From: Actinoallomurus sp.
GTDB taxonomy: Bacteria; Actinomycetota; Actinomycetes; Streptosporangiales; Streptosporangiaceae
NCBI GenBank assembly: GCA_025964685.1
Contig: JAOPYG010000009.1
Coordinates: 1-64,000, forward strand
DNA length: 64,000 nt
Direction of reading: 5' to 3'
Below, one piece after another: positions 1 through 64,000 of this stretch; position 1 is the stretch's first letter; each line of letters starts with the position of its first letter. The notes beneath the pieces are model-generated. The model did not search any database. It was not told where the DNA came from and saw nothing but the letters and a program-made list of their open reading frames with translations. The position numbers were made by a program, and so were the translations under genes.

Positions 1-69
1 GGGGGAACCCGGATGGGGGCCGGGCGGCCCGGCGGCGGAGGCGTCGGTCGCGTGCGCGGAATCGGTCAT
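1..69 (-). CDS. possible 5' end of a gene running off the left edge
   Basis: On the minus strand an ATG at 69 opens 23 codons without a stop up to the window edge. The codons are strongly G/C-ending and the residues are Ala/Pro/Gly-rich, as in the disordered N-termini of many actinomycete transporters and regulators. A weak purine stretch lies upstream. It follows the GH2 gene on the same strand, behind a hairpin. The product cannot be named from so short a piece, and chance openness in GC-rich DNA is a real alternative. Confidence 0.3.
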   Translation of the reverse strand, partial: MTDSAHATDASAAGPPGPHPGSP

Positions 70-92
70 GAGGCATACCTACCGGACGACCG

Positions 93-112
93 CCCCTCGA
101 ACCAACGAGGGG
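93..112 (-). terminator. hairpin after the GH2 gene
   Basis: Arms CCCCTCG (93-99) and CGAGGGG (106-112) pair perfectly around a 6-nt loop, 27 bases beyond the GH2 stop codon. There is no clear U-run, so termination is inferred from position and symmetry. Confidence 0.5.
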
Positions 113-139
113 TGGCCGTATCGGCCGGTCGAGGAAGGT

Positions 140-3100
140 CTAGCCGGGCGGCGCCTGCCCCGCGGACGCGCCCAGCTCCGCGATCTGCAGGAAGCCCTGG
201 GACGTCCCGGGGGCCCTGCTCGTCATGTCCATCTTCACGCTCGTGGTGCGGACCGGGTCGAAGGTGATGGTCGTCGGCTGGTTCGACCCGGCGGCCCACG
301 TGACCTTCAGGTTTCGTACGGGGACATAGCGGCCGCCGCGCAGATAGGAGACCTCGATGGCGGCCGGGAGTCCGCGGTCGGCGCCCACGGTGAAGTACGG
401 CGTGAGGGTGCCGACCGTACGGGCGTCCGGCCACGAGAGCGATACCCAGTCACGCGGGCGTGCCAGGCTGAACGCCGGCAGCAGCGCCGTCGCGCTCTTG
501 TAGTAGTAGTCGGACCAGCCTCCGGAGGTCGTGACGCCGTCCAGCATGGCGGCCGGCACCGTGCCGGGCGCGCCCGAGTAGCTCGCGTCCGCGGTGACCG
601 GCGCCGGGGTGGCGGGCGCCGCGCCGACCGACACCGGCGGGGCGGCCTTCGCGCCCGGTGTGCCGCCGGTGGTGCGGATGACGGTGGATGCGGGGCGCAG
701 CCCGGGTGAGGTGACGGTGACGGTGATCGGACCGGGTGCCGGCGCGGACCGTACGATCGCCAGCGCCTTGCCGTTGAACGCCGTGCGGGACGGTGCCTTG
801 TAGTTCTCCGCGCTCTCCTCGCGCCCGTTGTCCAGCCCGGCGAGCGACCCGCCGCTCACCGTGAAGTGGAGGAGATCGTCCGCGCCCGGAACGGTGACGC
901 CGTGGGAGTCCACGACGTCGGCGGTGACATAGGACAGCGCCTTACCGTCGGCGGCGATCGTCCGGCGGTCAGGGGACAGCCGGACCGTGGACGGCGTGCC
1001 GGCCGTCCGCAGCACGTCGGTGGCGACGACCTTCCCGTCGCGGGTGGCGACGGCCTTCAGCGTGCCCGGCGTGAACGGGACGTCCCAGGTCAGGTGCAGC
1101 TTGCCCGCGCTGCCGTTCGGGCTGGTGTAGCTGCCCGGATAGGGCCCGGAGGTCACGGTCTTGTCGTCGTGCGTGGCCTCGGTCGTCTCCAGATACCTGC
1201 GTCCGTCCGCCGTCGTCTTCTGGTCGAACCTGCGGGTGCCCAGCGACCTGCCGTTCAGGTACAGCCGCACGGTGTCGGCGTTGGAGTAGGCCCAGACCTG
1301 CACGGGCTCGCCCGGCCGGTGGTCGGTCCAGTTCATCGGCAGCAGATGGACCATCGGCTGCGTCGTCCACTGGCTCTTGAACAGGTAGTACATGTCCTTC
1401 GGGAAGCCCGCGGTGTCGACCGCGCCGAAGAAGGACGCCTTCACCGGGAAGACGTTGTACGGCGTCGGCTCGCCGATGTAGTCCATGCCCGACCACAGGA
1501 ACTCTCCGGCGAACCAGCCACGGTCGCGGTCCTTCTTCAGCCCGTACTCCCCGCTCATGGTCCACGAGGCCAGGTTGTTGTCGTAGGAGGAGGTGGCGCG
1601 CCGGCCCGGCGTGTGGTTCTCGCCGGTGTTCAGCTGCTGGGGATCCTGGTACGTGCCGCGGGTGGAGGTCTCCGAGGACGACTCGGACTCGAAGAAGAAC
1701 TTGTCCGGGTAGCGGGCGTGCAGTCCGTCCACCGAGCCCGCGGTGTTGTAGTTGAGGCCGATGCCGTCGAGCAGCTGGAGGATCTGGTCCTGGGCCGATC
1801 CGGCGGCGGGCACGCTCCGGTACTTGTCCGACCCCATGACGATGGGCCGGGTGGTGTCGATCGACTTCACGTCGGCGATGAGCCGCTTGGCGATGGGCAC
1901 ACCGACGGAGACCGACGTCGAGTCGGGGATCTCGTTGCCGATGGACCACAGGACGACCGCCGGGGAGTTCTTGGCGGCGTCGACCATCTCCTTGATGTCG
2001 GAGTCGCTGTTCGCGTCGAAGAACCGGCCGTAGTCGTACTTGACCTTCGGGGTGCGCCAGGTGTCGAACGCCTCGACCATCATCACGATGCCGAGCTCCT
2101 GGCACACCTCCACCATCGCGGGCGAGGGCGGGTTGTGCGAGGTGCGGAAGGCGTTGACGCCCATGCTCTTCATGATCTTCATCTGCCGGTACAGCGCGTC
2201 CTTGGTGACGGCCGCCCCGAGCGCGCCTCCGTCGTGGTGCAGGTCGACGCCCTGCAGCTTGGTGCGCACGCCGTTGAGGGAGAACCCGCCGTCCGGGGCG
2301 AAGGTGGCCCAGCGGATGCCGAAGGGGGTCGTCGTGGTGTCGACGGTCCGGCCCGCGACGACCACGTCGGTTCGCAGCGTGTAGAGGTCGGGGTGCTCGG
2401 TCGACCACAGGGCGGGGTGTTCGACGCGGACGTCGGCCGTCGCGGTGCCGCCGCCCGTCACGTCGGTGGTGCGCTCCCCCACCGTACGGCCATGCGGATC
2501 CTGGACCTTGGAGACCACCTGCGCGGGTCCGCCGGCCACGTCCGTGCGCACGTGCACGTCCGCGTAGCCCGCCTTGACGGTCTGGGCCAGGTCCGGCGTG
2601 GTGACGAAGACGCCGTGCCGCTGGACGTGGACCGGATCGGTCATGGTCAGCTGGACGTCGCGGTAGATGCCGCTGCCGGAGTACCACCGGCTGCTGGGCA
2701 GCTGGTTCTGCACCTTGACCGCGAGCACGTTGGGCGTCGTGCCGTCGGTGTGCGCCAGCCCGGTCAGGTCGACGTCGAAGCCGGTGTAGCCGTACGGGTG
2801 GCTACCGACCTGGCGGCCGTTGACGTAGATGACCGAGTCCATGTAGACCCCGTCGAACTCCACGGAGATCTGCCGGTGCGCCATCGACGGCGGCAGCGTG
2901 AACGTCTTGCGGTACCACCCGAGCCCACCCTGCAGGAAGCCGGTGCCGCTGTCGGTGCCGCCCTCCGGCGTCGGGTCGCGCTCGATGCTCCAGTCGTGGG
3001 GAAGGTCCACGCGGCGCCAGGCGGAGTCGTCGTAGCCGGGATCCGGGGCGTGCGCGTACGCGCCGGTGGGGTCGGTGATGCCGGCCGGGTTGGCGAGGGC

Positions 3101-3289
3101 GAACCTCCAGTCCTGGTCGAAGTCCAGGCTCCGCCCCTCGCCCGACACGTGGACGGCACCGGGGGCGCCGGCCGCGACCGGTGAGGCGTGGGTACGGGCG
3201 CCCGCGGCCGCGGGCGGTACGGCGACCAGGCAGAGCAGGACGGCCGCGAGCAGCCGGACGGTGGTCACGGCGCGGAGGTTCCCGGACAT
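140..3289 (-). CDS. secreted glycoside hydrolase family 2 beta-galactosidase
   Basis: The protein has 1049 residues with an N-terminal signal peptide (about 1-35, ending in an Ala-rich cleavage region). A sugar-binding jelly roll follows (about 50-215, with GGLGWYRKTF near 121-130), then an immunoglobulin-like linker and the TIM-barrel (about 330-640). In the barrel, Glu453 of SIGNE is the expected acid/base, and a Glu in FFESES (534-536) is the probable nucleophile. After the barrel come DUF4982/Ig-like domains and a C-terminal beta-sandwich that may bind carbohydrate. It should release beta-linked galactose from polymers outside the cell. The ATG at 3289 is chosen because AGAGGA lies just upstream and the signal peptide begins there; a longer upstream frame has no such support. 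The exact substrate is not readable from sequence. Confidence 0.93.
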   Translation of the reverse strand: MSGNLRAVTTVRLLAAVLLCLVAVPPAAAGARTHASPVAAGAPGAVHVSGEGRSLDFDQDWRFALANPAGITDPTGAYAHAPDPGYDDSAWRRVDLPHDWSIERDPTPEGGTDSGTGFLQGGLGWYRKTFTLPPSMAHRQISVEFDGVYMDSVIYVNGRQVGSHPYGYTGFDVDLTGLAHTDGTTPNVLAVKVQNQLPSSRWYSGSGIYRDVQLTMTDPVHVQRHGVFVTTPDLAQTVKAGYADVHVRTDVAGGPAQVVSKVQDPHGRTVGERTTDVTGGGTATADVRVEHPALWSTEHPDLYTLRTDVVVAGRTVDTTTTPFGIRWATFAPDGGFSLNGVRTKLQGVDLHHDGGALGAAVTKDALYRQMKIMKSMGVNAFRTSHNPPSPAMVEVCQELGIVMMVEAFDTWRTPKVKYDYGRFFDANSDSDIKEMVDAAKNSPAVVLWSIGNEIPDSTSVSVGVPIAKRLIADVKSIDTTRPIVMGSDKYRSVPAAGSAQDQILQLLDGIGLNYNTAGSVDGLHARYPDKFFFESESSSETSTRGTYQDPQQLNTGENHTPGRRATSSYDNNLASWTMSGEYGLKKDRDRGWFAGEFLWSGMDYIGEPTPYNVFPVKASFFGAVDTAGFPKDMYYLFKSQWTTQPMVHLLPMNWTDHRPGEPVQVWAYSNADTVRLYLNGRSLGTRRFDQKTTADGRRYLETTEATHDDKTVTSGPYPGSYTSPNGSAGKLHLTWDVPFTPGTLKAVATRDGKVVATDVLRTAGTPSTVRLSPDRRTIAADGKALSYVTADVVDSHGVTVPGADDLLHFTVSGGSLAGLDNGREESAENYKAPSRTAFNGKALAIVRSAPAPGPITVTVTSPGLRPASTVIRTTGGTPGAKAAPPVSVGAAPATPAPVTADASYSGAPGTVPAAMLDGVTTSGGWSDYYYKSATALLPAFSLARPRDWVSLSWPDARTVGTLTPYFTVGADRGLPAAIEVSYLRGGRYVPVRNLKVTWAAGSNQPTTITFDPVRTTSVKMDMTSRAPGTSQGFLQIAELGASAGQAPPG

Positions 3290-3321
3290 CGTTGTCCTCT
3301 CAATGGTCGTCGCTGACCGAC

Positions 3322-3390
3322 GTTCGACCTGCCGAACAAAGATCGTGAAGATGGGCCCTTGAGGATGCAATCGAACAGTCGAACCGTCAA
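3322..3390 (-). promoter_or_regulatory. promoter with repeated GTTCG/CGAAC operator half-sites (GH2 gene)
   Basis: On the minus strand a TTGACG -35-like box (3385-3390) is followed at once by two direct TCGAAC-type half-sites (3379-3384 and 3371-3376 on the plus strand) inside the -35/-10 spacer. A GTTCG N6 CGAAC inverted repeat (3322-3337) lies further downstream in the leader. This arrangement suits a repressor of the LacI or ROK type. No regulator gene is adjacent and the -10 is weak, so this is inference. Confidence 0.4.
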
Positions 3391-3468
3391 TCCTCGCGGC
3401 CGAGAAACATCGCGATGGCGCACGGTCCGCCCCGTCCGGGCACGGACGAGGCGGGCCGGCGCGTGACA

Positions 3469-4050
3469 TCAGGGGGCGTCGACGATGCTGCGGCCGCTCA
3501 TCGGGACCGCGACCGCGGCGCTCGCGTAGTCGGCCTCCACCCCGGCCTTCTCCGAGGCGTTGGGCGTGGCGTTCGCGCACGAGACGCCGCCGGTCGAGCC
3601 GGACATCAGCGACGAGCAGGGGCCGGGCTTCCTGTCCGGCAGCCCGAGGCTGTGACCGAGTTCGTGCGCCGCGATGCGGGTGGTGTTGTACCCCTCATCC
3701 ACGGCCTGCCGCCCGAACCACACCGTGCCCTGCCGGCCTGGGCGGACCGGGCCGAGCGTGGACTGCGGCCAGCCGTCGAACGCGATGACCTTGATGTCGG
3801 CGCGCTGACCGGCGGTGGCCTCGACCAGGCGGACGTTCCGGACGCTGGAGTTCCAGGAGTTGGCGCCGGCGACGACGGCGCTCCTGAACTCCGCGGCCTG
3901 GCTGTCGTCGTAGTAGAGGGTCGTCGGCTGGAGTAGCGCGTGGGCGTGCGGGGCGGCGACGGGCGAGGCGTTCGCCGCCGGGACCACGGTGATCGAGAGG
4001 GTGAGCGCGGTGGCGCCGATGAGGGTGCGGGCGGCGGTGCGGTGCAGCAT
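3469..4050 (-). CDS. snpA: snapalysin, secreted small neutral metalloprotease (peptidase M7)
   Basis: The protein has 193 residues with a signal peptide (about 1-28) and a short propeptide. The zinc site HELGHSLGLPD (129-139: His129, Glu130, His133, Asp139) is the hallmark of M7 proteases, which use an Asp as third zinc ligand. Length and the paired Cys near 145 and 158 also fit the family. It should digest extracellular protein. Streptomyces snapalysin genes usually have a divergent LysR activator; none is present here, so the gene must be controlled differently. The gene ends about 180 bases upstream of the GH2 start on the same strand. Confidence 0.93.
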   Translation of the reverse strand: MLHRTAARTLIGATALTLSITVVPAANASPVAAPHAHALLQPTTLYYDDSQAAEFRSAVVAGANSWNSSVRNVRLVEATAGQRADIKVIAFDGWPQSTLGPVRPGRQGTVWFGRQAVDEGYNTTRIAAHELGHSLGLPDRKPGPCSSLMSGSTGGVSCANATPNASEKAGVEADYASAAVAVPMSGRSIVDAP

Positions 4051-4112
4051 GGCGGGGGCCTTCCTCTGTTCAGGAACGGGCGGTGCCGCATGACCCGGGT
4101 CAGGTCCGCCTC

Positions 4113-4141
4113 AGCATATTTGTGCGACTTCGGCCCGACAA
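4113..4141 (-). promoter_or_regulatory. candidate promoter of the snapalysin gene
   Basis: Read on the minus strand, TTGTCG (4136-4141) and TATGCT (4113-4118) are separated by exactly 17 bases. They lie about 60 bases before the snapalysin start, in an AT-richer patch. This is a good match to a vegetative actinomycete promoter. Confidence 0.5.
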
Positions 4142-4225
4142 GACTGGTCATGCGGCGAAAGACCTCTTGTCACATAGCTGAATTCGGTGAGCGCCAGGAA
4201 TGGACGCCATGATGCCGTGAAACGG

Positions 4226-4618
4226 TCAGCCAATTCCGCTGATCGCCTGGGGCTCGATGACGAAGATCACGCGTACCTGGTCGCGGCCGCCGTACCAGGG
4301 GTATGGCGTCCCGAGGTATCTCCGGGCGAGCGCCTCGATGTGCTCGGCCGCGCCATCGGTGGTGATCTCGAGCACCCGGCCGCGCACCTGGAAGTAACGC
4401 GAAGGTGCCTCCGGATCCGCGACGGCCACGGCCACCCGCGGGTCCCGCTCGATGTTCCTGGTCTTCACATGGCTCTGCACGCTGTTGATGAGCACGTGCT
4501 GGCCGTCGGTGTCGACCCAGGTCTGGGTGACCTGCGGCGAACCGTCGGCCATGACGGTGGCGAGGTGGCAGATGCTCGGCCGGCGCAGCAGCGTCAGGAG
4601 TTCGTCGGTGAGTTTCAC
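4226..4618 (-). CDS. PPOX-class F420/FMN-dependent oxidoreductase (pyridoxamine phosphate oxidase fold)
   Basis: This 130-residue split beta-barrel protein begins with the typical helix then strand pattern (LLRRPSICHLATVMADGSPQ) and continues with the VAVAVADPEAPSRYFQVRG strand and an acidic helix. These are features of the Rv1155-like PPOX family. Members bind F420 or FMN and reduce small molecules or degrade cofactors. The sequence alone does not settle which cofactor is used. It stands alone, with the next gene on the same strand ending at 4692. Confidence 0.85.
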   Translation of the reverse strand: MKLTDELLTLLRRPSICHLATVMADGSPQVTQTWVDTDGQHVLINSVQSHVKTRNIERDPRVAVAVADPEAPSRYFQVRGRVLEITTDGAAEHIEALARRYLGTPYPWYGGRDQVRVIFVIEPQAISGIG

Positions 4619-4691
4619 GGTGATCTTTCAGCCGGTCGGACGGACGGACCACACCATGATCGACGATCTACCGATCACGGGACACGGCGCC

Positions 4692-5072
4692 TCAGCACGT
4701 CGAGTGGAACAGACCGCCGACCGGCCGCGACGCGGCCAGTTGGTTGTAGAGCTCGACGGCCTTCCGGGTCTCCTCCACGTGGACTTCGACGTGCCGGCTC
4801 CTGAGCAGGTCGAGTGTCTCCGGGCACGTGCCCAGCCGGAGTTCCATGCCGCGGCTCAGGACGACCACGGTGGCCCCGTGGTCGAGCAGATCGGTGACGT
4901 CGGCCGGCTGGATGCCGGGATCGTGGTGGGTGCCGGTCGCCGTCCAGTCCCAGGGCCGCCCTCCGCCCGGGTACAGGGCGAAGTCGCGGCCGGACCCCAG
5001 CCCCTCGACCTCCATGCGCCCCCACGAGATGCCGAGCACGCGAGGCGACCGGCTCTCGCTTTCGGGCGTCAT
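4692..5072 (-). CDS. Mth938-like domain protein
   Basis: The 126-residue protein opens with the SWGRMEVEGLGSGRDFALYPGG pattern and has the central GATVVVLSRGMELRLGTCPETLDLLR segment, both typical of the Mth938/DUF498 fold. In that fold a variable pocket is formed by a beta-rich sheet. The biochemical role of the family is unknown. The gene lies 22 bases after the stop of the immunity-like gene upstream and may be co-transcribed with it, but no shared function is implied. Confidence 0.8.
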   Translation of the reverse strand: MTPESESRSPRVLGISWGRMEVEGLGSGRDFALYPGGGRPWDWTATGTHHDPGIQPADVTDLLDHGATVVVLSRGMELRLGTCPETLDLLRSRHVEVHVEETRKAVELYNQLAASRPVGGLFHSTC

Positions 5073-5094
5073 CCCGCTCCCTGCGTACGTCGCG

Positions 5095-5520
5095 TCATGC
5101 CCGGTCGAGGCCGAGCCTGGTCAGCAACACCTCGACCGTCGGCGCCACGGTGATCCATCGGCCGTTCTGGAGCGTGAGGTAGATGACCCTGGGCTCGGCG
5201 CGCGACGGGCGGAAATCGAGGGCGAACGGCATGTCATACCCGAGATCCCCGATGAGGATCGACATCGTCGGATCGATGTCGCCGGGCGGTGACGCCTCGT
5301 CCGGCGAGCCGAGATACATCGGCAGCCGCGACTCGACGTCGGGCCAGCGGTGATTCTCGGCCTTCATGTATTCGAGCGTGTAGAAGCTTGGCTCCTGTGG
5401 CTTTTCCGTGAAGACCTGGGCCAGTTGGAGTTCGTCACCGGGCGGCGCCCAGCGCCCTTCCTCGATGGCCGAGCACAGGGCCTCGGGTAGGGGCAGACCG
5501 TTGATCTCGACGACGCTCAT
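5095..5520 (-). CDS. SMI1/KNR4-like (SUKH-type) putative immunity protein
   Basis: The 141-residue acidic protein shows features common to SMI1/KNR4-like immunity proteins: an N-terminal LPLPEAL helix, a central IGDLGYDMPFALDFR strand pair, then PRVIYLTLQNGRWITVA and a C-terminal LLTRLGL helix. Its ATG at 5520 overlaps the stop of the upstream toxin-like gene by four bases (ATGA), so the two are translationally coupled. That arrangement is typical of polymorphic toxin and immunity pairs. The immunity role is inferred from context and fold pattern. A longer in-frame extension to 5646 lies inside the upstream gene and is rejected. Confidence 0.65.
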   Translation of the reverse strand: MSVVEINGLPLPEALCSAIEEGRWAPPGDELQLAQVFTEKPQEPSFYTLEYMKAENHRWPDVESRLPMYLGSPDEASPPGDIDPTMSILIGDLGYDMPFALDFRPSRAEPRVIYLTLQNGRWITVAPTVEVLLTRLGLDRA

Positions 5521-6116
5521 ACGTCGGACCTCGCGGATCGTCCGGTCGTCCGGGCGAACGCATCCATGATCGGACCTCTCATGTGCTCGGGGACCTGAAT
5601 TCCCTCGAACGACGGGTTGTACTGGTTGACGGAACGAGAGGTCCACCTGAATCCGAAGGAGCCGTCCCCCTTCATCACCGCGACGAACCCCACGTTACTG
5701 TCACGGTCGACGCCGAGCGTCTCGGAAAGGACATGGTTCACGTCGGAATGTCCGCCATATCTTTCCACACGGTTGACCGGAACCTCTCCTGAGCGAAGCA
5801 GGGTGTCGCCGCTCGGAAAGGCCAGGAACTTTCCGGACTCGTGGTTGTACACACCCGAGAATCCTGCTCCCTCTCCGAATCGGCCGACCGTGACCGCACT
5901 GTCGGTCTTGAGATTGGACAGCGCGTCCGCCGCGTGCGCCGGCGGCAACCCGTGACGCTCCACGACGTGCGCCGCCTGCCCGGCGTGGAGTACGGGCGGA
6001 ACGGCGTGCGGCATCTCCGCGACCCGCGGGGTGTCGCGTACGGCCGCGCGCAGGAAGTCCAGGGCCGGACGGAAGAAGCCGGCCCCGAGCTGACGGCCTC
6101 CGCTAGCCATGAGCAT
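5517..6116 (-). CDS. putative polymorphic-toxin-type protein coupled to an immunity gene
   Basis: I do not recognise a named family. The 199-residue protein has an N-terminal helical, Ala/His-rich part (1-75), then a compact beta-rich domain with SGVYNHESGKFLAFPSGDTLL, RYGGHSDVNHVLSE and VGFVAVMKGDGSFGFRWTSRSVN. It ends in a basic, Ser/Arg-rich tail. There is no signal peptide or transmembrane segment, and no WXG100, LXG or PAAR delivery domain is visible, so it may be a truncated toxin tip or need another gene for export. The conserved His, Arg and Ser residues of the C-terminal half could be catalytic. Coupling to the SUKH-like gene is the main argument for a toxin. Confidence 0.55.
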   Translation of the reverse strand: MLMASGGRQLGAGFFRPALDFLRAAVRDTPRVAEMPHAVPPVLHAGQAAHVVERHGLPPAHAADALSNLKTDSAVTVGRFGEGAGFSGVYNHESGKFLAFPSGDTLLRSGEVPVNRVERYGGHSDVNHVLSETLGVDRDSNVGFVAVMKGDGSFGFRWTSRSVNQYNPSFEGIQVPEHMRGPIMDAFARTTGRSARSDV

Positions 6117-6248
6117 CCCCGCTGAAGAAAGCCCGCCATGGTCCGGTCACCGGTGGACCGCCCCCGCGGGAGCGCTCCGATGGTCGCGCGGTCCGACTCT
6201 AGCCAGAACGGCCGCCCTCCGTACATCATCCGGCGCCCGCGGCCGGGC

Positions 6249-7262
6249 TCATGCCCGGGCGGGATGGGCAAGGGGCTCGCCTCGGAGGTAGTGGCCGACG
6301 TCCTCGGCGAGGATCCGCGCCGCGTTGGCGGCGGTCTGCCGGCTCGCGCCGGCCAGGTGCGGTGTCAGCACGACGCCGGGGGTGGTGAGCAGCCGAGAGC
6401 CGGCCGGGATCGGCTCCTCGGGGAACACGTCGAACGCGGCGCCGAACAGGTGCCCGCCGTCGATCGCGTCGCAGACGGCGTCGTAGTCCAGCAGTGCGCC
6501 CCGCGCGCAGTTGACGACGATCGCGCCGGCCGGCATGGCGGCGAGCTGCGGCGCGCCGATCATCCCGGTGGTCTCCGGGGTGACACGGGCGTGCAGCGTG
6601 ACGACCTGCGCGCGGGACAGCAGCTCGTCCAGGGTCACGAGTTCGGCGACGGCGCTCTCGGTGACGTACGGGTCGTGGAGGAGCACGTGCGCGCCGAAGG
6701 CGGCGAGCAGTTCGGCGACCCGGTGCCCGACCGCGCCACCGCCGACCAGGCCCACCGTGCTGCCGCGGAGTTCGGTGCCGACGTCGTCGTAGCGGTAGTA
6801 GTCGCTGCGCCACCGGCCGGCGGCCAGCTCGGCGTGGGTCTGCGGGATGCGGCGCGCGGCGGCCAGGATCATGCCGAGCGTGTGCTCGGCCGTGGCGCCC
6901 GCGTTGCGGCCGGGCGCGCAGCTGACGGCGACGCCGTGCTCGGCCGCGGCCCGCAGGTTGGCGTTGACCGGGCCGCCGCGGCCGATGCCGATCAGCTTGA
7001 GGCTCGGGCTCGCCTCGATGACGCGGCGGGTCAGCGGAGCCATCTGGGTCAGGCAGATCTCGGCGTCCCCCAGTGCGTCGATGAGCTGTTCCTCGGTGCC
7101 GGACGCCTCGTCGACCTCGGCCACCCGCCCGAACGGCACCAGCGGCCAGTCCAGGGTGAGCTCGGCGAACTCCAGGTCACCGGCGACCTGCTCCCGTAGG
7201 GCGTCGATGAGCAGCCGGTTGAGGACGAAGTGGTCTCCGGCCGCGAGCACGCGGGTGGTCAT
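6249..7262 (-). CDS. D-isomer-specific 2-hydroxyacid dehydrogenase (NAD-dependent)
   Basis: The protein has 337 residues. The Rossmann motif GLVGGGAVGHRVAELL with a downstream acidic residue (HDPY) indicates NAD(H). The catalytic Arg (NCARGALLD), Glu (PEEPIP) and His (LTPHLAGAS) of the 2-hydroxyacid dehydrogenase family are all visible. It is the last gene of the sugar operon and probably oxidises or reduces a hydroxy-acid intermediate. Resemblance to 3-phosphoglycerate dehydrogenase is general only. The ATG at 7262 overlaps the preceding stop (ATGA) and has GAAAGGA upstream; an open frame running on to 8000 is an artefact. Confidence 0.88.
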   Translation of the reverse strand: MTTRVLAAGDHFVLNRLLIDALREQVAGDLEFAELTLDWPLVPFGRVAEVDEASGTEEQLIDALGDAEICLTQMAPLTRRVIEASPSLKLIGIGRGGPVNANLRAAAEHGVAVSCAPGRNAGATAEHTLGMILAAARRIPQTHAELAAGRWRSDYYRYDDVGTELRGSTVGLVGGGAVGHRVAELLAAFGAHVLLHDPYVTESAVAELVTLDELLSRAQVVTLHARVTPETTGMIGAPQLAAMPAGAIVVNCARGALLDYDAVCDAIDGGHLFGAAFDVFPEEPIPAGSRLLTTPGVVLTPHLAGASRQTAANAARILAEDVGHYLRGEPLAHPARA

Positions 7263-7912
7263 AGGGTCCTTTCTCGTACGGCCTTGACGGCCTCGATGGG
7301 CGTGTTGAACTCCAGCAGCGCGGCCTGCCGGTCCAACCCGCCCGGCGGACGGGTCAGGCTGATCTCGGTCAGGCCGCAGTTGCGCAGCGCCGGGAAGATC
7401 CGCCGATAGTCGCGAAGGGGCACGCCGATCAGTTCGCACAGCGCGAGCCGGATCGCGGTGGTGTGCGCGACGACGAGGATCCGGTCCTCGGGATACCGGT
7501 CCGCGAGCTCGAAGAGGCAGCCGGTGAACCGGCGCACCGCCTCGGTCGGGTCCTCTCCGCCGGGCAGGTGGTCGGTGACCGGGTCGGCGCGGAACGCCTG
7601 GAGCGCCTCGGGGAACCGCTCGTGCATCTCGGCCGACGTGAGGCCCTCGCCGTGCCCGAAGTCCAGTTCGCGCAGCCGCTCGTCCACGTGCGGCCGGACG
7701 CCTATCGCCTCGGCGCAGGGGGTGGCGGTGAGCTGGGCGCGGGTCAGGGTGGAGGTCCATACGGCGGCGAGCCGGGCGGTACGGGCCCAGGCCGCGAGCT
7801 GCTGCGCCTGCTCCAGGCCGCGCGTGGTCAGGGCGATGTCGCTGACGCCCGCGTAGCGGTTCTCCGCGTGCCACTCCGTCTCTCCGTGCCGGACCAGGAC
7901 GAGCTGGGTCAT
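7259..7912 (-). CDS. histidine phosphatase family protein (phosphoglycerate mutase-like)
   Basis: The 217-residue cytosolic protein begins with LVLVRHGETEW, the phospho-histidine motif, and has the second catalytic His in ILVVAHTTAIRLAL. It also has the intermediate ELDFGHGEGLT segment typical of the branch that dephosphorylates small sugar phosphates. It overlaps both neighbours by four bases, so it is made in step with the FGGY kinase upstream and the dehydrogenase downstream. A phosphatase between a kinase and a dehydrogenase suggests removal of phosphate from a pathway intermediate. Confidence 0.88.
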   Translation of the reverse strand: MTQLVLVRHGETEWHAENRYAGVSDIALTTRGLEQAQQLAAWARTARLAAVWTSTLTRAQLTATPCAEAIGVRPHVDERLRELDFGHGEGLTSAEMHERFPEALQAFRADPVTDHLPGGEDPTEAVRRFTGCLFELADRYPEDRILVVAHTTAIRLALCELIGVPLRDYRRIFPALRNCGLTEISLTRPPGGLDRQAALLEFNTPIEAVKAVRERTL

Positions 7913-9390
7913 CGTGGCGTCCCCCTCTGCGTTCGCGCCGCCCGCGTGCGTGCGTGGGCGGCCGTCGGTGCGGGCAGCCAGCCGCGCCGCTCCAGCTCAC
8001 CTACCAGCCGCAGGTAGGCCTCATCGAACCGGCCGGACCCGGGCCCTGGGTCAATCGTCTCGCGGACCGCGACCATCGCCGCGGCGACCTCCGCGACCCG
8101 GCGGCCGGGTGAGGCGGCCAGGACGGCGGCGCCGAGCGCGGCCTCGGGATGGGCCGGCAGGATCACCGGCCGCCCGAGCACGTCGGCGCGGAGCCGGCAC
8201 CAGTACGCGCTGCGGGCCGCGCCGCCGGTGAGGGTCAGGTCACCGCCGGTCGGCGCGCCCAGCAGGTCGAGGTGGTCGAAGCAGAGCCGTTCGAGGTACG
8301 CGACGCCCTGCAGGATCGCGGCGTAGTCGTCGGTCTCGTCGCCGGTGCCGCCGAGCAGGAAGCCGCGCGCGTCCGGCGCGGCGAACGGGAACCGCTCGCC
8401 CGGCGAGACCAGCGGGTACGCGAGGGCGCGCGCGGGTTCGTGCCGGGCGGCCAGGCGGTCCAGTTCGCGCAGGTCACGACCGGGGAAGTCGCGGGAGATG
8501 GCGCCGGCTCCGGTGCTCGACGCGCCGCCGGGCAGCCACTCGCCGTCCGGCGCGCGGTGAGAGTACACCGCGCCGTAAGGGTCGTGCACGAGCTCACTGG
8601 TGACGCCCTTGAGCACGAGCGTGGTACCGAGCACGGAGTTCCAGGAACCCGCGGTCAACCGGCCGGCGCCGAGCTGCGCGGCGCAGCCGTCGGTCATGCC
8701 GGCGACGATCGGCGTGCCCTCGGGGATGCCGGTGACCTCGGCCGCGGCCGCGCAGACGGCACCGAGCGGGGTGCCGGAGCGTACGAGCGGCGGGAGCACC
8801 TCGGCGGGTACGCCGAGCGCGTCGAGGACGTCGGCCGGCCAGCGTTCGTCGATCAGGTGGGCGCCGGTCTTCAGCGCGTTGCTCAGATCGGCGGGCACCG
8901 GATGCCCGGCCAGTCGCCGGTTGACGAAGTCGGCCTGGTGAGCGAGGTAAGCCGGTCCGCGGTGGCGCTCCAGCAGCCAGAGCAGCTTCGGCAGCGCCCA
9001 GGCCGGCTGCATCCGCCGGTAGCCGAGCTCCTGCCAGAGCTCCGCGCCGGCCTCGTTGACCCGCTCGGCCTCCGCGGCCGCGCGCGTGTCGTCGTACATC
9101 AGGCCCGGCGTGAGCGGGGTCCCGTCGCGGTCGGTGAGCAGGATCGTGCCGGACGTGCCGTCCACGGCGACGGCTCGCACGGCGCCGGGCCGCACGCCGT
9201 CGAGCGCACGCCCGCAGGCCGTGGCGACCGCCCGCCACCAGTCCTCGGGGTCCTGCTCGTGCCGGCCCTCCTCGCGCCGGCCGGTCAGGGCGTGCGCGCC
9301 GGAGCCGGCGATCTCACCGGTGGCCGTCACGGCGAGCGCGCGGACGCTCTGCGTGCCCAGGTCGATGCCGAGCCAGACGGCCTCGGTCAT
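7909..9390 (-). CDS. FGGY-family carbohydrate kinase (first of a tandem pair)
   Basis: The 493-residue protein starts with LGIDLGTQSVRALAV, the phosphate-1 motif of the FGGY kinases. It ends with GGAARSAYWCRLRADVLGRPV and the ALGAAVLA helix of the C-terminal ATPase lobe. It should phosphorylate a pentose, pentulose or alditol taken up by the adjacent transporter; the sugar cannot be read from the sequence. The ATG at 9390 overlaps the stop of the second kinase gene (ATGA). The frame stays open further upstream inside that gene but has no start signal there. Confidence 0.88.
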   Translation of the reverse strand: MTEAVWLGIDLGTQSVRALAVTATGEIAGSGAHALTGRREEGRHEQDPEDWWRAVATACGRALDGVRPGAVRAVAVDGTSGTILLTDRDGTPLTPGLMYDDTRAAAEAERVNEAGAELWQELGYRRMQPAWALPKLLWLLERHRGPAYLAHQADFVNRRLAGHPVPADLSNALKTGAHLIDERWPADVLDALGVPAEVLPPLVRSGTPLGAVCAAAAEVTGIPEGTPIVAGMTDGCAAQLGAGRLTAGSWNSVLGTTLVLKGVTSELVHDPYGAVYSHRAPDGEWLPGGASSTGAGAISRDFPGRDLRELDRLAARHEPARALAYPLVSPGERFPFAAPDARGFLLGGTGDETDDYAAILQGVAYLERLCFDHLDLLGAPTGGDLTLTGGAARSAYWCRLRADVLGRPVILPAHPEAALGAAVLAASPGRRVAEVAAAMVAVRETIDPGPGSGRFDEAYLRLVGELERRGWLPAPTAAHARTRAARTQRGTPR

Positions 9391-10874
9391 ACGTCGCCCC
9401 GGAGAGTGGCGAGCGTCGGCCAGGCCGCCGCGGTGGCGTTCCGCACGGTGAGGAACGCCTCGTACGCGCCGGCGTACCGCGCGACGCGTGCGGGGTCGGG
9501 ATCGAAGACGTCGCCGGGCCTGATGTAGGCGTCGGCGGCCTCGCGTTCGCTCGCCGCCCGGCCGGTGGCCACCGCCGCGACCAGGAACGCGCCGCGGGCG
9601 CCGGCCTCGGCGTCCGCCGTGCGCACGACGGGGACGCCGGTGACGTCGGCGAGCATCCGCAGCCAGCTCGGGCTGGCCGAGCCTCCGCCGCTGACCCGCA
9701 GCTCGACCGGCCGCGCCCCTGAGGCGGCCATGCAGTCGCGGATCACCAGGCAGAGGCCCTCGAGCACGGCGCGGGCGAGGTGCTCGCGGTCGTGGTCGAT
9801 GGACAGCCCGAGGAACGACCCGCGCGCCCGCGAGTCGAGGAACGGCGCCCGCTCCCCCGCCGGCGACAGGTACGGCAGGAACACCAGGCCGTCCGCGCCC
9901 GGCGGGCAGCGGTCGGCCAGCGCGGACAGGGCGGCCGGGTCGTCGCCGAGGCCCAGCATCCGGCAGGCCCAGTCGATCACCTGGCCGCCGGCCAGCGTCG
10001 GGAACGCCCGCAGGTACCGCCCGCGGAGCGCCACGGTGAGCCCGGACGGGTCGCCGTCGAGCTGCGGCTCCTCCAGCACGATCTCGGTGCACAGCGTGGT
10101 GCCCAGGATGGTGCACGCCTGGCCGGGATCGATCGCGCCGACGCCGATCGCGGTGGAGGCCACGTCGTACGGCGCGAGCACCACGGGCGTGCCCTCGGCC
10201 AGCCCCAGCTCGCGTGCGGCGGAGGCGGTCAGCGGCGCGGCCCGCCGGTCGTCGCCGCGCAGGTCGGGCAGCAGTGGGCGGGCCCATTCCATGCCGTACA
10301 TGCCGAACAGCTCATCGGAGTAGCGGCGTTCGCGGATGTCCATGAAGGGCGCCGAGCCGTCCGACTCGTCGGCGGCCGGCCGGCCGGTGAGGCGCGCGAA
10401 GATCCAGCCACCGCAGGTCAGCGAGGCGGCGGAACGCGCCAGCCGGTCCGGGTCATGCTCGCGCAGCCAGCTCAGGATCGCGTTGGGCAGGCCGGCGAAG
10501 GTCAGCGAGCCGTTGAGCCGGAACGCCCGGTCCAGGACGCCGTCGCGGGACCATCGCTCGACGATCGACGCCGCCCGTCCGTCGTTCCACAGGATGGCCG
10601 GGCCGGTCGGCTCGCCCGCCGCGTCCACCAGCCAGCTCCCGTCGCCCTGCGCGGTCAGCGCCAGGTGGCTCACCGGTGCGTCGAGGCGTTCGAGCACGCG
10701 CCGCACACCGGCCGCGACGGCCTGCCAGACCTCGGTCAGGTCCTGCTCGGCGTGGCCGGGCGCCGGGCGGCGCACGGTGGTGTTCCGGCGTTCGACCACG
10801 AGCTCGGCGCCGTCATCGCCGTACCCCACCGCTTTGATCATCGTGGTACCCGCGTCCACGCAGATGACCGCCAT
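9387..10874 (-). CDS. FGGY-family carbohydrate kinase (second of a tandem pair)
   Basis: The 495-residue kinase has the N-terminal CVDAGTTMIKAVGYGDDG phosphate loop and the C-terminal VSGGGSASPSWLRMLADVTGVPV motif. It is clearly diverged from the neighbouring FGGY kinase and recalls erythritol or xylulose-type kinases in overall pattern. Two kinases in one operon suggest either two related substrates or sequential phosphorylation of different intermediates. It lies 21 bases downstream of the permease gene, with a purine-rich GGGAAGGAA leader before its ATG. Confidence 0.87.
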   Translation of the reverse strand: MAVICVDAGTTMIKAVGYGDDGAELVVERRNTTVRRPAPGHAEQDLTEVWQAVAAGVRRVLERLDAPVSHLALTAQGDGSWLVDAAGEPTGPAILWNDGRAASIVERWSRDGVLDRAFRLNGSLTFAGLPNAILSWLREHDPDRLARSAASLTCGGWIFARLTGRPAADESDGSAPFMDIRERRYSDELFGMYGMEWARPLLPDLRGDDRRAAPLTASAARELGLAEGTPVVLAPYDVASTAIGVGAIDPGQACTILGTTLCTEIVLEEPQLDGDPSGLTVALRGRYLRAFPTLAGGQVIDWACRMLGLGDDPAALSALADRCPPGADGLVFLPYLSPAGERAPFLDSRARGSFLGLSIDHDREHLARAVLEGLCLVIRDCMAASGARPVELRVSGGGSASPSWLRMLADVTGVPVVRTADAEAGARGAFLVAAVATGRAASEREAADAYIRPGDVFDPDPARVARYAGAYEAFLTVRNATAAAWPTLATLRGDV

Positions 10875-10895
10875 GGCTGTTTCCTTCCCCTCGTC

Positions 10896-12131
10896 TCATG
10901 CCCGGCCGTGGGAGGCGCGTGACCGCCGGGCCACCGCGTCGAGTGCCACCGCGAGCAGCAGCACCGCTCCGGTGACCATGTAGCGGTAGGAGGAGTCGAG
11001 GTTCAGCAGGGTGAGCCCGCTGGAGATCGACTGGATGACGACGATGCCGAACAGTGCGGCGAACGCGCTGCCGCGCCCGCCGAACAGGCTGGTGCCGCCG
11101 ATCACCACGGCGGCGATCGCGTTGAGGTTGACGTCGCCGCCGCCGCTGCTCTGGTTGGCCGCGGCCAGCCGGGCGGCGGCGAGCACTCCGCCGATCGCGG
11201 CGAGCGTGGTGCACAGCACGAACGCGGAGGTGTAGACCGCCTTCACGTTGATGCCCGCCCGGCGGGCCGCCTCGACGTTGCCGCCCACCGCGTAGACCGA
11301 CTTGCCGAACTTCGTGCGCGTCAGCACGTAGTGCGTCACCAGGACGAGCCCGAGGAACAGCACGAACATCCAGCCGACGCCGCGCGTGCGGCCCAGGTAC
11401 CAGACGGCCAGCCCGAGCCCGGCCAGCAGCGCGACGCTGCGCAGGAGCAGGCCGCGTGTCGAGGCCGCCGGCAGAGAGGCGCGGCGGCGCTCCCCGGCGC
11501 GCAGGTAACCGGTGACGAACAGCCCGGCCGCCGCGATCACGGCCAGCGCGTACGACAGCCCGGCGGGCATGAAGTCGAGCTGGGCGAAGGTGACCAGCCC
11601 GGAGTCGTACGGCAGGTTGATCGAGCCCGCGGCGCCGAGCACCCAGAGTTGCAGGCCGAGAAAGCCGAGCAGGCCGGCGAGCGTGATGACGAAGCTGGGC
11701 ACGCCGAGCCGGTTGAACACCTGGGCGTACAGCCAGCCGATCACCGCGGCGGTGACCACGGCGGCGGGTACGGCCAGCCAGGGCGACATGCCGTGGCCGA
11801 CGAAGAGGATGGCGGTGACCGCCGCGGCCATCCCGCTCAGCGAGCCGACCGACAGGTCGATCTGCCCCACCAGGAGCATGAACCCGACGCCGAGCGCGAT
11901 GACGCCGACCGGCACGCACTCCAGCGTGAGGTTGACCAGGTTGGTGCTGGACAGGAAGACGGGGTTGAGGATCTGCATGACCGTCCAGATCACCACCAGG
12001 CCGACCACGACCGGCAGGACGCCGAGGTCGCCGCCGCGGAAACGGCCGGCCAGGGCGCGCAGCCCGCCGGAGCCCTCCGGTACGTGGTTCTCGTGCTGGG
12101 TAGGTGGGGGCGCGGTGCCGAGGTCACTCAT
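10896..12131 (-). CDS. CUT2-type sugar ABC transporter permease
   Basis: The 411-residue membrane protein has about ten hydrophobic segments. It carries the VGQIDLSVGSLSGMAAAV motif, which marks RbsC/FrcC-like permeases (BPD_transp_2), and the AVVIGGTSLFGGRGS loop near the C-terminus. An unusually long loop of basic residues near 210-225 separates the two halves. It forms the channel for the sugar delivered by the binding protein encoded at 13012. Its GTG or ATG start region overlaps the end of the ATPase gene by eight bases. Confidence 0.9.
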   Translation of the reverse strand: MSDLGTAPPPTQHENHVPEGSGGLRALAGRFRGGDLGVLPVVVGLVVIWTVMQILNPVFLSSTNLVNLTLECVPVGVIALGVGFMLLVGQIDLSVGSLSGMAAAVTAILFVGHGMSPWLAVPAAVVTAAVIGWLYAQVFNRLGVPSFVITLAGLLGFLGLQLWVLGAAGSINLPYDSGLVTFAQLDFMPAGLSYALAVIAAAGLFVTGYLRAGERRRASLPAASTRGLLLRSVALLAGLGLAVWYLGRTRGVGWMFVLFLGLVLVTHYVLTRTKFGKSVYAVGGNVEAARRAGINVKAVYTSAFVLCTTLAAIGGVLAAARLAAANQSSGGGDVNLNAIAAVVIGGTSLFGGRGSAFAALFGIVVIQSISSGLTLLNLDSSYRYMVTGAVLLLAVALDAVARRSRASHGRA

Positions 12132-12942
12132 CGTCGGGTCCCTCCTTCGTGGCCGCGGTGGTGCGGCGGGCGCGCCTGGCGCGCCGGGTCACCGCGTTGT
12201 CGGCGGCGCCGGTGATGGCCGTGACGATCTGCTCCGAGGAGGTCTCGAGCGGGTCGAAGACCCCGTTGTTGCGGCCGAGGCGCAGCACGGCCACCGTGTC
12301 GGCGACCGCGAGCACGTCCGCCATGTTGTGGCTGATCATGATCACTCCGTGGCCGCGCTCGCGCAGGCGGTCGATCAGGTTGAGCACCTCGGCGGTCTGC
12401 GCCACGCCCAGCGCCGCGGTGGGCTCGTCGAGGATGACGACCTTCGGGTCACCGAGCAGGGAACGCGCGATCGCGACGGTCTGCCGCTGGCCGCCCGACA
12501 GCGCGGCGACCGGGATGCGCACCGTCGGGATCTTGGCCGAGAGCTGGTCGAGCAGCTCTCGGGAACGCACCTCCATGGCCACGTCGTTGAGCCGCAACGC
12601 GCGCAGCTCCCGGCCGAGGAAGAGGTTCTCGATCACGTTGAGGTTCTCGCAGAGCGCGAGGTCCTGGAAGACGGTGGCGATGCCGAGCTGCTGCGCCGCG
12701 GCCGGACTCGCGATGGTCACCGTCCTGGACTCGAACGTGATGGTTCCCGCGTCGGGCGGATAGACGCCGGACAGCACCTTGACCAGGGTGGACTTGCCGG
12801 CGCCGTTGTCACCTACGACGGCGACGACCTCGCCGGCCGCGACGTCGAGATTCACGTCGGTGAGCGCGGCGACGGCGCCGAAGGTCTTGCTGATACCCCG
12901 CAGTGACAGCAGCGTGGCCGGCTGGGAGGGCGATGGGGACAT
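12124..12942 (-). CDS. sugar ABC transporter ATP-binding protein (single ABC domain)
   Basis: The 272-residue protein has Walker A (GDNGAGKSTLVK), the signature LSGGQRQTVAIARSL, Walker B (VVILDEPTAALG) and the switch His in MISHN. Only one ABC module is present, as in FrcA-type systems and unlike the doubled RbsA/MglA, so it should act as a homodimer. It overlaps the permease gene by eight bases and follows the binding-protein gene by 69 bases. A basic Arg/Ala-rich tail (about 250-265) is unusual but not diagnostic. Confidence 0.91.
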   Translation of the reverse strand: MSPSPSQPATLLSLRGISKTFGAVAALTDVNLDVAAGEVVAVVGDNGAGKSTLVKVLSGVYPPDAGTITFESRTVTIASPAAAQQLGIATVFQDLALCENLNVIENLFLGRELRALRLNDVAMEVRSRELLDQLSAKIPTVRIPVAALSGGQRQTVAIARSLLGDPKVVILDEPTAALGVAQTAEVLNLIDRLRERGHGVIMISHNMADVLAVADTVAVLRLGRNNGVFDPLETSSEQIVTAITGAADNAVTRRARRARRTTAATKEGPDDE

Positions 12943-13011
12943 GACGATCCTTCGTGGATACGGCCTTCTGGGTGGAGCCGCCGGCTCTTGGGGCCAGGGC
13001 CGGCGGAGCCG

Positions 13012-14085
13012 CTACTTGATGCCGAGCTTCGCGCAGGCCGCGGCGTACGTCTGGGTGCAGACGTCGGCGACCTTGAGGGCGCCGCCGGGACCGAGCAGCA
13101 CCGTGCCGATGTTCTGCTGGGTGACCACGGTCGGGGTGAAAAGCTGCGACGGCGTGTTGAACAGCGTGGTCTGCCCCGCGGGCGGCTTGTTCCGCAGGAA
13201 CTGGTCCGTAACGGTCGCCGCCGCCTCCGCGACGATCTTGATCGGCTTGGAGATGGTGTTGTACTGGTCACCGGCGATGATCCGCTGCGCCGCGGCGAGC
13301 TCGGCGTCGTTTCCGGTCACCGGTGGCACGGGGTTGGTGCCGGCCGCTTTGAACGCCGCGATCGCGCCGCCGCCGGTGCCGTCGTTGGCGGCGACCACTC
13401 CGGCGATCTGACCGCCGAACTTGCTGATCTGCCCGCTCACCCAGTCCTGTGCCTTGGCCGGCTCCCAGCCGGGGGTGTCGTACTCGGCGAGCAGCTTGAG
13501 CCCGCTGGTGTCGACGGAGCTGTGGATGCCCTTCTTGATGAGGCCGGCCGCGGCGTCCGTCGGCGAGCCGTTGACCTCCAGGATGCCGCCCTTGGCCTTC
13601 TTCTCCTTGAGGTGGTCGACGAGCGACTGGGCGATCAGCGCGCCGATCTTCTGGTTGTCGAACGAGATGTAGTAGTCGGCCTTGGTCGCCGGGATCGGCC
13701 GGTCGTAGGCGATCACCGCCACCTTCTGCGACTGCGCGTTGCGCACGATCGATGCGGCCGCCGCGGAGTCCACCGGGTCGATGACGATGGCCTTGACGCC
13801 CTGGGCCAGCACGGAGCTGGCCTGCTGCTGCTGCTTCGCGGCGTCGGCACCGGCGTTCTGGTAGAGCACCGTGCATCCCGGGCAGAGCTGCTTCATCTTG
13901 GCCTTGAACAGCGGCGCGTCGTACAGCTCGTAGCGGGTCGAGGCGATGTCCGGCATCAGGAAAGCGATCTTGGCGTTCTCGGCGCCGCCGGTGCCACCTG
14001 AGCCACCGGACGAGCAGGCCGTGAGCGCGGTGAGGGCGACCAGGGCGGCCGCGGCGGCGGCCGTTCTGGGCAGGTGCTTCTTCAC
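13012..14085 (-). CDS. sugar-binding lipoprotein of the CUT2 ABC transporter
   Basis: A GTG at 14085 with GGAGGA just upstream starts a 357-residue protein. It has a lysine-containing signal peptide and a lipobox LTAC, so it is anchored to the outer face of the membrane by lipid. The rest is a periplasmic-binding type 1 fold (Peripla_BP_4) with IAFLMPDIASTRYELYD at the first strand and the AQGVKAIVIDPVDSAAAAS segment. It is the first gene of the operon and sets the substrate. An upstream in-frame ATG at 14184 would bury the signal peptide and is rejected. Confidence 0.9.
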   Translation of the reverse strand: MKKHLPRTAAAAAALVALTALTACSSGGSGGTGGAENAKIAFLMPDIASTRYELYDAPLFKAKMKQLCPGCTVLYQNAGADAAKQQQQASSVLAQGVKAIVIDPVDSAAAASIVRNAQSQKVAVIAYDRPIPATKADYYISFDNQKIGALIAQSLVDHLKEKKAKGGILEVNGSPTDAAAGLIKKGIHSSVDTSGLKLLAEYDTPGWEPAKAQDWVSGQISKFGGQIAGVVAANDGTGGGAIAAFKAAGTNPVPPVTGNDAELAAAQRIIAGDQYNTISKPIKIVAEAAATVTDQFLRNKPPAGQTTLFNTPSQLFTPTVVTQQNIGTVLLGPGGALKVADVCTQTYAAACAKLGIK

Positions 14086-14175
14086 GTTGTCCTCCAGTGA
14101 AGGGGGGGCGAGGAGGCAGGGCGGCCATCGGGTCACCGCCTGACGTGAAGAACAGAACACCCAGAGCCCGAAGCG

Positions 14176-14226
14176 TGTCAACAATTTGCGCGCATTTAAC
14201 AGGAGATCGCGTTAACTCGTGTTAAG
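14176..14226. promoter_or_regulatory. sugar-operon promoter and candidate DeoR-family operator
   Basis: For the minus-strand operon a perfect TTGACA -35 box lies at 14176-14181. Just upstream of it are three TTAAC/GTTAA elements. TTTAAC (14195-14200) and GTTAAC (14211-14216) form an inverted repeat with ten bases between, and GTTAAG (14221-14226) repeats the second arm in direct orientation. The DeoR-type gene is divergent at 14356, so this shared region is the natural operator. The binding itself is inference. Confidence 0.5.
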
Positions 14227-14355
14227 AAGCGTCGCCCCTCAACAGCGCACCACCAGGGCGCACACCGCTCCAACTGGGCTGTTACCGCATCAACCGGTGT
14301 ATGTTACTTTCCACGCCAACATCACATCGAGGCGCACACGGGGGAAGGAGCCCAG

Positions 14356-15174
14356 GTGGCAGAGGACGCGACGGCGCCGGCCGCGAGCGACGGCGCGGGC
14401 TCGCGGGACCGCCGGGAGAAGATCCGCCAGCGCGTGGCGGAGGACGGGTTCGTCCAGATCAAAGCCCTCGCCGAGACGCACGACGTGAGCGTGATGACCA
14501 TCCACCGCGATCTCGACGTCCTGCAGAGCAAGGGCTGGCTGCGCAAGATCCGCGGCGGGGCCACCGCACAGCCGTCCGCGATCTACCACGGCGACGTACG
14601 CCACCGCCTCCAGTCGATGGCCGACGCGAAGCGGCAGCTCGCCGACACCGCCGTCGGTCTCGTCTCCCCCGGCGCATCGATCATGATCGACGAGAGCACC
14701 ACCGGCCTGTCGGTCGCCGAGCTGCTGCCTGCGCACGGCCCGCTCACCGTGATCACGAACTTCCTGGCCGCGGTCAACCTGCTGGCCGGCAAGCCCGGCA
14801 TCGACCTCATCACGCTCGGCGGCGCGTACTACCCGGCCTACGACGCCTTCCTCGGTCTGCGCACCTGCGAGGCCATCCGGTCACTCCACGCCGACGTGCT
14901 CTTCATGTCCACGACCGCGATCACCAACGGCCACTGCTATCACCAGTCGCAGGAGACGGTCGCGGTCAAGCGGGCGCTGATGGACTCCGCCGACCGGCGC
15001 GTGCTGCTGGTGGACCACAGCAAGTTCGCCAAGAACGGCCTGCACCAGCTCGCCCCGCTGACCGCCTTCGACCTGGTCGTCGTGGACGCGGGCACCCCGG
15101 AGGACGAGCTGGCGGCCCTGCGTACGCGCGGCGTCCCTCTGTACGTCGCCGGCTCGGACGCGCCTCTGCCCTAG
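14356..15174 (+). CDS. DeoR/GlpR-family transcriptional regulator of the sugar operon
   Basis: A GTG at 14356 with GGAAGGAG upstream starts a 272-residue regulator. An N-terminal winged helix (about 20-75, IKALAETHDVSVMTIHRDLDVLQ with the recognition helix VMTIHRDL) is followed by the DeoR sugar-phosphate sensor domain. The sensor has DESTTGLSVAELL, VITNFLAAVNLL and the DHSKFAKNGL segment. Such proteins usually repress and are released by a phosphorylated intermediate. The divergent position relative to the transport and kinase operon makes that operon the likely target. Its stop overlaps the end of the convergent LOR gene by four bases. Confidence 0.9.
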   Translation: MAEDATAPAASDGAGSRDRREKIRQRVAEDGFVQIKALAETHDVSVMTIHRDLDVLQSKGWLRKIRGGATAQPSAIYHGDVRHRLQSMADAKRQLADTAVGLVSPGASIMIDESTTGLSVAELLPAHGPLTVITNFLAAVNLLAGKPGIDLITLGGAYYPAYDAFLGLRTCEAIRSLHADVLFMSTTAITNGHCYHQSQETVAVKRALMDSADRRVLLVDHSKFAKNGLHQLAPLTAFDLVVVDAGTPEDELAALRTRGVPLYVAGSDAPLP

Positions 15175-15677
15175 TCGTCGTCCTTGTCGTCGTCCTTGTC
15201 CTTGTCCTTCTCGGCGAGCTCCTCGACCGCGACCGCCACGCTGATGACCAGCGGGACGTCGGGGTGGTCGATCTCGATGCCGTAGCTCTCCCGGATGCGG
15301 AACCACTTGCGAGAGGTCCGCGCGACCACACCCTCCTCGCTCTCGATCTCGTAGTTCTTCTCGATGATGTCGCCGGTCGCCGTCCACTCCTGCCCGTCGG
15401 CGAGCTCGATCGTCATCCGGTGACGGAGCGGGCTGATCAGCTTCTTGCGAACCTTGGCCACCGCGTCACCGTCGCGCGCGACGACCATCGTGTCGCGGAC
15501 ACTGATCATCTTCTTCTTGATGACGGTGAGGACCTCGCCTCCGGCGTCCTTGAGCTCGAAGGTCTGCCGCAGCCGCAACGCCTTCCCGTCGACCAGGAAG
15601 GCGCGCTGCCCCGTCTCGTCCTCGATCCAGTAGTCCTCGCCGATAGCGAACATGCGTTCGCGCATCATGAATTTCAT
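15171..15677 (-). CDS. LURP-one-related (LOR/Tubby-like) protein with acidic tail
   Basis: The 168-residue protein matches the LOR fold (DUF567): it begins MKFMMRERMFAIGEDYWIEDE and alternates short beta strands (LRLRQTFELKD, VLTVIKKKMIS, MVVARDG) around a central helix near the C-terminus. The family may bind membranes or lipids; its bacterial role is unknown. The end is a highly charged tail of alternating Lys/Asp residues encoded by a repetitive GTC/CTT stretch (15174-15215). It overlaps the DeoR gene tail to tail. Confidence 0.85.
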   Translation of the reverse strand: MKFMMRERMFAIGEDYWIEDETGQRAFLVDGKALRLRQTFELKDAGGEVLTVIKKKMISVRDTMVVARDGDAVAKVRKKLISPLRHRMTIELADGQEWTATGDIIEKNYEIESEEGVVARTSRKWFRIRESYGIEIDHPDVPLVISVAVAVEELAEKDKDKDDDKDDD

Positions 15678-15887
15678 GCCGTCTCCTCGATCCGCTCATC
15701 GCCGACGAGACCAGGATGGCAGCAAAAGCAGGCGCCGCTTTTGAGCGTCACCGGGAGTGAGGATTCGGTAACACCCTTTTTGTCCGGATGACACTGATCG
15801 GTAATGGCCGCTCGCTGAAGTAGGGGTCACTCGCACCCGACGGCGAGGTGGCAGCGGCGACCTCGGCGTCCTCGTCAGGAGGACCTC
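15678..15887. promoter_or_regulatory. divergent intergenic region upstream of the Nit1C-type operon
   Basis: Between the LOR gene and the leader ORF lies an AT-richer patch (about 15765-15810) with a T-run and GGTAAC/GGTAAT elements 33 bases apart. It is the only plausible promoter region for the long operon to the right. I cannot assign a nitrogen-regulator (GlnR-type) site with confidence. Confidence 0.3.
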
Positions 15888-15992
15888 ATGCCTGAGCCGT
15901 ACTCTCCCACGCGCGAGCCGGGCGGTGAAAGCCGGCGCGGCCGCTCCCCCGCCACCGCGGCCCCACGCCGCGGGAACGGAGCCCAGCGGTGA
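15888..15992 (+). CDS. 34-residue leader ORF coupled to the flavin oxidoreductase gene
   Basis: An ATG at 15888 follows a strong AGGAGG ribosome-binding site at ideal distance. The frame runs 34 codons and its TGA overlaps the GTG start of the next gene (GTGA). The peptide is Arg/Pro/Ser-rich with no recognisable motif. The downstream GTG has no good ribosome-binding site of its own, so this ORF may exist to deliver ribosomes to it. A simple alternative is that translation of the oxidoreductase starts elsewhere and the ORF is fortuitous. Confidence 0.45.
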   Translation: MPEPYSPTREPGGESRRGRSPATAAPRRGNGAQR

Positions 15993-17302
15993 GCGCGCCC
16001 CGTCTCGCGGGCGCCCACCACCCGGTGGCCGTGGTCGGCGGCGGCCAGGCCGGGCTGTCGATCAGCTACTGTCTCCGCGAGCGCGGCATCGAGCACGTCG
16101 TCGTCGAGGCCGGCCGGGTCGCGGGCGAATGGCGTGAGCGCCGCTGGGACACCTTCTGCCTGGTCACCCCGAACTGGCAGTGCAAGCTGCCCGGCTTCCC
16201 CTATCGCGGACCCGATCCCGACGGGTTCATGGTCCGCGACGAGATCGTGCGGTACCTCGAGGACTATGTGGCGTTCGTCCGGCCACCGCTGGTCGAGGAG
16301 GTGTCCGTCACCGCGCTCCGGCGCGCCGCGGACGGGGTCTTCCACCTGAGGACCACCGACGGCGACTTCACCGCCGACCAGGTCGTGGTCGCCACCGGCC
16401 CGTACCACCTGCCTTCGGTGCCGCGGATGGCCGAGCGTCTGCCCCCGGACGTCGAACAGGTCCACTCCTCGCGCTACCGCGGTCCCGGCCGGCTGCCCGA
16501 CGGCGGCGTGCTGGTGGTCGGCACCGGCCAGTCCGGCTGCCAGATCGCCGAGGACCTCCATCTGGCCGGCCGCCAGGTCCATCTGGCGGTCGGCGGCGCG
16601 CCGCGCGTGGCCCGTTTCTACCGGGGCCGCGACTGCGTGGCCTGGCTGGACGAAATGGGGCACTACGCCAAGAGCATTGAGGACTTCGATGACGCCGGCG
16701 CGGTACGGATGCGGGTCAACCACTACGTCACCGGCCGGGACGGCGGGCGCGACATCGACCTGCGGGCCTTCGCCCGTGACGGCATGCGGTTGTACGGGCG
16801 GCTGACCGACGTCACCGGCACCGGGCTGGAGTTCGCCGACGACCTCAAGGTGAACCTCGACCGGGCCGACGCGGTGGCCGAGGGGATCAAGGACGCCATC
16901 GACGCCCACATCGAGGCGAACCGCATCACCGCGCCCCACCAGGCGCGGTACGTGCCGGTCTGGGAGCCGGACGAGCAGCCGGAGTCCCTGGACCTGTCCA
17001 CGGCGGGCATCACCTCGGTGGTCTGGGCGACCGGTTTCGTGCGCGACCACCGGTGGATCGAGATCCCCGTCTTCGACGGCCGCGGCTACCCGATGCACTG
17101 GCGCGGCGCCACCGGCTGTCCCGGCCTGTACTTCCTCGGGCTGCCCTGGCAGTACTCCTGGGGCTCCGGCCGGTTCGAGGCGGTGGGCCGCGACGCGGAG
17201 TTCCTCGCCGCGCACATCGACGCCTCGCGCCGCTTCGCCGACGTGTGCGGCACCCTCACCGGCGCGCCCACCGAGCTCACCGCCGCCCTCCCGATCGGCT
17301 GA
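15989..17302 (+). CDS. MSMEG_0569 family flavin-dependent oxidoreductase (NitH-like)
   Basis: The 437-residue protein is a flavin monooxygenase-like enzyme. The FAD site is VAVVGGGQAGLSISYCL (about 10-26) and the NAD(P)H site is GVLVVGTGQSGCQIAEDL (about 172-189). The W-x-R-RRWDTFCLVTPNWQCKLPGF and LPWQYSWGSGRFEAVGRDAEF segments are typical of this conserved neighbourhood family. In Nit1C clusters such a protein accompanies the nitrilase and is needed for growth on cyanide in pseudomonads; its own reaction is not established. It is the first large gene of a nine-gene overlapping or closely spaced operon. Confidence 0.88.
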   Translation: MSAPRLAGAHHPVAVVGGGQAGLSISYCLRERGIEHVVVEAGRVAGEWRERRWDTFCLVTPNWQCKLPGFPYRGPDPDGFMVRDEIVRYLEDYVAFVRPPLVEEVSVTALRRAADGVFHLRTTDGDFTADQVVVATGPYHLPSVPRMAERLPPDVEQVHSSRYRGPGRLPDGGVLVVGTGQSGCQIAEDLHLAGRQVHLAVGGAPRVARFYRGRDCVAWLDEMGHYAKSIEDFDDAGAVRMRVNHYVTGRDGGRDIDLRAFARDGMRLYGRLTDVTGTGLEFADDLKVNLDRADAVAEGIKDAIDAHIEANRITAPHQARYVPVWEPDEQPESLDLSTAGITSVVWATGFVRDHRWIEIPVFDGRGYPMHWRGATGCPGLYFLGLPWQYSWGSGRFEAVGRDAEFLAAHIDASRRFADVCGTLTGAPTELTAALPIG

Positions 17303-17316
17303 GGCAGGTCACGGAC

Positions 17317-18132
17317 ATGGTCTTCGACGCCCACCGCCACATCGGCGCGCTGCCCGCGTACCCCTTCTACGGCGGTCCCCCGGTCAGTCCCGACACCACC
17401 GCGCGCGCCACGGTCAAGCAGCTGATCGCCGACCTCGACGCCGAGGGCACCGGACGCGCTCTGGTGATCCCGAACTACGGCGTGCCGGATCCGGACATCG
17501 CCTTCTCCTTCAACGAGCTCGCCGTCGAGGCGGCGCAGTCCGATGACCGGATCCGCGCCGGCCTGTGGGTGTCGCCCCGCCCCGAGGACGAGGACCGGAC
17601 CGAGCGGGCCCTCACGCTGGCCGCCGAGGAGGGCGTACGGGCCCTGAAGCTGAGCTTCCTGCTGGGCGGCCGCGCCACCGACCCCACCTGCCGGCCACTG
17701 CTCGACCGGGTCTTCGACACGGCAGAGCGCCTGGGCCTGGTCGTCCACGTCCACACCTCGCCCGGAGCCGCCTCGGACATCGACGAGGTCGGCAACCTGG
17801 TCGAGTGGTACGCGGACCGGGTCCGCGTGCACCTGGTGCACTTCGGCGGCGGCATGAGCGGCCACATCAAACTCGCCGGCTCACGGTTCTTCGACTGGAT
17901 CGCGGCCGGCAAGCAGGTCTACACCGACCTGTCCTGGGCGATCGGCTTCGCCCCGTACTGGCTGGCGCGGGAGGTCGAACGCCGCGGCGCCGGCCACGAC
18001 CGGATCCTGTTCGCCAGCGACCAGCCGTGGGGTGACTTCGCGGGCGAACACGCCCGGATGACCGCCGCGGCCGGCGGGGGCGAGCTCGCCGAGCTCGTCT
18101 TCCACGGCACCTTCACCGCCCTCTACGACTGA
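17317..18132 (+). CDS. amidohydrolase family protein within the Nit1C-type cluster
   Basis: An ATG at 17317, fourteen bases after the preceding stop, starts a 271-residue TIM-barrel metal hydrolase. It has DAHRHIG (metal-binding HxH), LVVHVHTSPG, VHLVHFGGGMSG and FASDQPWGDF (metal-binding Asp) in the right order for amidohydrolase_2 proteins. It may hydrolyse or decarboxylate a product of the cluster. This gene is less constant in Nit1C clusters than the nitrilase, radical SAM and acetyltransferase genes, so it may define a local variant of the pathway. Confidence 0.83.
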   Translation: MVFDAHRHIGALPAYPFYGGPPVSPDTTARATVKQLIADLDAEGTGRALVIPNYGVPDPDIAFSFNELAVEAAQSDDRIRAGLWVSPRPEDEDRTERALTLAAEEGVRALKLSFLLGGRATDPTCRPLLDRVFDTAERLGLVVHVHTSPGAASDIDEVGNLVEWYADRVRVHLVHFGGGMSGHIKLAGSRFFDWIAAGKQVYTDLSWAIGFAPYWLAREVERRGAGHDRILFASDQPWGDFAGEHARMTAAAGGGELAELVFHGTFTALYD

Positions 18133-18156
18133 CCCGACCCCGAGAAAGGAAGAACG

Positions 18157-18678
18157 ATGTCCGAAACCGCCGAGCTGACCGACGTCGAGACCAAGAGCAT
18201 GGACGAGATCCCCCATCCGTCCCTGCCCGAGGGCTCCAGCATCTACGGGTCGACCAAGGTCTTCCCCGACTACAAGGCCGAGGACGGCGAGACGTACTTC
18301 ACCCTCGTCCACGGCATCGCGCACGAGTCGTCGGTGTCCTTCGTCGCCGTCCTGCAGGCCACCCGAGCCCTGCGCAAGGGGTTCGAAACCGCCATCTACT
18401 TCTACGGCCCCGGTTCGCTCAACTGCCTGGCCACGCGCGGCTTCCCGACCACCGGCAACTCCGCGTTCCCCGGGGAGCACAACATCAACAACCAGCTGAA
18501 GACCTTCATCGCCGAGGGCGGCAAGGTCTACTGCTGCCGGTTCGGCCTGTCCCTGCACGGCGCCCGCGAGGAGGACCTCATCGAGGGCGTGATCCCCACC
18601 CATCCGCTGGACGTCCAGGACGCGCTGATCCACTACGCGCGCAAGGGCGCCATCATCAACTCCACCTACCAGTTGTAA
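18157..18678 (+). CDS. MSMEG_0572/Sll0783 family nitrogen-starvation response protein
   Basis: The 173-residue protein has an N-terminal acidic stretch and then a DsrE-like fold: FTLVHGIAHESSVSFVAVLQ, AIYFYGPGSLNCLATRGFP, INNQLKTFIAEGGKVYCCRFGLSLHG and a C-terminal EGVIPTHPLDVQDALIHYA. This matches the conserved family named for Mycobacterium smegmatis MSMEG_0572 and Synechocystis Sll0783, genes induced on nitrogen limitation. The Cys-Cys pair in KVYCCRFG could bind a sulfur or metal ligand. The ATG has AGAAAGGAAG upstream. Confidence 0.9.
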   Translation: MSETAELTDVETKSMDEIPHPSLPEGSSIYGSTKVFPDYKAEDGETYFTLVHGIAHESSVSFVAVLQATRALRKGFETAIYFYGPGSLNCLATRGFPTTGNSAFPGEHNINNQLKTFIAEGGKVYCCRFGLSLHGAREEDLIEGVIPTHPLDVQDALIHYARKGAIINSTYQL

Positions 18679-18687
18679 GGGGGTGCC

Positions 18688-19773
18688 GTGAGCGTTGGCA
18701 CCGACAGGCCCGCGACGGTAGACGTGCGGATCATGACCCGCGCCGAACTCGCCCTCCACGGGGTCCGATCACCGGCGCCCGTCCGGCGGCCGGACGGCGC
18801 GGGCCCCAGCGACGACGGCCACGTCCTGGTCGACGGTGCCAACGCCGCGCTGCCCACCAACCCGCACAGCCCCTACACGGTCCGCGACGGCACGGTCTGG
18901 CTCGGCGAGCAGGACACCGGGATCTCCCTGATCCCCGTACGCCGGCCGAGGTTCTATGACCTCACGACCGCGGACGGTGTGTCGTACGAGCAGATCGCCC
19001 GGCTGCACGGGGCGGACGTGCTCGCCACCACGGTGGTGCAGACCTGCATCCGCTACGCGGAGTCCGAACGCTGCCGCTTCTGCACCATCGAGGAGTCGCT
19101 CCGCTCCGGCGCGACGGTCGCGGCCAAGACCCCGGCGCAGCTCGCCGAGGTCGCCGAGGCGGCGGTCCGGCTCGACGGCGTCCGGCAGATGGTGATGACC
19201 ACCGGCACCACGACCGGCCCCGACCGCGGCGCCCGCGCTCTCGTCCGCTCGGTGCGCGCCGTGCTGGAGGCGGTGCCGGGACTGCCGATCCAGGTGCAGT
19301 GTGAACCCCCCGGCGAGACCTGGATCCGCGCGCTGCGCGAGGCCGGGGCCACCGCGATCGGCATCCACGTCGAGGCGCTGGACCAGAGGATCCGGCGGCG
19401 GTGGATGCCGGGCAAGTCGACCGTCGCGATGGCGGAGTACGAGGCCGCCTGGGACGAGGCGGTGCGCGTCTTCGGGCCCAACCGCGTCTCGACCTACCTC
19501 CTGGTCGGGCTCGGTGAGAACCCGGACGAACTGGTCGAGGGCGCGGGACGGCTCATCGACCGGGGCGTGTACCCGTTCGTCGTGCCGTTCCGCCCGATGG
19601 CCGGCACGCTCGCCGCCCGTGACGGCGTCGGCGCACCCGACGCCGAGGTGCTGCGGTACGTCACCGAGCGCGTGGCCGCGAGGCTGCGGGCCGCGGGGAT
19701 GCGCGGCGCCGACCAGAAGGCCGGCTGCGCCGCCTGCGGGGCCTGCAGCGTGTTGTCCACGGCCGGCGGGTGA
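18688..19773 (+). CDS. MSMEG_0568 family radical SAM protein (NitD-like)
   Basis: The 361-residue protein starts at GTG 18688, nine bases after the previous stop. The likely iron-sulfur cysteines are Cys120, Cys129 and Cys132 (TCIRYAESERCRFCTI), spaced C-x8-C-x2-C instead of the usual C-x3-C-x2-C. A second cysteine cluster lies near the C-terminus (GCAACGAC). Radical-SAM barrel segments such as VQCEPPGETWIRALREAGATAIGIHVE and STYLLVGLGENPDELVEG follow. It is expected to do radical chemistry in the Nit1C pathway; the substrate is unknown. Confidence 0.88.
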   Translation: MSVGTDRPATVDVRIMTRAELALHGVRSPAPVRRPDGAGPSDDGHVLVDGANAALPTNPHSPYTVRDGTVWLGEQDTGISLIPVRRPRFYDLTTADGVSYEQIARLHGADVLATTVVQTCIRYAESERCRFCTIEESLRSGATVAAKTPAQLAEVAEAAVRLDGVRQMVMTTGTTTGPDRGARALVRSVRAVLEAVPGLPIQVQCEPPGETWIRALREAGATAIGIHVEALDQRIRRRWMPGKSTVAMAEYEAAWDEAVRVFGPNRVSTYLLVGLGENPDELVEGAGRLIDRGVYPFVVPFRPMAGTLAARDGVGAPDAEVLRYVTERVAARLRAAGMRGADQKAGCAACGACSVLSTAGG

Positions 19774-19777
19774 GGGC

Positions 19778-21241
19778 GTGTTCCTCGACGGCACTGACAC
19801 CGCGCCGGCACTGATCAAGGACACAGGGGACATCCTGCTCCTGCTCGGCGACCGCAGCACGCTGGCCCGGCAGCCGCGGATCCGCGTCGAGCAGGCCGGC
19901 GACGCGGCCTCGCTCGGCGCCTACCGGGCGCTACGCCGGGCGGTGTTCGTCCATGAGCAGGGCCTGTACGAGCGGCATGACCTCGACGACCGGGACGACG
20001 ATCCGCGCACGCTGGTACTGCTGGCGCGTGACCGCGACGGTGCGGTGGTGGGCGGCGTCCGCCTCGGGCCCGTCGCGGACGGCCCCGACATCGGCTGGTG
20101 GGCCGGTGGCCGGCTGGCGGTGGCGCCCGCCGCCCGCCGGCTCGGCGGTGTCGGCGCGGCACTCGTACGTGCCGCGTGCGCCCGCGCCGAGGCGGAGGGC
20201 GTGCTGCGCTTCGACGCCACGGTCCAGGCACGGGGCGAGGTGCTCTTCACCCGGATCGGCTGGCAGCGGGTGGGTCCGGTGACGGTCGCCGGCGCCCCGC
20301 ACGTGCTCATGCGATGGCCGATCGGCCGGATCGCCGAGCACGCCTCGGCGGCGAAGACGGCCCTCGGCCCGCTGCTGGCGGGGTTCGCCGCCGGAGCGGG
20401 CGCACGGCGGGCCACGCTTGGCGGAGCCGGTTTCGTCGGGGACGACGGTGCCCCGGTGCCCGGCACCGACGTCGTCGCGGCCTGCGACGCGATCGTGCCG
20501 TCCATGGTCGAACGTGACCCGGATTGGGCCGGCTGGTGCTCGGTGCTCGTCAACGTCAACGACCTGTCCGCGATGGGCGCGGCGCCGGTCGGGCTGCTCG
20601 ACGCCCTCGGCGCCCGCGACGCCTCGCACGCCGGCCGGGTCCTCGCGGGACTCCGGCGGGCGGCCGACGCGTACGGCGTGCCCGTGCTGGGCGGCCATAC
20701 CCAGCTCGGTGTACCGGCCGCGCTGTCGGTGACCGCGCTGGGCCGTGCCCGGCATCCGGTGGCGGGCGGCGGCGGCCGCCCCGGGCACGCCGTACGCCTC
20801 ACCGCCGATCTCGGCGGCGCGTGGCGCACCGGCTACCGGGGCCGGCAGTGGGACTCCACCACCCACCGGCGTGCCGATGAGCTCCGGACGCTGGTCGGCG
20901 CCGTGGCCGCGGCCCGTCCGGCCGCCGCCAAGGACGTGTCGATGGCCGGGATCGCCGGCACCCTCGGCATGCTCGCCGAGGCGAGCGGCTGCCGCGCCGT
21001 ACTCGATGTGGCCCGCGTACCCCGTCCGTCCGGCGCGTCGGCCGGGGACTGGCTGACCTGCTTCCCCGGTTTCGCGATGCTCACCGCCGACGATGTGGGC
21101 ACGCTTCCGCTTCCCGCGGGTCCGGCGGCCGGCGCGGAGTGCGGGGAGCTGACCGCAGGACGTGGCGTCGGCCTGCGCTGGCCCGACGGACAGATCACCG
21201 AAGCGGTCACCGGCCCGGTGACCGGAATGGGGACGGCATGA
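19778..21241 (+). CDS. MSMEG_0567/Sll0786 family N-acetyltransferase fused to an AIR synthase-related domain
   Basis: A GTG at 19778, four bases after the radical SAM stop, starts a 487-residue two-domain protein. Residues about 25-160 form a GNAT acetyltransferase (GWWAGGRLAVAPAARRLGGVGAALVRAA is the acetyl-CoA loop). Residues about 165-487 are related to PurM/AIR synthases, with DAIVPSMVERDPDWAGWCSVLVNVNDLSAMGA and VPVLGGHTQLG ATP-binding features. In Pseudomonas Nit1C clusters these are separate genes (nitE and nitF), so this is a natural fusion showing that they work together. It overlaps the nitrilase gene by four bases. Confidence 0.9.
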   Translation: MFLDGTDTAPALIKDTGDILLLLGDRSTLARQPRIRVEQAGDAASLGAYRALRRAVFVHEQGLYERHDLDDRDDDPRTLVLLARDRDGAVVGGVRLGPVADGPDIGWWAGGRLAVAPAARRLGGVGAALVRAACARAEAEGVLRFDATVQARGEVLFTRIGWQRVGPVTVAGAPHVLMRWPIGRIAEHASAAKTALGPLLAGFAAGAGARRATLGGAGFVGDDGAPVPGTDVVAACDAIVPSMVERDPDWAGWCSVLVNVNDLSAMGAAPVGLLDALGARDASHAGRVLAGLRRAADAYGVPVLGGHTQLGVPAALSVTALGRARHPVAGGGGRPGHAVRLTADLGGAWRTGYRGRQWDSTTHRRADELRTLVGAVAAARPAAAKDVSMAGIAGTLGMLAEASGCRAVLDVARVPRPSGASAGDWLTCFPGFAMLTADDVGTLPLPAGPAAGAECGELTAGRGVGLRWPDGQITEAVTGPVTGMGTA

Positions 21242-22086
21242 CCACCCTTCGTTTGGCCGCTGTCGCCGCCGAGTTCGGCCGTGACCTCGAAGAGGACTTC
21301 GCCACCGTCGAGGGGGTGATCAAGCAGGCAAGGGACCGGGACGTACGGCTCCTGGCGCTGCCCGAGGCCTGCCTCGGCGGCTATCTCCTCAGCCTCGACG
21401 ACAGCGACGACGACGGGGGGCCGCCCCCGCTCGCCGTCGACGGCCCGGAGATCCGCCGGCTCGCGGCGCTCGCCGGCGAGATGACCGTGGTCGCGGGCTA
21501 CTGCGAGGCCGCGGATGACACCCGCTACAACAGCGTCGTCTGCGTCAACGGCGACGGCGTGCTCGGCAACCACCGCAAGGTCCACCAGCCGCTCAGCGAG
21601 GACGCGAACTACTCGTCCGGTGACCGGTTCCACGCCTTCGACACCCCGGTCGGCCGGATCGGCATGATGATCTGTTACGACAAGGCCTTTCCCGAGTCGG
21701 CCCGTGCCATCGCCCTCGACGGCGCCCAGATCGGCGTCTGCGTCTCGGCCTGGCCGGGTGCGAGGACCAACGCGACCGCCGACCTGGCCAAGGACCGCTG
21801 GAAACGCCGCTTCGACCTGTTCGACCGGGCGCGGGCTCTGGAGAACCAGATCGTGTGGGTGTCGGCCAACCAGACGGGCGCCTTCGGAGCTCTGCGCTTC
21901 GTGGGCAGCGCCAAGGTGGTCGACCCCGGCGGGGAGGTCCTCGCCTGCACGGGGCTGGCCGCCGGCGTCGCCGTCGCCGAACTCGACGTCGTCCAGACCC
22001 TGGAGACCGCCCGCCGGTCCATGGGACATCTGCGCGACCGGCGGCCCGACACCTATGCGCCGGCCACCGGAGTGGTCAGCGTATGA
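21238..22086 (+). CDS. nitrilase of the Nit1C/Nit6803 type (catalytically intact copy)
   Basis: The 282-residue carbon-nitrogen hydrolase has all three residues of the nitrilase catalytic triad: Glu43 (LPEACLGGY), Lys114 (NHRKVHQP) and Cys146 (GMMICYDKAFPE). Its length and collinearity with the next gene are striking. It should hydrolyse a nitrile or cyanide-derived adduct to acid and ammonia, giving nitrogen to the cell. In pseudomonads the corresponding NitC is required for cyanide assimilation. The ATG lies in an ATGA overlap with the stop of the fused acetyltransferase gene. Confidence 0.92.
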   Translation: MTTLRLAAVAAEFGRDLEEDFATVEGVIKQARDRDVRLLALPEACLGGYLLSLDDSDDDGGPPPLAVDGPEIRRLAALAGEMTVVAGYCEAADDTRYNSVVCVNGDGVLGNHRKVHQPLSEDANYSSGDRFHAFDTPVGRIGMMICYDKAFPESARAIALDGAQIGVCVSAWPGARTNATADLAKDRWKRRFDLFDRARALENQIVWVSANQTGAFGALRFVGSAKVVDPGGEVLACTGLAAGVAVAELDVVQTLETARRSMGHLRDRRPDTYAPATGVVSV

Positions 22087-22919
22087 GCCTGGTCCGGATC
22101 GCGGCCGTCGCCGCTCACTTCGGCCGCGACCTGGAGTTCGACCTGGCCCGCATCGCCAAGCTGATCAGCGACGCCCGCCGGGAGGGCGCCGGGCTGCTCG
22201 TCCTGCCCGACGCCGCACTCGGCGGCTACCTCGCCGACCTGGCCCACCCGGACCCCGAGGCGCTGCCGCCCGCGCTCAAGCCGGACGACTCCCTGATCCT
22301 GGACGTCGCCGCGCTGGCCGCCGACATGGTGGTCTGCCTCGGCTACTGCGAGGACGGCGGCGACGAACGCTACAACGCGGCCGTGTGCGTGAGCGGAGAC
22401 GGCGTCCTCGGCCGCCACCGCAAGGTCCACCTTCCGGCCGGCGAGACCACCGCGTACTCCCCCGGCGACCGCTTCGACGCCTTCGACACCCCGGTCGGCC
22501 GGATCGGCATGCTGATCGACTACGACAAGACCTTTCCCGAGTCCGCCCGCAGCCTCGCCCTGGACGGCGCCCAGATCCTCGCCTGCCTGTCGGCCTGGCC
22601 CACGAGCATCACCAACCGCGCACCGCGCATGGCCCAGGACCGGCAGGCGAAGCTCTTCGACCTCTATGACCAGGCGCGCGCCGCCGAGAACCAGGTCGTT
22701 CTCGCCTCCTCGAACCAGACCGGCGCGATGGGCGGCATGCGCTTCCTCGGCCAAGCGAAGGTGGTCGGCCCCGGAGGAGACATCCTCGCCCGTACCTGGT
22801 CCAAGGCCGGCCTCGCGATCGCCGAGCTCGAGGTGGCCGCCGAGATCTCCCGGGCCCGGCGTGTCCTGCGCCATCTGGACGAACGGCGGCCCGCCGCCTA
22901 CCGGAAGACGCCGTCGTGA
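22083..22919 (+). CDS. nitrilase-fold paralogue lacking the catalytic Cys and Glu (probable pseudoenzyme)
   Basis: The 278-residue protein aligns without gaps to the nitrilase upstream through the active-site region. Of the triad, Glu43 is Asp (LPDAALGGY, codon 22209-22211), Lys114 is kept (RHRKVHLP) and Cys146 is Asp (GMLIDYDKTFPE, codon 22518-22520). Without the nucleophile it cannot act as a nitrilase by the known mechanism. The reading frame is intact, surface and dimer-interface segments are conserved and it is ATGA-coupled to the true nitrilase, so it is maintained by selection. A role as hetero-oligomer partner, as in spiral nitrilase filaments, or as a sensor is plausible. Confidence 0.88.
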   Translation: MSLVRIAAVAAHFGRDLEFDLARIAKLISDARREGAGLLVLPDAALGGYLADLAHPDPEALPPALKPDDSLILDVAALAADMVVCLGYCEDGGDERYNAAVCVSGDGVLGRHRKVHLPAGETTAYSPGDRFDAFDTPVGRIGMLIDYDKTFPESARSLALDGAQILACLSAWPTSITNRAPRMAQDRQAKLFDLYDQARAAENQVVLASSNQTGAMGGMRFLGQAKVVGPGGDILARTWSKAGLAIAELEVAAEISRARRVLRHLDERRPAAYRKTPS

Positions 22920-23992
22920 ACATCGCGCTGCTGAGCTACTCCACCCGGCCGCGCGGCGGCGTCGTGCACACCCTGGCGCTCGCCGAGGCCCTGGCCGCCG
23001 CCGGGCAGGACGTCACCGTATGGACCCTGGGCCGGGGCGGCGACGCCGCCTTCTTCCGCGTGGTCGACCCCGCGGTACGGCAGCGGATCGTCCCCTTCGC
23101 CGACGGGTCGCCGCGGGAGACCGTCGGCGAACGCGTCCAACGCTCGATCGCCGTTCTGCGTGAGGCCTTCGACCCCGGCCCGTACGACATCGTGCACGCG
23201 CAGGACTGCATCAGCGCCAACGCGGTGGGCCGCTGCGTGCGCACGGTCCACCACATCGACCACTTCACCACCCCCGAACTGGCCGCCTGCCACGAACGGG
23301 CCATCACCCGCCCCCACGCGCACATCTGCGTGTCCTCCGCGGTCGCCGGCGAACTCGCCGGCGGGTGGGGCATCAAGGCGACCGTCATCCCCAACGGCGT
23401 GGACCACGAGCGCTTCGCGGCGACCGATCCGGCCGCGCGCGCCCGATGGCGGGACCGGCTCGGCCGCTACGTCCTCACCGTCGGCGGCATCGAACCCCGC
23501 AAGGGCTCGCTGGACCTGCTGGAGGCCTACGCCCTGCTGCGCGACCGTCATCCACGGACCCGGCTGGTCATCGCGGGCGGCGAAACGCTTTTCGACTATC
23601 GCGACTACCGCGCCCGATGGGAGGCGCGAGCGGCCGGGCTGGGTGTCGAACCGGTCGTCCTCGGCCCGGTGCCCGACGACGACCTCCCGCCGCTGGTCGC
23701 CGCCGCCGGCGCGTTCGCGTTCCCCTCCCGCAAGGAGGGCTTCGGGCTGGCCGCCATGGAGGCCCTCGCGGCCGGGGTCCCCCTCGTCGTCCGCGACCTG
23801 CCGGTCCTGCGCGAGGTGTTCGGCCCCGCGGCCCGTTTCGCCGCCACTCCCGAAGCCCTGGCCGGCGAGCTGGGCGAGGCACTCATCGGTGACGACGCGA
23901 TCCGCCGAGCTGCGGGCCGCGACCTCGCCGCCCGCCACACCTGGTCCGCGGCCGCCTCGCGTCACCTGGACTTCTACGCCGGCCTCAGCTGA
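22916..23992 (+). CDS. MSMEG_0565 family glycosyltransferase (GT4)
   Basis: The 358-residue protein starts at GTG 22916 in a GTGA overlap with the pseudo-nitrilase stop. It has the GT-B architecture of family 4: RGGVVHTLALAEALAAAG at the N-terminus, VIPNGVDHERF, then GGIEPRKGSLDLLEAY and SRKEGFGLAAMEALAAGVP with the donor-binding EX7E-type motif. It closes the conserved cluster. A glycosyltransferase at the end suggests that the pathway product is a glycosylated small molecule, or that a nitrile-containing glycoside is involved, but neither is proven. Confidence 0.9.
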   Translation: MNIALLSYSTRPRGGVVHTLALAEALAAAGQDVTVWTLGRGGDAAFFRVVDPAVRQRIVPFADGSPRETVGERVQRSIAVLREAFDPGPYDIVHAQDCISANAVGRCVRTVHHIDHFTTPELAACHERAITRPHAHICVSSAVAGELAGGWGIKATVIPNGVDHERFAATDPAARARWRDRLGRYVLTVGGIEPRKGSLDLLEAYALLRDRHPRTRLVIAGGETLFDYRDYRARWEARAAGLGVEPVVLGPVPDDDLPPLVAAAGAFAFPSRKEGFGLAAMEALAAGVPLVVRDLPVLREVFGPAARFAATPEALAGELGEALIGDDAIRRAAGRDLAARHTWSAAASRHLDFYAGLS

Positions 23993-24009
23993 CCTTCGAG
24001 CGAAGTCAG
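23989..24009. terminator. hairpin closing the Nit1C-type operon
   Basis: CTGAC-C-TTCG and CGAA-GTCAG pair with a one-base bulge across the convergent junction of the glycosyltransferase and the aminotransferase remnant. It can serve both strands. There is no U-run. Confidence 0.4.
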
Positions 24010-24820
24010 CGGCCGCGCAGCCAGGCCGCGAACGCCTCCAGAGCCGGCGCGGGGTCGCAGCGTCCGACGCCGATGCGGAAATGGCCGGCGGGTGTGTCGG
24101 TGAGCGCGGAGCGGTAGATGCTCGCCGGCAGCAGGAGGACACCGGCCTCCTCGACGAGGTTCACGCACATCTTCTCCGCCCCGTCGGCGCCGAGGTAGCG
24201 GGGAAAGGCCACGCAGCCGCCGTCCGGTGCCTACCACTCGAACAGCTCGCCGAACTCGGCGAAGAACGCCGCGAAGGCGCGCAGGTTGGCGGCGATGATG
24301 CCCCGGTTGCGCTCCAGGATCGGCTCGCGCGCCTTGAGCGCGACGCGGGCGAGGATCTCACTCGGCGCGGAGTTACAGATCGTCGTGCAGTGCTTCGCTC
24401 GTTCGAGGCGGGACCGCAGCCGCCGGTCGCGGCAGGCGATCCAGCCGATCCGCAACCCGGGCAACCCCAGCGACTTGGAGGTGACGTTCAGCGACAGCGC
24501 CCGCTCCGACCGGTCCGCGGCCTGCGGCAGCGTGCGGGACGGATCGAGCTCCAGCCCCCGGTAGACCTCGTCGCTGAACAGGTGGATCCCGCGTTCGTCG
24601 CACAGCTCGGCCAGGCGGGCGAAGTCCGCCGCGTCGATGATCTTTCCCGTGTGTACCCGAGCGACCGCGTCCCCCAGGCGTGCCGGTCCTCGGCGTCGGC
24701 AAGCTCGAGCAGCTCGCTCATGGCCATGGTGTGCGCGTCGGACGCGGTCAGGTTGTGGCGGGCGGTGAACTCCCAGCGGGAGAAGTAGGTCTCGAGGCGG
24801 AAGTCCGGCAGCCGGGTCAC
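24006..24820 (-). pseudogene. class I/II PLP aminotransferase remnant (internal deletion, frameshift, nonsense codon)
   Basis: From a GTG at 24820 (AAGGAG upstream) the N-terminus TRLPDFRLETYFSRWEF reads to LGYT at 24650. The frame then jumps: the continuation GKIIDAADFARLAELCDERG starts at 24647 in another frame, so roughly 100 codons including the NPTG part of the fold have been deleted. The second part keeps the PLP-lysine region SLNVTSKSLGLPGLRIGW but meets TAG at 24231-24233 after FEW. The same frame then resumes with PDGGCVAFPRYLG and ends at 24006. Three independent lesions mean the gene is dead. It was translationally coupled to the regulator remnant upstream. Confidence 0.85.
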
Positions 24821-25163
24821 GTGTCGCTCCTTTGCGCTTTGAGGTCGGCGAGGAGCGCGTAGACGGTGGACCGCGACGCCTTCAGCGCGCCGGCCACCAT
24901 CGGGACCGCCCGGCGCACGGCGAAGACCCCGGCGTGGTCGAGCTCGGCCAGGACCGCGAGGCGGCCCTCGCGCCCGAGGCGTTCGACGGGGCGTCCGCGG
25001 GTGCGGACGAAGGAGCCGATGATCTCGTGGACGCGCTCGGTCCAGTCCTGTTCGAAAAGCGCCTCGGGATGCGGCGCCGAGGGTGCGGCGCCGAGGGTGC
25101 GGCGAAGCCCGCCAGCAGCGTGGCCGCCTGTTCCAGCGGCGAAGCCCAGTTCGGATCATCAGT
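24817..25163 (-). pseudogene. YheO-like helix-turn-helix regulator remnant (5'-truncated, 14-bp duplication)
   Basis: The C-terminal part reads WTERVHEIIGSF, then LGREGRLAVLAELDHAGVF, AVRRAVPMVAGALKASRSTVYALLADL. This is the HTH_22 pattern of YheO-like regulators. Its TGA overlaps the GTG of the aminotransferase remnant. Upstream the frame is broken by a perfect 14-bp tandem duplication (25073-25086 and 25087-25100). Removing one copy joins it to NWASPLEQAATLLAGFAAPSAP. Further upstream an in-frame TGA (25164-25166) follows and the PAS-type sensor domain is absent. Such regulators often control neighbouring amino-acid enzymes. Confidence 0.75.
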
Positions 25164-25329
25164 TCAGCATCCCCGCCACGCCCCATCCGGTCTGTGACGA
25201 TCCACTCGGCGAAGCGGCATTCAAGAACGGGACAAGTCAGCCTAGAATCGGGGCGACCGTGACGCTGGTGGAGGCTGCCGTCCCGGTGCGAGGCCCCGTA
25301 ACCGCCCTGAGCTCCTGATGTGAGCCCGC

Positions 25330-25782
25330 ATGACAGGAGTCGCCATGGCCGCGAAGGCATCGGCACGCCCATACCGGATCCTGCTCGTCGAAGACGATCC
25401 CGCCGACGCGATGCTGGTCGAAGAAGCCCTGATCGACGGCGCGGAAGACCGCTCCCTCGTCCAGGTACCCGACGGTGTCGCCGCGCTGGAGCACCTGCGC
25501 GACCCCGACCGGCCCCGCCCCGACCTCATCGTGCTGGACCTCAACATGCCGCGCATGAACGGCGCCGAGATGTTGAAGATCCTGAAAGACGACGAAGAGC
25601 TCCGAGCCATTCCGGTGGTCATCCTCACGACGTCCGCGGCGAACGAGGACATCTCCGCCGCCTACGCGACCCACGCGAGCGCCTACGTCGTCAAGCCCGT
25701 CAACCTGGACGACTTCATCAACGCGGTACAGAACATCGACACCTTCTACCGCGAGCTCGCCGAGCATCTCCCCAACGACTGA
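25330..25782 (+). CDS. Rcp1-like single-domain response regulator
   Basis: The 150-residue CheY-like receiver has the acidic pocket LLVEDDPADAML, phospho-acceptor Asp in LIVLDLNMPRMNG, the switch Thr in VVILTTSAANED and Lys in YVVKPVN. There is no output domain. It has the extra residues between helix 1 and the phospho-acceptor typical of Rcp1 regulators, which pair with phytochrome-type or CHASE3 kinases. The kinase gene at 26341 is the obvious partner. An internal ATG at 25345 is an equally possible start. Confidence 0.88.
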   Translation: MTGVAMAAKASARPYRILLVEDDPADAMLVEEALIDGAEDRSLVQVPDGVAALEHLRDPDRPRPDLIVLDLNMPRMNGAEMLKILKDDEELRAIPVVILTTSAANEDISAAYATHASAYVVKPVNLDDFINAVQNIDTFYRELAEHLPND

Positions 25783-25812
25783 CGCCCGGCCCCCTGGAAC
25801 CGTGGAGGAGCA

Positions 25813-26313
25813 GTGCTGCAACCGGCGATCACCGGCGAGAAGAGGGCGCTCCTCTCGGCCCTGACCAACCAGCGCGATCACGTCCTCGGGATCGTGGACG
25901 GCCTCCCCGACGAGGCGCTGCGCCGGCCGGTCCTCGCCTCCGGCTGGACGTGCCTCGGACTGGTACGGCATCTCGCGCTCGACGTCGAGCGGTTCTGGTT
26001 CCGCGCCGTCGTCGCCGGGGAGAAGGTCGAGCTGGAGTCCGATGACGGCGCCTGGCAGGTCCCCTCCGACATGGCGGCCCAGGCGGTGTTCGACCTGTAC
26101 ACCCGGGAGACGGAGCTCGCGAACGCCGTCATCGCCGGGGCCGATCTGGACGCCGCACCGGCCTGGTGGCCCGAGGAGCTCTTCGGTGACCAGCCCTCCC
26201 GTACGCTGCGGGAGACCGTCCTGCATGTGATCACCGAGACCGCGTGCCACGCCGGTCACCTCGACGCGGTGCGCGAGCTCATCGACGGCAGGACGTGGCT
26301 GGTCCTGACCTGA
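25813..26313 (+). CDS. DinB-family (DUF664-like) four-helix protein
   Basis: A GTG at 25813 after GGAGGAG starts a 166-residue protein: LSALTNQRDHVLGIVDGLPDEALRRPVL, GWTCLGLVRHLALDVERFWF and TACHAGHLDAVRELI. Three His residues (in VRHL, VLHV and HAGH) match the metal-binding pattern of the DinB/mycothiol-transferase superfamily. Many actinomycete members are mycothiol-dependent transferases or isomerases. The specific reaction is unknown. It lies between the receiver and the convergent kinase gene. Confidence 0.8.
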   Translation: MLQPAITGEKRALLSALTNQRDHVLGIVDGLPDEALRRPVLASGWTCLGLVRHLALDVERFWFRAVVAGEKVELESDDGAWQVPSDMAAQAVFDLYTRETELANAVIAGADLDAAPAWWPEELFGDQPSRTLRETVLHVITETACHAGHLDAVRELIDGRTWLVLT

Positions 26314-26315
26314 CC

Positions 26316-26330
26316 CACCGGCTGCCGGTG
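26316..26330. terminator. short hairpin between convergent genes
   Basis: CACCG (26316-26320) and CGGTG (26326-26330) pair around GCTGC, between the stop codons of the DinB-like gene and the sensor kinase gene. It is short and without a U-run. Confidence 0.3.
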
Positions 26331-26340
26331 TCGGCCCGGC

Positions 26341-27999
26341 TCAGTCGCTTTCGGCGCGCTCGGACTCCTGCGCCGGCTCGGCGGCGGGCAGCGTGAAGGT
26401 GATCCGCGTGCCGGGCGTGTGCGACGCGTCGATGGCGATGGTGCCGCGGTGGTACTCCACGATCTTCTTGCACATCGCCAGGCCGATTCCCGTACCCGGA
26501 TATGCCTCGCGGGTGTGCAGCCGCTGGAAGATGACGAAGACCCGTTCGGTGTACTCCGGACCGATGCCGATGCCGTTGTCGGTCACCGCGAGATGCCAGG
26601 TGTCGTCGTCCCGGACCGCGGACACGTGGATCTCGGGCTCCCGGTCGGGCGAGCGGAACTTCACGGCGTTCGACAGCAGGTTCTGCAGCAGGAGGCCGAG
26701 CTGGCTGGGATCCCCGGTGATGGTGGGCAGCGGGTCATGGGAGAGGTGAACGCCGGACTCCTCGATGGCGATGCTCAGCGTGTCGGCCGTGGTGGCGTAG
26801 ATCTTCTCAAGGTCGACGTCCACGCGGGACTCGTGAAGGCGACCGACGCGGGAGAACTGCAGGAGGTCGTTGATGAGGGTCTGCATGCGGTTCGCACCCT
26901 CGATGGCGAAGTCGATGTACTGGTTGGCTCGCTCGTCCAGCTCTGAGCTGTAGCGGCGGCGGAGCATCTGGCTGAAGCTCGCGACCTTCCGCAGCGGCTC
27001 CTGCAGGTCGTGGGAGGCGACGTAGGCGAACTGCTCCAGCTCGGCGTTGGAGCGTTGCAGGTCGGCGGCCTGGGCCGCCAGCCGCTCACGCGCCTCGCCG
27101 GAGAAGACGAGCTCTTCGGTGAGACGCCGCCGCATCGCCTCGACGGCGACCGCCACCTGCCGCAGGTCGGCGGGGCCGTGGCCGGCGATCGGATGGTCGA
27201 AGTCACCGGCGGCGACCTGCCCGGTGTCGGTGGCGAGCCGCTCGAGTGGCGTGGTGACCCCCCGACGCAACCCGACGAACACCAGCCCGGCGATGACGAG
27301 GATCACCGCCGCGATGCCGAGGAAGATGACGTCGCGTTCGACGCGGACCGCGTCGAGGTCGGCGCGTCCGGCGTCGCGGGCCTCTTCCAGATGCCGCTGC
27401 TGCGTGGCCATGGCGGCGCGCAGAGAGTCGAAGTCGGCCTTGCCCTCGGCCGCCTGCCGGGCGGCGAGCCCCGTCACCGCGTCGCCCTTGCGGGCCGCGA
27501 TGGGGGTGGCGACGTGGTCCTGCCAGATCTGCGCGCGCTGCAGCACCGTGGCCAGGTCCGTGCGCTCTCGCGCCCCTTTCGTCACGGACCCGAGCGTGCG
27601 CAGTGCGGCCTGTTCCTGTGCCTTGCCCTCGGCGTAGGGGCTGAGGAAGTCGGCGCGGCCCGTCAGTCCGTAGCCGCGGATGCCCGTCTCCTGGTCCAGC
27701 ATGGCGGCCTCGAACCGGATCGAGGCGACCAGCACCGAGGACTCACGGTCGACCACCTGGTCGGTCACCGTACCGGCGTGTTTCAGCACCCAGACTCCGA
27801 GAAGACCGAGGACGGCCAGCACCGCCAGCGCCACGCCGACGCCGATCTGCAGCCAGCGCCGCGTCGTCCAGCGGGACCATGCTCCTGATCCGGGGAGCTG
27901 TGCGCTTGCCTGCGGGACGCGATCCTGGCCGCCGTCCTCGGCCGGCGTCCGCTCGCTCCGGGCGATCTCGGCGAGGGATGAGGACGGTTCCGGGGCCAT
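26341..27999 (-). CDS. CHASE3-domain sensor histidine kinase
   Basis: The 552-residue protein has a first transmembrane helix (about 52-75), an extracellular CHASE3 domain (DQETGIRGYGLTG), a second helix (about 225-245), a HAMP domain and a coiled linker. The HisKA domain has the phospho-His in YVASHDLQEPLRKVASFSQ, and the ATPase has the N box LLQNLLSNAVKF, G1 DNGIGIG and G2 GTGIGLAMCKKI. It probably phosphorylates the Rcp1-like receiver encoded at 25330. I chose the ATG at 27999, with GGAG upstream, over an ATG at 28059. Confidence 0.9.
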   Translation of the reverse strand: MAPEPSSSLAEIARSERTPAEDGGQDRVPQASAQLPGSGAWSRWTTRRWLQIGVGVALAVLAVLGLLGVWVLKHAGTVTDQVVDRESSVLVASIRFEAAMLDQETGIRGYGLTGRADFLSPYAEGKAQEQAALRTLGSVTKGARERTDLATVLQRAQIWQDHVATPIAARKGDAVTGLAARQAAEGKADFDSLRAAMATQQRHLEEARDAGRADLDAVRVERDVIFLGIAAVILVIAGLVFVGLRRGVTTPLERLATDTGQVAAGDFDHPIAGHGPADLRQVAVAVEAMRRRLTEELVFSGEARERLAAQAADLQRSNAELEQFAYVASHDLQEPLRKVASFSQMLRRRYSSELDERANQYIDFAIEGANRMQTLINDLLQFSRVGRLHESRVDVDLEKIYATTADTLSIAIEESGVHLSHDPLPTITGDPSQLGLLLQNLLSNAVKFRSPDREPEIHVSAVRDDDTWHLAVTDNGIGIGPEYTERVFVIFQRLHTREAYPGTGIGLAMCKKIVEYHRGTIAIDASHTPGTRITFTLPAAEPAQESERAESD

Positions 28000-28170
28000 G
28001 ACCACTCCGCTGTACGCTCTGGAGGTTTCCGACGAGCCGAGACGCGGCACGGCAGCCACACGATATCTCCAGGCGGACCGGCCGCTCCTGTCGCGGTGCG
28101 GCCCGCGTCACCTGGCCCTCGTCAGCTCGGCAGGCCGTCGGTCAGGGCGCCGCGGCCGGTGGCCGTTCGC

Positions 28171-28545
28171 TCAGCGGGGCATCGAGACGATCGCGTTTCC
28201 GCTGCTGACCGCTTGGACGGCACTGCCGATGCTGTCGAACAGCGGAAGCACGCGTACCAGCTGGGTGATCTCGAAGACCTTCCGCGTCTGAGGCGAGGGC
28301 GCGGCCACCGCCAGCGAGCCGTCGTACGGGCGGAGCCGGTGCACCACGCCGACGAAGACTCCCAGGCCGATGGAGTCGACGAAGTCCACCCCGCTCAGCT
28401 CCAGCACCAACCGGTAACGGCCCTCGTCGATGAGACGGATCAGCAGGTCGCGTACCTGCGGAGCGGTCGCCACATCCAGTGATCCGGCGAGCACCACGCA
28501 GACGATGTCGTCCTCCGTGACGGTGTACTCGACGTTGAACTCCAT
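28171..28545 (-). CDS. STAS-domain anti-sigma factor antagonist
   Basis: The 124-residue protein is a SpoIIAA/RsbV-type STAS domain. VLAGSLDVATAPQVRDLL is the first half and FVDSIGLGVFVG contains the phosphorylatable Ser (in VDSIGL) used for partner switching. The ATG at 28545 has GGAGGA upstream. No RsbW-like anti-sigma kinase or sigma factor is adjacent, so its partner lies elsewhere. It is next to the CHASE3 kinase gene, which may feed the same stress response. Confidence 0.9.
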   Translation of the reverse strand: MEFNVEYTVTEDDIVCVVLAGSLDVATAPQVRDLLIRLIDEGRYRLVLELSGVDFVDSIGLGVFVGVVHRLRPYDGSLAVAAPSPQTRKVFEITQLVRVLPLFDSIGSAVQAVSSGNAIVSMPR

Positions 28546-28847
28546 GCCATCCTCCAACGACTCCCGGCCTGTCACCCCGGCACAGACCTCACCGGCGTAC
28601 CGCCGCGTAATACCCCAGGCCCGCCATCGCAGGGATCTTCCCCATTGAACGGTGTCAAATCGTCAGGGCCAATGTTGTTCGCCGGAAAAAGGACGGGACG
28701 GTCTGACCTGAGGAGGTAGGCGCCGGTTCCGGACGCGAACGGGCCGACCGCCCCGCCTGGGGACAGGCTCTACCCGAGGACGCGGCCGCTACGCATATGG
28801 ACACGGCCCGTCGCTCTCCGCGACGGGCCCTGTCCTGTTGTACTACC
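28546..28847. other. intergenic region without a gene
   Basis: About 300 bases upstream of the STAS gene and downstream of the small hydrophobic gene. Apart from the hairpin at 28805-28829 I see no open frame with a start signal. An AT-richer stretch near 28650-28690 could hold the STAS promoter. Confidence 0.5.
28805..28829 (-). terminator. strong hairpin after the small hydrophobic protein gene
   Basis: GGCCCGTCGC (28805-28814) and GCGACGGGCC (28820-28829) pair perfectly around a 5-base loop, 18 bases beyond the stop codon at 28848. Confidence 0.65.
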
Positions 28848-29018
28848 TCACCAGCGATACCAGCGGCCGCGCGCACCTGAGGCTCCGGCCCCACGGAACA
28901 GGAAACCGAGGAGCCAGACCACGAGCACGATGATCGCGATCCACCAGAGCGCCTTCAAGGCAAAGCCCGCACCGAACAGGATGAGCGCGAGCAGCAGTAC
29001 CAGCAACAAAGGAACCAT
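28848..29018 (-). CDS. small hydrophobic membrane protein (56 residues)
   Basis: An ATG at 29018 with GGGAGG upstream starts a 56-residue protein. It is almost entirely hydrophobic (LLLVLLLALILFGAGFAL, then WWIAIIVLVVWLLGFLF) with a short Gly/Ala/Arg tail ending in RWYRW. Such tiny two-hairpin or single-pass hydrophobic proteins are common in actinomycetes and are often stress-linked, but their function is unknown. A perfect hairpin follows the stop. It is a separate transcription unit. Confidence 0.75.
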   Translation of the reverse strand: MVPLLLVLLLALILFGAGFALKALWWIAIIVLVVWLLGFLFRGAGASGARGRWYRW

Positions 29019-29205
29019 TGTCATACCTCCCGGGCCCGCCTATACCCGCCATTTGTAGATCAATACCGCTATCCCCCAGGAATGCCGCATAGCGGACTTG
29101 TCGCACCTCGGCCCTCACCGGCGGCTCATCCGCCGCGAGGGAGGCGAGGATGGCTGTCCCGGTCTACGATCCAGGTGACCGCCGTCACATCCGCAGGAGG
29201 GGCAG

Positions 29206-29610
29206 ATGGTGGCTCGTGTCCTGTACGCGCTCGGCGGGCTCGCCTTCCTGGCGATGGCGGTGGCCACGGCCACCGGGCCGAGCCGCGACCGACGAAACCG
29301 CGCACGAGCCGTTCCCACCGTCGGCCGTGTCGTCGACATCGAGGTCGAGCATTACGACGAAGGAGGTCACTCCTATCGCCCCGTCGTCGAGTTCACCGCC
29401 GGACCCGACCGCCGGCCGGTCACGGCCGGCACCTGGGTGCCGGAGCGCGTCGGCGAGCACATGACCAGCGGCGAAAAGGTCGCGATCCGCTACGACCCGA
29501 AGACCCCGACCCGTATCTGGATCGAGGGTGGTGACGAGCCGGAAAGCATCCTCGGCGTCCTGTTCCCCCTGGTCTTCGCCGTGGCGCTGTTCTGCCAGGC
29601 CGTGCGCTGA
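29206..29610 (+). CDS. DUF3592-like membrane protein
   Basis: The 134-residue protein has an N-terminal transmembrane helix (about 3-22), a beta-rich domain (TVGRVVDIEVEHYDEGGHSYRPVVEF, VAIRYDPKTPTRIWI) and a C-terminal helix (about 115-132). This is the DUF3592 pattern of small envelope proteins of unknown role. It precedes the two-component kinase gene on the same strand by about 140 bases. Confidence 0.75.
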   Translation: MVARVLYALGGLAFLAMAVATATGPSRDRRNRARAVPTVGRVVDIEVEHYDEGGHSYRPVVEFTAGPDRRPVTAGTWVPERVGEHMTSGEKVAIRYDPKTPTRIWIEGGDEPESILGVLFPLVFAVALFCQAVR

Positions 29611-29749
29611 AGAGGGCACCGTCGAGGACCGCGAGCACGACGGTCCGCATCGCGTGCGGGGGCGGTCCTCCCTCGTGAGAGGGAGGACGGCGGCCGGTAC
29701 GGCGCCGATACTGGTGGTCGCCATTCCCCCAGCGCAGGAGCGGATTCAG

Positions 29750-30886
29750 GTGTCGAGCCTTCCGGCGTACGGGCGGCTGCTCGCGGACCGGGCCCGTCGT
29801 CTGCCGCCGTTCGCCGTGGACGTGGTCATCGCGACCGTCTGCTGGGTCAACGTGGTCATCCAGGCGCTCATCGACGGCCATCTCACCTGGCAGGTCGGCC
29901 TCCTGGCCACGGCCAACGCGCTGCCGTTGCTCTGGCGGCGCCGCTACCCGGTCTCGGTCACCGCGATCTCCGGCCTGAGCACCACGTGGCTGGCCATCGT
30001 GGGGTCGGCCGGTGATCTTCCTGCCGCGCAGCTCGTCGCCACGTACACCTTCGCCGCGCTCTGCCCGCCGGCGGGGCGGCTGATCGGGGTGGCGGGGACC
30101 ATCGTCGGCATCACGCTGTCGATCATGATCCCGAAGGACGACGTCCTGAATCTGGGGGTCGTGGGCATCGCGTTCGCCGTGGCGTACGCGCTCGGCACCG
30201 CGGCCCGTGCCCGCCGGGATCGGATCGCGATGCTGGAGGAGCGGACGCGGCGGCTCGCCGGGGAGCAGGACGCCGCCGCCACCCGGGAGCGGGAGCGGAT
30301 CGCGCGGGAGATGCACGACATCCTCGCCCACTCGATGAGCATGGTCGTCATCCAGGCCGAGGCCGGACCGGTCGCCGTGCGCACCGATCCGGACAAGGCC
30401 GAGGAGGTGTTCGACACCATCTCGGCGACGGCGCGGGAGGCCCTGCAGCAGCTCCGCCGGGCGCTCGGCGTGCTGCGGTCGGAGGAGGCCGCGCGCCGGC
30501 CGCAGCCGGGCCTGGACGCGCTGGCGGAGCTGGTCGCCGGCGTCCGTCGGACCGGCCTTGCCGTCACGCTCGAGGAGGACGGCGAGGCGCGTGCGGTGCC
30601 GCCGGACGTCGCCGCCGCGGCGTACCGGATCGTGCAGGAGTCGCTGACCAACGCCGTCAAGCACGCCGCGGCGAGCAGCGTACGGGTCCGGCTGGGATGG
30701 CGGAACGGCGCGTTGCGGCTCGAGGTGTGTGATGACGGGCGGGGACCGGCCGGTACGGTCGGGCCGGGCGGGCACGGCCTGATCGGCATGCGGGAGCGGG
30801 TCACGGCGGCCGGCGGCGAGCTGAGCGTCGGCCCCGGGCCCGATGGAATCGGCTATCGCGTCGCGGCGAGTCTGCCCCTAGAGTGA
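29750..30886 (+). CDS. DesK/NarX-type sensor histidine kinase
   Basis: A GTG at 29750 with GGAG ten bases upstream starts a 378-residue kinase. It has four to five N-terminal transmembrane helices (about 18-150), a coiled stretch (RIAMLEERTRRLAGEQDAAA) and the HisKA_3 domain with phospho-His in REMHDILAHSMSMVV. The ATPase has the N box VQESLTNAVKHA, and DDGRG and GHGLIGMRERV. There is no extracellular sensor, so it probably senses membrane state. It overlaps the regulator gene by four bases. Confidence 0.9.
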   Translation: MSSLPAYGRLLADRARRLPPFAVDVVIATVCWVNVVIQALIDGHLTWQVGLLATANALPLLWRRRYPVSVTAISGLSTTWLAIVGSAGDLPAAQLVATYTFAALCPPAGRLIGVAGTIVGITLSIMIPKDDVLNLGVVGIAFAVAYALGTAARARRDRIAMLEERTRRLAGEQDAAATRERERIAREMHDILAHSMSMVVIQAEAGPVAVRTDPDKAEEVFDTISATAREALQQLRRALGVLRSEEAARRPQPGLDALAELVAGVRRTGLAVTLEEDGEARAVPPDVAAAAYRIVQESLTNAVKHAAASSVRVRLGWRNGALRLEVCDDGRGPAGTVGPGGHGLIGMRERVTAAGGELSVGPGPDGIGYRVAASLPLE

Positions 30887-31590
30887 GCCGCGTGGCCGCC
30901 AAGCAGACGGTGCGTGTGCTGATCGCCGACGACCACGTACTCGTGCGCGACGGCTTCGCGATGATCCTGTCGACCCAGCCCGACCTCCAGGTGGTGGGCG
31001 AGGCCGCGGACGGCGACGAGGCGATACGCGCGGCACGCGAATTACGTCCCGACGTGGTGCTGATGGACATCCGCATGCCGAACGTCGACGGGATCGAGGC
31101 GACCGCCGCCATCTGCCGTGACACCCGCGCGAAGGTGCTCGTGCTCACCACCTTCGATCTCGACGAGTACGTCTATGACGCGCTGCGCGCCGGCGCCAGC
31201 GGCTTTCTGCTCAAGGACATGCGGAGGAGCGAGCTGGTCGACGCGATACGCGTCGTCGCGGCCGGAGAGGCGCTGCTCGCTCCGACGGTGACCCGGCGGC
31301 TGATCGCCGATGTGGTCGGACGGGCCCGTCCCGCGCCCGCCGCCTCTCAGCCGGGGTCCCGGCTCACGCTGCTCACCGCCCGCGAGACGGAGGCGCTGCG
31401 GCAGATCGCCCGCGGGCTGTCCAACGCGGAGATCGCCCGTGAGCTGTACGTCACCGAGCACACGGTCAAGACCCACGTCAGCAGCCTGCTCAGCAAGCTG
31501 GGTCTGCGTGACCGGGTGCAGGCGGTGGTGCTGGCGTACGAGTCGGGCCTGGTACAGCCGGGCGAGAATCCCCCGCCGGCTCACTCCTGA
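30883..31590 (+). CDS. NarL/FixJ-family response regulator
   Basis: The 235-residue regulator starts at GTG 30883 in a GTGA overlap with the kinase stop. The receiver has ADDHVLVRDGFAMIL, phospho-acceptor Asp in VVLMDIRMPNVDG, and Lys in FLLKDMRRSEL. The LuxR-type HTH has LTARETEALRQIARGLSNAEIA and VTEHTVKTHVSSLLSKLGL. The MMPL exporter gene 109 bases downstream is the natural target, as in many actinomycete kinase-regulator-exporter sets. Confidence 0.92.
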   Translation: MSRVAAKQTVRVLIADDHVLVRDGFAMILSTQPDLQVVGEAADGDEAIRAARELRPDVVLMDIRMPNVDGIEATAAICRDTRAKVLVLTTFDLDEYVYDALRAGASGFLLKDMRRSELVDAIRVVAAGEALLAPTVTRRLIADVVGRARPAPAASQPGSRLTLLTARETEALRQIARGLSNAEIARELYVTEHTVKTHVSSLLSKLGLRDRVQAVVLAYESGLVQPGENPPPAHS

Positions 31591-31699
31591 GACCGAGCCC
31601 GCTCGCTCCGGAGAGCGGGGCGCGACTCCACTCCTCACGGCGATCCGCCGCGGCCACCACAGGACGAACATCAGGGCAGCTCACCTACTGGAGGCTGTC

Positions 31700-33820
31700 A
31701 TGAACCCAACCCCGACCCACCTGCCGGCGATCCCCCGCTTCGCCGTCCGGCGCCCCTTCGTCGTCATCGCGGCCTGGCTCGTCCTCGTGGGCGTCGGGTT
31801 CGGCATCGGCACCGGGGTGTTCGGGCGGCTCGTCTCCGACATCGGCACCGTTCCCGGCAGCGAGTCCGCGCGTGCCGCGAGCCGGCTGGAGAAGGCCGCG
31901 CCACGGCCCGAGACACTCACCGCCGTCGTCTCCGGCCGGCCGGCCGACGATCCCGCCCTACGGCGGAGCGTCGCCTCGGCCCTCGGCCGGGCACGGGCGG
32001 TGCCCGGCGTGAGCGGCGTGTCCGAACCGCTTCCGTCGGCCGCTCATGACGCGCTGCTGGTCGAGGTCACGCTGGCACCCGGGGACGGGCAGGAGGACGC
32101 GGCGCATGCCGCGGCCGCACGCCTGCACGAAATCGAGGGCGCGAAGGTGTCCGTCGGCGGCGGTCCGCTGTCGGACGCCGAGTTCGACGAGCAGGCGCAG
32201 AAGGACGTGGCGCGGGCCGAGATGCTGAGCATGCCCGTCGTGCTGGTCCTGCTGCTGGTGATCTTCGGCGGGCTGCTGGCGGCCGGGCTGCCCCTGCTGA
32301 TCGCGGTGGTGGGGATCGGCGGGACCTTCGGCGTGCTGTTCGCCTTCAGCACGGTCACCGACGTCTCGGTCTACGCGATCCAGGTCACCACGATGCTGGC
32401 CGTCGGCCTGGCGGTCGACTACGCGCTGCTCATGGTCAACCGGTTCCGCGAGGAGCGGCGCGCCGCGGCCGACGTGCACGAGGCGGTCGCCCGTACGACG
32501 GTCACCGCCGGGCGTACCGTCATGTTCTCCGGGATGACGGTGGCGGTCGCACTCGCCGGGCTGACGGTCTTCCCGGACCCCTTCCTGCGCTCGATGGGAC
32601 TGGCCGGCGCCGCGGTCGTGCTCGTGGACATGGCCGCCGCACTCACCCTGCTTCCGGCGCTCCTCTCCCGGTTCGGCCACCGGATCTCCCCCGCCAAGCC
32701 CGGCCGCGCGGGCGGCGGCCGGTTCGCCCAGGTGGCGCATGCCGTGCAGCGCAGGCCCGTACTGACCCTCGTCATCACCGTCGGAGTCATGCTGACGCTC
32801 GCCGCGCCCGTCCTCGGACTGCGCATCTCGCAGGGCGACCCGCGGCTGCTGCCGACCTCCACCTCCTCGCGTCAGATGTGGGACGCGCTCGGCACCCACT
32901 TCCCCGACCGGACGCAGTGGGCGAGCGACATTCAGGTGATCGCCAGTGCCCCCGCCGGCGATCCCGGCCTCGCCCGGCTGCGCCAGGACGTCGCGGCCGT
33001 GCCCGGGGTGGGCGGTGTGACCGTGGAATCCGCCGGCCCCCGGCTGACCGTGCTGCATGCGACGCCGCCGCGCGGATCGGCGGAGGACGCGACGGCCCGC
33101 GACGCCGTCACGCGGATCCGCGACCTGCCGGCTCCGTTCCCCGTCGAGGTGTCCGGGGACACCGCCGAGATGGTCGACTACCGGGCGATGCTGGCCTCAC
33201 GGCTGCCGTGGGCGATCGCCGTCGTGGTGATCGGGACGCTGCTGCTGCTCTTCGCGTTCACCGGTTCGGTGGTGCTGCCGGTCAAGGCGATGCTGACCAG
33301 CCTGCTCAGCATCGGTGCGGCCCTCGGGGTCGTGGTCTGGGTGTTCCAGGACGGGCACCTGGCCGGGCTGCTCGGCACCGAGGGGATGGGGTACGTGCAC
33401 CTCACCGTCCCGGTGCTGGTCGGCGCGATCGCGTTCGGGCTGTCGGTGGACTATGAGGTGTTCCTGCTGTCGCGGATCCGTGAGCGCTGGCTGGCCGGCG
33501 CCGGTCCGCGCGACTCCGTCGCCGAGGGCCTGCAGCGCACGGGCCGCATCGTCACCGCGGCCGCGCTGCTGATCGCGGTGGTCTTCGCCGGGTTCATCTC
33601 CGGCGGCTTCGTCCCGATCAAGTCGATCGGGCTGGGGCTGGTCCTGGCCGTCGCCCTCGACGCGACGATCGTCCGGATGCTGACCGTACCGGCGACCATG
33701 ACCCTGCTCGGCCGGCGCAACTGGTGGCTGCCACGCCCGCTGCGACGGGTCCACGACCGCCTGGCCCTGTCAGAAGCGGAACCAACGGCCGCCGTGTCAG
33801 AGCAGGAGGCCGTCGTGTGA
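31700..33820 (+). CDS. MMPL-family RND transporter
   Basis: The 706-residue membrane protein has two repeats, each with one helix, an extracellular domain and a five-helix bundle (about 12 helices). The proton-relay regions TMLAVGLAVDYALLMVNRFREE and IAFGLSVDYEVFLLSRIRERW are both present. MMPL proteins export lipids, siderophores or drugs with the proton gradient. The substrate is not known. The ATG at 31700 has GGAGG upstream; earlier in-frame starts lie inside the regulator gene and are rejected. Confidence 0.92.
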   Translation: MNPTPTHLPAIPRFAVRRPFVVIAAWLVLVGVGFGIGTGVFGRLVSDIGTVPGSESARAASRLEKAAPRPETLTAVVSGRPADDPALRRSVASALGRARAVPGVSGVSEPLPSAAHDALLVEVTLAPGDGQEDAAHAAAARLHEIEGAKVSVGGGPLSDAEFDEQAQKDVARAEMLSMPVVLVLLLVIFGGLLAAGLPLLIAVVGIGGTFGVLFAFSTVTDVSVYAIQVTTMLAVGLAVDYALLMVNRFREERRAAADVHEAVARTTVTAGRTVMFSGMTVAVALAGLTVFPDPFLRSMGLAGAAVVLVDMAAALTLLPALLSRFGHRISPAKPGRAGGGRFAQVAHAVQRRPVLTLVITVGVMLTLAAPVLGLRISQGDPRLLPTSTSSRQMWDALGTHFPDRTQWASDIQVIASAPAGDPGLARLRQDVAAVPGVGGVTVESAGPRLTVLHATPPRGSAEDATARDAVTRIRDLPAPFPVEVSGDTAEMVDYRAMLASRLPWAIAVVVIGTLLLLFAFTGSVVLPVKAMLTSLLSIGAALGVVVWVFQDGHLAGLLGTEGMGYVHLTVPVLVGAIAFGLSVDYEVFLLSRIRERWLAGAGPRDSVAEGLQRTGRIVTAAALLIAVVFAGFISGGFVPIKSIGLGLVLAVALDATIVRMLTVPATMTLLGRRNWWLPRPLRRVHDRLALSEAEPTAAVSEQEAVV

Positions 33821-33841
33821 CATACGGCCCGGGGGCGGAAG

Positions 33842-33867
33842 GGGGGCGGATCCGAGGATCCGCCCCC
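33842..33867. terminator. bidirectional hairpin
   Basis: An 11-bp perfect stem (33842-33852 with 33857-33867, GGGGGCGGATC and its complement) around CGAG sits between the convergent MMPL and amidotransferase genes. Confidence 0.7.
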
Positions 33868-33870
33868 GTC

Positions 33871-34740
33871 TCACGTGCCCTGCTGAGAGGCGGCGGCCTC
33901 AGGACGCAGGTCACCGAGGTCGAGCGGATGGACGGGCCCGTCGGGCAGGACGACCCGTCGCGTGCAGCGGAGGTCCGGTTCGACGTGGATGAGCTCGCCC
34001 GGGGCCATCGGACTCCAGCGGGGGTTGTCGTCCATGCGTTCGCTCGCGACGACGACCGAGGGGGCGTGGGCGAGGTCGTGAGAGTGGACGCGCATACGGC
34101 CGCCCGCACCGCTGTGGTCCAGGTGCCGGGCGCCGTGCGGACCGCCGGTGCCGCGGTGGAGCGCGTACAGGTCGTGGGTCCGGGGATACCGCAGCGCCCA
34201 TAGCTCGTCCGGGGTGGTGAGGATCAGGTTGAGGGAGAAGACGGGCAGGTTGCGGGCGACCCAGCGAGCGGCGTACTCGATGCCGGCGGACACATCTCCC
34301 CCGCGTGCCCGCGTCTCCCGAGTGATCAGCGCGAAGAGGCGCTCGGAGTCGGTCCCGCCCCGCACCAGCGACCGGTCCTCACCGAGATGCGCGTCGAGCG
34401 CGTCCAGTCCCTCGATGACGCCGTTGTGCGCGAACAGCCGTCCGTCCTGCTCGAACGGGTGGGTGTTGCGTTCCTCCAGGTCGCCCGTGGAGGCGAAACG
34501 GACGTGCGCCAGGAAGGTGGCGGACCGCACCTGCCGGGCCTCAGCGGCGAAGCGGCGGTCCGTGTAGGCGGCGATGGGCGCCTTGTGGACGTGTGGCGCG
34601 CCGTCGGCGCCGAAGTAACCGAGGCCTGTCCCGTCAGGGTCGCGGTGGCTCTGGTCGCTGAGGCTGTCGGGCGCGTCGAGCAGCCAGAACGTCGCCTTCG
34701 TGCGGCGCGGAGCGCTGCTCAGGCCGAACAGGCGGCACAT
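33871..34740 (-). CDS. class II glutamine amidotransferase (GATase_4, YafJ/EgtC-like)
   Basis: The 289-residue protein starts MCRLFGLSS; Cys2 becomes the N-terminal nucleophile after Met removal. Other conserved features are HRDPDGTGLGYF, FLAHVRFASTGDLEERNTHPF, FAHNGVIEGL and the GTDSERLFALI substrate loop. It hydrolyses a gamma-glutamyl amide; EgtC-type members act on a gamma-glutamyl ergothioneine intermediate, but no other egt gene is here. The ATG at 34740 has GGAGG and is required by the Cys2 rule, ruling out the longer frame to 34842. Confidence 0.9.
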   Translation of the reverse strand: MCRLFGLSSAPRRTKATFWLLDAPDSLSDQSHRDPDGTGLGYFGADGAPHVHKAPIAAYTDRRFAAEARQVRSATFLAHVRFASTGDLEERNTHPFEQDGRLFAHNGVIEGLDALDAHLGEDRSLVRGGTDSERLFALITRETRARGGDVSAGIEYAARWVARNLPVFSLNLILTTPDELWALRYPRTHDLYALHRGTGGPHGARHLDHSGAGGRMRVHSHDLAHAPSVVVASERMDDNPRWSPMAPGELIHVEPDLRCTRRVVLPDGPVHPLDLGDLRPEAAASQQGT

Positions 34741-34834
34741 CGAGACGTCCTCCTTCCCTGGCCCGTCTCTCCGCGGACCAAGGCCGGATACCCCGAGCGC
34801 CGCCGGCGTACACGGTGGCCGGCGGTGCCGTCCG

Positions 34835-35707
34835 TCAGTCACGTACGGCGATGTGCATCTCTCCGATGCCGCTGATCGCCGTGTCCAGGACGTCGCCTCC
34901 GTGGATCGGGCCGACGCCGGGTGGGGCTCCGCTGAAGATCAGGTCGCCGGGCAGCAGGGTCATCATCTGCGAGGCGTACGAGACGATCGCCGGGACGGGG
35001 GTCAGCAGGTCCTTGGTCGAGACGTGCTGGCGGTGGTCTTCGCCGTTCAGGACCAGGTCGATCTGGAAGCCGGCCGGGTCGGACGCCTCGTCGCTCGTCG
35101 TGATCCACGGGCCGAGCGGGCTGAAGGTGTCATAGCTCTTGCGGCGGGACCGGTCGGCGGCGCTGCGGACCGTGATGTCCAGCCCCATCGTGTATCCGAA
35201 CACGTGGTCCAGGGCGTCGCTCACCGGGATGTCCTTGCCGCCCCGGCCCACGACGATGACCAGCTCGGACTCATGGTGGATCTCGTGGCCGGCCTCGACC
35301 TCGGCCGCGGGAAGGACGATGTCGTCGCGCGGTCCGCTGATCGACGACGGCGCCTTGAGGAAGACGTCGAAGTTCATCATCCACGACTCGACGCCGCCGA
35401 GCGTGCGTTCCTGGACGCCGTGCATCTCCTCGACGTGCGCGGCGTAGTTGCTGGCGCAGGCCACGATCTTGGACGGGTTGAGGGCCGGCGCCAGGAGCCG
35501 CGCCTCGGCGACCGGAACGGCCCGGCCGCGAGCGGCGGCCTCCTCCAGCCCGGGCCGTACGGCGGCGAACTCCCGGCAGAGCCGGCGCCACCAGCCGGCC
35601 GTCAGCGGGTCAGGGTCGTGCGGCCACGGCAGCGCGTCGGTCACGTCGATGATCCCGTCATCGGTGACGACGCCGAGCCGGTGGTCATCGAACAGGGCGA
35701 GCTTCAC
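34835..35707 (-). CDS. fumarylacetoacetate hydrolase family protein (probable fumaryl- or maleylpyruvate hydrolase)
   Basis: The 290-residue protein has the FAH fold: an N-terminal small domain, then NPSKIVACASNYAAHVEEM, the metal ligands in HHESELVIVVGRGG and GYTMGLDITVR, and the C-terminal LLPGDLIFSGAPPGVGPI. It is the last gene of the gentisate-type operon, so it probably cleaves the ring-opened acylpyruvate to pyruvate plus fumarate or maleate. It starts 21 bases after the dioxygenase stop. Confidence 0.88.
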   Translation of the reverse strand: MKLALFDDHRLGVVTDDGIIDVTDALPWPHDPDPLTAGWWRRLCREFAAVRPGLEEAAARGRAVPVAEARLLAPALNPSKIVACASNYAAHVEEMHGVQERTLGGVESWMMNFDVFLKAPSSISGPRDDIVLPAAEVEAGHEIHHESELVIVVGRGGKDIPVSDALDHVFGYTMGLDITVRSAADRSRRKSYDTFSPLGPWITTSDEASDPAGFQIDLVLNGEDHRQHVSTKDLLTPVPAIVSYASQMMTLLPGDLIFSGAPPGVGPIHGGDVLDTAISGIGEMHIAVRD

Positions 35708-35728
35708 GGTTCTCCTCGGAATGAAGGG

Positions 35729-36811
35729 TCACTGCGGGACGAAGGTGGAGGTGACCTCCTGCGGCGCGGTCAGCGTCTGCTCGCGGTAGATGCCGAGCGC
35801 GCGCAGGACGGGGGTGTCGCTCAGGACGAACACGTCGGCGGCCTGCTCGGCGTGGTGCTCGACGGCCGACCAGGACGGGACCACGAACATGTCGCCCGGC
35901 GCCCAGGCGAACCTCTGGCCGTCGATGACGCTGTGCCCGGTGCCGCGGTGGACGACGAAGATCTGGTTGCCGGACCGCCGGCGCGGTGCCGTGGACCGGC
36001 CTCCGATGACGCGCCGCATCCCGCAGGCCAGCGTCGGCAGCACGCTCGCGCCCGAGCGCGGGTTGGTGTACTCGACCGCGACGGTCGGGGCGTCCGGGTC
36101 CGCCGCCACGCGGCGGTCCAGCTCGGCGGCGGTGTCGGCCCAGCGGTAGATGAGGAGCGGTGACGGTGCCGGGTCGAGCGCGCCGGTCACCTGATCGTCG
36201 GTGAACCTGCCTTCGGCCGTGCCGTACGCGGCCTCCGACCGGTTGTGGGCTCCGTCCACCGGCTGGCTGTTCTCCGGGTGGGGCTGGAAGAACACGCCGT
36301 CCAGCGCCTCGATCATCGGCAGGTCCAGGCCGTCGAACCACAGCATCGACGCGTCCGAGGTGCTGGAGTGGTCGTGCCAGGCCCAGCCGGGGGTCAGTAC
36401 GAGGTCCCCGGGGCGCATGTCGCAGGCATCGCCGTTGACGGTGGTGAACACGCCCTCGCCCTCGAGCACGAACCGGATCGCCCCGGGAGTGTGCCGGTGC
36501 GCGGGCGCCGTCTCACGTCCGCCCAGGCACTGGACCGCACCCCACAGCGTGCCCGCGGCGTACGGGCGGCCGCCCAGGCCGGGGTTGCGCAGGCTGAGCA
36601 CCCGGCGTTCGCCGCCCCGCTCGACCGGGATGAGCTGGATCGCGCGTGCTGCGAGGGGCCGGTACGTCTCGGCCGACCACAGCCACGGCACGGACTTCGG
36701 CCGCGGGACGGGCGTGAGCAGCTGGTCGGTGACGGTCCACAGGGGGGCCAGCCCGACCGCGTCGACGTCGCGGTAGAACGCGTCCAGTGCCTGATCGGTC
36801 TCGACGGTCAT
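35729..36811 (-). CDS. gentisate 1,2-dioxygenase (bicupin)
   Basis: The 360-residue bicupin has the iron-binding first cupin with APAHRHTPGAIRFVLEGEG (HxH plus downstream Glu) and the later GWAWHDHSS His. The C-terminal cupin (GNQIFVVHRGTGHSVIDGQRFAWAPGDMFVVPSW) keeps the fold. This is the architecture of gentisate 1,2-dioxygenase, which opens the ring of 2,5-dihydroxybenzoate to maleylpyruvate. Salicylate or 1-hydroxy-2-naphthoate dioxygenases are close relatives, but the linked hydroxylase supports gentisate. Confidence 0.88.
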   Translation of the reverse strand: MTVETDQALDAFYRDVDAVGLAPLWTVTDQLLTPVPRPKSVPWLWSAETYRPLAARAIQLIPVERGGERRVLSLRNPGLGGRPYAAGTLWGAVQCLGGRETAPAHRHTPGAIRFVLEGEGVFTTVNGDACDMRPGDLVLTPGWAWHDHSSTSDASMLWFDGLDLPMIEALDGVFFQPHPENSQPVDGAHNRSEAAYGTAEGRFTDDQVTGALDPAPSPLLIYRWADTAAELDRRVAADPDAPTVAVEYTNPRSGASVLPTLACGMRRVIGGRSTAPRRRSGNQIFVVHRGTGHSVIDGQRFAWAPGDMFVVPSWSAVEHHAEQAADVFVLSDTPVLRALGIYREQTLTAPQEVTSTFVPQ

Positions 36812-36827
36812 GATGGGTTCCTCCGTT

Positions 36828-38201
36828 TCAGGTGAGTGAGTCGGCGGTCATCGGGGTGGTGAGCACGCTGGGTCGCCGGTTGAGGGTGAGGGCGATGAGG
36901 GCGCCGATGGCGGCGGCGACCGCGACGGCGATGAACAGGACGTTGTTGTTGTCGTGGAACCAGCCGAGCAGCCAGCCGCCCATGTAGGGGCCGAGGATGG
37001 CGCCGACGCGGCCGACGCCGAACATGGCGCCGGTGCCGGTGCTGCGCACGTGTGTCGGGTAGGACTGGGCGCACAGGCCGTTCAGGACGAACTGGCCGCC
37101 GACGATGCCGAACCCGGCCACCACCACGAGCACGATGTCGACCGCGGTGCCGTTGATCGCGGCGATGAGCGCGACGGCGATGGTGGCCAGGGTGAGCAGG
37201 TAGACCAGGCCGCGGCGCATGTTGGTCAAACCGCGGTCATCGAGCAACGCGATGCTCAGGCCCCCGGCGACGCCACCGATCTGCAGCAGCGCACCGAAGG
37301 AGAAGGAGGTGCCGAACCCGTTGCCGCGGGCCTCCATCAGGGTGGGCATCCACCCGGACAGGCCGTAGATGTCGAACAGGACCAAGAACGCGCACGCCCA
37401 CAGCGCGATCGTCGTAGGCCGGTAGCGGGCTGAGAGCAGGATCGCGGCGATCTCGGTGGTGCGGGCCCGGTCGCGGGGCTGGGTGAAGCGCATCCCGGTG
37501 TAGGTGCGGTCCGGGCGGGCCCGGCCCAAGATGGTGGCGGCCTCACCGTGACGTCCGCGCATCACCAGGTACTGCACCGACTCGGGCAGCGTGAACCACA
37601 ACACCAGGGCCAGGGGGATGGACAGGCCACCGAGCCAGTACAGGACCTGCCAGCCGTGGCCGGGGGTCAGCCAGATCCCGGCGGCCGAGGCCAGCACACC
37701 ACCGAACGCGTACCCGGAGATCGCCAGGGTGCCCATCCGGTTGCCGCTGCCGGCCGGGGTGAACTCGTTGATGTAAGCGGTGCCCAGCGGCATGATCACC
37801 CCCAACCCCAGGCCGGTGACACCCCGCAGCACGATGAAACCGGTGAACGAATCCGCCAGCGTCGCGGTCAACACACTGAACACCCCGGCGCCGGCGAGTG
37901 CGCCCAACAGCACCGGACGGCGCCCGTACCGGTCCGCGATCGGCCCGTGCACCAGCGCACCCACCGCGAAACCGATCAACCCCGACGACACCAGAAACCC
38001 GGTCTCGCTGTGCGTCAACCCCCACGGCTTCACCACATAGTGAATGACGTAGGAGGGATTGAGCGTGTCATAGCCATCGAAGATCGTCGCGGCCATGATC
38101 GAAACGATCAACGACCAGTGCAACCGCGACAACGACGCCGACCGCAACTCCTCACGAGCGTCCAGCACCGTACCCGCGGCACCGGACTCGGTGGCGGCCA
38201 T
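36828..38201 (-). CDS. aromatic acid/H+ symporter of the MFS (AAHS family, BenK/PcaK-like)
   Basis: The 457-residue protein has 12 predicted helices. FDGYDTLNPSYV in the first helix is the D-G-x-D motif of the aromatic acid/H+ symporters, and GPIADRYGRRPVLLGA is the MFS loop 2-3 motif. It should import 3-hydroxybenzoate, gentisate or a similar acid. The ATG at 38201 has a perfect AGGAGG upstream; the gene follows the monooxygenase by 26 bases. Confidence 0.9.
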   Translation of the reverse strand: MAATESGAAGTVLDAREELRSASLSRLHWSLIVSIMAATIFDGYDTLNPSYVIHYVVKPWGLTHSETGFLVSSGLIGFAVGALVHGPIADRYGRRPVLLGALAGAGVFSVLTATLADSFTGFIVLRGVTGLGLGVIMPLGTAYINEFTPAGSGNRMGTLAISGYAFGGVLASAAGIWLTPGHGWQVLYWLGGLSIPLALVLWFTLPESVQYLVMRGRHGEAATILGRARPDRTYTGMRFTQPRDRARTTEIAAILLSARYRPTTIALWACAFLVLFDIYGLSGWMPTLMEARGNGFGTSFSFGALLQIGGVAGGLSIALLDDRGLTNMRRGLVYLLTLATIAVALIAAINGTAVDIVLVVVAGFGIVGGQFVLNGLCAQSYPTHVRSTGTGAMFGVGRVGAILGPYMGGWLLGWFHDNNNVLFIAVAVAAAIGALIALTLNRRPSVLTTPMTADSLT

Positions 38202-38227
38202 AGGGAACCTCCTCAACCGATGGGGGA

Positions 38228-39481
38228 TCAGGACATGGATGGTTCGGCCAGGCGGTCGGCCAGTTCGGCCGCGGGGACGCCGATGCCGAACTTCTGGACG
38301 CTCTCCAGCAGCGAGACGCGTCGCAGCCAGGAGCGGGCGCGGGCGGGGTCCGCGGCGATCGATCGCAGCTCGGCCTGGTTCTGCCGGCGGAGCGTCTCGT
38401 CCCGTTCCCGCATCCGCTGGGTGTTGCGTTCGGTGTCGGCCTGCACGTACTCCAGGGCGATGCGGCGGCGGCACTGGGCGAACGCGTTCAGCTCGGCCTC
38501 CACGTCGGGGGCGCCTCCGCGGATCCGCACCAGCCGGCGGGTGAGGTCGAAGGCGTCGTGGATGCCGCTGTTGAGGCCCACGCCGCCCATCGGGCTGTTG
38601 ATGTGCGCCGCGTCGCCGATCAGGAAGGCGTCGCCCCGGCGGAAGGCGCCGGCGACCCGCTGGTGCACGCTGTAGATCTGGTGGTCGACGATCGGGTATC
38701 CCTCCGCGCGTGGCGCGACGCCCCGCAGGCGGGCCTGCATGACCTCCTGGCGGGTCGCCTCCTCGGCGGAGACCTCGGCGGGCACCGGCCACAGCACCCG
38801 CCACGACTCGGGCGTCCGCAGGATGAACAGCCACTCCTCCGGGTCGGCGATGTAGTTGACCTCGGCGATTCCGGGAAGCTGTTCGCGCATGTCCACCGTG
38901 GTGCTCACGATCAGAAAGCGCTCGGTGTACGTGTGGCCCTCGAAGGAGATCCCCAGTGACTTGCGGACGGCGCTGCGCGGGCCGTCGGCACCGATGAGGT
39001 ACGAGGCGCTCAGGAGACGCGGGCCCTCGGAGGTCTCGATGGTGACCTCGATGCCGTCGGCGGTCTGCTCGGCCGCGGCGAAACGGGACCCGAACAACAG
39101 CTCGGCCTTGTCGTCCCGCAGCAGGCGCTCATAGAGGAAGCGCACCAGGTGCTGCTGGTTCAGCTGGAGCCGGTACGGATAGCGGGTCTCGTCGGCGAGC
39201 AGTCCGAGGTCGAACTCGGCGACCAGCCCTTCGGTCCGGTCCCGGAACTGGTACTTGGGCACCACCAGGCCCTCGTCGTGCATCCGCCCGGTGATCTCGA
39301 TCTCCTCGAGCAGCTCGAGCGTTGCCGCGTGGAAGGTGGACGCCCGCCAGTCGGGGCTGGGTCGCGGGGCGGCTTCCACCACGATGACGGGCACGTCCCG
39401 CCGGACGAGCGCGGCGGCGGCCGTCATGCCGACCGGGCCCGCGCCGACGACCACCACCGGGAGATCGGTTCTGTTCGGCAT
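38228..39481 (-). CDS. FAD-dependent aromatic hydroxylase (probable 3-hydroxybenzoate 6-monooxygenase)
   Basis: The 417-residue group A flavin monooxygenase has the FAD dinucleotide site VVVGAGPVGMTAAAAL, the DG motif LIGADGPRSAVRKSLG and the GD motif RGDAFLIGDAAHINSPMGGVGLNSG. In an operon with gentisate dioxygenase and an aromatic importer, para-hydroxylation of 3-hydroxybenzoate (or 1-hydroxylation of salicylate) to gentisate is the likely reaction. It is the first gene of the operon, starting 58 bases from the divergent IclR gene. Confidence 0.85.
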   Translation of the reverse strand: MPNRTDLPVVVVGAGPVGMTAAAALVRRDVPVIVVEAAPRPSPDWRASTFHAATLELLEEIEITGRMHDEGLVVPKYQFRDRTEGLVAEFDLGLLADETRYPYRLQLNQQHLVRFLYERLLRDDKAELLFGSRFAAAEQTADGIEVTIETSEGPRLLSASYLIGADGPRSAVRKSLGISFEGHTYTERFLIVSTTVDMREQLPGIAEVNYIADPEEWLFILRTPESWRVLWPVPAEVSAEEATRQEVMQARLRGVAPRAEGYPIVDHQIYSVHQRVAGAFRRGDAFLIGDAAHINSPMGGVGLNSGIHDAFDLTRRLVRIRGGAPDVEAELNAFAQCRRRIALEYVQADTERNTQRMRERDETLRRQNQAELRSIAADPARARSWLRRVSLLESVQKFGIGVPAAELADRLAEPSMS

Positions 39482-39539
39482 GATCGGAACAGTACGAAAT
39501 CGTTCTCCTGTTGGGAATAGCTGTGGATATAGTTCCTCT
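39482..39539. promoter_or_regulatory. divergent promoter/operator between the gentisate operon and its IclR regulator
   Basis: The 58-bp gap must hold promoters for both directions. It is AT-richer than its surroundings and has an imperfect inverted repeat, GAAC N11 GTTC (about 39486-39504), and an AACAG/CTGTT pair. IclR-type regulators bind such palindromes. Which one is used is inference. Confidence 0.4.
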
Positions 39540-40307
39540 GTGCCGAATACTGAGCGTGCCAGCTCCGTCGACAACGCCCTCCGGCTGCTGCAACTGATCG
39601 GAGAGCGCAAGGTCATCCGGGTCGCCGATGCCGCCGAGACGCTGGGAACGGCGCGCTCCACGGCTCATCGGCTGCTCACCGCGCTGCGCCGGCACGGGTT
39701 CGTTCTGCAGGACAAGCCGAACGGGGTCTACCGCCCGGGGCCGGTCCTCAACGAGATCGGCCTCGCCGCCATCGGCGGCATCGACATCCGGCGCGTTGCC
39801 CGTCCCGTGCTGGAGGACCTGCGCGAACGGACCCAGGAGACGATCAGCCTCAGCCTGCTGGAGGGTCGCGACATCCGCTTCATCGACTGTGTCGAGAGCC
39901 CCCGCGCGGTCCGGGTCGGGAGCCGTACCGGGGTCGTCCTGCCGGCGAACTGCACGGCGGGGGGCAAGGCGCTGCTGGCGGCCATGCCGGCCGCCGAGCT
40001 GGAACGCCGCTACACCGGGCACGAGCTGACCGCCCGTACGCCGTCCTCCGTCGCGGACTGGGACGCGCTCATGGGCGAGCTGACCTACATCCGGAGCAAC
40101 GGCTACGCGCTCAACCTGGAAGAGGGAGAGAGCGGCATCTGCGCGGTCGGCGCGGCCATGCGTGACCTGACCGGAGCTCCGATCGCCGCGATCGCCGCCG
40201 TGATCCCGACCGGCCGCATGCCGACCGCCGAGGCGGGCCGGGCCCTCGCGCCGCTGGTCACCGACGCCGCCCGCGCCGTCGAGGAGCTGCTCCGCGCGGA
40301 ACTGTGA
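39540..40307 (+). CDS. IclR-family transcriptional regulator of the gentisate operon
   Basis: A GTG at 39540 starts a 255-residue regulator with an N-terminal winged helix (VIRVADAAETLGTARSTAHRLLTALRRHGFV). The C-terminal IclR effector domain has TQETISLSLLEGRDIRFIDCVES and NCTAGGKALLAAMP, then ALNLEEGESGICAVGAAM. The effector is probably an aromatic acid or gentisate. Its divergent position next to the hydroxylase gene marks the target operon. A 13-bp hairpin follows. Confidence 0.9.
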   Translation: MPNTERASSVDNALRLLQLIGERKVIRVADAAETLGTARSTAHRLLTALRRHGFVLQDKPNGVYRPGPVLNEIGLAAIGGIDIRRVARPVLEDLRERTQETISLSLLEGRDIRFIDCVESPRAVRVGSRTGVVLPANCTAGGKALLAAMPAAELERRYTGHELTARTPSSVADWDALMGELTYIRSNGYALNLEEGESGICAVGAAMRDLTGAPIAAIAAVIPTGRMPTAEAGRALAPLVTDAARAVEELLRAEL

Positions 40308-40310
40308 CGA

Positions 40311-40346
40311 CCCGCGGGTGAGGACGCGAACGCCCTCACCCGCGGG
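40311..40346. terminator. bidirectional hairpin with 13-bp stem
   Basis: CCCGCGGGTGAGG (40311-40323) and its exact complement (40334-40346) flank a 10-base loop between the convergent IclR and chitinase genes, four bases after the IclR stop. Confidence 0.75.
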
Positions 40347-40352
40347 ACGGTG

Positions 40353-42101
40353 TCAGGACACGCTCAGGTCATCCGCGTGGACGTTGCCCTGGGCGTACCA
40401 GCCGTGGGTGTAGACCGTCACCGCGCCGGAGGAGCCGGTGGTGAACGGCACGGTCAGCTTCGTCCAGCCGGTGGACGACGTCCAGGTGCTCGCGTTCGCA
40501 CCGCCGGAGACGCCGAGGTACGCGTAGCTGCCCTGCAGCCAGCCGGTCAGCGTGTAGGCGTGGTTCGGCTGCAGGGTGAGCGCTTGGTCGCATTCGCCGG
40601 TCTGGCTCGACGTCGCGGCCACGACCAGGGCGTGGCCTCCCGAATGCACGGGGGTGGTCACGGTCGTGCCGCCCGGCTGGCAGGTCCACGGGCTGAGGCC
40701 CGACTCGAAGCCGCCGTTGAGGAGCGATCCGCCACCGCCGCCGCCGGAGCCGTTCACGGTCAGCGTGAACGTGGCGGTGTGGCTGCCGGACGAGGCCTTG
40801 CCGGTGACCGTGATCGGGTAACTGCCGGGCGCGACCGCCGAGGTCGTGGTCAGCTTCAGCGTGGACGATCCGCCCGCGGTCACCGAGGCGGGGCTCAGCG
40901 ACGCGGTGACTCCGGACGGCGCGCCGGCGGCCGTCAGCGCGATCGTCTGGGCCGACCCCGAGGACACGGCCGTGTTCACCGTGGCCGAGGCCGTGCCGCC
41001 GGGGCTGACCGCCGCCGAGGACGGCGACGTCGACACCGAGAAGTCGTTCGACGGCGTGCCGCCGCCACCGCCGGTGAACGCCTCGAACGTGTGGCTGAAG
41101 AACCAGGTGTCCTGCGCGATGCCCGAGCAGTTACCGGCGCCGCCCGTGCCGGGGCATCCGCCGTTGTCGCGCTGGAGGGCCCAGAACGACAGCGTGTTGA
41201 TGCCGGTGCTCGCGGCCCACCTCTCGACGGTGGTCGCATCGGCGGTGGTGAAGGTCTCGGCCGGCCCGAAGTCGTCGATGCCGGGCATCTCGGTGACGCC
41301 GACCATGTTCCACAGTGCCGTCGAGCTCTTGCCCGGGTAGAGGGAACCGAGCTGACCGTGCAGGCCCGTGGCGGCGGTCTGCGTGTCGGTCGCCATCTGG
41401 TGGCTCGCGTTGTCGTAGTAGTCGAACGTCATGATGTTGACGACGTCGATCCGGGCGTTGTTCGACACCGCGTTCTGCAGGACGGCGAGCCCGTCCGAGC
41501 CGAGCCCGCTGGTCGTGGTGGGCAGCGTGTAGGAGAACTGCACGGTACGGCCGGTACTCGCGGCCCAGTCCTCGACCTGCTTGACCGCCTTGTTCCGCCG
41601 GTCGATCCCGCCGGTGTTGTGCAGGGAGTTGTCCTCGATGTCGAGGTCGATCCGGGTGATGCCGTAGGTCGTGATGACCTTCTCGTACGCGGCCGCGATC
41701 TGGCTCACGTCGGTACAGCTGTCGGCGATTTCCGTGCCGGTGTTGTCCGCGGTGTAGCCGCCGAAGGACGGGATCACGTCACCGCCGGCCGCCTTCATCG
41801 AGGAGATCGAGGCGCCGAACGATGAGGAGGCGATCGGGCTGCCCGTGTCGCCGTTCCAGTACGGCGTGCACGATCCCTTCGTGTTGGCCTGGATGAACGC
41901 CATGGTCAGGTACTTCGCGCCGGACTGCTGGGACAGGACGGCGGGGTCTTCGCCGGTCCAGGCCTCGAAGTAGGGGGCGAACACATGAGTGGGCAGGGGG
42001 GCCGCGTCGGCGCTGGTCGTGGTGACCGTGGCGAGGCCGAATCCGGCGAGGGTGATGGCGGTCGCGGCGAGGATCGCACGCAGGGGCGTACGTGGTCGCA
42101 T
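40353..42101 (-). CDS. secreted family 18 chitinase with C-terminal binding module
   Basis: The 582-residue protein has a signal peptide (about 1-34, ending in ADAA) and a GH18 barrel (about 37-365). The catalytic DxDxE is Asp152, Asp154 and Glu156 (RIDLDIED), preceded by the substrate strand DVIPSFGGY. A Gly linker, a beta-sandwich of bacterial Ig type (NDFSVSTSPSSAAVSPGG) and a C-terminal CBM-like domain (NGGFESGLSPWTCQPGG to the end) follow. It degrades chitin or related polymers outside the cell. The ATG at 42101 begins the signal peptide; a longer frame to 42239 lacks support. Confidence 0.92.
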   Translation of the reverse strand: MRPRTPLRAILAATAITLAGFGLATVTTTSADAAPLPTHVFAPYFEAWTGEDPAVLSQQSGAKYLTMAFIQANTKGSCTPYWNGDTGSPIASSSFGASISSMKAAGGDVIPSFGGYTADNTGTEIADSCTDVSQIAAAYEKVITTYGITRIDLDIEDNSLHNTGGIDRRNKAVKQVEDWAASTGRTVQFSYTLPTTTSGLGSDGLAVLQNAVSNNARIDVVNIMTFDYYDNASHQMATDTQTAATGLHGQLGSLYPGKSSTALWNMVGVTEMPGIDDFGPAETFTTADATTVERWAASTGINTLSFWALQRDNGGCPGTGGAGNCSGIAQDTWFFSHTFEAFTGGGGGTPSNDFSVSTSPSSAAVSPGGTASATVNTAVSSGSAQTIALTAAGAPSGVTASLSPASVTAGGSSTLKLTTTSAVAPGSYPITVTGKASSGSHTATFTLTVNGSGGGGGGSLLNGGFESGLSPWTCQPGGTTVTTPVHSGGHALVVAATSSQTGECDQALTLQPNHAYTLTGWLQGSYAYLGVSGGANASTWTSSTGWTKLTVPFTTGSSGAVTVYTHGWYAQGNVHADDLSVS

Positions 42102-42314
42102 GAACTCTCCAGCGGGGAGGCGTGACGAGCCGGTGCCCGCCCTGGGGCAGGCAGAACACCGGCCGAGCCTGGCCGTGCGCGGGCCAGGAAAGAACGTCAC
42201 GGAGGTGGGGCGAGCAGGATGCGGATCCGCGTGGCCCATGGTCAGACCCGAGTGCCGCTTCTGTCAAGGTTCTTAACAGTTTGCCGCGAAGAGTCCGACC
42301 CGCTCCCCCGCCTC

Positions 42315-45053
42315 TCAAGGAGTGATCTTCAAGGCGTCCACGATTCCGACCGACGTGGTCCTGTTGACGATCTTGATGGTGTGGGTGCCGCCGGCCAGGC
42401 CGCTCTTGGAGTACACGACCTGCTGAGACTGACGCGCGCCGCTCACGTTCAGGTTGACGTTGGCCTGGAACGCGCCGTCGATGTAGACGTCGACGTTGCC
42501 CATGTCGCCGTTCTTCTCCGACAGGTAGTCGATCCCGGTGCCCGTGAAGGTGTACTGCGCCGTCGCTCCGTTCGTGTACGTGTAGTGCACGTCGTCGTTG
42601 TAGTCGCCCAGCCCACGGCCGCCGCTGCCGAACCAGTTGGAGTCGTACGTCAGCGCGGCGTCGTTGACCATCCCGCTCGCGGTCCTGCTCAGGCCCAGCG
42701 TGGAGCTGGTGTTCTTCAGCGACTTGCTGTCCTGGTTGGCCGTGCCCGTCAGGCGCGTGGCGGAGTAGCCGCTCAGCGGCTTGGCGGTCCGCTCCACGAC
42801 GTACACCGTGCCTGCCGCCGTCGGGAAGGTGATCTCTCCGCTGGACGACGTCGTGATGATCGCGTTGTCCGAGACCCGGCGGACCCGTACCTGCTGGGTC
42901 CCCCACGGGTTCACGACCGTGGCCGCGTTGCCGTACAGGCTCTTCAGCCCGACGTACTTGATCTCACCGCCCTCACGCTCGGAGCTGACCTGGAACCCGT
43001 TCTTGGCGAGCAGCGTGAACTTGCCGACGAACGAGGAGTCCGAGGGCACCGCCGGGAACACCCGGATCTTGTCGTTGTAGCTCTGCAGCAGCGATTCGTT
43101 CGTCGCCGACAGGTGCACGCCGAGGTACTCGAACACGCCGTTCGTGTTGGCGGTCAGGCCGTTGGGGAAGTTCTGGTACTTCTGCAGCATCGTCTTCATG
43201 CCGTTGTACGCCTGGTCGCCGAGCCCCAGCCGGGCCGCCTGGATCGCGTCGTTGGCCCACACGTTGTCGTACGGGAACGGCCGCTTGTTCCAGGTGTTGA
43301 CCGCCGTCTGGTAGTCCGGTGCGCCGATCCCGGTCGTGTTGTACGGCCAGATCGCCTCCGACGCGACGTTCTCGTCGTTCCTCGTCTGCGCGATCGGCGG
43401 CGTGTGCGGCAGGTAGGCGCTGCCGTCGGTCGGATACGGCGCCAGGTTGTCGAGGATGCTCTGCCACTGACTCCGCAGGTCGGCGTCCAGGCCGAGGGCC
43501 TGGCTCGCCTGGATGGTGACCGGGAACAGGCTCTTCACCGCGGCCAGGTCGGTGATGGCACCCGGGACGCTCCAGTACGTCTCGTGGGCGTTGCTGCTCG
43601 CCATGGAGTACCTGCCGTTGCCGTCGCGGGTCAGTTTGGCGGCGTAGAACCGCACGATGTCGCGCATGAACGGGTACGCGGTGGTGCGCAGGTAGTTGGT
43701 GTCGTTCGTGTACCGGTACTGCAGGTACATGTTGAACGCGGCCTCGGTGCCGGTGGACAGGATGTTCTTGGTGTAGTCGCTGCCCACGGTCCCCCGCGCG
43801 TTGCCGTCCCAGCCCATGGTCTCGGGCACCCACAGCGCGTCAACGCCGTACCGGGTCTGCGTGTAGGACTTCAGCGCGCCCTGGTTGCGGCTGTAGAGCT
43901 TGTTGAAGACGCTCATCAGGTCGGCGTGGTTGGAGGCGAGGAAGGAGTTGTAGACGTCCCGCTGGTTCCAGTACCAGTAGGCGTTGCTCCACTTCGTCTG
44001 GTCACCGGTCGAGCGGTAGACGCCGTTGATGAAGTGGAACGGGTAGTTGCCGTAGCCACCCGAGGCGATCATGTACGTGGCCAGGTAGTAGATGTTCTCC
44101 ATGTAGTCCGCGTCGCCGGAGCCGTTCGAGTACTGCACGAAGGACTTCTGCCAGAAGCCGTGCCACCAGTTCTTGTAGTTGGTGAACGTCGTTCCGTACC
44201 CGGTGCTCTTGACCGAGGCGAGCTGGGTGCGGGCCTGGGCGACCGAGTCGTGGTTCGAGGCGTTGATCCTGCTGGCAGCGGTGAACCAGATCGTGTAGCT
44301 CGACGACGGCGTGATGTTCAGCCGTACCTTCGAGCCGTTCACCGTCTGGCTGGTGTAGTTCGCGCCCTCGACCGTCGCCGCGAGCGTGTAGCCGAAGTTG
44401 TTCGCGTCGGTCTGCCCACGGCTCAGGCCCACGCCGCTGGAGTCGGCGAAGGTCGAGTAGGTCTTCCAGGTGTTCAGGTCGGGGACGTCGGCGACGTTGG
44501 TGACCGTACCGGGGTCCCACAGGCTCAGGTCCAGCGCCACGCTGGAGACGTTGCTCCGGCTGTCGTCGACATGGATGCCCATGACCTCGGAGTTCGGCGA
44601 CCCCATGATGGTCACCGTGCGGTTGGTGTCGTACTTGGTGGTCAGCACGCCGTCGTACAGCGACAGCCGCTGCTGGTAGGTGGAGTAGCCGGTGTCCATG
44701 CCGGGGTTGGAGTACAGGTTGACCTGGCCGGCCGCGTACGCCGACTGCTCGGACAGGTCGGCGCCGGAGACCTGCATGGTCAGGCCGTTCTGGTTCCAGA
44801 CCATGGCGCCCGTACGGCCGTTGCCGACGGTGAGCCCGTACGCCGGGTTGGTGTTGGCCCGGTTGTAGACGATGTCGTGCTTGGCCAGGTAGTTCGCGTA
44901 GTCGACGTTGAGCGCGCCGGTCGAGCCGTTGAAGGCGGCATCGGTCGTGGACGCCAGGGCCGGGGCGATGGCCACGACGTTGACCGTCCCCGCCACCAGC
45001 GCGAGGGTCGCCAGCAGGCGCCGGATCGATCTGTTCTGCTTTGTGCGGTTCAT
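42315..45053 (-). CDS. secreted GH95-like glycosidase (alpha-fucosidase/galactosidase clan) with binding domain
   Basis: The 912-residue protein has a signal peptide (about 1-35), an N-terminal beta-sandwich (LTVGNGRTGAMVWNQNGLTMQV) and an (alpha/alpha) six-hairpin barrel (ANYWYWNQRDVYNSFLASNHADLM, GVDALWVPETMGWDG, NVASEAIWPYN). A C-terminal beta-sandwich (about 775-912, with FTGTGIDYLSEKNGDMGNVDVYIDG) resembles carbohydrate-binding X2-like modules. The layout suggests a GH95-type inverting enzyme that removes terminal alpha-L-fucose or alpha-L-galactose, but the catalytic residues are not obvious enough to be certain. A GTG at 45068 is an alternative start. Confidence 0.75.
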   Translation of the reverse strand: MNRTKQNRSIRRLLATLALVAGTVNVVAIAPALASTTDAAFNGSTGALNVDYANYLAKHDIVYNRANTNPAYGLTVGNGRTGAMVWNQNGLTMQVSGADLSEQSAYAAGQVNLYSNPGMDTGYSTYQQRLSLYDGVLTTKYDTNRTVTIMGSPNSEVMGIHVDDSRSNVSSVALDLSLWDPGTVTNVADVPDLNTWKTYSTFADSSGVGLSRGQTDANNFGYTLAATVEGANYTSQTVNGSKVRLNITPSSSYTIWFTAASRINASNHDSVAQARTQLASVKSTGYGTTFTNYKNWWHGFWQKSFVQYSNGSGDADYMENIYYLATYMIASGGYGNYPFHFINGVYRSTGDQTKWSNAYWYWNQRDVYNSFLASNHADLMSVFNKLYSRNQGALKSYTQTRYGVDALWVPETMGWDGNARGTVGSDYTKNILSTGTEAAFNMYLQYRYTNDTNYLRTTAYPFMRDIVRFYAAKLTRDGNGRYSMASSNAHETYWSVPGAITDLAAVKSLFPVTIQASQALGLDADLRSQWQSILDNLAPYPTDGSAYLPHTPPIAQTRNDENVASEAIWPYNTTGIGAPDYQTAVNTWNKRPFPYDNVWANDAIQAARLGLGDQAYNGMKTMLQKYQNFPNGLTANTNGVFEYLGVHLSATNESLLQSYNDKIRVFPAVPSDSSFVGKFTLLAKNGFQVSSEREGGEIKYVGLKSLYGNAATVVNPWGTQQVRVRRVSDNAIITTSSSGEITFPTAAGTVYVVERTAKPLSGYSATRLTGTANQDSKSLKNTSSTLGLSRTASGMVNDAALTYDSNWFGSGGRGLGDYNDDVHYTYTNGATAQYTFTGTGIDYLSEKNGDMGNVDVYIDGAFQANVNLNVSGARQSQQVVYSKSGLAGGTHTIKIVNRTTSVGIVDALKITP

Positions 45054-45069
45054 GTCCTCGCCTGCCACG

Positions 45070-46611
45070 TCAGTCCTGAATGAGATCGAACTCTTCCCAT
45101 GGCCCGATGGCCGTGCGGTTCGCGATCAGGGGCGCCGCACCCGCGTTCTCCGCCGTGACGTACTGGTCGTTCGCGTTGGCCCGCAGGCTGACGCTGCCGT
45201 CGCCGTTGTGGATAAGCGCGAACGTCTCCCACTGGCCGATGGCGCCGCGGTTGGCGGCGAGTGGCGCCGCGCCTCCGTTCTCGGCGGTGACGTACTGGTT
45301 GTTGGTGTGGGCCCGCAGGGCGATCGCCCCGCCGCCCTGGTCGATCTCGTCGAACTGCTGCCCGGTGCCGATGGCCGTGCCGGCGGCGATCAGCGGCGTC
45401 GTGCCGTCCGCGGTGACGTACCTGCCGTTGGCGTGGGAGCGCAGGCTGATCACCGCCCCGTTCGGGGGATGCTCGGCGACACCGAGGACGTACGTCAGCT
45501 GGGCGCTGGTGAACTCGGGCTGCAACGTGCTGGACGTCGAGGCCTGGACCTGGAAGCGGCCCGGGGCCGAGACCGTGCCGCCGCATCCGGCGTTGGGCGT
45601 GCCCACGTGCGTGGAGTTGTCCGCGTTGCCGGTCACGGTCCAGTCGCGTACGCCGTTGACGGCGTATCCGTAGCCCATGTGGGCGCCCTGGAGGGTGTTG
45701 CCGGTCACCGAGGCGCCGTAGTTCGTGCCCGTGCCGCAGCCCCAGACCTGCGGGCCCATGGCGATGCCGACCTTGATGAAGGCGCTCTGCGCGTTGATCG
45801 TGTTGCCGGTCACGGTGGTGCCCGTGTAGTTGCCGTTCATGGGCGCGTAGTCGACGAGGTTGATGCCGCCGAGCAGCGTCTGGGTCTTGGCGACGATCGT
45901 GTTGTTCCTGACCGAGGAGCCGGGCGCTCCGAAGATCACGATGCCGCCGTCGGTGGCGTCCTGCACGGTGTTGCCCTCGACCGTGCTGGTGCCGCAGGCC
46001 AGCGAGATGCCGTCGGCCCACGTGCCGCTGGGCGTGGCCGTGCCCGCCGGGCCGATGGTGTTGTTCAGGATCTTCGCGCCCTGGCAGGCGGGGGTGCTGT
46101 TCGTGACGGCGCCCTCGATGAAGTGCAGCGTCGACCAGCTCCGGGTGTCGTGCGCGTAGACGTTCTGCACGGTCTGGCCGGTGCCGGCCGCGCCCATCTC
46201 CATGAGCGCACCGCCGTCGAGCCGGCCGAGGGCGGGACGCCCGCCGTCGATCTGGATGTTCTCCACCGTGATGCCCGGCTGGCCGTTACCGTTGATCGCC
46301 GTGGTGAGCGAACCTCCGACCTTCAGGGTGGCCCGGGTGCCGTCGGTGGGCAGACCCTGGGTCTCGATCACCTGGTTGGGGGCGGTGAAGGTGACCGGAT
46401 TGGTGAGGGTGAAGACCGCTCCGGGACACAGGGCGGCGGTCGCTCCGCTTCCCGTGAGGGCGGCGTTGATGCCGGCTTCGGAACCGGACGGAATGCACGC
46501 CGCGGCGCGCGCGGTGGCCCGGGCACCCGACGCCGTCACCGGCAGTACGAGTGCGGCCGCGGCCACCAGCAGGGATAGGGTTGGGATCGATCTTCCGCGA
46601 GCTGTCATCAC
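45070..46611 (-). CDS. secreted parallel beta-helix protein with fascin-like beta-trefoil domain
   Basis: The 513-residue protein has a signal peptide (about 1-37) and a right-handed beta-helix (about 50-360) with the repeated GNT turns typical of polysaccharide lyases and pectinases (VEGNTVQDATDGGIVIFG, VTGNTINAQS). Residues about 375-513 hold three repeats of about 47 residues containing SLRSHANGRYVTA, ALRAHTNNQYVTAEN and SLRANANDQYVTAEN. This is the fascin-like beta-trefoil that binds sugars. It is the first gene of an operon with the GH95-like gene 16 bases on. No lyase family is clear. Confidence 0.78.
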   Translation of the reverse strand: MMTARGRSIPTLSLLVAAAALVLPVTASGARATARAAACIPSGSEAGINAALTGSGATAALCPGAVFTLTNPVTFTAPNQVIETQGLPTDGTRATLKVGGSLTTAINGNGQPGITVENIQIDGGRPALGRLDGGALMEMGAAGTGQTVQNVYAHDTRSWSTLHFIEGAVTNSTPACQGAKILNNTIGPAGTATPSGTWADGISLACGTSTVEGNTVQDATDGGIVIFGAPGSSVRNNTIVAKTQTLLGGINLVDYAPMNGNYTGTTVTGNTINAQSAFIKVGIAMGPQVWGCGTGTNYGASVTGNTLQGAHMGYGYAVNGVRDWTVTGNADNSTHVGTPNAGCGGTVSAPGRFQVQASTSSTLQPEFTSAQLTYVLGVAEHPPNGAVISLRSHANGRYVTADGTTPLIAAGTAIGTGQQFDEIDQGGGAIALRAHTNNQYVTAENGGAAPLAANRGAIGQWETFALIHNGDGSVSLRANANDQYVTAENAGAAPLIANRTAIGPWEEFDLIQD

Positions 46612-47198
46612 GCGATCCTTCCTGGCGGGGACGGGGATCGTGGCGGGCCGTGAACGTGTGCCGGGCCCTCCGGGTGCGAGGCGGGTAAAACAGGTCGCCG
46701 ACGCACTTTGCTCGGATATTTCACCTTAGTCAAGACTCTTTGCTGATATAGCTGTCAATCTTGCGGGCTTTCTGTCGGAAGTTGCGCCCCTGCCAGGCGT
46801 TTCTCGTCTCCGGCGGCGGGGTCTCGGGGCGCGATCGGGCCCGGATATGAGGGTCCGGGCGCGGTGGCGAGGCCGGCCCTCGCGGGCGATACCTCGGATC
46901 TTTGGCGGGTTCCGAGCCGATGCGGCGTCCCGTACGGGGCGGGCGGTGGCGGCCGTCCGACCCCGCGCGTCGGCGGCGGGCGGCCGGCTGCGCGTGTGGT
47001 GGCGGCTCGGCCCGGGCACGTACGGCGTGAAGGCCGTGCGCCCAGGCATGTTTGGACCACGCTGTTCGACGGGGCCCGGCCGCCTGCGGCAGTCCGCCGC
47101 TGCCGCTGGTACGCCCACGCGGCCCACACCACGAATCCGCCGGCCGATTCCGCCGAGGCACGTGCCTGGACCGCTTCACGCGGGAGGGGGCAGGGGTG
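46612..47198. other. 587-base divergent intergenic region
   Basis: It separates the beta-helix gene (minus) from the disulfide oxidoreductase gene (plus). An AT-rich patch (46705-46760) contains a minus-strand TTGACT box at 46728-46733 that is probably part of the promoter for the glycosidase operon. The rest is very GC-rich; open frames through it have no start signals or domain content. I see nothing else. Confidence 0.5.
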
Positions 47199-48668
47199 AT
47201 GAGCGGAATCCCGGTAGGAGAGGTCCACGACGTCGTGGTCATCGGGGCCGGCCCGGTGGGCCAGAACGTCGCCGACCGTGCCCGCGCGGCCGGGCTCGAC
47301 GTCGCGGTGGTGGAGAGGGAACTAGTCGGCGGCGAGTGCTCCTACTGGGCGTGCGTGCCCAGCAAGGCGATGCTGCGGCCGGTCATCGCCGTCGCCGACG
47401 CCCGCCGGGTCGGCGGCGCGCGTGAGGCCGTCACCGGACGGCTCGACGCGGCCGCGACGTTCACGCGCCGCGACGGCTTCGTGAGCGACTGGGACGACGA
47501 CGGGCAGGCGGGCTGGCTGGACCGCATCGGCGCCACGCTGGTCCGCGGCCACGGACGGCTGGACGGGCCCCGGCGGGTCGCCGTCTCGACGCCCGGCGGC
47601 GGCCGGGTCGCGCTCACCGCCCGGCAGGCGGTGGCCGTCTGCACCGGCAGCCGCGCCGCGCTCCCCGACCTCCCCGGTATGGCGGACGCCCGGCCGTGGA
47701 CCAACCGTGAGGCCACCGACTCCCACACCGTTCCCGGCCGGCTCGCCATCGTCGGTGGCGGCGGCGTCGGCGTGGAGATGGCGAGCGCGTGGCAGGGCCT
47801 CGGGGCCGCGGTCACGCTTCTCGTACGCGGCAAGGGCCTGCTGCCACGGATGGAGCCGTTCGTCGGTGAGCTCGTCGCCCGCGGGCTGACCGAGGCCGGA
47901 GTGGACGTGCGCACCGGTGTCTCCGTCGCCGCGCTGTGCCGTACGGGCGGCACCGGGCCGGTCACCCTGCTGCTGGGCGACGGCGACGAGCTTGAGGCCG
48001 ACGAGGTCCTGTTCGCCACCGGCCGTGCGCCGCTCACCGACGACATCGGCCTGGACACCGTGGGCGTCACCCCCGGATCCTGGCTCGACGTCGACGACAC
48101 CTGCCGGGTGAAGGCCGTCGACGACGGCTGGCTGTACGCGGTCGGGGACGTCAACCACCGTGCCCTGCTCACGCACCAGGGCAAGTACCAGGCGCGCGTC
48201 GCCGGCGACGCGATCGGCGCCCGTGCCGACGGCCGGCCCCTGAACACCGCCCCGTGGGGCGCCCATGCCACCACCGCCGACGCGCGCGCGGTGCCGCAGG
48301 TCTTCTTCTGCGATCCGGAGGCCGCCGCGGTCGGCCTGTCGACCGAGGAGGCAGAGCGGGCCGGGCACCGCGTACAGGCGGTCGACGTCGACCTCGGCCA
48401 GGTCACGGGGGCGGGCCTGTACGCCGACGGCTACCGTGGCCAGGCGCGGATGGTCGTCGACCTCGACCGTGGTCACCTGCTCGGCGTCACCTTCGTCGGC
48501 CCGGGCATCAGCGAACTCCTGCACTCCGCCACGATCGCGGTCGCCGGCGAGATCCCCATCGACCGTCTCTGGCACGCGGTCCCGTGCTTCCCGACGATCA
48601 GCGAGGTCTGGCTGCGCCTCCTGGAGGCCTACCGCGATCAGGGCCCGGCGGAGCACTTCGCGCGCTGA
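47199..48668 (+). CDS. pyridine nucleotide-disulfide oxidoreductase (dihydrolipoamide dehydrogenase/mercuric reductase-like)
   Basis: The 489-residue flavoprotein has the FAD site VVVIGAGPVGQNVADRA, the redox-active disulfide C-x4-C in GGECSYWACVPSKAML, the NAD(P)H site LAIVGGGGVGVEMASAW and the AVGDV FAD ribityl motif. The C-terminal dimerisation domain carries the catalytic His-Glu pair (HAVPCFPTISEVWLRLLE). Without lipoamide or mercury genes nearby it is probably a general quinone or thiol reductase. The ATG at 47199 follows GGGAGGGGG; a GTG lies one codon upstream. Confidence 0.88.
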   Translation: MSGIPVGEVHDVVVIGAGPVGQNVADRARAAGLDVAVVERELVGGECSYWACVPSKAMLRPVIAVADARRVGGAREAVTGRLDAAATFTRRDGFVSDWDDDGQAGWLDRIGATLVRGHGRLDGPRRVAVSTPGGGRVALTARQAVAVCTGSRAALPDLPGMADARPWTNREATDSHTVPGRLAIVGGGGVGVEMASAWQGLGAAVTLLVRGKGLLPRMEPFVGELVARGLTEAGVDVRTGVSVAALCRTGGTGPVTLLLGDGDELEADEVLFATGRAPLTDDIGLDTVGVTPGSWLDVDDTCRVKAVDDGWLYAVGDVNHRALLTHQGKYQARVAGDAIGARADGRPLNTAPWGAHATTADARAVPQVFFCDPEAAAVGLSTEEAERAGHRVQAVDVDLGQVTGAGLYADGYRGQARMVVDLDRGHLLGVTFVGPGISELLHSATIAVAGEIPIDRLWHAVPCFPTISEVWLRLLEAYRDQGPAEHFAR

Positions 48669-48711
48669 GGGGCGGATGGCAGACTTGGGCTCGCCGAGCC
48701 AAGGAGCTTTC

Positions 48712-49923
48712 GTGAGCAGGGAAGCGTTCCGGACAGGCAGTACCTACGACAACGTCTACTTTCTGTTCCTCGATGCCTCCGGCTACTCCAGCATCGTGCG
48801 TCTCAACCCGCGGGACCGGGCGGCGCACGCCTTCGACCGGCTACGCGACCGGGTCGTCGCGCGGGTGACCCGGCTGGCCGAAGAGCACGGCTGCGCACGC
48901 GCGGTGCTGTGGAGCTGGCGTGGAGACGGCGGTTTCCTGGTCATCCACGACGACAACGAGAGCATCGCCCGTGACATCGCGCTGAAGGCGGCGCGGTACG
49001 TCCTGACCGTCGACCTTCCGGAGCTACGGGAGGAGCTCAGGCCGGCCGAGCTGCGAGGTGAGCTGCACATCCGGATGGCGGTGCACAAGGGCCCGATCCG
49101 GTACGCCGTCGAGAACGACACGGGCGCGATCCACTCACCCGACATCAACTTCGCCGCGCACCTGGAGGAGGTGACGCCCCGCGACTGCCTGGCCATCTCC
49201 GAGGACGTCCACCGCGTCGCGGGCGACTTCGCGGAGCTGTTCGAGCCCGTCGGCGTCTTCGAGGGCGAGAACATCTATTTGATGCGTCCGTGCGACGGGA
49301 CGAGCGACGGCAGGACAGCCTGGCTGAGAACGGCCGGGCTGGCGCGCCGGGTGCCGGTCCAGGCGTACGCCCAGCGGCCGAGCCAGCACGAGAAGGCTCG
49401 GCTCATCGACGCCGCCACCAGCGAGATCGTCGACCTGGGCACTGCCCTGAACACCTGTGCGGGCTATCTCGTCACGACCGAACGCCCGGCCATCTTCCGC
49501 GACGCCGTGCTGGAGTTCTTCCGGCGGGGCGGCATCTACCGTTGCGTGCTGCTGGACCCGGCCGGCGAGGCCGTCCAGATCTACTCCAGGCTTCGCCGGG
49601 AGGACCTCTCGGTGAAGATCAAGGGATCACTGGCGAAGTTCGCCCGGTTCAAGGAGCGCTTCGGCGCGGCGGCGGACGGGCTGCACGTCTACCAGACCGA
49701 TGAGTTCCCCGGAATGGCCGCGTTGTGCGTCGACCTCCGCTCGCCGCAGGCGCTGGTGTTGTACTCGCCGTACCTGCTCGGCACCCGCACGACCACGCCC
49801 GTCGTCGAGCGAGCCGACATGCCCCACTACCTGGCCGGCTCGGACTCCGGTCCGCTCTTCACCACCCTCACCGAGGTGATCGGAGACGCGATCAACGACG
49901 ACGTGGTGCACCGCGTCCTGTGA
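48712..49923 (+). CDS. class III nucleotidyl cyclase-like protein with C-terminal DUF5919-like domain
   Basis: A GTG at 48712 with AAGGAG six bases upstream starts a 403-residue protein. Residues about 12-190 resemble a class III cyclase domain: metal Asp in FLFLDASGYSS, second Asp in WRGDGGFLVI, and INFAAHLEEVTPRDCLAIS at the place of the N-x-A-x-R-L motif, with the usual Arg replaced by His. Residues about 235-403 (SEIVDLGTALNTCAGYLV, YRCVLLDPAGEAVQIYSRL) resemble a DUF5919-type domain. Its end overlaps the nucleosidase gene tail to tail by 32 bases. An earlier ATG at 48676 is possible. Confidence 0.65.
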   Translation: MSREAFRTGSTYDNVYFLFLDASGYSSIVRLNPRDRAAHAFDRLRDRVVARVTRLAEEHGCARAVLWSWRGDGGFLVIHDDNESIARDIALKAARYVLTVDLPELREELRPAELRGELHIRMAVHKGPIRYAVENDTGAIHSPDINFAAHLEEVTPRDCLAISEDVHRVAGDFAELFEPVGVFEGENIYLMRPCDGTSDGRTAWLRTAGLARRVPVQAYAQRPSQHEKARLIDAATSEIVDLGTALNTCAGYLVTTERPAIFRDAVLEFFRRGGIYRCVLLDPAGEAVQIYSRLRREDLSVKIKGSLAKFARFKERFGAAADGLHVYQTDEFPGMAALCVDLRSPQALVLYSPYLLGTRTTTPVVERADMPHYLAGSDSGPLFTTLTEVIGDAINDDVVHRVL

Positions 49924-50860
49924 CCACCGCCAGATACGGCAGCAGTCGTTCCAGGACCGTGGCGGCGTTCTCGGCGGCGATCACATGGAAGGAGTCGTCC
50001 TTGACGATGTCCGCCTGGTCGGAGATCCCGCGGATGGACGACCAGCCCACCACGGGATTCTCGTCGCTCACCTGCTCATAGAACGCCTGAGCGATCCCGC
50101 CGGCCTCGGTCTCCAGCGCCAGCGTCTTGTCGTTGACGGTGCCGAGATAGTCGCGGATGGCGGAGTGGTCGTCGGCGACGACCGCGTCCCCCGAGCCGAT
50201 CGGCCCGGTGAGGACGGTGAACGGCCTCTCGCCGCCGGCCGGGTCTCGTCCGGTGAGACGCAGCGGGTACGGGTGGTCGGCCAAGAAGGCGTTGACGCAG
50301 CGCACGACCGCGGGGGGCACCTGGAGGTTCTGCCCCCGCCGCCGCACTCCGTGAGGCGTCTCCTTGCGCAGGTCGTAGTAGACGACCCCTTGGGCGATGA
50401 CGACGTCCCCGAGGGCGAGGTCGGCATGGATCCCGCCCGCGATGCCGACGAGGACGATGACCGCCGGGGCGTAGGTGTCGCGGATCCGCTGGAACGCCAC
50501 CGCGGCCGAACGCTGGCCCGGCTGGACGGCCTGGATCGCGACGACGCCGAGGTCCGCTTCGTCAATGGCGATCCGTGCCTCGTGGCAACGCCGGCCGTCG
50601 GGAAACGTCTCCTCGTGGTAGTCACCGTGGCGCCGGAGCATCGCCGTGACCGCCGCGGTCTCCTCACTGAGCGCGGTGATGACCCCTACGTCCCAGGATC
50701 CGGTCCTCCGCCGGGACGCGTCGTCCACCGAGTCCCGTTCGCCGGGCGGTGGCGTGGCCTGGACGTGCGCGTTCGGCCCGATCGCGGTGTTCCCCTGGAA
50801 ACTGATGCCACCGCTCCCATTGCTGATGACGCCATAGTTCTGTCGCGGCAGTTCATTCAT
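49892..50860 (-). CDS. MTAN/phosphorylase-superfamily nucleosidase effector with N-terminal signalling-like motif
   Basis: The 322-residue protein has a nucleoside phosphorylase/MTAN fold from about residue 58 (GVITALSEETAAVTAML). IVLVGIAGGIHADLALGDVVIA is the glycine-rich purine site, ALETEAGGIAQAF carries the substrate Glu, and WSSIRGISDQAD carries the catalytic Asp. It should cleave a nucleoside or nucleotide N-glycosidic bond. Residues 8-34 form a separate motif, NYG-x4-GSG-x-I followed by x2-QG-x-TA-x-GPNA, then a disordered Pro-rich linker. The same motif ends the membrane protein encoded upstream, so the two products probably assemble through it. The gene is 27 bases downstream of that gene. 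Confidence 0.8.
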   Translation of the reverse strand: MNELPRQNYGVISNGSGGISFQGNTAIGPNAHVQATPPPGERDSVDDASRRRTGSWDVGVITALSEETAAVTAMLRRHGDYHEETFPDGRRCHEARIAIDEADLGVVAIQAVQPGQRSAAVAFQRIRDTYAPAVIVLVGIAGGIHADLALGDVVIAQGVVYYDLRKETPHGVRRRGQNLQVPPAVVRCVNAFLADHPYPLRLTGRDPAGGERPFTVLTGPIGSGDAVVADDHSAIRDYLGTVNDKTLALETEAGGIAQAFYEQVSDENPVVGWSSIRGISDQADIVKDDSFHVIAAENAATVLERLLPYLAVVTGRGAPRRR

Positions 50861-50887
50861 CGACGGCCCTTTCGACGGCGGACATCG

Positions 50888-52396
50888 TCACGAGACGGTG
50901 GCGTTAGGGCCGACCGCGGTGGCGCCCTGGGTCACGATCCTGCCGCTGCCCGTCTGCAGAATCCCGTAGTTGAGAATGGACGTCTGCCGGGTGCGGTATT
51001 CACTCGAGTCGACGTTCTTCTGCTCGAGGAAGTCGAGGATTATCTCCAGCACGCGGCGTTCGACGATCTTCGCGTACTTCACCGCGTCGACGGACTGGAA
51101 GAAGTGATGGTAGCCGTCGATCGTGGCCATCTCGCGGATGCTCCGGCGGGCGCCGAAATCCGCGAGCCCACCGCTCGGCCCCGAGACCGCCGACCAGACG
51201 CCCTCGGCGTCGGCGGCGTCGGCGGCCACCTCCAGCCTCTCTTTCCGCTTCTTCGCCTGCCGGAAGAGGAGGAACGGGAACAAGACGACGGCCACGATGG
51301 CCTCACCGATCATCGAGGCGGACGACTCCAGAGCGATGCCGATCACCTTCGCCGGAGTTATCCGGTCCGGTAGCCGGTTGACCGTGTGATACGACGCCCG
51401 GATGGGGGGCAGGACGTAGGTGTGCAGTTCGCTGTACAACGTGCGGCCCCGGACGTCGAAGTTCACGAACAGGGAGTTGACGAGTTCCTGCTCCCACGCG
51501 CCGACACGGATGCAGAGATACTCCCGCGCCGAGTCGTAGGCCTCCTCCCCCTGCACGGCCGGGCGGGACAAGGGATCCGGCCACCACGGGCGCTCCCGCC
51601 CGACCGCGGTGCGGTACCACTTACGGGTCACCTCAAGGCCGCGGATCTGCCGTTCCACCGAAAGGTCGTCGCGGAGAGCGCCACGCAGACGATCCTGGAC
51701 GTAGCGCATCATCTCGTCACCGGTGAACTCCTCGGCCTCATCCTCGGAGTCCGCCGGGGGGGTCAGCAGGATCGGAAACGAGGATGACTTGACGAGAAAG
51801 CCCGCACCGACGAACGGCTTGAATCCGCTGTAGTAGACCACGCCGTTGCTGCTGTCCTGCTCGTTCGCGATACGGCGCACCACGCCGTCATTGAGCTGCC
51901 GATGACGGGGCGCGCCGATGTCGGCGTGGTCAGGGCCTTCGCGGCGGCCACCACCGTAGATCGTCAGAACCTGCAGTGTGAGGAGCTTCTCGAGGAAGAC
52001 CGCCGCCCAGACGACCCACAGCGCGATCAGGAACCCGATGACCGCTCCCTTGATTCCGAAGAAGGCCGACACCACGACGATCAGCGGGCTGAGCATGATC
52101 ACTGTCTGCTTGGCCTTCTGCCGGTCACGGGCGAGCAGAGCGTTCCCGAGGACCGGTACGGCGTCGAAGCCGTACGAGGGCGCGACGAACCGGTGGCCCT
52201 CACCGAGCAGTTCCGCGATGACGGCGTCGGCATAGGACGAGTCCAGGTGCGTCCCGGCGCAGAGGAGACGGGTGACGATCCCCGTGTCCCGCCGTGCGGT
52301 CGACGCGGAGCCGTCGTCGACGGACGGCCCTGCCGCGGTGGTGCCCGCTGACGTGCCTTCACCCATGGCGGTTCGCCCTCTCGGTTCGGCGGTCAC
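50888..52396 (-). CDS. multi-pass membrane protein with C-terminal copy of the signalling-like motif
   Basis: No named family is recognised. The 502-residue protein has a cytosolic N-terminal part (LLCAGTHLDSSYADAVIAELL, about 44-64), two adjacent transmembrane helices (about 98-137), a large soluble domain (about 150-345) and another hydrophobic segment (about 350-379). A helical region (YAKIVERRVLEIILDFLEQ, about 441-459) precedes residues 476-501, which repeat the NYG-x4-GSG-x-I, x2-QG-x-TA-x-GPNA motif found at the nucleosidase N-terminus. Sixteen of 27 aligned positions are identical. It is a good candidate sensor or scaffold. The GTG at 52396 lies in a GTGA overlap with the upstream stop; an ATG at 52366 is possible. 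Confidence 0.75.
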   Translation of the reverse strand: MTAEPRGRTAMGEGTSAGTTAAGPSVDDGSASTARRDTGIVTRLLCAGTHLDSSYADAVIAELLGEGHRFVAPSYGFDAVPVLGNALLARDRQKAKQTVIMLSPLIVVVSAFFGIKGAVIGFLIALWVVWAAVFLEKLLTLQVLTIYGGGRREGPDHADIGAPRHRQLNDGVVRRIANEQDSSNGVVYYSGFKPFVGAGFLVKSSSFPILLTPPADSEDEAEEFTGDEMMRYVQDRLRGALRDDLSVERQIRGLEVTRKWYRTAVGRERPWWPDPLSRPAVQGEEAYDSAREYLCIRVGAWEQELVNSLFVNFDVRGRTLYSELHTYVLPPIRASYHTVNRLPDRITPAKVIGIALESSASMIGEAIVAVVLFPFLLFRQAKKRKERLEVAADAADAEGVWSAVSGPSGGLADFGARRSIREMATIDGYHHFFQSVDAVKYAKIVERRVLEIILDFLEQKNVDSSEYRTRQTSILNYGILQTGSGRIVTQGATAVGPNATVS

Positions 52397-53163
52397 AGCT
52401 TTGACGCCTTCCTGTGCGGAAGGCCGTAGGTGTCGGCGATGGTGTTCCAGGCGGTTGCGAGCTGTTTCTTCTCCTCGCCCGCCTGGTCGCTGAGGCTGAT
52501 GCCGTTCTGGGCGTGCTCGTCAGAGGATTCCGAACCGGCGAAACAGGATCCGCTGACATCACTTCCCCAGGCCGAGAATTCCTGGTCGGCCTGGGCCGAG
52601 TCGCGCAGGGCGGCGGCGAACAGCCGGACCACTTCGTCGCCACCGCTCACCTGGCTCACGTCCTGTCGCTCGGCCTGGTCGGCCAGGTCGGATCGGCTCT
52701 GTGCCGCCTGATCGAGCTGGGTGACGGCATCGTCCAGCGAAGCGTCGCAATTCTGAATATGGACGACCGCCGCCGACACCAGCGTCCGATCCTGCTCCGC
52801 CTGGTCGAACAGGCCGTCCAGCGCCGCCGCCTCGGACGCGCCGGTCTCGGGGGGAACGGACGGGGTCGCCGTCGGACTCGGCGAAGGCGTCGGAGTGGCA
52901 GTGGGCGAGCGGGTGGGCGGCGCGGCGACTTCGCCTTTTCCGGGAAAACCGCCGTACGGGCTGTACATGGAGAAAGGGTTGTGCGGCATGACGATGACGA
53001 TGCCGAGGAGGAGAACGACGAGCGCCGACACCTGCAGAAGACATATCACCAGCGAGCGAACGTCTTCCTGGAGAGAGAAGAACAGCGACAACAAGTAGTG
53101 ACGGGTCGTCGGCTGATCGGGCTCACCTGGACCTCCAGCACGATGGACACCTTCACCGCTCAT
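52393..53163 (-). CDS. single-pass membrane protein with Pro-rich stalk and helical extracytoplasmic domain
   Basis: The 256-residue protein has a cytosolic N-terminus (1-38), one transmembrane helix (about 39-59, LVICLLQVSALVVLLLGIVIVM), a Thr/Pro-rich stalk (about 80-108) and a helical, acidic domain (about 110-245) with two Cys (about 139 and 213). No domain is recognised. It is GTGA-coupled to the larger membrane protein gene and so probably part of the same complex. Its ATG is preceded by the same 14 bases that precede the next upstream gene. Confidence 0.7.
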   Translation of the reverse strand: MSGEGVHRAGGPGEPDQPTTRHYLLSLFFSLQEDVRSLVICLLQVSALVVLLLGIVIVMPHNPFSMYSPYGGFPGKGEVAAPPTRSPTATPTPSPSPTATPSVPPETGASEAAALDGLFDQAEQDRTLVSAAVVHIQNCDASLDDAVTQLDQAAQSRSDLADQAERQDVSQVSGGDEVVRLFAAALRDSAQADQEFSAWGSDVSGSCFAGSESSDEHAQNGISLSDQAGEEKKQLATAWNTIADTYGLPHRKASKL

Positions 53164-53311
53164 CGAACCCGCCCTTCACCACCGAAATGATCTTCAGTTT
53201 GCCGAGACCATCAGTGTGACGCGCACGGAACCTCCCTGGATCACGTCGATTGATCACAAAATGCAAACGACGCTCGGCGGCGCTACAACAGAGGAATTCC
53301 GCCGCAGATAC

Positions 53312-53886
53312 CTATTTCACACATTTGTCCGATTCACTCGGGGGCATGTCCTGTCTCAGGTCGGCGTACAGGACGATCTGTGCGACGAGAAAGACGATGG
53401 CCGCCATCTCGGCGACGGACACGACGACGAGCCCGGCCGAGGTTCGTCCGGTCGCCCGGAAGCCGACGATCGCCGTCAGTGGCGAGCCACAGAAGGTCAG
53501 CAGGTCCACCCGACCTGGAGGAACTTGCGCGGGGAGCGGCGAGCATCGCTGCGGTGGATGGTCTCCCAGCCGAAGATCACCGAGTCGTCGCCGGTCTGTG
53601 CCGCGAGCCGGGGAGCCAGTTCGCCGCGGATATAGCGACCGATCGCGGAGATCTTCTCGTCGTTCGCCAGATAGGTCCAGCCCAAAATCCGGGATACGGG
53701 CGGAAGGAGCAACACATAGGAAGGATCACGGGCGGAGGCAGAAACGGCGATCACCGTAGCCATTGCCGCGAGCGTTACATAGAGCAGATTGTCGCGGAAA
53801 CCAATTCGGGTGCGCTGTTCGTCTTTGATGCGTTCGTATTCCAGGACCATCAGCCGAGCACTGGTCACCTCGTCATCACGCGTCAC
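53312..53886 (-). pseudogene. four-helix membrane protein gene, frameshifted at a G-run
   Basis: From a GTG at 53886 the frame TRDDEVTSARLMVLEYERIKD encodes a cytosolic helix and two transmembrane helices. It continues to KFLQVGWTC and a stop at 53497. The neighbouring frame then reads VDLLTFCGSPLTAIVGF and a fourth helix AGLVVVSVAEMAAIVFLVAQIV to a stop at 53312. Adding one G to the GGG at 53509-53511 (minus strand) fuses the halves into a natural 191-residue four-helix protein. This is a recent single-base loss, a sequencing error or programmed frameshifting. It heads the operon that contains the paired-motif genes. Confidence 0.7.
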
Positions 53887-54027
53887 CGAACCCGCCCTTC
53901 CTCTTTTCTCGGTATGCGCGAAACCGACTCGCGGGTCGGTGGCACATGTCACGCGGACGACGCGGAAGGATCAGCGTCGGCAAAGCCGCATAGCGTCCGT
54001 GCTACGAATGTCGCTACTGTCGGCGCC

Positions 54028-54762
54028 ATGGACCAGCCGAGCCCCCCGCTGGATGCGGTCGACGAGTCATGGACGAGCGCGCTGGCCGTGGTCGCGCACC
54101 CCGACGACCTGGAGTACGGCACCGCCGCCGCCGTCGCTCGCTGGACCGATCAGGGCAAGCGCGTCGTCTACTGCCTGGCCACGAGCGGCGAGGCCGGGAT
54201 CGACGGGATCGCGCCCGAACAGGCCGGCCCGTTGCGCGAGGCCGAGGAGCGCGCGGGCGCGGCGCTGGTCGGGGTGGACATCGTCGAGTTCCTCGGACAT
54301 CCCGACGGGATGCTGGAGTACGGGCTCCCGCTGCGGCGTGACATCGCCCGCGCGGTACGCCGGCACCGGCCGGACGTGGTGATCACCGTCAACCACCACG
54401 ACACCTGGGGACCCGGCGCGCCCAACCAGGCCGACCACATCGCACTCGGTCGCTCGGTGCTCGACGGCGTACGCGACGCCGCGAACCGGTGGGTGTTCCG
54501 TGAGCTGCTGGAGGAGGAACTGCCCCCCTGGCGAGCCGAGCGCATCCTGGTCGCCGCGAGCCCCGAGCCGACGCACGGCGTCGAGGTCACCGCCACCTTC
54601 GCCCGCGGCGTGGCCTCTCTGCGGGCTCACGCGGAGTACATGCGCGGACTGGGCTCGGCCATGCCGAGCGATCCACAGGAGTTCCTGGAGCCGATGGCCG
54701 GCCAGGTCGGAACCCGGATGGGCGTGCGCTACGCGGTGTCCTTCGAGGTGATCAACCTGTGA
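54028..54762 (+). CDS. PIG-L family deacetylase
   Basis: The 244-residue protein has the zinc motif AHPDDLEYGTAA, the catalytic-region TSGEAGIDG, HPDGMLEYG and the second His segment NHHDTWGPGAPNQADHIALG. All are typical of LmbE/PIG-L N-deacetylases. Actinomycete members act on GlcNAc-inositol (MshB), mycothiol conjugates (Mca) or natural-product sugars. The substrate is not evident here. It converges with the methyltransferase gene, the two ends overlapping by 11 bases. Confidence 0.9.
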   Translation: MDQPSPPLDAVDESWTSALAVVAHPDDLEYGTAAAVARWTDQGKRVVYCLATSGEAGIDGIAPEQAGPLREAEERAGAALVGVDIVEFLGHPDGMLEYGLPLRRDIARAVRRHRPDVVITVNHHDTWGPGAPNQADHIALGRSVLDGVRDAANRWVFRELLEEELPPWRAERILVAASPEPTHGVEVTATFARGVASLRAHAEYMRGLGSAMPSDPQEFLEPMAGQVGTRMGVRYAVSFEVINL

Positions 54763-55546
54763 GGGCCACGGCGGTCCAGCCGGCGTTCGTGGCGTACTCC
54801 CCGCCCTCGGGGCGCCACTCATGGAGCGCGACCACACCCGGCTCGACGATCCGCGTACCGTCGAGGAACGACGCGACCTGCTCGCGGGTCCTGGGGAGGA
54901 ACGGCGCGCTCGCCGACCGGTAGGCGTTCCCGACCCCCCGGTTGCGCTGCTCCTCGATCGCCGCGTGGGACACGACGAGGCAACTGCCCGGGGGGACGGC
55001 GTCACGGAACCGTGTGACGAGACCGGCCGGATCCTCCTCATCGAGGACGAAGTGCAGCACGGCGACGAAGAGCACGCACACCGGCCGGTCGACGTCGATG
55101 AGCTCTCGCACCGTCGTGTCGCCGAGCACACCGGCCGGATCGCGCATGTCGGCCTCGATGACCGCCGTCTGCTCGTCGCGGGCGAGCAGCGCCCGCCCGT
55201 GGGAGCTCACCACGGGGTCGTTGTCGACGTACACGACGCGCGCCGCGGGACGGATCGACCGCGCGATCTCGTGCACGTTGCCCTGCGTGGGCAGGCCCGC
55301 GCCGAGGTCGAGGAACTGCTCGATCCCGAGGCCCGCCGCGAAACGCACGGCCCGCTGCAGGAACTGGCGGTTCGACCGTGCCACGCCCTCGACGCTCGGC
55401 AGCGCCCGGCTGACCTGTTCGGCCACCGCCCGGTCCGCGGCGAAGTTGTCCTTGCCGCCCAGGAAGAAGTCATACATCCGGGCCACGCTGGGCACCGTCG
55501 GATCCACCTTCGCACCCGCCGGCGGACCGGCGTCGATCTCACCCAT
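54752..55546 (-). CDS. SAM-dependent methyltransferase of the DUF574 (Methyltransf_19) family
   Basis: The 264-residue protein shows the family signature at its start (VPSVARMYDFFLGGKDNFAADRAVAEQV) and the SAM site FLDLGAGLPTQGNVHEIA, then VVYVDNDPVV and DRPVCVLFVAVLHFV. These proteins are abundant and often multi-copy in actinomycetes, where their methylation targets are mostly unknown. The ATG at 55546 has a purine-rich AGAGGTA leader. Confidence 0.9.
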   Translation of the reverse strand: MGEIDAGPPAGAKVDPTVPSVARMYDFFLGGKDNFAADRAVAEQVSRALPSVEGVARSNRQFLQRAVRFAAGLGIEQFLDLGAGLPTQGNVHEIARSIRPAARVVYVDNDPVVSSHGRALLARDEQTAVIEADMRDPAGVLGDTTVRELIDVDRPVCVLFVAVLHFVLDEEDPAGLVTRFRDAVPPGSCLVVSHAAIEEQRNRGVGNAYRSASAPFLPRTREQVASFLDGTRIVEPGVVALHEWRPEGGEYATNAGWTAVALTG

Positions 55547-55737
55547 CCAGCGGTACCTCTCATCAACGCCTAAGGCGGACCTTTACGGCACCGACCTTAG
55601 CGCGCCGGCCCTACGGGACGGATTCAAGGGGCAACACGGGTGGTGGGCCGGGAGGCTACTCAGGCAACGATCACCGCAAGCCTGGCCGGCCTGCGGACCA
55701 GATCGTGGGCAGGGTCTGCATCGTGGCAGCGTCGGTG

Positions 55738-55950
55738 TCACTCCGCCCAGAAGTCGATCAGTTGCTGCTCGGTGAGAAGGGGAACCGGTCCGCCGGGAAT
55801 CGGGCGGCGGGTCCACAGTGCCCACATCGTCATCAGGGTGAGGGCGAGGTCGTCATCGCCGGTTAAGGACCGTTGGCTCTTGAGCTCGTTCATGGCTTTC
55901 CGTGTGGCCGGAATGAGTCTGCCGGGGGTCCTGCGTGAGGCCTTTCCCAT
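55738..55950 (-). CDS. short protein of unknown function
   Basis: A 70-codon frame (or 51 codons from an internal ATG at 55893) encodes a peptide with a charged N-terminus and SLTGDDDLALTLMTMWALWTRRPIPGG in its middle. Codon bias is like that of real genes. It contains no recognised domain. Ribosome-binding sites are weak for both starts. It may be a small conserved actinomycete protein. Confidence 0.45.
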   Translation of the reverse strand: MGKASRRTPGRLIPATRKAMNELKSQRSLTGDDDLALTLMTMWALWTRRPIPGGPVPLLTEQQLIDFWAE

Positions 55951-56083
55951 GGTGGATCGCGTCCGGGTTGACCCGGAGCGCCCCCTCCAAAGCGCCCCGG
56001 ATCAACCCGGACGGTGCCGCCGCCCCCTCCGGACAGCCCCCGTGGGTCCGGTTCAGAGCCGGCACGTTCGGTGAATCCCGCGG

Positions 56084-56107
56084 CAGGTGAGTGCCTGATC
56101 TCACCTG
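56084..56107. terminator. palindrome upstream of the FHA-like gene
   Basis: CAGGTGAG (56084-56091) and CTCACCTG (56100-56107) pair perfectly around 8 bases, 130 bases before the FHA-like gene. It could be an operator or a small terminator; its role is unclear. Confidence 0.35.
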
Positions 56108-56236
56108 CTAGGAGCAGCCAAGCGCGAATGTGGGCCTGCGACCATCCCCGGATTCCGGGATGTCCACGGCCGGGGCGCCGGTTCTACACTCACCGGCCAT
56201 GAGCAGGTTGCCCCGGCCGACAGCGATGAGACCGTC

Positions 56237-57076
56237 ATGACATCGGACGCCACGACTCCCGCAGTGGTTCACGTCGTCGCGCCCTCCGGAGACGTTACGG
56301 AGATCTTCGAGTACGAGCAGGTGGTGTTCGGGCGTGGGGCGGAGGCCGATCTGGTGATCTCCGCCGACCGGGGGCTGTCGCGCCGGGCGGGGGTGATCAG
56401 TGCGGTCCGCGGCGGCGCGTGGGTGGGGAACCTCAGTCATACACACGCGCTCTACGCGGAGTGCGACGGGTACCAGATCCGGCTGCCGCCCATGGAGGCT
56501 CCGGGCGATCCCGCCGGAGGATGGTTCATGCGGACCGGCACCACGCTGGTGGGTTCGCGGGCGATGCTGGACGACGGTCAGCCGTTGCGCGTGACCGTAC
56601 TGCCCGCCACGGGTGCGGGGACCGGTGCCGGCGGGGAGCGGCCGTCGGGCGTACGGCCGGACGACGATTCGACGCTGCTTCCGCTGTACCTCGACCCGAA
56701 CACCAAGCTGTTCCTGGTCGCGCTGCTGTGGTGCCGGCCGTGGCTGGTCGACCCCACGCGTACGACCCCGCTACCGCGGATCCCGGAGATCGCGCGTGCC
56801 GCGCTGGAGGTCACGGACGCGCATCACCAGATCGAGCAGTTCGACAACGACCCGCTGTTCCGCGACCGGCTGGCCGCGCGCGTCGGGGAGCACGTCAAGG
56901 TGTTGCGGCGAAAGATCAACATCCGGGGGCTGGTGCGCGACGGCACCCGGCTGTCGGACGAGGTGGTGGTCGGGGTGCTCATCGAGCACGCGATCATCAC
57001 GTTCACCGACCTGGGCCGGCTGAGTGACCCGTCATGGTGTTCGCGACAGGAGGATCTCTGGTGGGACCGTACGTGA
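56237..57076 (+). CDS. FHA-like domain protein
   Basis: The 279-residue protein begins with a region like an FHA domain (about 8-110): VVFGRGAEADLVI, then GLSRRAGVISAVRGGAWVGNLS. The Gly-Arg and Ser-Arg phosphothreonine-contact residues are present, but the usual His after Ser-Arg is missing. The C-terminal half (about 140-279) is helical and unrecognised, with RTTPLPRIPEIARAALEVTDAHHQIEQF. The convergent neighbour is a Ser/Thr kinase, the usual partner of FHA proteins, so it may read that kinase's output. Confidence 0.7.
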   Translation: MTSDATTPAVVHVVAPSGDVTEIFEYEQVVFGRGAEADLVISADRGLSRRAGVISAVRGGAWVGNLSHTHALYAECDGYQIRLPPMEAPGDPAGGWFMRTGTTLVGSRAMLDDGQPLRVTVLPATGAGTGAGGERPSGVRPDDDSTLLPLYLDPNTKLFLVALLWCRPWLVDPTRTTPLPRIPEIARAALEVTDAHHQIEQFDNDPLFRDRLAARVGEHVKVLRRKINIRGLVRDGTRLSDEVVVGVLIEHAIITFTDLGRLSDPSWCSRQEDLWWDRT

Positions 57077-57104
57077 GAAGGCGCGGCGTCTCGTGGAACC
57101 TCGG

Positions 57105-58616
57105 TCAGTGCGTGTTGACGGTGAAGGCCAGTTTCGTCTGACGGCCCCCGGACACGGTCACCGTTACCTGATGGGACCCCGGCGGGATCTTCCCGGCGAA
57201 GAACTCATGGCCCTGGTTGATGACATAGCTGAACACTCCCCCGAAGTCGACCACGGGCGTGAACGGCGACACCGGTCCACGGTCGACCTGGATGGTGACC
57301 TTCCGCCCAGGTGTCAAGCCCGCACCGTGGACGGTGAACCCGGTGTTCCCGTCGCCGAAGTTCTGGCTCAGGGCGATGCTCGAGCTCCCCGACACGCGAG
57401 GCGGGCCGTTGTTCCCCGGGGGGAAGTCAGCGGGAGGCGGCCCCGGCGGCCGGTTCGGGTCACCGGACGTCCTCCCCAGTGCCATGCCGAGAAGCAGTGC
57501 CCCGGCCATCACGGCTAACGCCACGGCGGAGATCAGAATGATGCGCGTGGACCCGCCGTGACGCGGGGGCGTACGGGGCGGTGCCGCCGGTGCGGGCGGC
57601 CGGCGGGGCAGGTTCGGTGGCCGGGAGGGTGCCCCCAAGGACGTCGGGGAGTCCAGCGTCGGATCGGCGACGCCGCCCTCGCCGGCGCGCACCGGCGTGG
57701 ACGGCCGCTTGCCCTGCCGGTACTGCTCGATCAGGTCGACCGCGTCGGCGGGCAGCGGTGCCGGGCGCAGCTCGTAGTCGCCGTCCTCGTCCAGCTGCTC
57801 GGCCAGGCCGGCCAGCAGGGCAGCGGCGGTGGGCCGGGCGTCGGGGTCACGCTGAAGGCATTCGCGGACCAGGTCGGCCACCTCGTCGGGCACACCGGTC
57901 AGATCCGGTTCCTCGGTCGCCAGCCGGACCAGGACGTCGGTGACCGAGTCCCCGGAGTACGGCGGGTGGCCGGTGGCGGCGTACAGCAGGGTCGAACCGA
58001 GTGAGAAGACATCGCTCGCCGCCACGGTCTGCCGGCTGTCGCGTGCCTGCTCGGGCGCCATGTACGCGGGGGTGCCGACGGCCTGGTGCGTCGCGGTGAC
58101 CGTGCTGCGCTCGGTCGCCCGCGCCACCCCGAAGTCGATCACCCGTGGGCCGTCGGCGGAGACCAGGACGTTGGACGGCTTGAGGTCGCGGTGCACCAGT
58201 CCGGCCTGGTGGATCGACTCCAGCGCCTCGGCGCAACCGGCGGCCAGCCAGCGCAGGGCCTCGACCGGCAGCGGCCCACAGGCCCGCACCAGCTGCTCGA
58301 GTGAGGGCGCCGGAATGTAGGCGGTGGCCAGCCACGGGATCTCGGCGTCCGGGTCGGCGGCGACGACCGCGGCGGTGTAGACCCCGCTCACCCGGCCGGC
58401 GGCCGTCACCTCATGGGCGAACCGGGTACGGAAGTCACCGTCGGCGGCGAACTCGCTTCTGATCGTCTTGACCGCCACCAGCCGGCCCGACGCCGACCTT
58501 CCCAGGTAGACCCGGCCCATCGCACCGGTGCCCAGCCGCGCCAGGAGCAGGTAGCCGCCGACACGTAGGGGGTCCTGCTGAGACAGTGGCTCGAGTCCCG
58601 CGTCCCCTGACCCCAT
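57105..58616 (-). CDS. membrane-anchored serine/threonine protein kinase (Hanks type)
   Basis: The 503-residue kinase has the glycine loop RLGTGAMGRVYLG (28-40), Lys50 in VAVK, catalytic HRDLKPSN (142-149), DFG (161-163) and APE-type MAPEQ (about 186-190). A Pro-rich linker (about 322-352), a transmembrane helix (about 358-380), a Pro-rich stalk and a C-terminal extracellular Ig-like domain (about 410-503) follow. It should sense an outside signal and phosphorylate cytosolic proteins. The ATG at 58616 has GGAGGAG upstream. Confidence 0.92.
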   Translation of the reverse strand: MGSGDAGLEPLSQQDPLRVGGYLLLARLGTGAMGRVYLGRSASGRLVAVKTIRSEFAADGDFRTRFAHEVTAAGRVSGVYTAAVVAADPDAEIPWLATAYIPAPSLEQLVRACGPLPVEALRWLAAGCAEALESIHQAGLVHRDLKPSNVLVSADGPRVIDFGVARATERSTVTATHQAVGTPAYMAPEQARDSRQTVAASDVFSLGSTLLYAATGHPPYSGDSVTDVLVRLATEEPDLTGVPDEVADLVRECLQRDPDARPTAAALLAGLAEQLDEDGDYELRPAPLPADAVDLIEQYRQGKRPSTPVRAGEGGVADPTLDSPTSLGAPSRPPNLPRRPPAPAAPPRTPPRHGGSTRIILISAVALAVMAGALLLGMALGRTSGDPNRPPGPPPADFPPGNNGPPRVSGSSSIALSQNFGDGNTGFTVHGAGLTPGRKVTIQVDRGPVSPFTPVVDFGGVFSYVINQGHEFFAGKIPPGSHQVTVTVSGGRQTKLAFTVNTH

Positions 58617-58873
58617 TCGGCTCCTCCGCTTCGCACGACAATCGGCACTATCTTCCCGATTCCTGACACAGAGGCAGACCGGATCCGACAAGTTCATCAC
58701 AGATCGTGGCTGACCTGCGGCAATCAGTACGCGACCGGAACCGGTCGCCGGCCTCGGCGGGTCGGCGGCCTCCGATCGCCGACCTGCGCCGGATTTCCGA
58801 CATATTCCACCAATTTATCTGTTAGGTCCGGAAACATTGACGGCCGAATTTGTGATCGTCCACGATTCGGGCC
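58617..58873. promoter_or_regulatory. divergent region between the kinase and the alpha-galactosidase
   Basis: The 257-base region includes an AT-rich patch (58800-58860) that probably holds the alpha-galactosidase promoter. I see no clear palindromic operator. Confidence 0.35.
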
Positions 58874-61450
58874 ATGCGAAAGCCTCTCGCCTGCCTCGCC
58901 GCAGGCACCCTGCTGGCCGGTCTGATGGCCGGTCTGACGGCCGGTCTGATGGCCGGTCCGGCCAGTGCGGCACCGACCGCGACAGCGCCCGGCCGGGCGC
59001 CGGCCCACGCCGCGACGGCACCGGTCCGTACGACGCCGCGGCCAGGGTCCGGCACGGCCATCAACGACCTGGCACGTACGCCGTACCTCGGCTGGAACAC
59101 CTACTACGGCCTCGGCTCGACGTACGACTTCGACGCCATCAAGCGCGTCACCGACTCGCTGGTGAGCCGCGGCCTCAAGGCCGCCGGCTACCGGTACGTC
59201 TGGCTCGACGGCGGCTGGTGGTCCGGCACCCGGAACGACCAGGGCAGCATCACGGTCGAGGCGAAGCAGTGGCCGTCGGGCATGAAGGCGGTCGCCGACT
59301 ACATCCACAGCAGGGGCCTCAAGGCGGGCATCTACACCGACGCCGGCAAGGACGGCTGCGGCGGCACCGCCCAGGGCAGCTACGGCCACTACCAGCAGGA
59401 CGTCGACCAGTTCGCGTCCTGGGGCTACGACGCCGTCAAGGTGGACTTCTGCGGCGGCACCAACATGCATCTCGTGCCGGCCGACGCGTACGGCCAGTTC
59501 CGTGACGCGCTGCTGGCCAACAGCAGCCACCGGCCGATGCTGTTCAACATCTGCAACCCGTTCACGCCCGGCGCCGCCGGCCCCGGCGACCCGCCGCTGG
59601 AGCGCTCGGTCTACAACTCCTACACGTTCGGTCCGACCACCGGAAACTCGTGGCGTACCGACACCGACGTGGGCTTCGTGCACAGCGTCCAGTGGTCGGA
59701 CGTGCTCCGCAACATGGACCACGACGCGGCGCACCCCGAGGCGGCCGGACCGGGGCACTGGAACGACCCGGACTACCTCGGCCCGGAGCTCGGCATGACG
59801 GCGGACCAGGCGCGGGCGCAGTTCACGATGTGGTCGGTGCTGGCCGCGCCGCTCATCGTCGGCAGCGACGTGCGCGCGCTGTCCCAGGGCACGATCGACA
59901 TGCTGACCAACCGTGACGTGCTCGCCGTCGACCAGGACAGGCTCGGCGTCCAGGGCACCAGGATCGCCATCCAGGGGTCCGGCGACGTGTGGGTCCGGCG
60001 GCTGGCCAACGGGGATCGTGCCGTCGCGCTGCTCAACCGCGGCGGTACACCGCTCACCATCACGACCTCGGCGACGGCGACGGGCCTCGGCCACGCCTCG
60101 CAGTACACGCTGGACGACCTGTGGTCGCACACCCGTACGGAGAGCGCCGGCACGATCCGGGCGACGGTGCCGCCGGGCAGCGCAGTGCTCTACCGGGTCT
60201 CCACCGGCGCGCACCCCGGGCTCGCACCGTCCGCCACGCTGGGCGCGCCGACCGTACCGGCGACCCCGGGATGGACCGGTGAGCTGGCGCTTCCCGGCAA
60301 GGCCACCGACGTCACGGCCGGCTTCACCAACGACGGGCGCACCCCGGTGACGGACGTGAAGCTCTCCCTCGGCGCGCCCTCCGGCTGGACCGGCGCGGGC
60401 GAGGCGTCCGGAGGCGGCACGCTGCCCACCGGCCGTACGCTGACCGGCCGCTGGCAGCTCACCGCACCGGCGGGCACCCTGCCCGGCCGGTATGCGCTCA
60501 CCGTCAAGGTCGCCTACAAGTGGGGCGGAAGGCACGCCGAGCAGCGGACCGCGCAGCTCATGGTCCAGGTGCCCTCCACGCCGCCGGGCGGCGACGGGTA
60601 CCTCAGCGACCAGCCCTGGCTGAACGCGAGCAGTGGATGGCAGGTGCCCGCGCCGGACGCGAGCGTCGGCGGCACCCCGATCACGATGGGCGGCACGGCG
60701 TACGACCGTGGGCTCGGCGTCGCCTCTCCGTCGACCGTCGACTACTACCTAGGCGGCGACTGCACGCGTCTGACCGGCACCGTCGGCATCGACGACGCCG
60801 TCAACGCGGTCGGGCCGCAGGGCGGCACGGCGTCCTTCACGGTCAAGGCCGACGGCCGGTCGCGCTACGACAGCGGCAACGTCGACCGTACGGCGACGCA
60901 CGACTTCACCGCGGACCTCGCCGGTGTTCAGGTGCTCAGCCTGCAGGTCGGGGACGCCGGTGACGGCGGGTACAACGACCGGGCGGACTGGGCCGGGCTG
61001 AAGCTCACCTGCGGGACCGCCCCGGCGACCCCGTGGCCGGCCTTCGCCACGCCGTCGTCCGCGACGGCGACCACCGCGCACGAGGGCTACCCGGCGTCGG
61101 CCGCGATCGACGGCCGGCAGGCGACGATCTGGCACGACGAGTTCAGCCCGCAGGCACCGCTGCCCCAGTCGGTCACGGTCGACCTCGGCCAGGTACGAGC
61201 CGTGGACGGGCTGACGTACCAGCCGCGCCTGGACGCGGGTACGACCGGCACGGTCACCGGCTACCGGATCGAGGTGAGCTCGGACGGCTCGGCATTCACC
61301 AAGGTCGCGGACGGCCAGTGGAGCGATGACAAGGAACTGAAGTGGGCCGCGTTCACCTCGGCCCAGGCCAGGTACGTGCGGCTGACCGCCACCTCGGGCG
61401 ACGGCGGGTACGCCTCCGCCGCCGAGATCCGGCTGCGGCAGTCCGGCTGA
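58874..61450 (+). CDS. secreted GH27 alpha-galactosidase with NEW3, NPCBM and F5/8 C modules
   Basis: The 858-residue enzyme has a signal peptide (about 1-33) whose hydrophobic core is made of four tandem LxAG units. The GH27 barrel (about 65-345) has nucleophile Asp191 in YDAVKVDFCGG, acid/base Asp in WRTDTDV (about 260-266) and the conserved HWNDPDYLG. A beta-sandwich (about 345-435), a NEW3 domain (about 455-575), an NPCBM domain (about 585-700) and a C-terminal discoidin-type domain (about 705-858) follow. It should release alpha-galactose from galactomannan or oligosaccharides. A strong terminator follows. Confidence 0.93.
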   Translation: MRKPLACLAAGTLLAGLMAGLTAGLMAGPASAAPTATAPGRAPAHAATAPVRTTPRPGSGTAINDLARTPYLGWNTYYGLGSTYDFDAIKRVTDSLVSRGLKAAGYRYVWLDGGWWSGTRNDQGSITVEAKQWPSGMKAVADYIHSRGLKAGIYTDAGKDGCGGTAQGSYGHYQQDVDQFASWGYDAVKVDFCGGTNMHLVPADAYGQFRDALLANSSHRPMLFNICNPFTPGAAGPGDPPLERSVYNSYTFGPTTGNSWRTDTDVGFVHSVQWSDVLRNMDHDAAHPEAAGPGHWNDPDYLGPELGMTADQARAQFTMWSVLAAPLIVGSDVRALSQGTIDMLTNRDVLAVDQDRLGVQGTRIAIQGSGDVWVRRLANGDRAVALLNRGGTPLTITTSATATGLGHASQYTLDDLWSHTRTESAGTIRATVPPGSAVLYRVSTGAHPGLAPSATLGAPTVPATPGWTGELALPGKATDVTAGFTNDGRTPVTDVKLSLGAPSGWTGAGEASGGGTLPTGRTLTGRWQLTAPAGTLPGRYALTVKVAYKWGGRHAEQRTAQLMVQVPSTPPGGDGYLSDQPWLNASSGWQVPAPDASVGGTPITMGGTAYDRGLGVASPSTVDYYLGGDCTRLTGTVGIDDAVNAVGPQGGTASFTVKADGRSRYDSGNVDRTATHDFTADLAGVQVLSLQVGDAGDGGYNDRADWAGLKLTCGTAPATPWPAFATPSSATATTAHEGYPASAAIDGRQATIWHDEFSPQAPLPQSVTVDLGQVRAVDGLTYQPRLDAGTTGTVTGYRIEVSSDGSAFTKVADGQWSDDKELKWAAFTSAQARYVRLTATSGDGGYASAAEIRLRQSG
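58910..58957 (+). repeat. four tandem 12-bp repeats in the signal-peptide coding region
   Basis: Four near-identical units of CTGxxGGCCGGT encode LLAG, LMAG, LTAG and LMAG in the signal-peptide core of the alpha-galactosidase. The period of 12 keeps the frame, so copy number can vary without loss of function. Confidence 0.8.
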
Positions 61451-61475
61451 CCCAATCGGGCCGAACGCTCGCGAT

Positions 61476-61511
61476 ACAGCCCTCGGTCCCCGCGCGGGGA
61501 CCGAGGGCTGT
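61476..61511 (+). terminator. 36-bp perfect palindrome after the alpha-galactosidase
   Basis: A 16-bp perfect stem (61476-61491 with 61496-61511) around GCGC lies 25 bases after the stop codon, followed by CTTTT at 61516-61520. This is a strong intrinsic terminator. Confidence 0.85.
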
Positions 61512-61642
61512 ATGGCTTTTCAGGGCATGTGCTCAGGCATACACATGGCTCTTCTGGGAGACAGCGTGAGGGCACGGTCCGACCTGGCCAGGCCGGTGCC
61601 TGAGACCTCGCATCGTTGCGATGGCGATCGCGGCCGGTGCGG

Positions 61643-61680
61643 GCGGAAGTCAGCGCGAGCGGAAGTCAGCGCGAGCGGAA
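61643..61680. repeat. 16-bp direct repeat
   Basis: Two identical copies of GCGGAAGTCAGCGCGA (61643-61658, 61659-61674) followed by the first six bases of a third. Confidence 0.8.
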
Positions 61681-62070
61681 ACTCCTACATCACCTCCGCG
61701 GACGCAACCCCGTGCATGCCCGACCTTTCGGGACTGCCGACGCTTCCGGGACTCTCAATCGCTTGGCTGATCCACGATGACCCGGCCCGCGAGCTGCTCC
61801 CGTGTCAGCGGATGAGCGGTTGGTCCCGTACAACTGTTGCGAGAGCGGGGGCGTCGCCCAAGCAGGTCGCTCGGGGGCTGGGGATCAGACCTGCGGAGGC
61901 GGCCCGTCAGGTCCGAGCCGTGGCCGTCTCGGCGCGAGCCGAAACGCCGGAACACCCGGCCGTCGGCTTTTGGATCACCCGACGTGGAGCACCGGCCTGA
62001 TCATCCCGGCTGGCCTCTGCATGAGAGCCCTGCCACAGGGACCGACGGCCTGGCCGCCGTGCTGATGGCC

Positions 62071-62138
62071 CGCGAGCACAGGTACGACGCGAGCACAGGC
62101 ATGACGCGAGCACAGGCACAACGCGAGCACAGGCACAA
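62071..62138. repeat. four tandem 17-bp repeats
   Basis: Four contiguous units CGCGAGCACAGGxAxxA, the last two identical, cover exactly 68 bases. There are no spacers, so this is not a CRISPR. Confidence 0.85.
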
Positions 62139-62371
62139 CCGCGTGTCGGTCTGTGGCTAACTCACGGACGTGCTGCCCCGGGGGTGAAGAACGCTCTCGG
62201 TCCTGAGATGGACGAGCCCGGTCTGAGCCGTGCTGCGAAGGCTTCTTCTCCGGTACGACAACGATCCGGGCAGGTCCCCTCCGGCTGTGGCCTGATGCGA
62301 CCAGCGGCATCTCAAGGAGCGCCCGACGTGGCACGGGTACGAGAGGCGTACCCGTGACGCCGCCGTTCCCG

Positions 62372-62606
62372 TTCCCGCACCGCCCCGCTTCCCGCACCGC
62401 CCCCGCTCCCGCACCGCCCCCGCTCCCGCACCGCCCCCGCTCCCGGACACGCCGTTCCCCGACACGCTGTCGTACCCGGGCACACTGTCGTACCCGGTAC
62501 CCGCGCACACCGCCGTACCCGCGCACACCGCCGTACCCGGGCACACCGCCGTTCCCCGACACACTGCCGTACCCGGGCACACCGCCGTTCCCGCACACGC
62601 CGATCG
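62372..62606. repeat. tandem repeats of 17 and 18 bp
   Basis: From 62372 to 62440 about four units of TCCCGCACCGCCCCCGC occur. From about 62446 to 62606 about eight degenerate 18-bp units of ACACCGCCGTACCCGGGC follow. The strand asymmetry is extreme (C-rich on the plus strand). Minisatellite-like slippage is the simplest origin. Confidence 0.75.
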
Positions 62607-62684
62607 TGGCGTCGGCCCGGATGGGCCATGGGTGGGTCCAGCGTTAAGTTCGGGCGGCTGTGGGCAAAGCCGCGGCGCGTGACG

Positions 62685-63989
62685 TCAATGATCCGGGTCT
62701 TCTGGCTGCCGTCCTTGTTTGTCTGTTCGGCGACGCCGGGAGTAAGGCCGGCGCCCCTTCTCCTTCCCGAGGTTGTGCCAGCGGCACAGTGGCTGTCCGT
62801 TGTCCAGGTCGGTACGGCCGCCGTCGGTCCATGCCGTTCTGTGGTCGATGTCGGCCCACGCCGGTGGCCGGTCACAGCCTTCCGCCGCACACCCGGCGTA
62901 CACGGCGACGTAGACGTCCCGCTGGGCCGGGGTGAACAGGCGGCGGGTGCGTCCCCAGTTCAGCGGCTGTCCGTTCGTAGTGAATCGATCCGCTACGCGG
63001 CCGTCGGCACCGACGTGGATCGTGTTGACGAGCGCCTGATGACGGCGGATCATCTCCCGGATCTGCGTGGCGGAGATGACGCTGCCGTACTCGGTGCGCC
63101 CGGGTGGAGCCTGCGTGGCCGGAACACCAGGATCGACCGTGGCCGGAGTCGCGATCAGATGAACTCGCACCGGCGCGCCGCCGCGTTCGTGGTATCCGTG
63201 GCGCCCCGCGACCTTCAACGCGACCTCGCACGCCGCTACGAGGCCCTTCAGGCGGCGGTGTCCCGGGCGATCTTCCCACTGTGATCTTCCAGGACCTGGA
63301 CGGGGAGCGAAGGCGTCGACCGCCTTTTCCAAGATGGCAAAGTCGGCCGCGCCGACATCGCCGCGCAATACTCCGACGCCGTCCATCGTCTGGCCGATGT
63401 CCAGGAACGACTGACGCTCGATCTGACGCCGCCGACGTTCGGCACGGTCGCCGTCCAGAGTCAACGCGACGCGGGCGGCGACCTTGCGCAACTGGCCCGG
63501 CGTCACCTCACCGGCGGCCTCGAGCAGGATGGGCTGCGCGGTCTCGGCGATCCTTTCCGGACTCCAGCCGGAGGTCGTGTCGGGGGCCATCGGATCGAAG
63601 TCCATCGTGTCGGCGGCCTTGTCGACGCCTTCGGCAATGGTGGCCACATCGCCGAACTCGATCTCGCCCGACTCGAAAGCGGCGCGGGTATCGCCCAGCA
63701 GGTGCAGGCGGGTCGCCGATGTCGCGAGCTGCTTCGCCTCCCAGGGTCGGAGGCGGCACCGGTGTGCCAGCCAAGCCGGCAGCGACGGCGCGTCGTCGGC
63801 GGCAGGGCCGCCCAACGCCTCGAATCGCGCCAGCCGCCGTGCCGCCTCGAGATGCAACTCGCCAGTGGCACGCAGGATCTGCGCGCACTCGTCGCCGAGC
63901 CCGGCCGTGCCGTACGCGTCGATGTCACAGGCGGCCAGCTCGGTCAACCCGGCCCGGATCAACTCCAGTGCCGAGGTCGCCGAGGCCAT
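62685..63989 (-). CDS. DUF222 and HNH endonuclease domain protein (13E12-type repeat family)
   Basis: The 434-residue protein has an N-terminal DUF222 domain (about 5-300: LHLEAARRLARFEALGG, LGDTRAAFESGEIEFGDVATIAEGVDKA) and a C-terminal HNH motif (about 365-410) with GCDRPPAWADIDHRTAWTDGGRTDLDN and LCRWHN. The HNH ligands are present. These genes are typically multi-copy in actinobacteria and spread by gene conversion; their role in the host is unknown. The ATG at 63989 lies close to the window edge and its promoter is outside. Confidence 0.9.
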   Translation of the reverse strand: MASATSALELIRAGLTELAACDIDAYGTAGLGDECAQILRATGELHLEAARRLARFEALGGPAADDAPSLPAWLAHRCRLRPWEAKQLATSATRLHLLGDTRAAFESGEIEFGDVATIAEGVDKAADTMDFDPMAPDTTSGWSPERIAETAQPILLEAAGEVTPGQLRKVAARVALTLDGDRAERRRRQIERQSFLDIGQTMDGVGVLRGDVGAADFAILEKAVDAFAPRPGPGRSQWEDRPGHRRLKGLVAACEVALKVAGRHGYHERGGAPVRVHLIATPATVDPGVPATQAPPGRTEYGSVISATQIREMIRRHQALVNTIHVGADGRVADRFTTNGQPLNWGRTRRLFTPAQRDVYVAVYAGCAAEGCDRPPAWADIDHRTAWTDGGRTDLDNGQPLCRWHNLGKEKGRRPYSRRRRTDKQGRQPEDPDH

Positions 63990-64000
63990 GCCGTCCGAAC

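What the first reader, a model, noticed from the sequence alone, without database searches (positions are those of the whole stretch)
5095..6116. Stand-alone toxin/immunity-like pair without a delivery domain
A 199-residue protein with an unrecognised beta-rich C-terminal domain is ATGA-coupled to a SUKH-like protein. No secretion trunk, WXG or signal sequence is present. It could be an orphan toxin cassette, an intracellular toxin-antitoxin module or a new toxin domain.
Basis: partly seen in the sequence, partly recalled or inferred. Interest (0 to 1): 0.5.

Follow-up and report, generated by a model that had tools for sequence, protein, structure and literature searches.

The report
New compact antibacterial toxin with immunity gene

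Summary
The pair is real. Toxin: complement(5517-6116). Immunity: complement(5095-5520). They overlap by ATGA, toxin first. The host genus is Actinoallomurus.

The ~130-residue C-terminal domain has no Pfam, NCBIfam, PHROGs or PADLOC match. Its AlphaFold model is confident (pLDDT 95.8), and Foldseek finds no PDB or BFVD match at E<=1e-3. Sixteen distinct examples share FSGVY...GGH...WxSxSVN. In four the domain ends a protein with a pretoxin HINT domain (three of them RHS proteins), and elsewhere it tips other trunks. All sixteen loci have a homologous SUKH-family gene directly downstream. Within the order, the nine genomes with the toxin are the nine with a strong full-length immunity match.

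'Without a delivery domain' is only partly right. Residues 3-32 match the N-terminal leader of the host's own RHS toxin, and of short toxins encoded directly after a stand-alone WXG100-like gene in related genomes. The host has such a YbaB-WXG-WXG100_2 gene set on another contig, with no toxin beside it.

Best reading: a compact polymorphic toxin, probably exported with WXG partners, acting in the cytoplasm, neutralised by its SUKH partner. Its biochemical activity is unknown. Toxicity is untested.

The parts
5517..6116 (-). Toxin gene, 199 aa from the first ATG; Met3 at 6110 is the likelier start (197 aa)
   Evidence: ORF; relatives in 15 other distinct loci
6021..6110 (-). N-terminal leader (residues 3-32), like those of WXG-coupled toxins
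   Evidence: Best match of 263 proteins is the N-terminus of the host's RHS toxin, score 59 against mean 22.8, sd 5.1; leader profile built without this toxin gives E=2.6e-5
5919..6020 (-). Variable linker (residues 33-66)
   Evidence: No conservation outside the closest relatives
5520..5918 (-). Toxin C-terminal domain (residues 67-199), new family
   Evidence: Alignments A1/A2; AF2 pLDDT 95.8, pTM 0.90; no family match
5847..5861 (-). Conserved motif FSGVY (residues 86-90)
   Evidence: F, S, G, V 16/16 and Y 15/16 in the alignment
5748..5756 (-). GGH (residues 121-123) with the only invariant histidine, H123, at the N-terminus of a helix
   Evidence: H 16/16; helix at domain residues 70-82
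5625..5645 (-). W158-x-S160-x-x-V163-N164 motif
   Evidence: W, S, V, N 16/16
5517..5520 (-). ATGA overlap coupling toxin stop and immunity start
5095..5520 (-). SUKH-1-type immunity gene, 141 aa, pI 4.4
   Evidence: PF09346; Knr4 top fold matches; present in every toxin locus
4692..5072 (-). DUF498/Mth938-domain gene, 126 aa; linked neighbour, role unknown
   Evidence: PF04430; also beside the cassette or its relic in four other genomes

Best explanation
This is a compact polymorphic toxin and its cognate immunity protein, used against competing bacteria. The toxin has three parts: a ~30-residue leader, a variable linker, and a ~130-residue toxic C-terminal domain of a new family. Inferred export: the leader is recognised by small WXG100-like helper proteins of an ESX/type VII-type route. 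In relatives these are encoded directly upstream; in this genome they would be supplied in trans from the toxin-less YbaB-WXG-WXG100_2 set on contig C284 (this step about 0.45). Inferred action: the C-terminal domain acts in the cytoplasm of the target, since its immunity protein has no signal or membrane segment. Catalysis would centre on the single invariant histidine (H123) with S87, S160, N164, Y90, R119 and R180. The domain has no invariant acidic residue, which argues against a metal-dependent nuclease or an ADP-ribosyltransferase; a metal-independent RNase is the favoured activity (about 0.4). The acidic SUKH protein, translationally coupled to the toxin, binds and blocks the domain in the producer. 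Shown by sequence: the domain family, its fusion to secreted trunks, the strict pairing, the SUKH relationship, the leader similarity. Inferred: toxicity, export, target, binding.
For: C-terminal position behind RHS repeats and/or a pretoxin HINT domain: Catellatospora L023 (RHS, FG-GAP, PT-HINT), A. meyerae L021 (PT-HINT E=3e-17), L034 (2680-aa open frame with signal-like N-terminus; RHS and HINT read by eye), L033 (RHS and HINT read by eye). Trunk swapping in Thermomonospora: adjacent genes share a 46%-identical trunk but end in different domains. Pairing: homologous immunity gene at every locus; the nine genomes of the order with the toxin are the nine with immunity matches at E<=1e-35; toxin and immunity distance matrices correlate, r=0.767, 0 of 10,000 permutations. 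SUKH. WXG operon: YbaB, WXG-like, WXG100_2, toxin, immunity in Nonomuraea and Planomonospora. Leader. Other short toxins behind the same WXG100_2-like gene carry EndoU, deaminase, nucleotidyltransferase or GNAT domains. Toxin-less set in this genome.
Against: No toxicity or binding data. No WXG gene next to the window copy. The leader profile was built from sequences I picked by eye, and three of its members are close relatives. Part of the leader similarity could be shared amphipathic composition, although shuffles and 263-396 control N-termini do not reproduce it. The toxin-domain model matches no solved structure, so the activity is a guess. In the same-genus genome G153 the toxin is gone and only half of the immunity gene remains, so the cassette is dispensable.
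Confidence: 0.8

Rival explanations
1. Silent orphan cassette: a toxin-immunity reservoir, like orphan cdiA-CT/cdiI modules. The toxin is not exported, only the immunity protein matters, or the cassette waits to recombine onto a full-length toxin gene.
For: No WXG gene or trunk beside it; lower GC than the host (toxin 65.3%, GC3 0.78, against 70.6% for the window); relic in G153; in A. soli the cassette lies about 1.4 kb from a WXG-RHS toxin operon. Orphan CDI/Rhs modules are known and functional (PMC3150448).
Against: The toxin gene has its own start and a leader, not a truncated trunk end. It has no RHS junction sequence to recombine through. Purifying selection acts on intact short toxins in relatives.
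Confidence: 0.25
2. Intracellular toxin-antitoxin module, for example in stress response or phage defence.
For: Small, adjacent, translationally coupled pair; no signal peptide.
Against: Toxin-first order; SUKH partner without a DNA-binding domain; toxin domain on RHS/HINT trunks; no PADLOC match.
Confidence: 0.08
3. Not a toxin: a housekeeping enzyme with a SUKH-domain regulator.
For: No toxicity data; unknown fold.
Against: Sporadic distribution (9 of 347 genomes of the order), C-terminal fusions to pretoxin HINT/RHS, strict immunity pairing.
Confidence: 0.04

Closest known systems
Polymorphic toxin systems with Imm-SUKH (Zhang et al. 2012, PMC3482391)
   Same: Toxin-immunity gene order, C-terminal toxin domain swapped between trunks, RHS and HINT partners, SUKH immunity, stand-alone cassettes
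   Different: This toxin domain is not among the entries of their Table 2 that I read, nor in Pfam/NCBIfam; the window copy is a short leader-carrying protein, not a trunk fragment
Orphan cdiA-CT/cdiI and orphan Rhs modules (Poole et al. 2011, PMC3150448)
   Same: Detached toxin-immunity pair away from a full-length toxin
   Different: CDI orphans usually lack translation start signals and keep the VENN junction; this one has a start, a leader and no junction motif
Type VII effectors with small WXG/Lap partners (EsaD with EsxBCD, PMC10653861; T7SS variants, PMC11217815)
   Same: Small helical partner proteins encoded beside the toxin help secretion
   Different: Here the WXG100_2-like domain is a separate ~160-aa protein and the toxin keeps only a ~30-residue leader; in the window even the partner genes are elsewhere
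SUKH-1 (SMI1/KNR4, PF09346)
   Same: Profile and fold match of the immunity protein
   Different: Window copy is below Pfam's curated cut-off; a divergent subfamily tied to this toxin in the genomes searched

Membership tests
Polymorphic toxin system | Toxin domain at the C-terminus of varied secretion or presentation trunks | tested here: met
   RHS+HINT, HINT, membrane-anchored trunk and leader-only forms
Polymorphic toxin system | Cognate immunity gene directly downstream | tested here: met
   16 of 16 distinct loci; co-occurrence in nine genomes of the order
Polymorphic toxin system | Toxicity neutralised by the immunity protein | not testable with these tools
   needs expression and rescue
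Imm-SUKH (SUKH-1) | SMI1/KNR4 fold and profile | tested here: met
   13/14 members hit PF09346, window copy 21.2 bits against cut-off 25.4; Foldseek ranks 1-8 all Knr4, TM 0.44-0.48, but E about 0.1-0.7
Known Pfam/NCBIfam toxin domain | Profile match | tested here: not met
HNH, restriction-endonuclease or ADP-ribosyltransferase toxins | Conserved catalytic acidic residue(s) | tested here: not met
   No invariant acidic column in 16 sequences; D151 (turn) D in 12/16 only
BECR-fold metal-independent RNase | Matching fold to solved members | tested here: not met
   No PDB match at E<=1e-3; a similar mechanism is not excluded
Type VII (ESX) substrate | WXG100 domain in, or WXG partner gene beside, the toxin | tested here: not met
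   None beside the window copy; met in Planomonospora/Nonomuraea relatives
WXG-coupled compact toxin (class proposed here) | N-terminal leader shared with toxins behind a stand-alone WXG100_2-like gene | tested here: met
Type II toxin-antitoxin | DNA-binding, autoregulating antitoxin | tested here: not met
   Partner is a single SUKH domain; autoregulation itself not tested

The most novel reading that the evidence does not exclude
The pair defines a toxin domain with a new fold and possibly a new activity. It belongs to an undescribed class of compact actinobacterial toxins in which the WXG100-like domain is a separate protein that exports any toxin bearing a ~30-residue leader. Leader toxins and WXG helper sets could then be mixed and matched across the chromosome, as the orphan toxin in the window and the toxin-less helper set on C284 suggest.
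Probability: 0.35. Interest if true: 0.75.

Novelty: new variant of a known kind. Interest (0 to 1): 0.52.

Why it matters
It adds a toxin domain absent from the family libraries, with a confident model that matches no solved fold, so its active site and target can be tested directly. It also turns an apparent orphan into a lead on delivery: a short portable leader shared by toxins encoded behind a stand-alone WXG100-like gene, whose tips include EndoU, deaminase, nucleotidyltransferase and GNAT domains. If that leader is a secretion tag served in trans, many 'orphan' small toxins in actinobacteria may be live weapons and easy to find.

Tried and rejected
Single-sequence scan of genome contigs found nothing; the alignment scan was needed. 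Plasmids and viral contigs hold no relative of the toxin. PDB sequence and profile searches gave only chance hits. Foldseek's best PDB matches for the toxin (polyphosphate kinase E=0.025, CheD 0.44) are not significant and have TM of 0.40 or less; I did not build a function on them. CheD/CNF-like deamidase was considered because of F-S-G-V against the LSGC motif and rejected: there is no conserved cysteine. The zinc-dependent cytidine deaminase idea (histidine at a helix N-terminus) was rejected: no HxE or CxxC. EndoU was rejected by motif order and because EndoU tips of neighbouring compact toxins score in Pfam while this one does not. A match to the middle of the C380 WXG protein was judged chance. 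L008-L010 were weak hits without the domain motifs and were dropped. Class and phylum draws added no new genome. The promoter scan was uninformative.

Full report
Observation. The two ORFs are as described: toxin complement(5517-6116), 199 aa, and partner complement(5095-5520), 141 aa, sharing ATGA. Met3 (6110) is the better start by its upstream GCGGGGA, and by resemblance to the starts of relatives (MASL, MAARGG). The toxin is poorer in GC (65.3%, GC3 0.78) than the window (70.6%) and than the neighbouring genes measured (GC3 0.88-0.95), which suggests horizontal acquisition.

Identity of the host. A same-genus genome (G177) is Actinoallomurus soli, known from the record title of the matching contig. 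The window is the start of contig C270 of a 7.6-Mb draft in 502 contigs.

Relatives and the fusion test. A single-protein search of the family found nine further genomes, six of them with convincing relatives. The alignment search of 84,980 species found 13 loci, among them four Nocardia species, Planomonospora, Nonomuraea, Thermomonospora, Actinomadura, Catellatospora and a Planctomycetia MAG. The order-wide search added two more. Counting the window and merging duplicates gives 16 distinct loci. The conserved unit is about 130 residues and always C-terminal. In Catellatospora it ends an RHS protein with PT-HINT, in A. meyerae a PT-HINT protein. In G1028 it ends a 2680-aa frame with a signal-like start, RHS repeats and HINT, and in G1041 an RHS/HINT frame; these two were read by eye, not scanned. 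In Thermomonospora the neighbouring gene shares a 46%-identical trunk but ends in a different domain; I take that tip for an ADP-ribosyltransferase by eye.

Pairing. Every one of the 16 loci has a homologous gene immediately downstream, often overlapping by 4 bases. In the order, immunity matches at E<=1e-35 occur in exactly the nine genomes that have the toxin. The tenth-ranked match, in G153 of the same genus, is a relic. Only the last 69 residues remain, directly before the same DUF498 gene (85% identical), and the toxin is gone. Toxin and immunity distances correlate (Mantel r=0.767, 0/10,000). Part of this correlation reflects common descent, so it supports co-inheritance rather than proving contact. 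dN/dS is below 0.3 for both genes in two species pairs, though dS is near saturation in the Nocardia pair.

The immunity protein. PF09346 (SUKH-1) is hit by 13 of 14 members, best E 4e-5; the window copy is under the gathering score. The AF2 model (pLDDT 92.6) returns Knr4 core structures as its top eight PDB matches. Single E-values are 0.1-0.7, but eight concordant top ranks in a library of 350,542 chains are telling. It is acidic (pI 4.2-4.8 across members) and has no evident signal or membrane segment, so the target compartment is probably the cytoplasm.

The toxin domain. It has no Pfam, NCBIfam, PHROGs or PADLOC match. The AF2 model from 14 sequences has pLDDT 95.8 and pTM 0.90, with order helix-helix-strand-strand-helix-strand-strand-helix-strand. 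Foldseek finds nothing at E<=1e-3 in PDB or BFVD. The fold is therefore unmatched in these two libraries; AlphaFold DB could not be searched. Invariant in 16 of 16: G83, F86, S87, G88, V89, G121, H123, F144, W158, S160, V163, N164, P176. In 15 of 16: Y90, R119, R180 among others. No acidic residue is invariant. SUKH proteins protect mostly against nucleases (PMC3482391), so with one histidine, two near-invariant arginines and no acid a metal-independent RNase is the leading guess, at about 0.4. It is only a guess.

Delivery. In Nonomuraea the toxin is the fourth gene of a tightly packed operon: YbaB-family protein, a 110-aa WXG-like protein, a ~160-aa WXG100_2-like protein, toxin, immunity; Planomonospora has the same order, with its WXG100_2-like gene split. 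In A. soli the pair lies about 1.4 kb from a YbaB-like, WXG, 159-aa WXG100_2-related, RHS toxin operon. The window toxin's residues 3-31 align with the first residues of the host's RHS toxin on contig C283 (MASGGRQLG-AGFFRPALDFLRAAVRDTPR / LGAGGKALGRLGVFRAAASFLRSAPRSVAR). The score of 59 is the best of 263 proteins (mean 22.8, sd 5.1).

The leader class. Searching the order with the WXG100_2-like protein found it in 38 of 196 genomes. Often the next gene, commonly overlapping the WXG gene by 8 bases, is a short toxin of 159-226 aa. Their tips are EndoU, BURPS668_1122 and XOO_2897 deaminases, a nucleotidyltransferase, GNAT, or unknown. Several, not all, begin with the same kind of leader (GVFKAAASFIRW, GLFRPIANWLKK, GLMREALKFIKK). 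A profile of ten leaders without the window toxin gives it E=2.6e-5 among 397 N-termini; the next-ranked sequences outside the training set are again mostly toxins. I chose the training leaders by eye and three of them are close relatives, so the E-value is indicative only.

In this genome the homologous YbaB-WXG-WXG100_2 set sits on contig C284 and is followed by an unrelated ORF, not by a toxin. An orphan toxin and an orphan helper set in one genome invite the hypothesis of export in trans. This is inference. Small WXG-like export partners are established for other type VII toxins (PMC10653861; PMC11217815), and a YbaB-domain protein, EspL, belongs to mycobacterial ESX-1 (PMC6319747).

Known or new. 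The kind is known: a polymorphic toxin with SUKH immunity, and detached cassettes have functional precedents (PMC3150448; PMC3482391). New are the domain family, its unmatched fold, and the leader-only, WXG-split architecture, which I did not find described in the papers I could search. Toxicity and rescue remain untested.

Noticed in passing
window 4692-5072 (-); L074:6256-6645; L019:6888-7382; L011:3680-4117; L012:4054-4431: A DUF498/Mth938-domain gene lies beside this toxin cassette, or its relic, in five genomes, though in another Actinoallomurus (L083:6881-7261) it sits beside an unrelated 876-aa gene. The link may be functional.
   Followed up: partly
L084:1916-3552 (G000 contig C284): YbaB - WXG - WXG100_2 gene set without an adjacent toxin in the window's own genome.
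   Followed up: partly
L086-L108, e.g. L093:1988-2581, L101:1988-2653, L107:992-1468: Compact toxins of 159-226 aa directly behind a stand-alone WXG100_2-like gene, several with tips that match no Pfam family; the GNAT one (L106:851-1435) would be an unusual toxin.
   Followed up: partly
L074:5838-6251: Immunity-gene relic with only the last 69 residues conserved, toxin lost.
   Followed up: yes
L017:2948-4831: Neighbouring paralogue with the same membrane-anchored trunk but a different tip that looks like an ADP-ribosyltransferase (by eye only).
   Followed up: partly
L011:5323-5685 and onward (G075 C9:12569-13056): The WXG100_2-like gene of Planomonospora is split into two frames, so that operon may be damaged there.
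   Followed up: no
L075:2452-6225 (G000 contig C283): RHS toxin of 1257 aa with leader, DUF6531 and RHS repeats; no WXG gene directly upstream; tip not identified.
   Followed up: no

What the first reader, a model, noticed from the sequence alone, without database searches (positions are those of the whole stretch)
49892..52396. Shared 27-residue motif links a membrane protein to a nucleosidase effector: candidate undescribed signalling/cell-death system
The C-terminal 27 residues of the membrane protein (476-502) and residues 8-34 of the adjacent nucleosidase align without gaps: NYG-x4-GSG-x-I, then x2-QG-x-TA-x-GPNA-x-V. Sixteen of 27 positions are identical, while the proteins are otherwise unrelated. 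In bacterial and fungal conflict systems (BASS, PP and HET-s-type motifs described for NLR proteins), short Gly/Asn/Gln-rich motifs shared by a sensor and a neighbouring effector form mixed amyloid folds that pass on activation. MTAN/phosphorylase domains are known effectors in STAND-type systems. Here the sensor is a multi-pass membrane protein instead of an NLR, which I have not seen described.
Basis: partly seen in the sequence, partly recalled or inferred. Interest (0 to 1): 0.9.

Follow-up and report, generated by a model that had tools for sequence, protein, structure and literature searches.

The report
Membrane sensor–effector pairs with matched tails
Filamentous soil bacteria carry many two-gene units in which a membrane protein and the enzyme encoded next to it end and begin with the same short, fast-changing glycine-rich tag, which looks like a private plug-and-socket (possibly amyloid-like) switch for turning on cell-damaging enzymes.

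Summary
In detail: 16 of 27 residues match without gaps between the C-terminus of the membrane protein (P0002, 476-502) and the N-terminus of the nucleosidase (P0001, 8-34). It is also general. In 158 related actinomycete loci, almost every P0002-family membrane gene is followed by a gene whose N-terminus copies that locus's own C-terminal motif. Motifs differ greatly between loci but match within a locus (mean score 70.8 against 34.5; none of 10,000 permutations above 39.0). With partners chosen blind to the motif the result holds for 57 nucleosidase and 71 DUF5955 pairs. The partner changes (nucleosidase, four-helix DUF5955, CAP12-type TIR, EAD1) while the matched motif stays. The window's membrane protein and its closest relative (same genus, branch support 100) have different partners. 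AlphaFold leaves both modelled tails (P0002, DUF5955 partner) disordered beside confident domains. Most likely this is a membrane-sensor/effector signalling system that works through a homotypic motif, as amyloid signalosomes do, but without an NLR. Specific coupling is well supported. Amyloid chemistry, the trigger, and an anti-phage or suicide role are inferred. The window is not a defence island. I found no description in the papers I could search.

The parts
50891..50971 (-). Motif, membrane-protein copy: P0002 residues 476-502, NYGILQTGSGRIVTQGATAVGPNATVS, the extreme C-terminus
   Evidence: alignment; AlphaFold pLDDT about 47-51 over 481-502, i.e. a disordered tail on a confident core
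50759..50839 (-). Motif, effector copy: P0001 residues 8-34, NYGVISNGSGGISFQGNTAIGPNAHVQ, N-terminus
   Evidence: conserved in position in the aligned homologues (A2)
49892..50860 (-). P0001, nucleosidase effector; PNP_UDP_1 domain residues 58-307, with the MTAN catalytic residues E67, E252 and D281 invariant in 23 homologues
   Evidence: Pfam PF01048 E 3e-18; PADLOC PN-superfamily effector E 9e-23; A2 invariants aligned with solved MTA/SAH nucleosidases
50888..52396 (-). P0002, sensor/transducer membrane protein: disordered N-terminus 1-38, two-helix membrane hairpin about residues 90-150, soluble alpha/beta domain about 185-345, long helices 348-400 and 432-476, motif tail
   Evidence: No Pfam/PADLOC/NCBIfam hit; AlphaFold pLDDT 83.5, pTM 0.82; hydropathy; no PDB fold match at E<=0.001
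52393..53163 (-). P0003, one N-terminal TM helix plus a probably extracytoplasmic helical domain; overlaps the P0002 start (GTGA), so probably translationally coupled; accessory sensor, not in all loci
   Evidence: hydropathy peak at residue 39; family found in 42 fetched loci, mostly beside DUF5955-type systems, and beside the nearest relative

Best explanation
The operon is a membrane-anchored sensor/effector unit. P0002 (with P0003) senses an unknown event at the membrane. Its disordered cytosolic C-terminal motif then pairs with the homologous N-terminal motif of the effector translated from the next gene, so that the effector is recruited and assembled (most simply by homotypic beta-stacking, i.e. 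amyloid-like templating) and switched on. In this window the effector is an MTAN/PNP-fold nucleosidase that would destroy a nucleotide-type substrate (ATP or another purine nucleoside) and arrest or kill the cell; in sister systems the same membrane family drives a TIR enzyme, a four-helix DUF5955 protein or an EAD1 adaptor. Shown: conserved gene pair, matched motifs at the termini, co-variation, motif matching despite partner exchange, disordered tails in the two proteins modelled, conserved catalytic residues. Inferred: direct motif-motif binding, beta/amyloid assembly, activation rather than inhibition, toxicity, immunity.
For: 57 nucleosidase pairs, partner chosen by HMM: cognate motif score 77.1 against 49.6 (sd 1.5) permuted, 0 of 10,000 as high. 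71 DUF5955 pairs chosen with a domain model that excludes the motif: 65.3 against 33.8 (sd 1.3). All 158 loci: 70.8 against 34.5. Segments just outside the motif show no such match (P 0.42). In genomes with several systems the effector prefers its own membrane partner 17 of 20 times (63 against 32), i.e. the systems are insulated. Tree of the membrane core without the motif: the nucleosidase label needs 4 changes, all forced by well-supported branches; the window and its sister L002 (support 100) have different partners yet matched motifs. Partners include TIR PF10137 and EAD1 PF19955. The DUF5955 hits in six of seven genomes that have one sit at the system locus. Motifs are 49-51% G+N+Q+S+T against 23% in the rest of the membrane protein, and poor in charge. 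Codon data argue for protein-level matching.
Against: No experiment on any member is known to me. Many motifs contain proline (GPNA, SGPIA), unusual for a cross-beta core. There is no detectable similarity to published BASS3 peptides. Several membrane proteins lack an evident partner (L013, L023, L027, L187). The neighbourhood is ordinary metabolism, not a defence island. Homologues are absent from phage records, and the only two hits in the plasmid collection are on very large replicons.
Confidence: 0.66

Rival explanations
1. The motif is a specific homotypic coupler but not an amyloid: it forms a small beta-solenoid or beta-roll (the repeated A-hydrophobic-G-x-x-A pattern recalls YadA-head or hexapeptide turns) or a defined oligomer that tethers effector to sensor.
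For: Regular A-x-G-x-x-A pattern in 121 of 158 membrane tails; prolines inside many motifs; one DUF5955-type partner gives a weak beta-solenoid Pfam hit (E 9e-4).
Against: Length (about 25-30 aa), Gly/Asn/Ser/Gln richness, terminal disordered position and great sequence diversity are just as in validated amyloid signalling motifs (PMC7889193, PMC9815663).
Confidence: 0.3
2. Sequestration: the membrane protein holds the effector inactive through the matched motif, as an antitoxin would, and releases it on a signal.
For: Matched motifs are as compatible with holding as with activation; the genes are adjacent and often overlap.
Against: Known motif-paired systems activate by assembly; TIR and PNP effectors are usually switched on by oligomerisation (literature knowledge); no data here separate the two.
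Confidence: 0.17
3. The system regulates metabolism or development (spore formation, nucleotide recycling) in filamentous actinomycetes and is not a conflict system.
For: Widespread in the order (138 of 299 genomes), chromosomal, ordinary neighbourhood, many DUF5955 partners without known toxicity.
Against: Patchy occurrence, partner replacement, strong motif diversification and partners drawn from the immune repertoire (CAP12-type TIR, PNP, EAD1).
Confidence: 0.28
4. Neutral duplication or gene conversion keeps the two stretches alike without a shared function.
For: At identical residues cognate pairs share the codon slightly more often than non-cognate ones (62.7% against 52.0%); a few pairs (L120, L149) are nearly identical in codons.
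Against: The excess accounts for at most about a fifth of identical positions; segments outside the motif show no match; matching persists after partner replacement.
Confidence: 0.03

Closest known systems
BASS (bacterial amyloid signalling sequences; NLR + BELL two-gene signalosomes; reviewed in PMC7889193, PMC8086366)
   Same: Adjacent or overlapping genes in filamentous actinomycetes sharing a short, diverse, Gly/Asn-rich motif at protein ends; BASS also occur with TIR domains
   Different: Sensor here is a small membrane protein with no detectable NTPase/NLR domain; motif at the sensor C-terminus and effector N-terminus; no BELL domain; partners are PNP nucleosidase, DUF5955, TIR, EAD1; BASS3 not matched, other BASS classes not testable here
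PUASM (fungal NLR + PNP_UDP effector with amyloid motif; PMC9815663)
   Same: A short motif couples a receptor to a PNP_UDP nucleosidase encoded next door; shown there to form fibrils and prion foci
   Different: Fungal, NACHT receptor, motif FxGxGxQxxGxGxF at the effector C-terminus
PNP/TIR immune effectors (ATP-cleaving PNP family, Detocs; CBASS CAP12/Pycsar TIR)
   Same: Enzyme domains of the same superfamilies (PADLOC PN-superfamily effector; Pfam CAP12-PCTIR_TIR)
   Different: No two-component, cyclic-nucleotide or STAND partner recognised; activation apparently through the motif
EAD / EACC1 'System 4' membrane two-gene conflict systems (PMC7159879)
   Same: Membrane component plus exchangeable partner in multicellular actinobacteria; homotypic couplers that are closest between neighbouring genes; EAD1 occurs as a partner here
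   Different: EACC1 is a single-TM protein with a caspase partner; EADs are folded domains, not a 27-residue tail

Membership tests
BASS-type NLR signalosome | Short motif shared by proteins of adjacent genes and located at their termini | tested here: met
BASS-type NLR signalosome | Sensor is an NLR (NB-ARC/NACHT with repeats) | tested here: not met
   P0002 and 62 relatives have no NTPase Pfam hit; AlphaFold shows a membrane hairpin plus small alpha/beta domain
BASS-type NLR signalosome | Partner is a BELL/HeLo-like membrane-perforating domain | tested here: not met
   Partners are PNP_UDP_1, PF10137, PF19955 and PF19380; the DUF5955 model is a four-helix bundle without a significant PDB fold match. 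A BELL-like role of the DUF5955 bundle is not excluded, as no BELL model was available
BASS-type NLR signalosome | Motif belongs to BASS1-10 | tested here: inconclusive
   Hardly more similar than shuffled sequences to one published BASS3 and one BASS3-like peptide; other BASS profiles not available
BASS-type NLR signalosome | Motif forms amyloid and templates the partner | not testable with these tools
   Needs peptides; composition and disorder are compatible
MTAN/PNP_UDP nucleosidase superfamily | Fold and catalytic residues of MTA/SAH nucleosidase | tested here: met
   Pfam E 3e-18; PDB profile hits to MTANs E 3e-20; E67, E252, D281 invariant in 23
Detocs / PNP ATP-cleaving immune effector systems | Effector cleaves ATP on phage infection | not testable with these tools
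   Superfamily match only
EAD-coupled conflict systems | Folded effector-associated domain present on both core component and effector | tested here: not met
   Only the short motif is shared; EAD1 appears on the partner of three loci (L192-L194) without one recognised on the membrane protein

The most novel reading that the evidence does not exclude
A large, undescribed class of bacterial signalosomes in which a membrane sensor family without an NLR domain transmits its state through private, rapidly diversifying homotypic tail motifs to exchangeable effectors (nucleosidase, TIR, DUF5955, EAD1), with several insulated copies per genome.
Probability: 0.68. Interest if true: 0.87.

Novelty: new variant of a known kind. 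Interest (0 to 1): 0.8.

Why it matters
If true, amyloid-type (homotypic motif) signalling in bacteria is not confined to NLRs: a membrane receptor family can use it, in the manner of animal membrane receptors that signal through RHIM adaptors. The system supplies well over a hundred natural sensor/effector pairs with different motifs and several swapped effectors, so motif specificity and its evolution can be tested directly. It also assigns a context to DUF5955 and to a membrane family with no Pfam model.

Tried and rejected
A profile search of the class with alignment A1 failed on the server; replaced by P0002 as query. Gene conversion as sole cause: rejected on codon data. Overlapping reading frames as an artefact: the ten pairs whose motif DNA overlaps were removed and the result stayed (148 loci, 69.7 against 34.7). 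Bias from choosing the best-matching downstream ORF: removed by choosing partners blind to the motif. My first TIR label of L192 and L194 was wrong: the sequences are EAD1-like, as L193 is by Pfam; the tree counts were redone. Mobile carriage: no phage hit, two hits on very large replicons. Fold of P0002: only weak helix-grip/START-like hits, not used. Defence-island context: not found.

Full report
THE OBSERVATION. The two genes are as described: P0001 (49892-50860, minus) and P0002 (50888-52396, minus), 27 bases apart, in an apparent operon led by P0003 (52393-53163), whose stop overlaps the P0002 start. P0002 476-501 and P0001 8-33 align without gaps with 16 identities; the whole-protein local score is 84 against at most 80 in 2,000 shuffles, P about 1e-5. 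No other ORF in the window carries the motif.

THE PROTEINS. P0001 has a PNP_UDP_1 domain at 58-307, matches PADLOC's PN-superfamily effector and, as a profile, solved MTA/SAH nucleosidases. The residues aligned with the MTAN catalytic Glu, Glu and Asp (E67, E252, D281) are invariant in 23 homologues. P0002 has no hit in Pfam, PADLOC or NCBIfam. AlphaFold with 63 sequences gives pLDDT 83.5 and pTM 0.82: a long-helix membrane hairpin, a soluble alpha/beta domain, long helices, and then a C-terminal tail of pLDDT about 47-51 that is the motif. No solved fold matches at E<=0.001. One relative carries an N-terminal FHA domain and two carry zinc ribbons. An even number of membrane passes and these N-terminal domains suggest that both ends are cytosolic (inference; a third hydropathy peak at residue 360 falls in a helix that is polar in relatives). 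P0003 has one TM helix and a probably outside helical domain.

THE PAIR RECURS. In 299 genomes of the order (Streptosporangiales, judging from the named relatives), 138 have a P0002 relative and 140 a P0001 relative; the second set includes many more distant nucleosidases. Of 71 loci fetched from named genomes with the nucleosidase alone as query, 64 have a P0002-family gene next door. The exceptions are a contig edge (L115), fragmentary nucleosidases (L130, L141), a Streptomyces gene with an unusual N-terminal fusion (L088), a motif-less gene without a membrane partner (L083) and two Bacteroidota fusions of about 1,300 aa without the motif (L140, L142). In L081 the gene order is reversed and the motif is still shared.

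THE MOTIF IS PRIVATE TO EACH LOCUS. Reading the gene after each P0002-family gene showed that nearly all carry a copy of that locus's own C-terminal motif, even where the motif is quite unlike the window's: GATFHGGRHSFSGSTFGSGDIHHH with GATFHGGRHSFSDSTFGSGDIHHH (L217), GSNFGNAPGSNFGNAPGSSFRG with GSNFGNAPGSNFGHAPGSTFHG (L172), GINFGKAEAGSHFGA with GINFGTAESGSHFGA (L183). Numbers: 57 nucleosidase pairs 77.1 against 49.6 (sd 1.5) permuted; 71 DUF5955 pairs selected blind to the motif 65.3 against 33.8 (sd 1.3); all 158 loci 70.8 against 34.5, permutation maximum 39.0. Flanking segments of the same proteins show no cognate excess. Two copies descending from one old duplication, without mutual constraint, would be equally far apart within and between loci; so the match must be maintained. 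Gene conversion can explain only part: at identical residues the codon is the same in 62.7% of cognate and 52.0% of non-cognate cases. In genomes with several systems the effector's own membrane partner is the best match in 17 of 20 cases.

THE PARTNER CHANGES. Partners among 159 loci: 74 nucleosidases, 72 small DUF5955-type proteins, 4 TIR proteins, 3 EAD1 proteins, 6 without an evident partner. DUF5955 partners are a disordered N-terminal motif followed by a confident four-helix bundle (pLDDT 86). In a search of eight genomes for DUF5955, seven had one hit each, six of them at the system locus, and the window's genome (88% complete) had none. On a tree of membrane-protein cores without the motif the nucleosidase label needs four changes, all forced by well-supported branches. 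The window protein is sister (support 100) to L002 of the same genus, whose partner is DUF5955 with its own matched motif. The place of L217 is less sure because its branch is long.

MECHANISM. A disordered tail on a membrane protein, matched to a head on exchangeable partners, insulated between parallel systems and rich in Gly/Asn/Ser/Thr/Gln, behaves as a homotypic signalling motif should. I infer that a stimulus at the membrane exposes or clusters the tail, which nucleates assembly of the effector heads and activates the enzyme by proximity; the nucleosidase would then deplete a purine nucleotide. That PNP-family effectors cleave ATP and TIRs cleave NAD in immune cell death is literature (review PMC12881547), not tested here. 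Whether the assembly is amyloid or a small beta-solenoid, and whether the tail activates or holds back, is open.

COMPARISON. BASS two-gene signalosomes (PMC7889193, PMC8086366) and fungal PUASM (PMC9815663) work in the way proposed here, but their receptors are NLRs; that feature was tested and is absent, so I do not file this as a member. EAD systems (PMC7159879) are a parallel with folded domains, and EAD1 appears here as a partner. Eight literature searches of the open library found no description; DUF5955 occurs in no held paper. Preprint servers and subscription papers, including the original BASS article, were not searchable.

LIMITS. All evidence is sequence and model. The window is not a defence island by the models scanned, and anti-phage function remains a hypothesis. 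P0001 itself was not modelled; its head is called disordered by analogy with the DUF5955 partner.

Noticed in passing
window 48676-49923 (+): Convergent gene overlapping the nucleosidase 3' end by 32 bases; no Pfam hit above cut-off (weak DUF5919), N-terminal half resembles a nucleotide-cyclase domain by eye only.
   Followed up: partly
window 52393-53163 and 42 fetched loci: P0003 family (TM + outside helical domain) sits mostly beside DUF5955-type systems; the window is the only nucleosidase-type locus counted with it, fitting recent effector replacement.
   Followed up: partly
window 53497-53895 (-): Small hydrophobic protein upstream of the operon without any family hit.
   Followed up: no
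window 57108-58700 (-): Ser/Thr protein kinase that matches many PADLOC kinase models (PD-T4-6, mad6); probably just general kinase similarity.
   Followed up: no
L004, L005 and relatives: Some membrane sensors carry N-terminal FHA or zinc-ribbon domains, which may tell what is sensed.
   Followed up: no
L192-L194: EAD1-type domains as motif partner in one other family of the class: a link to EAD conflict networks.
   Followed up: partly
L140, L142: Bacteroidota proteins of about 1,300 aa ending in a close relative of the nucleosidase, without motif or membrane partner.
   Followed up: no
L013, L023, L027, L187: Membrane proteins of the family with a motif-like tail but no matching downstream gene: orphans or partners elsewhere.
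   Followed up: no
L149: Nocardiopsis eucommiae copy: membrane gene and nucleosidase reading frames are broken near a near-perfect motif pair, a probable decayed system.
   Followed up: no
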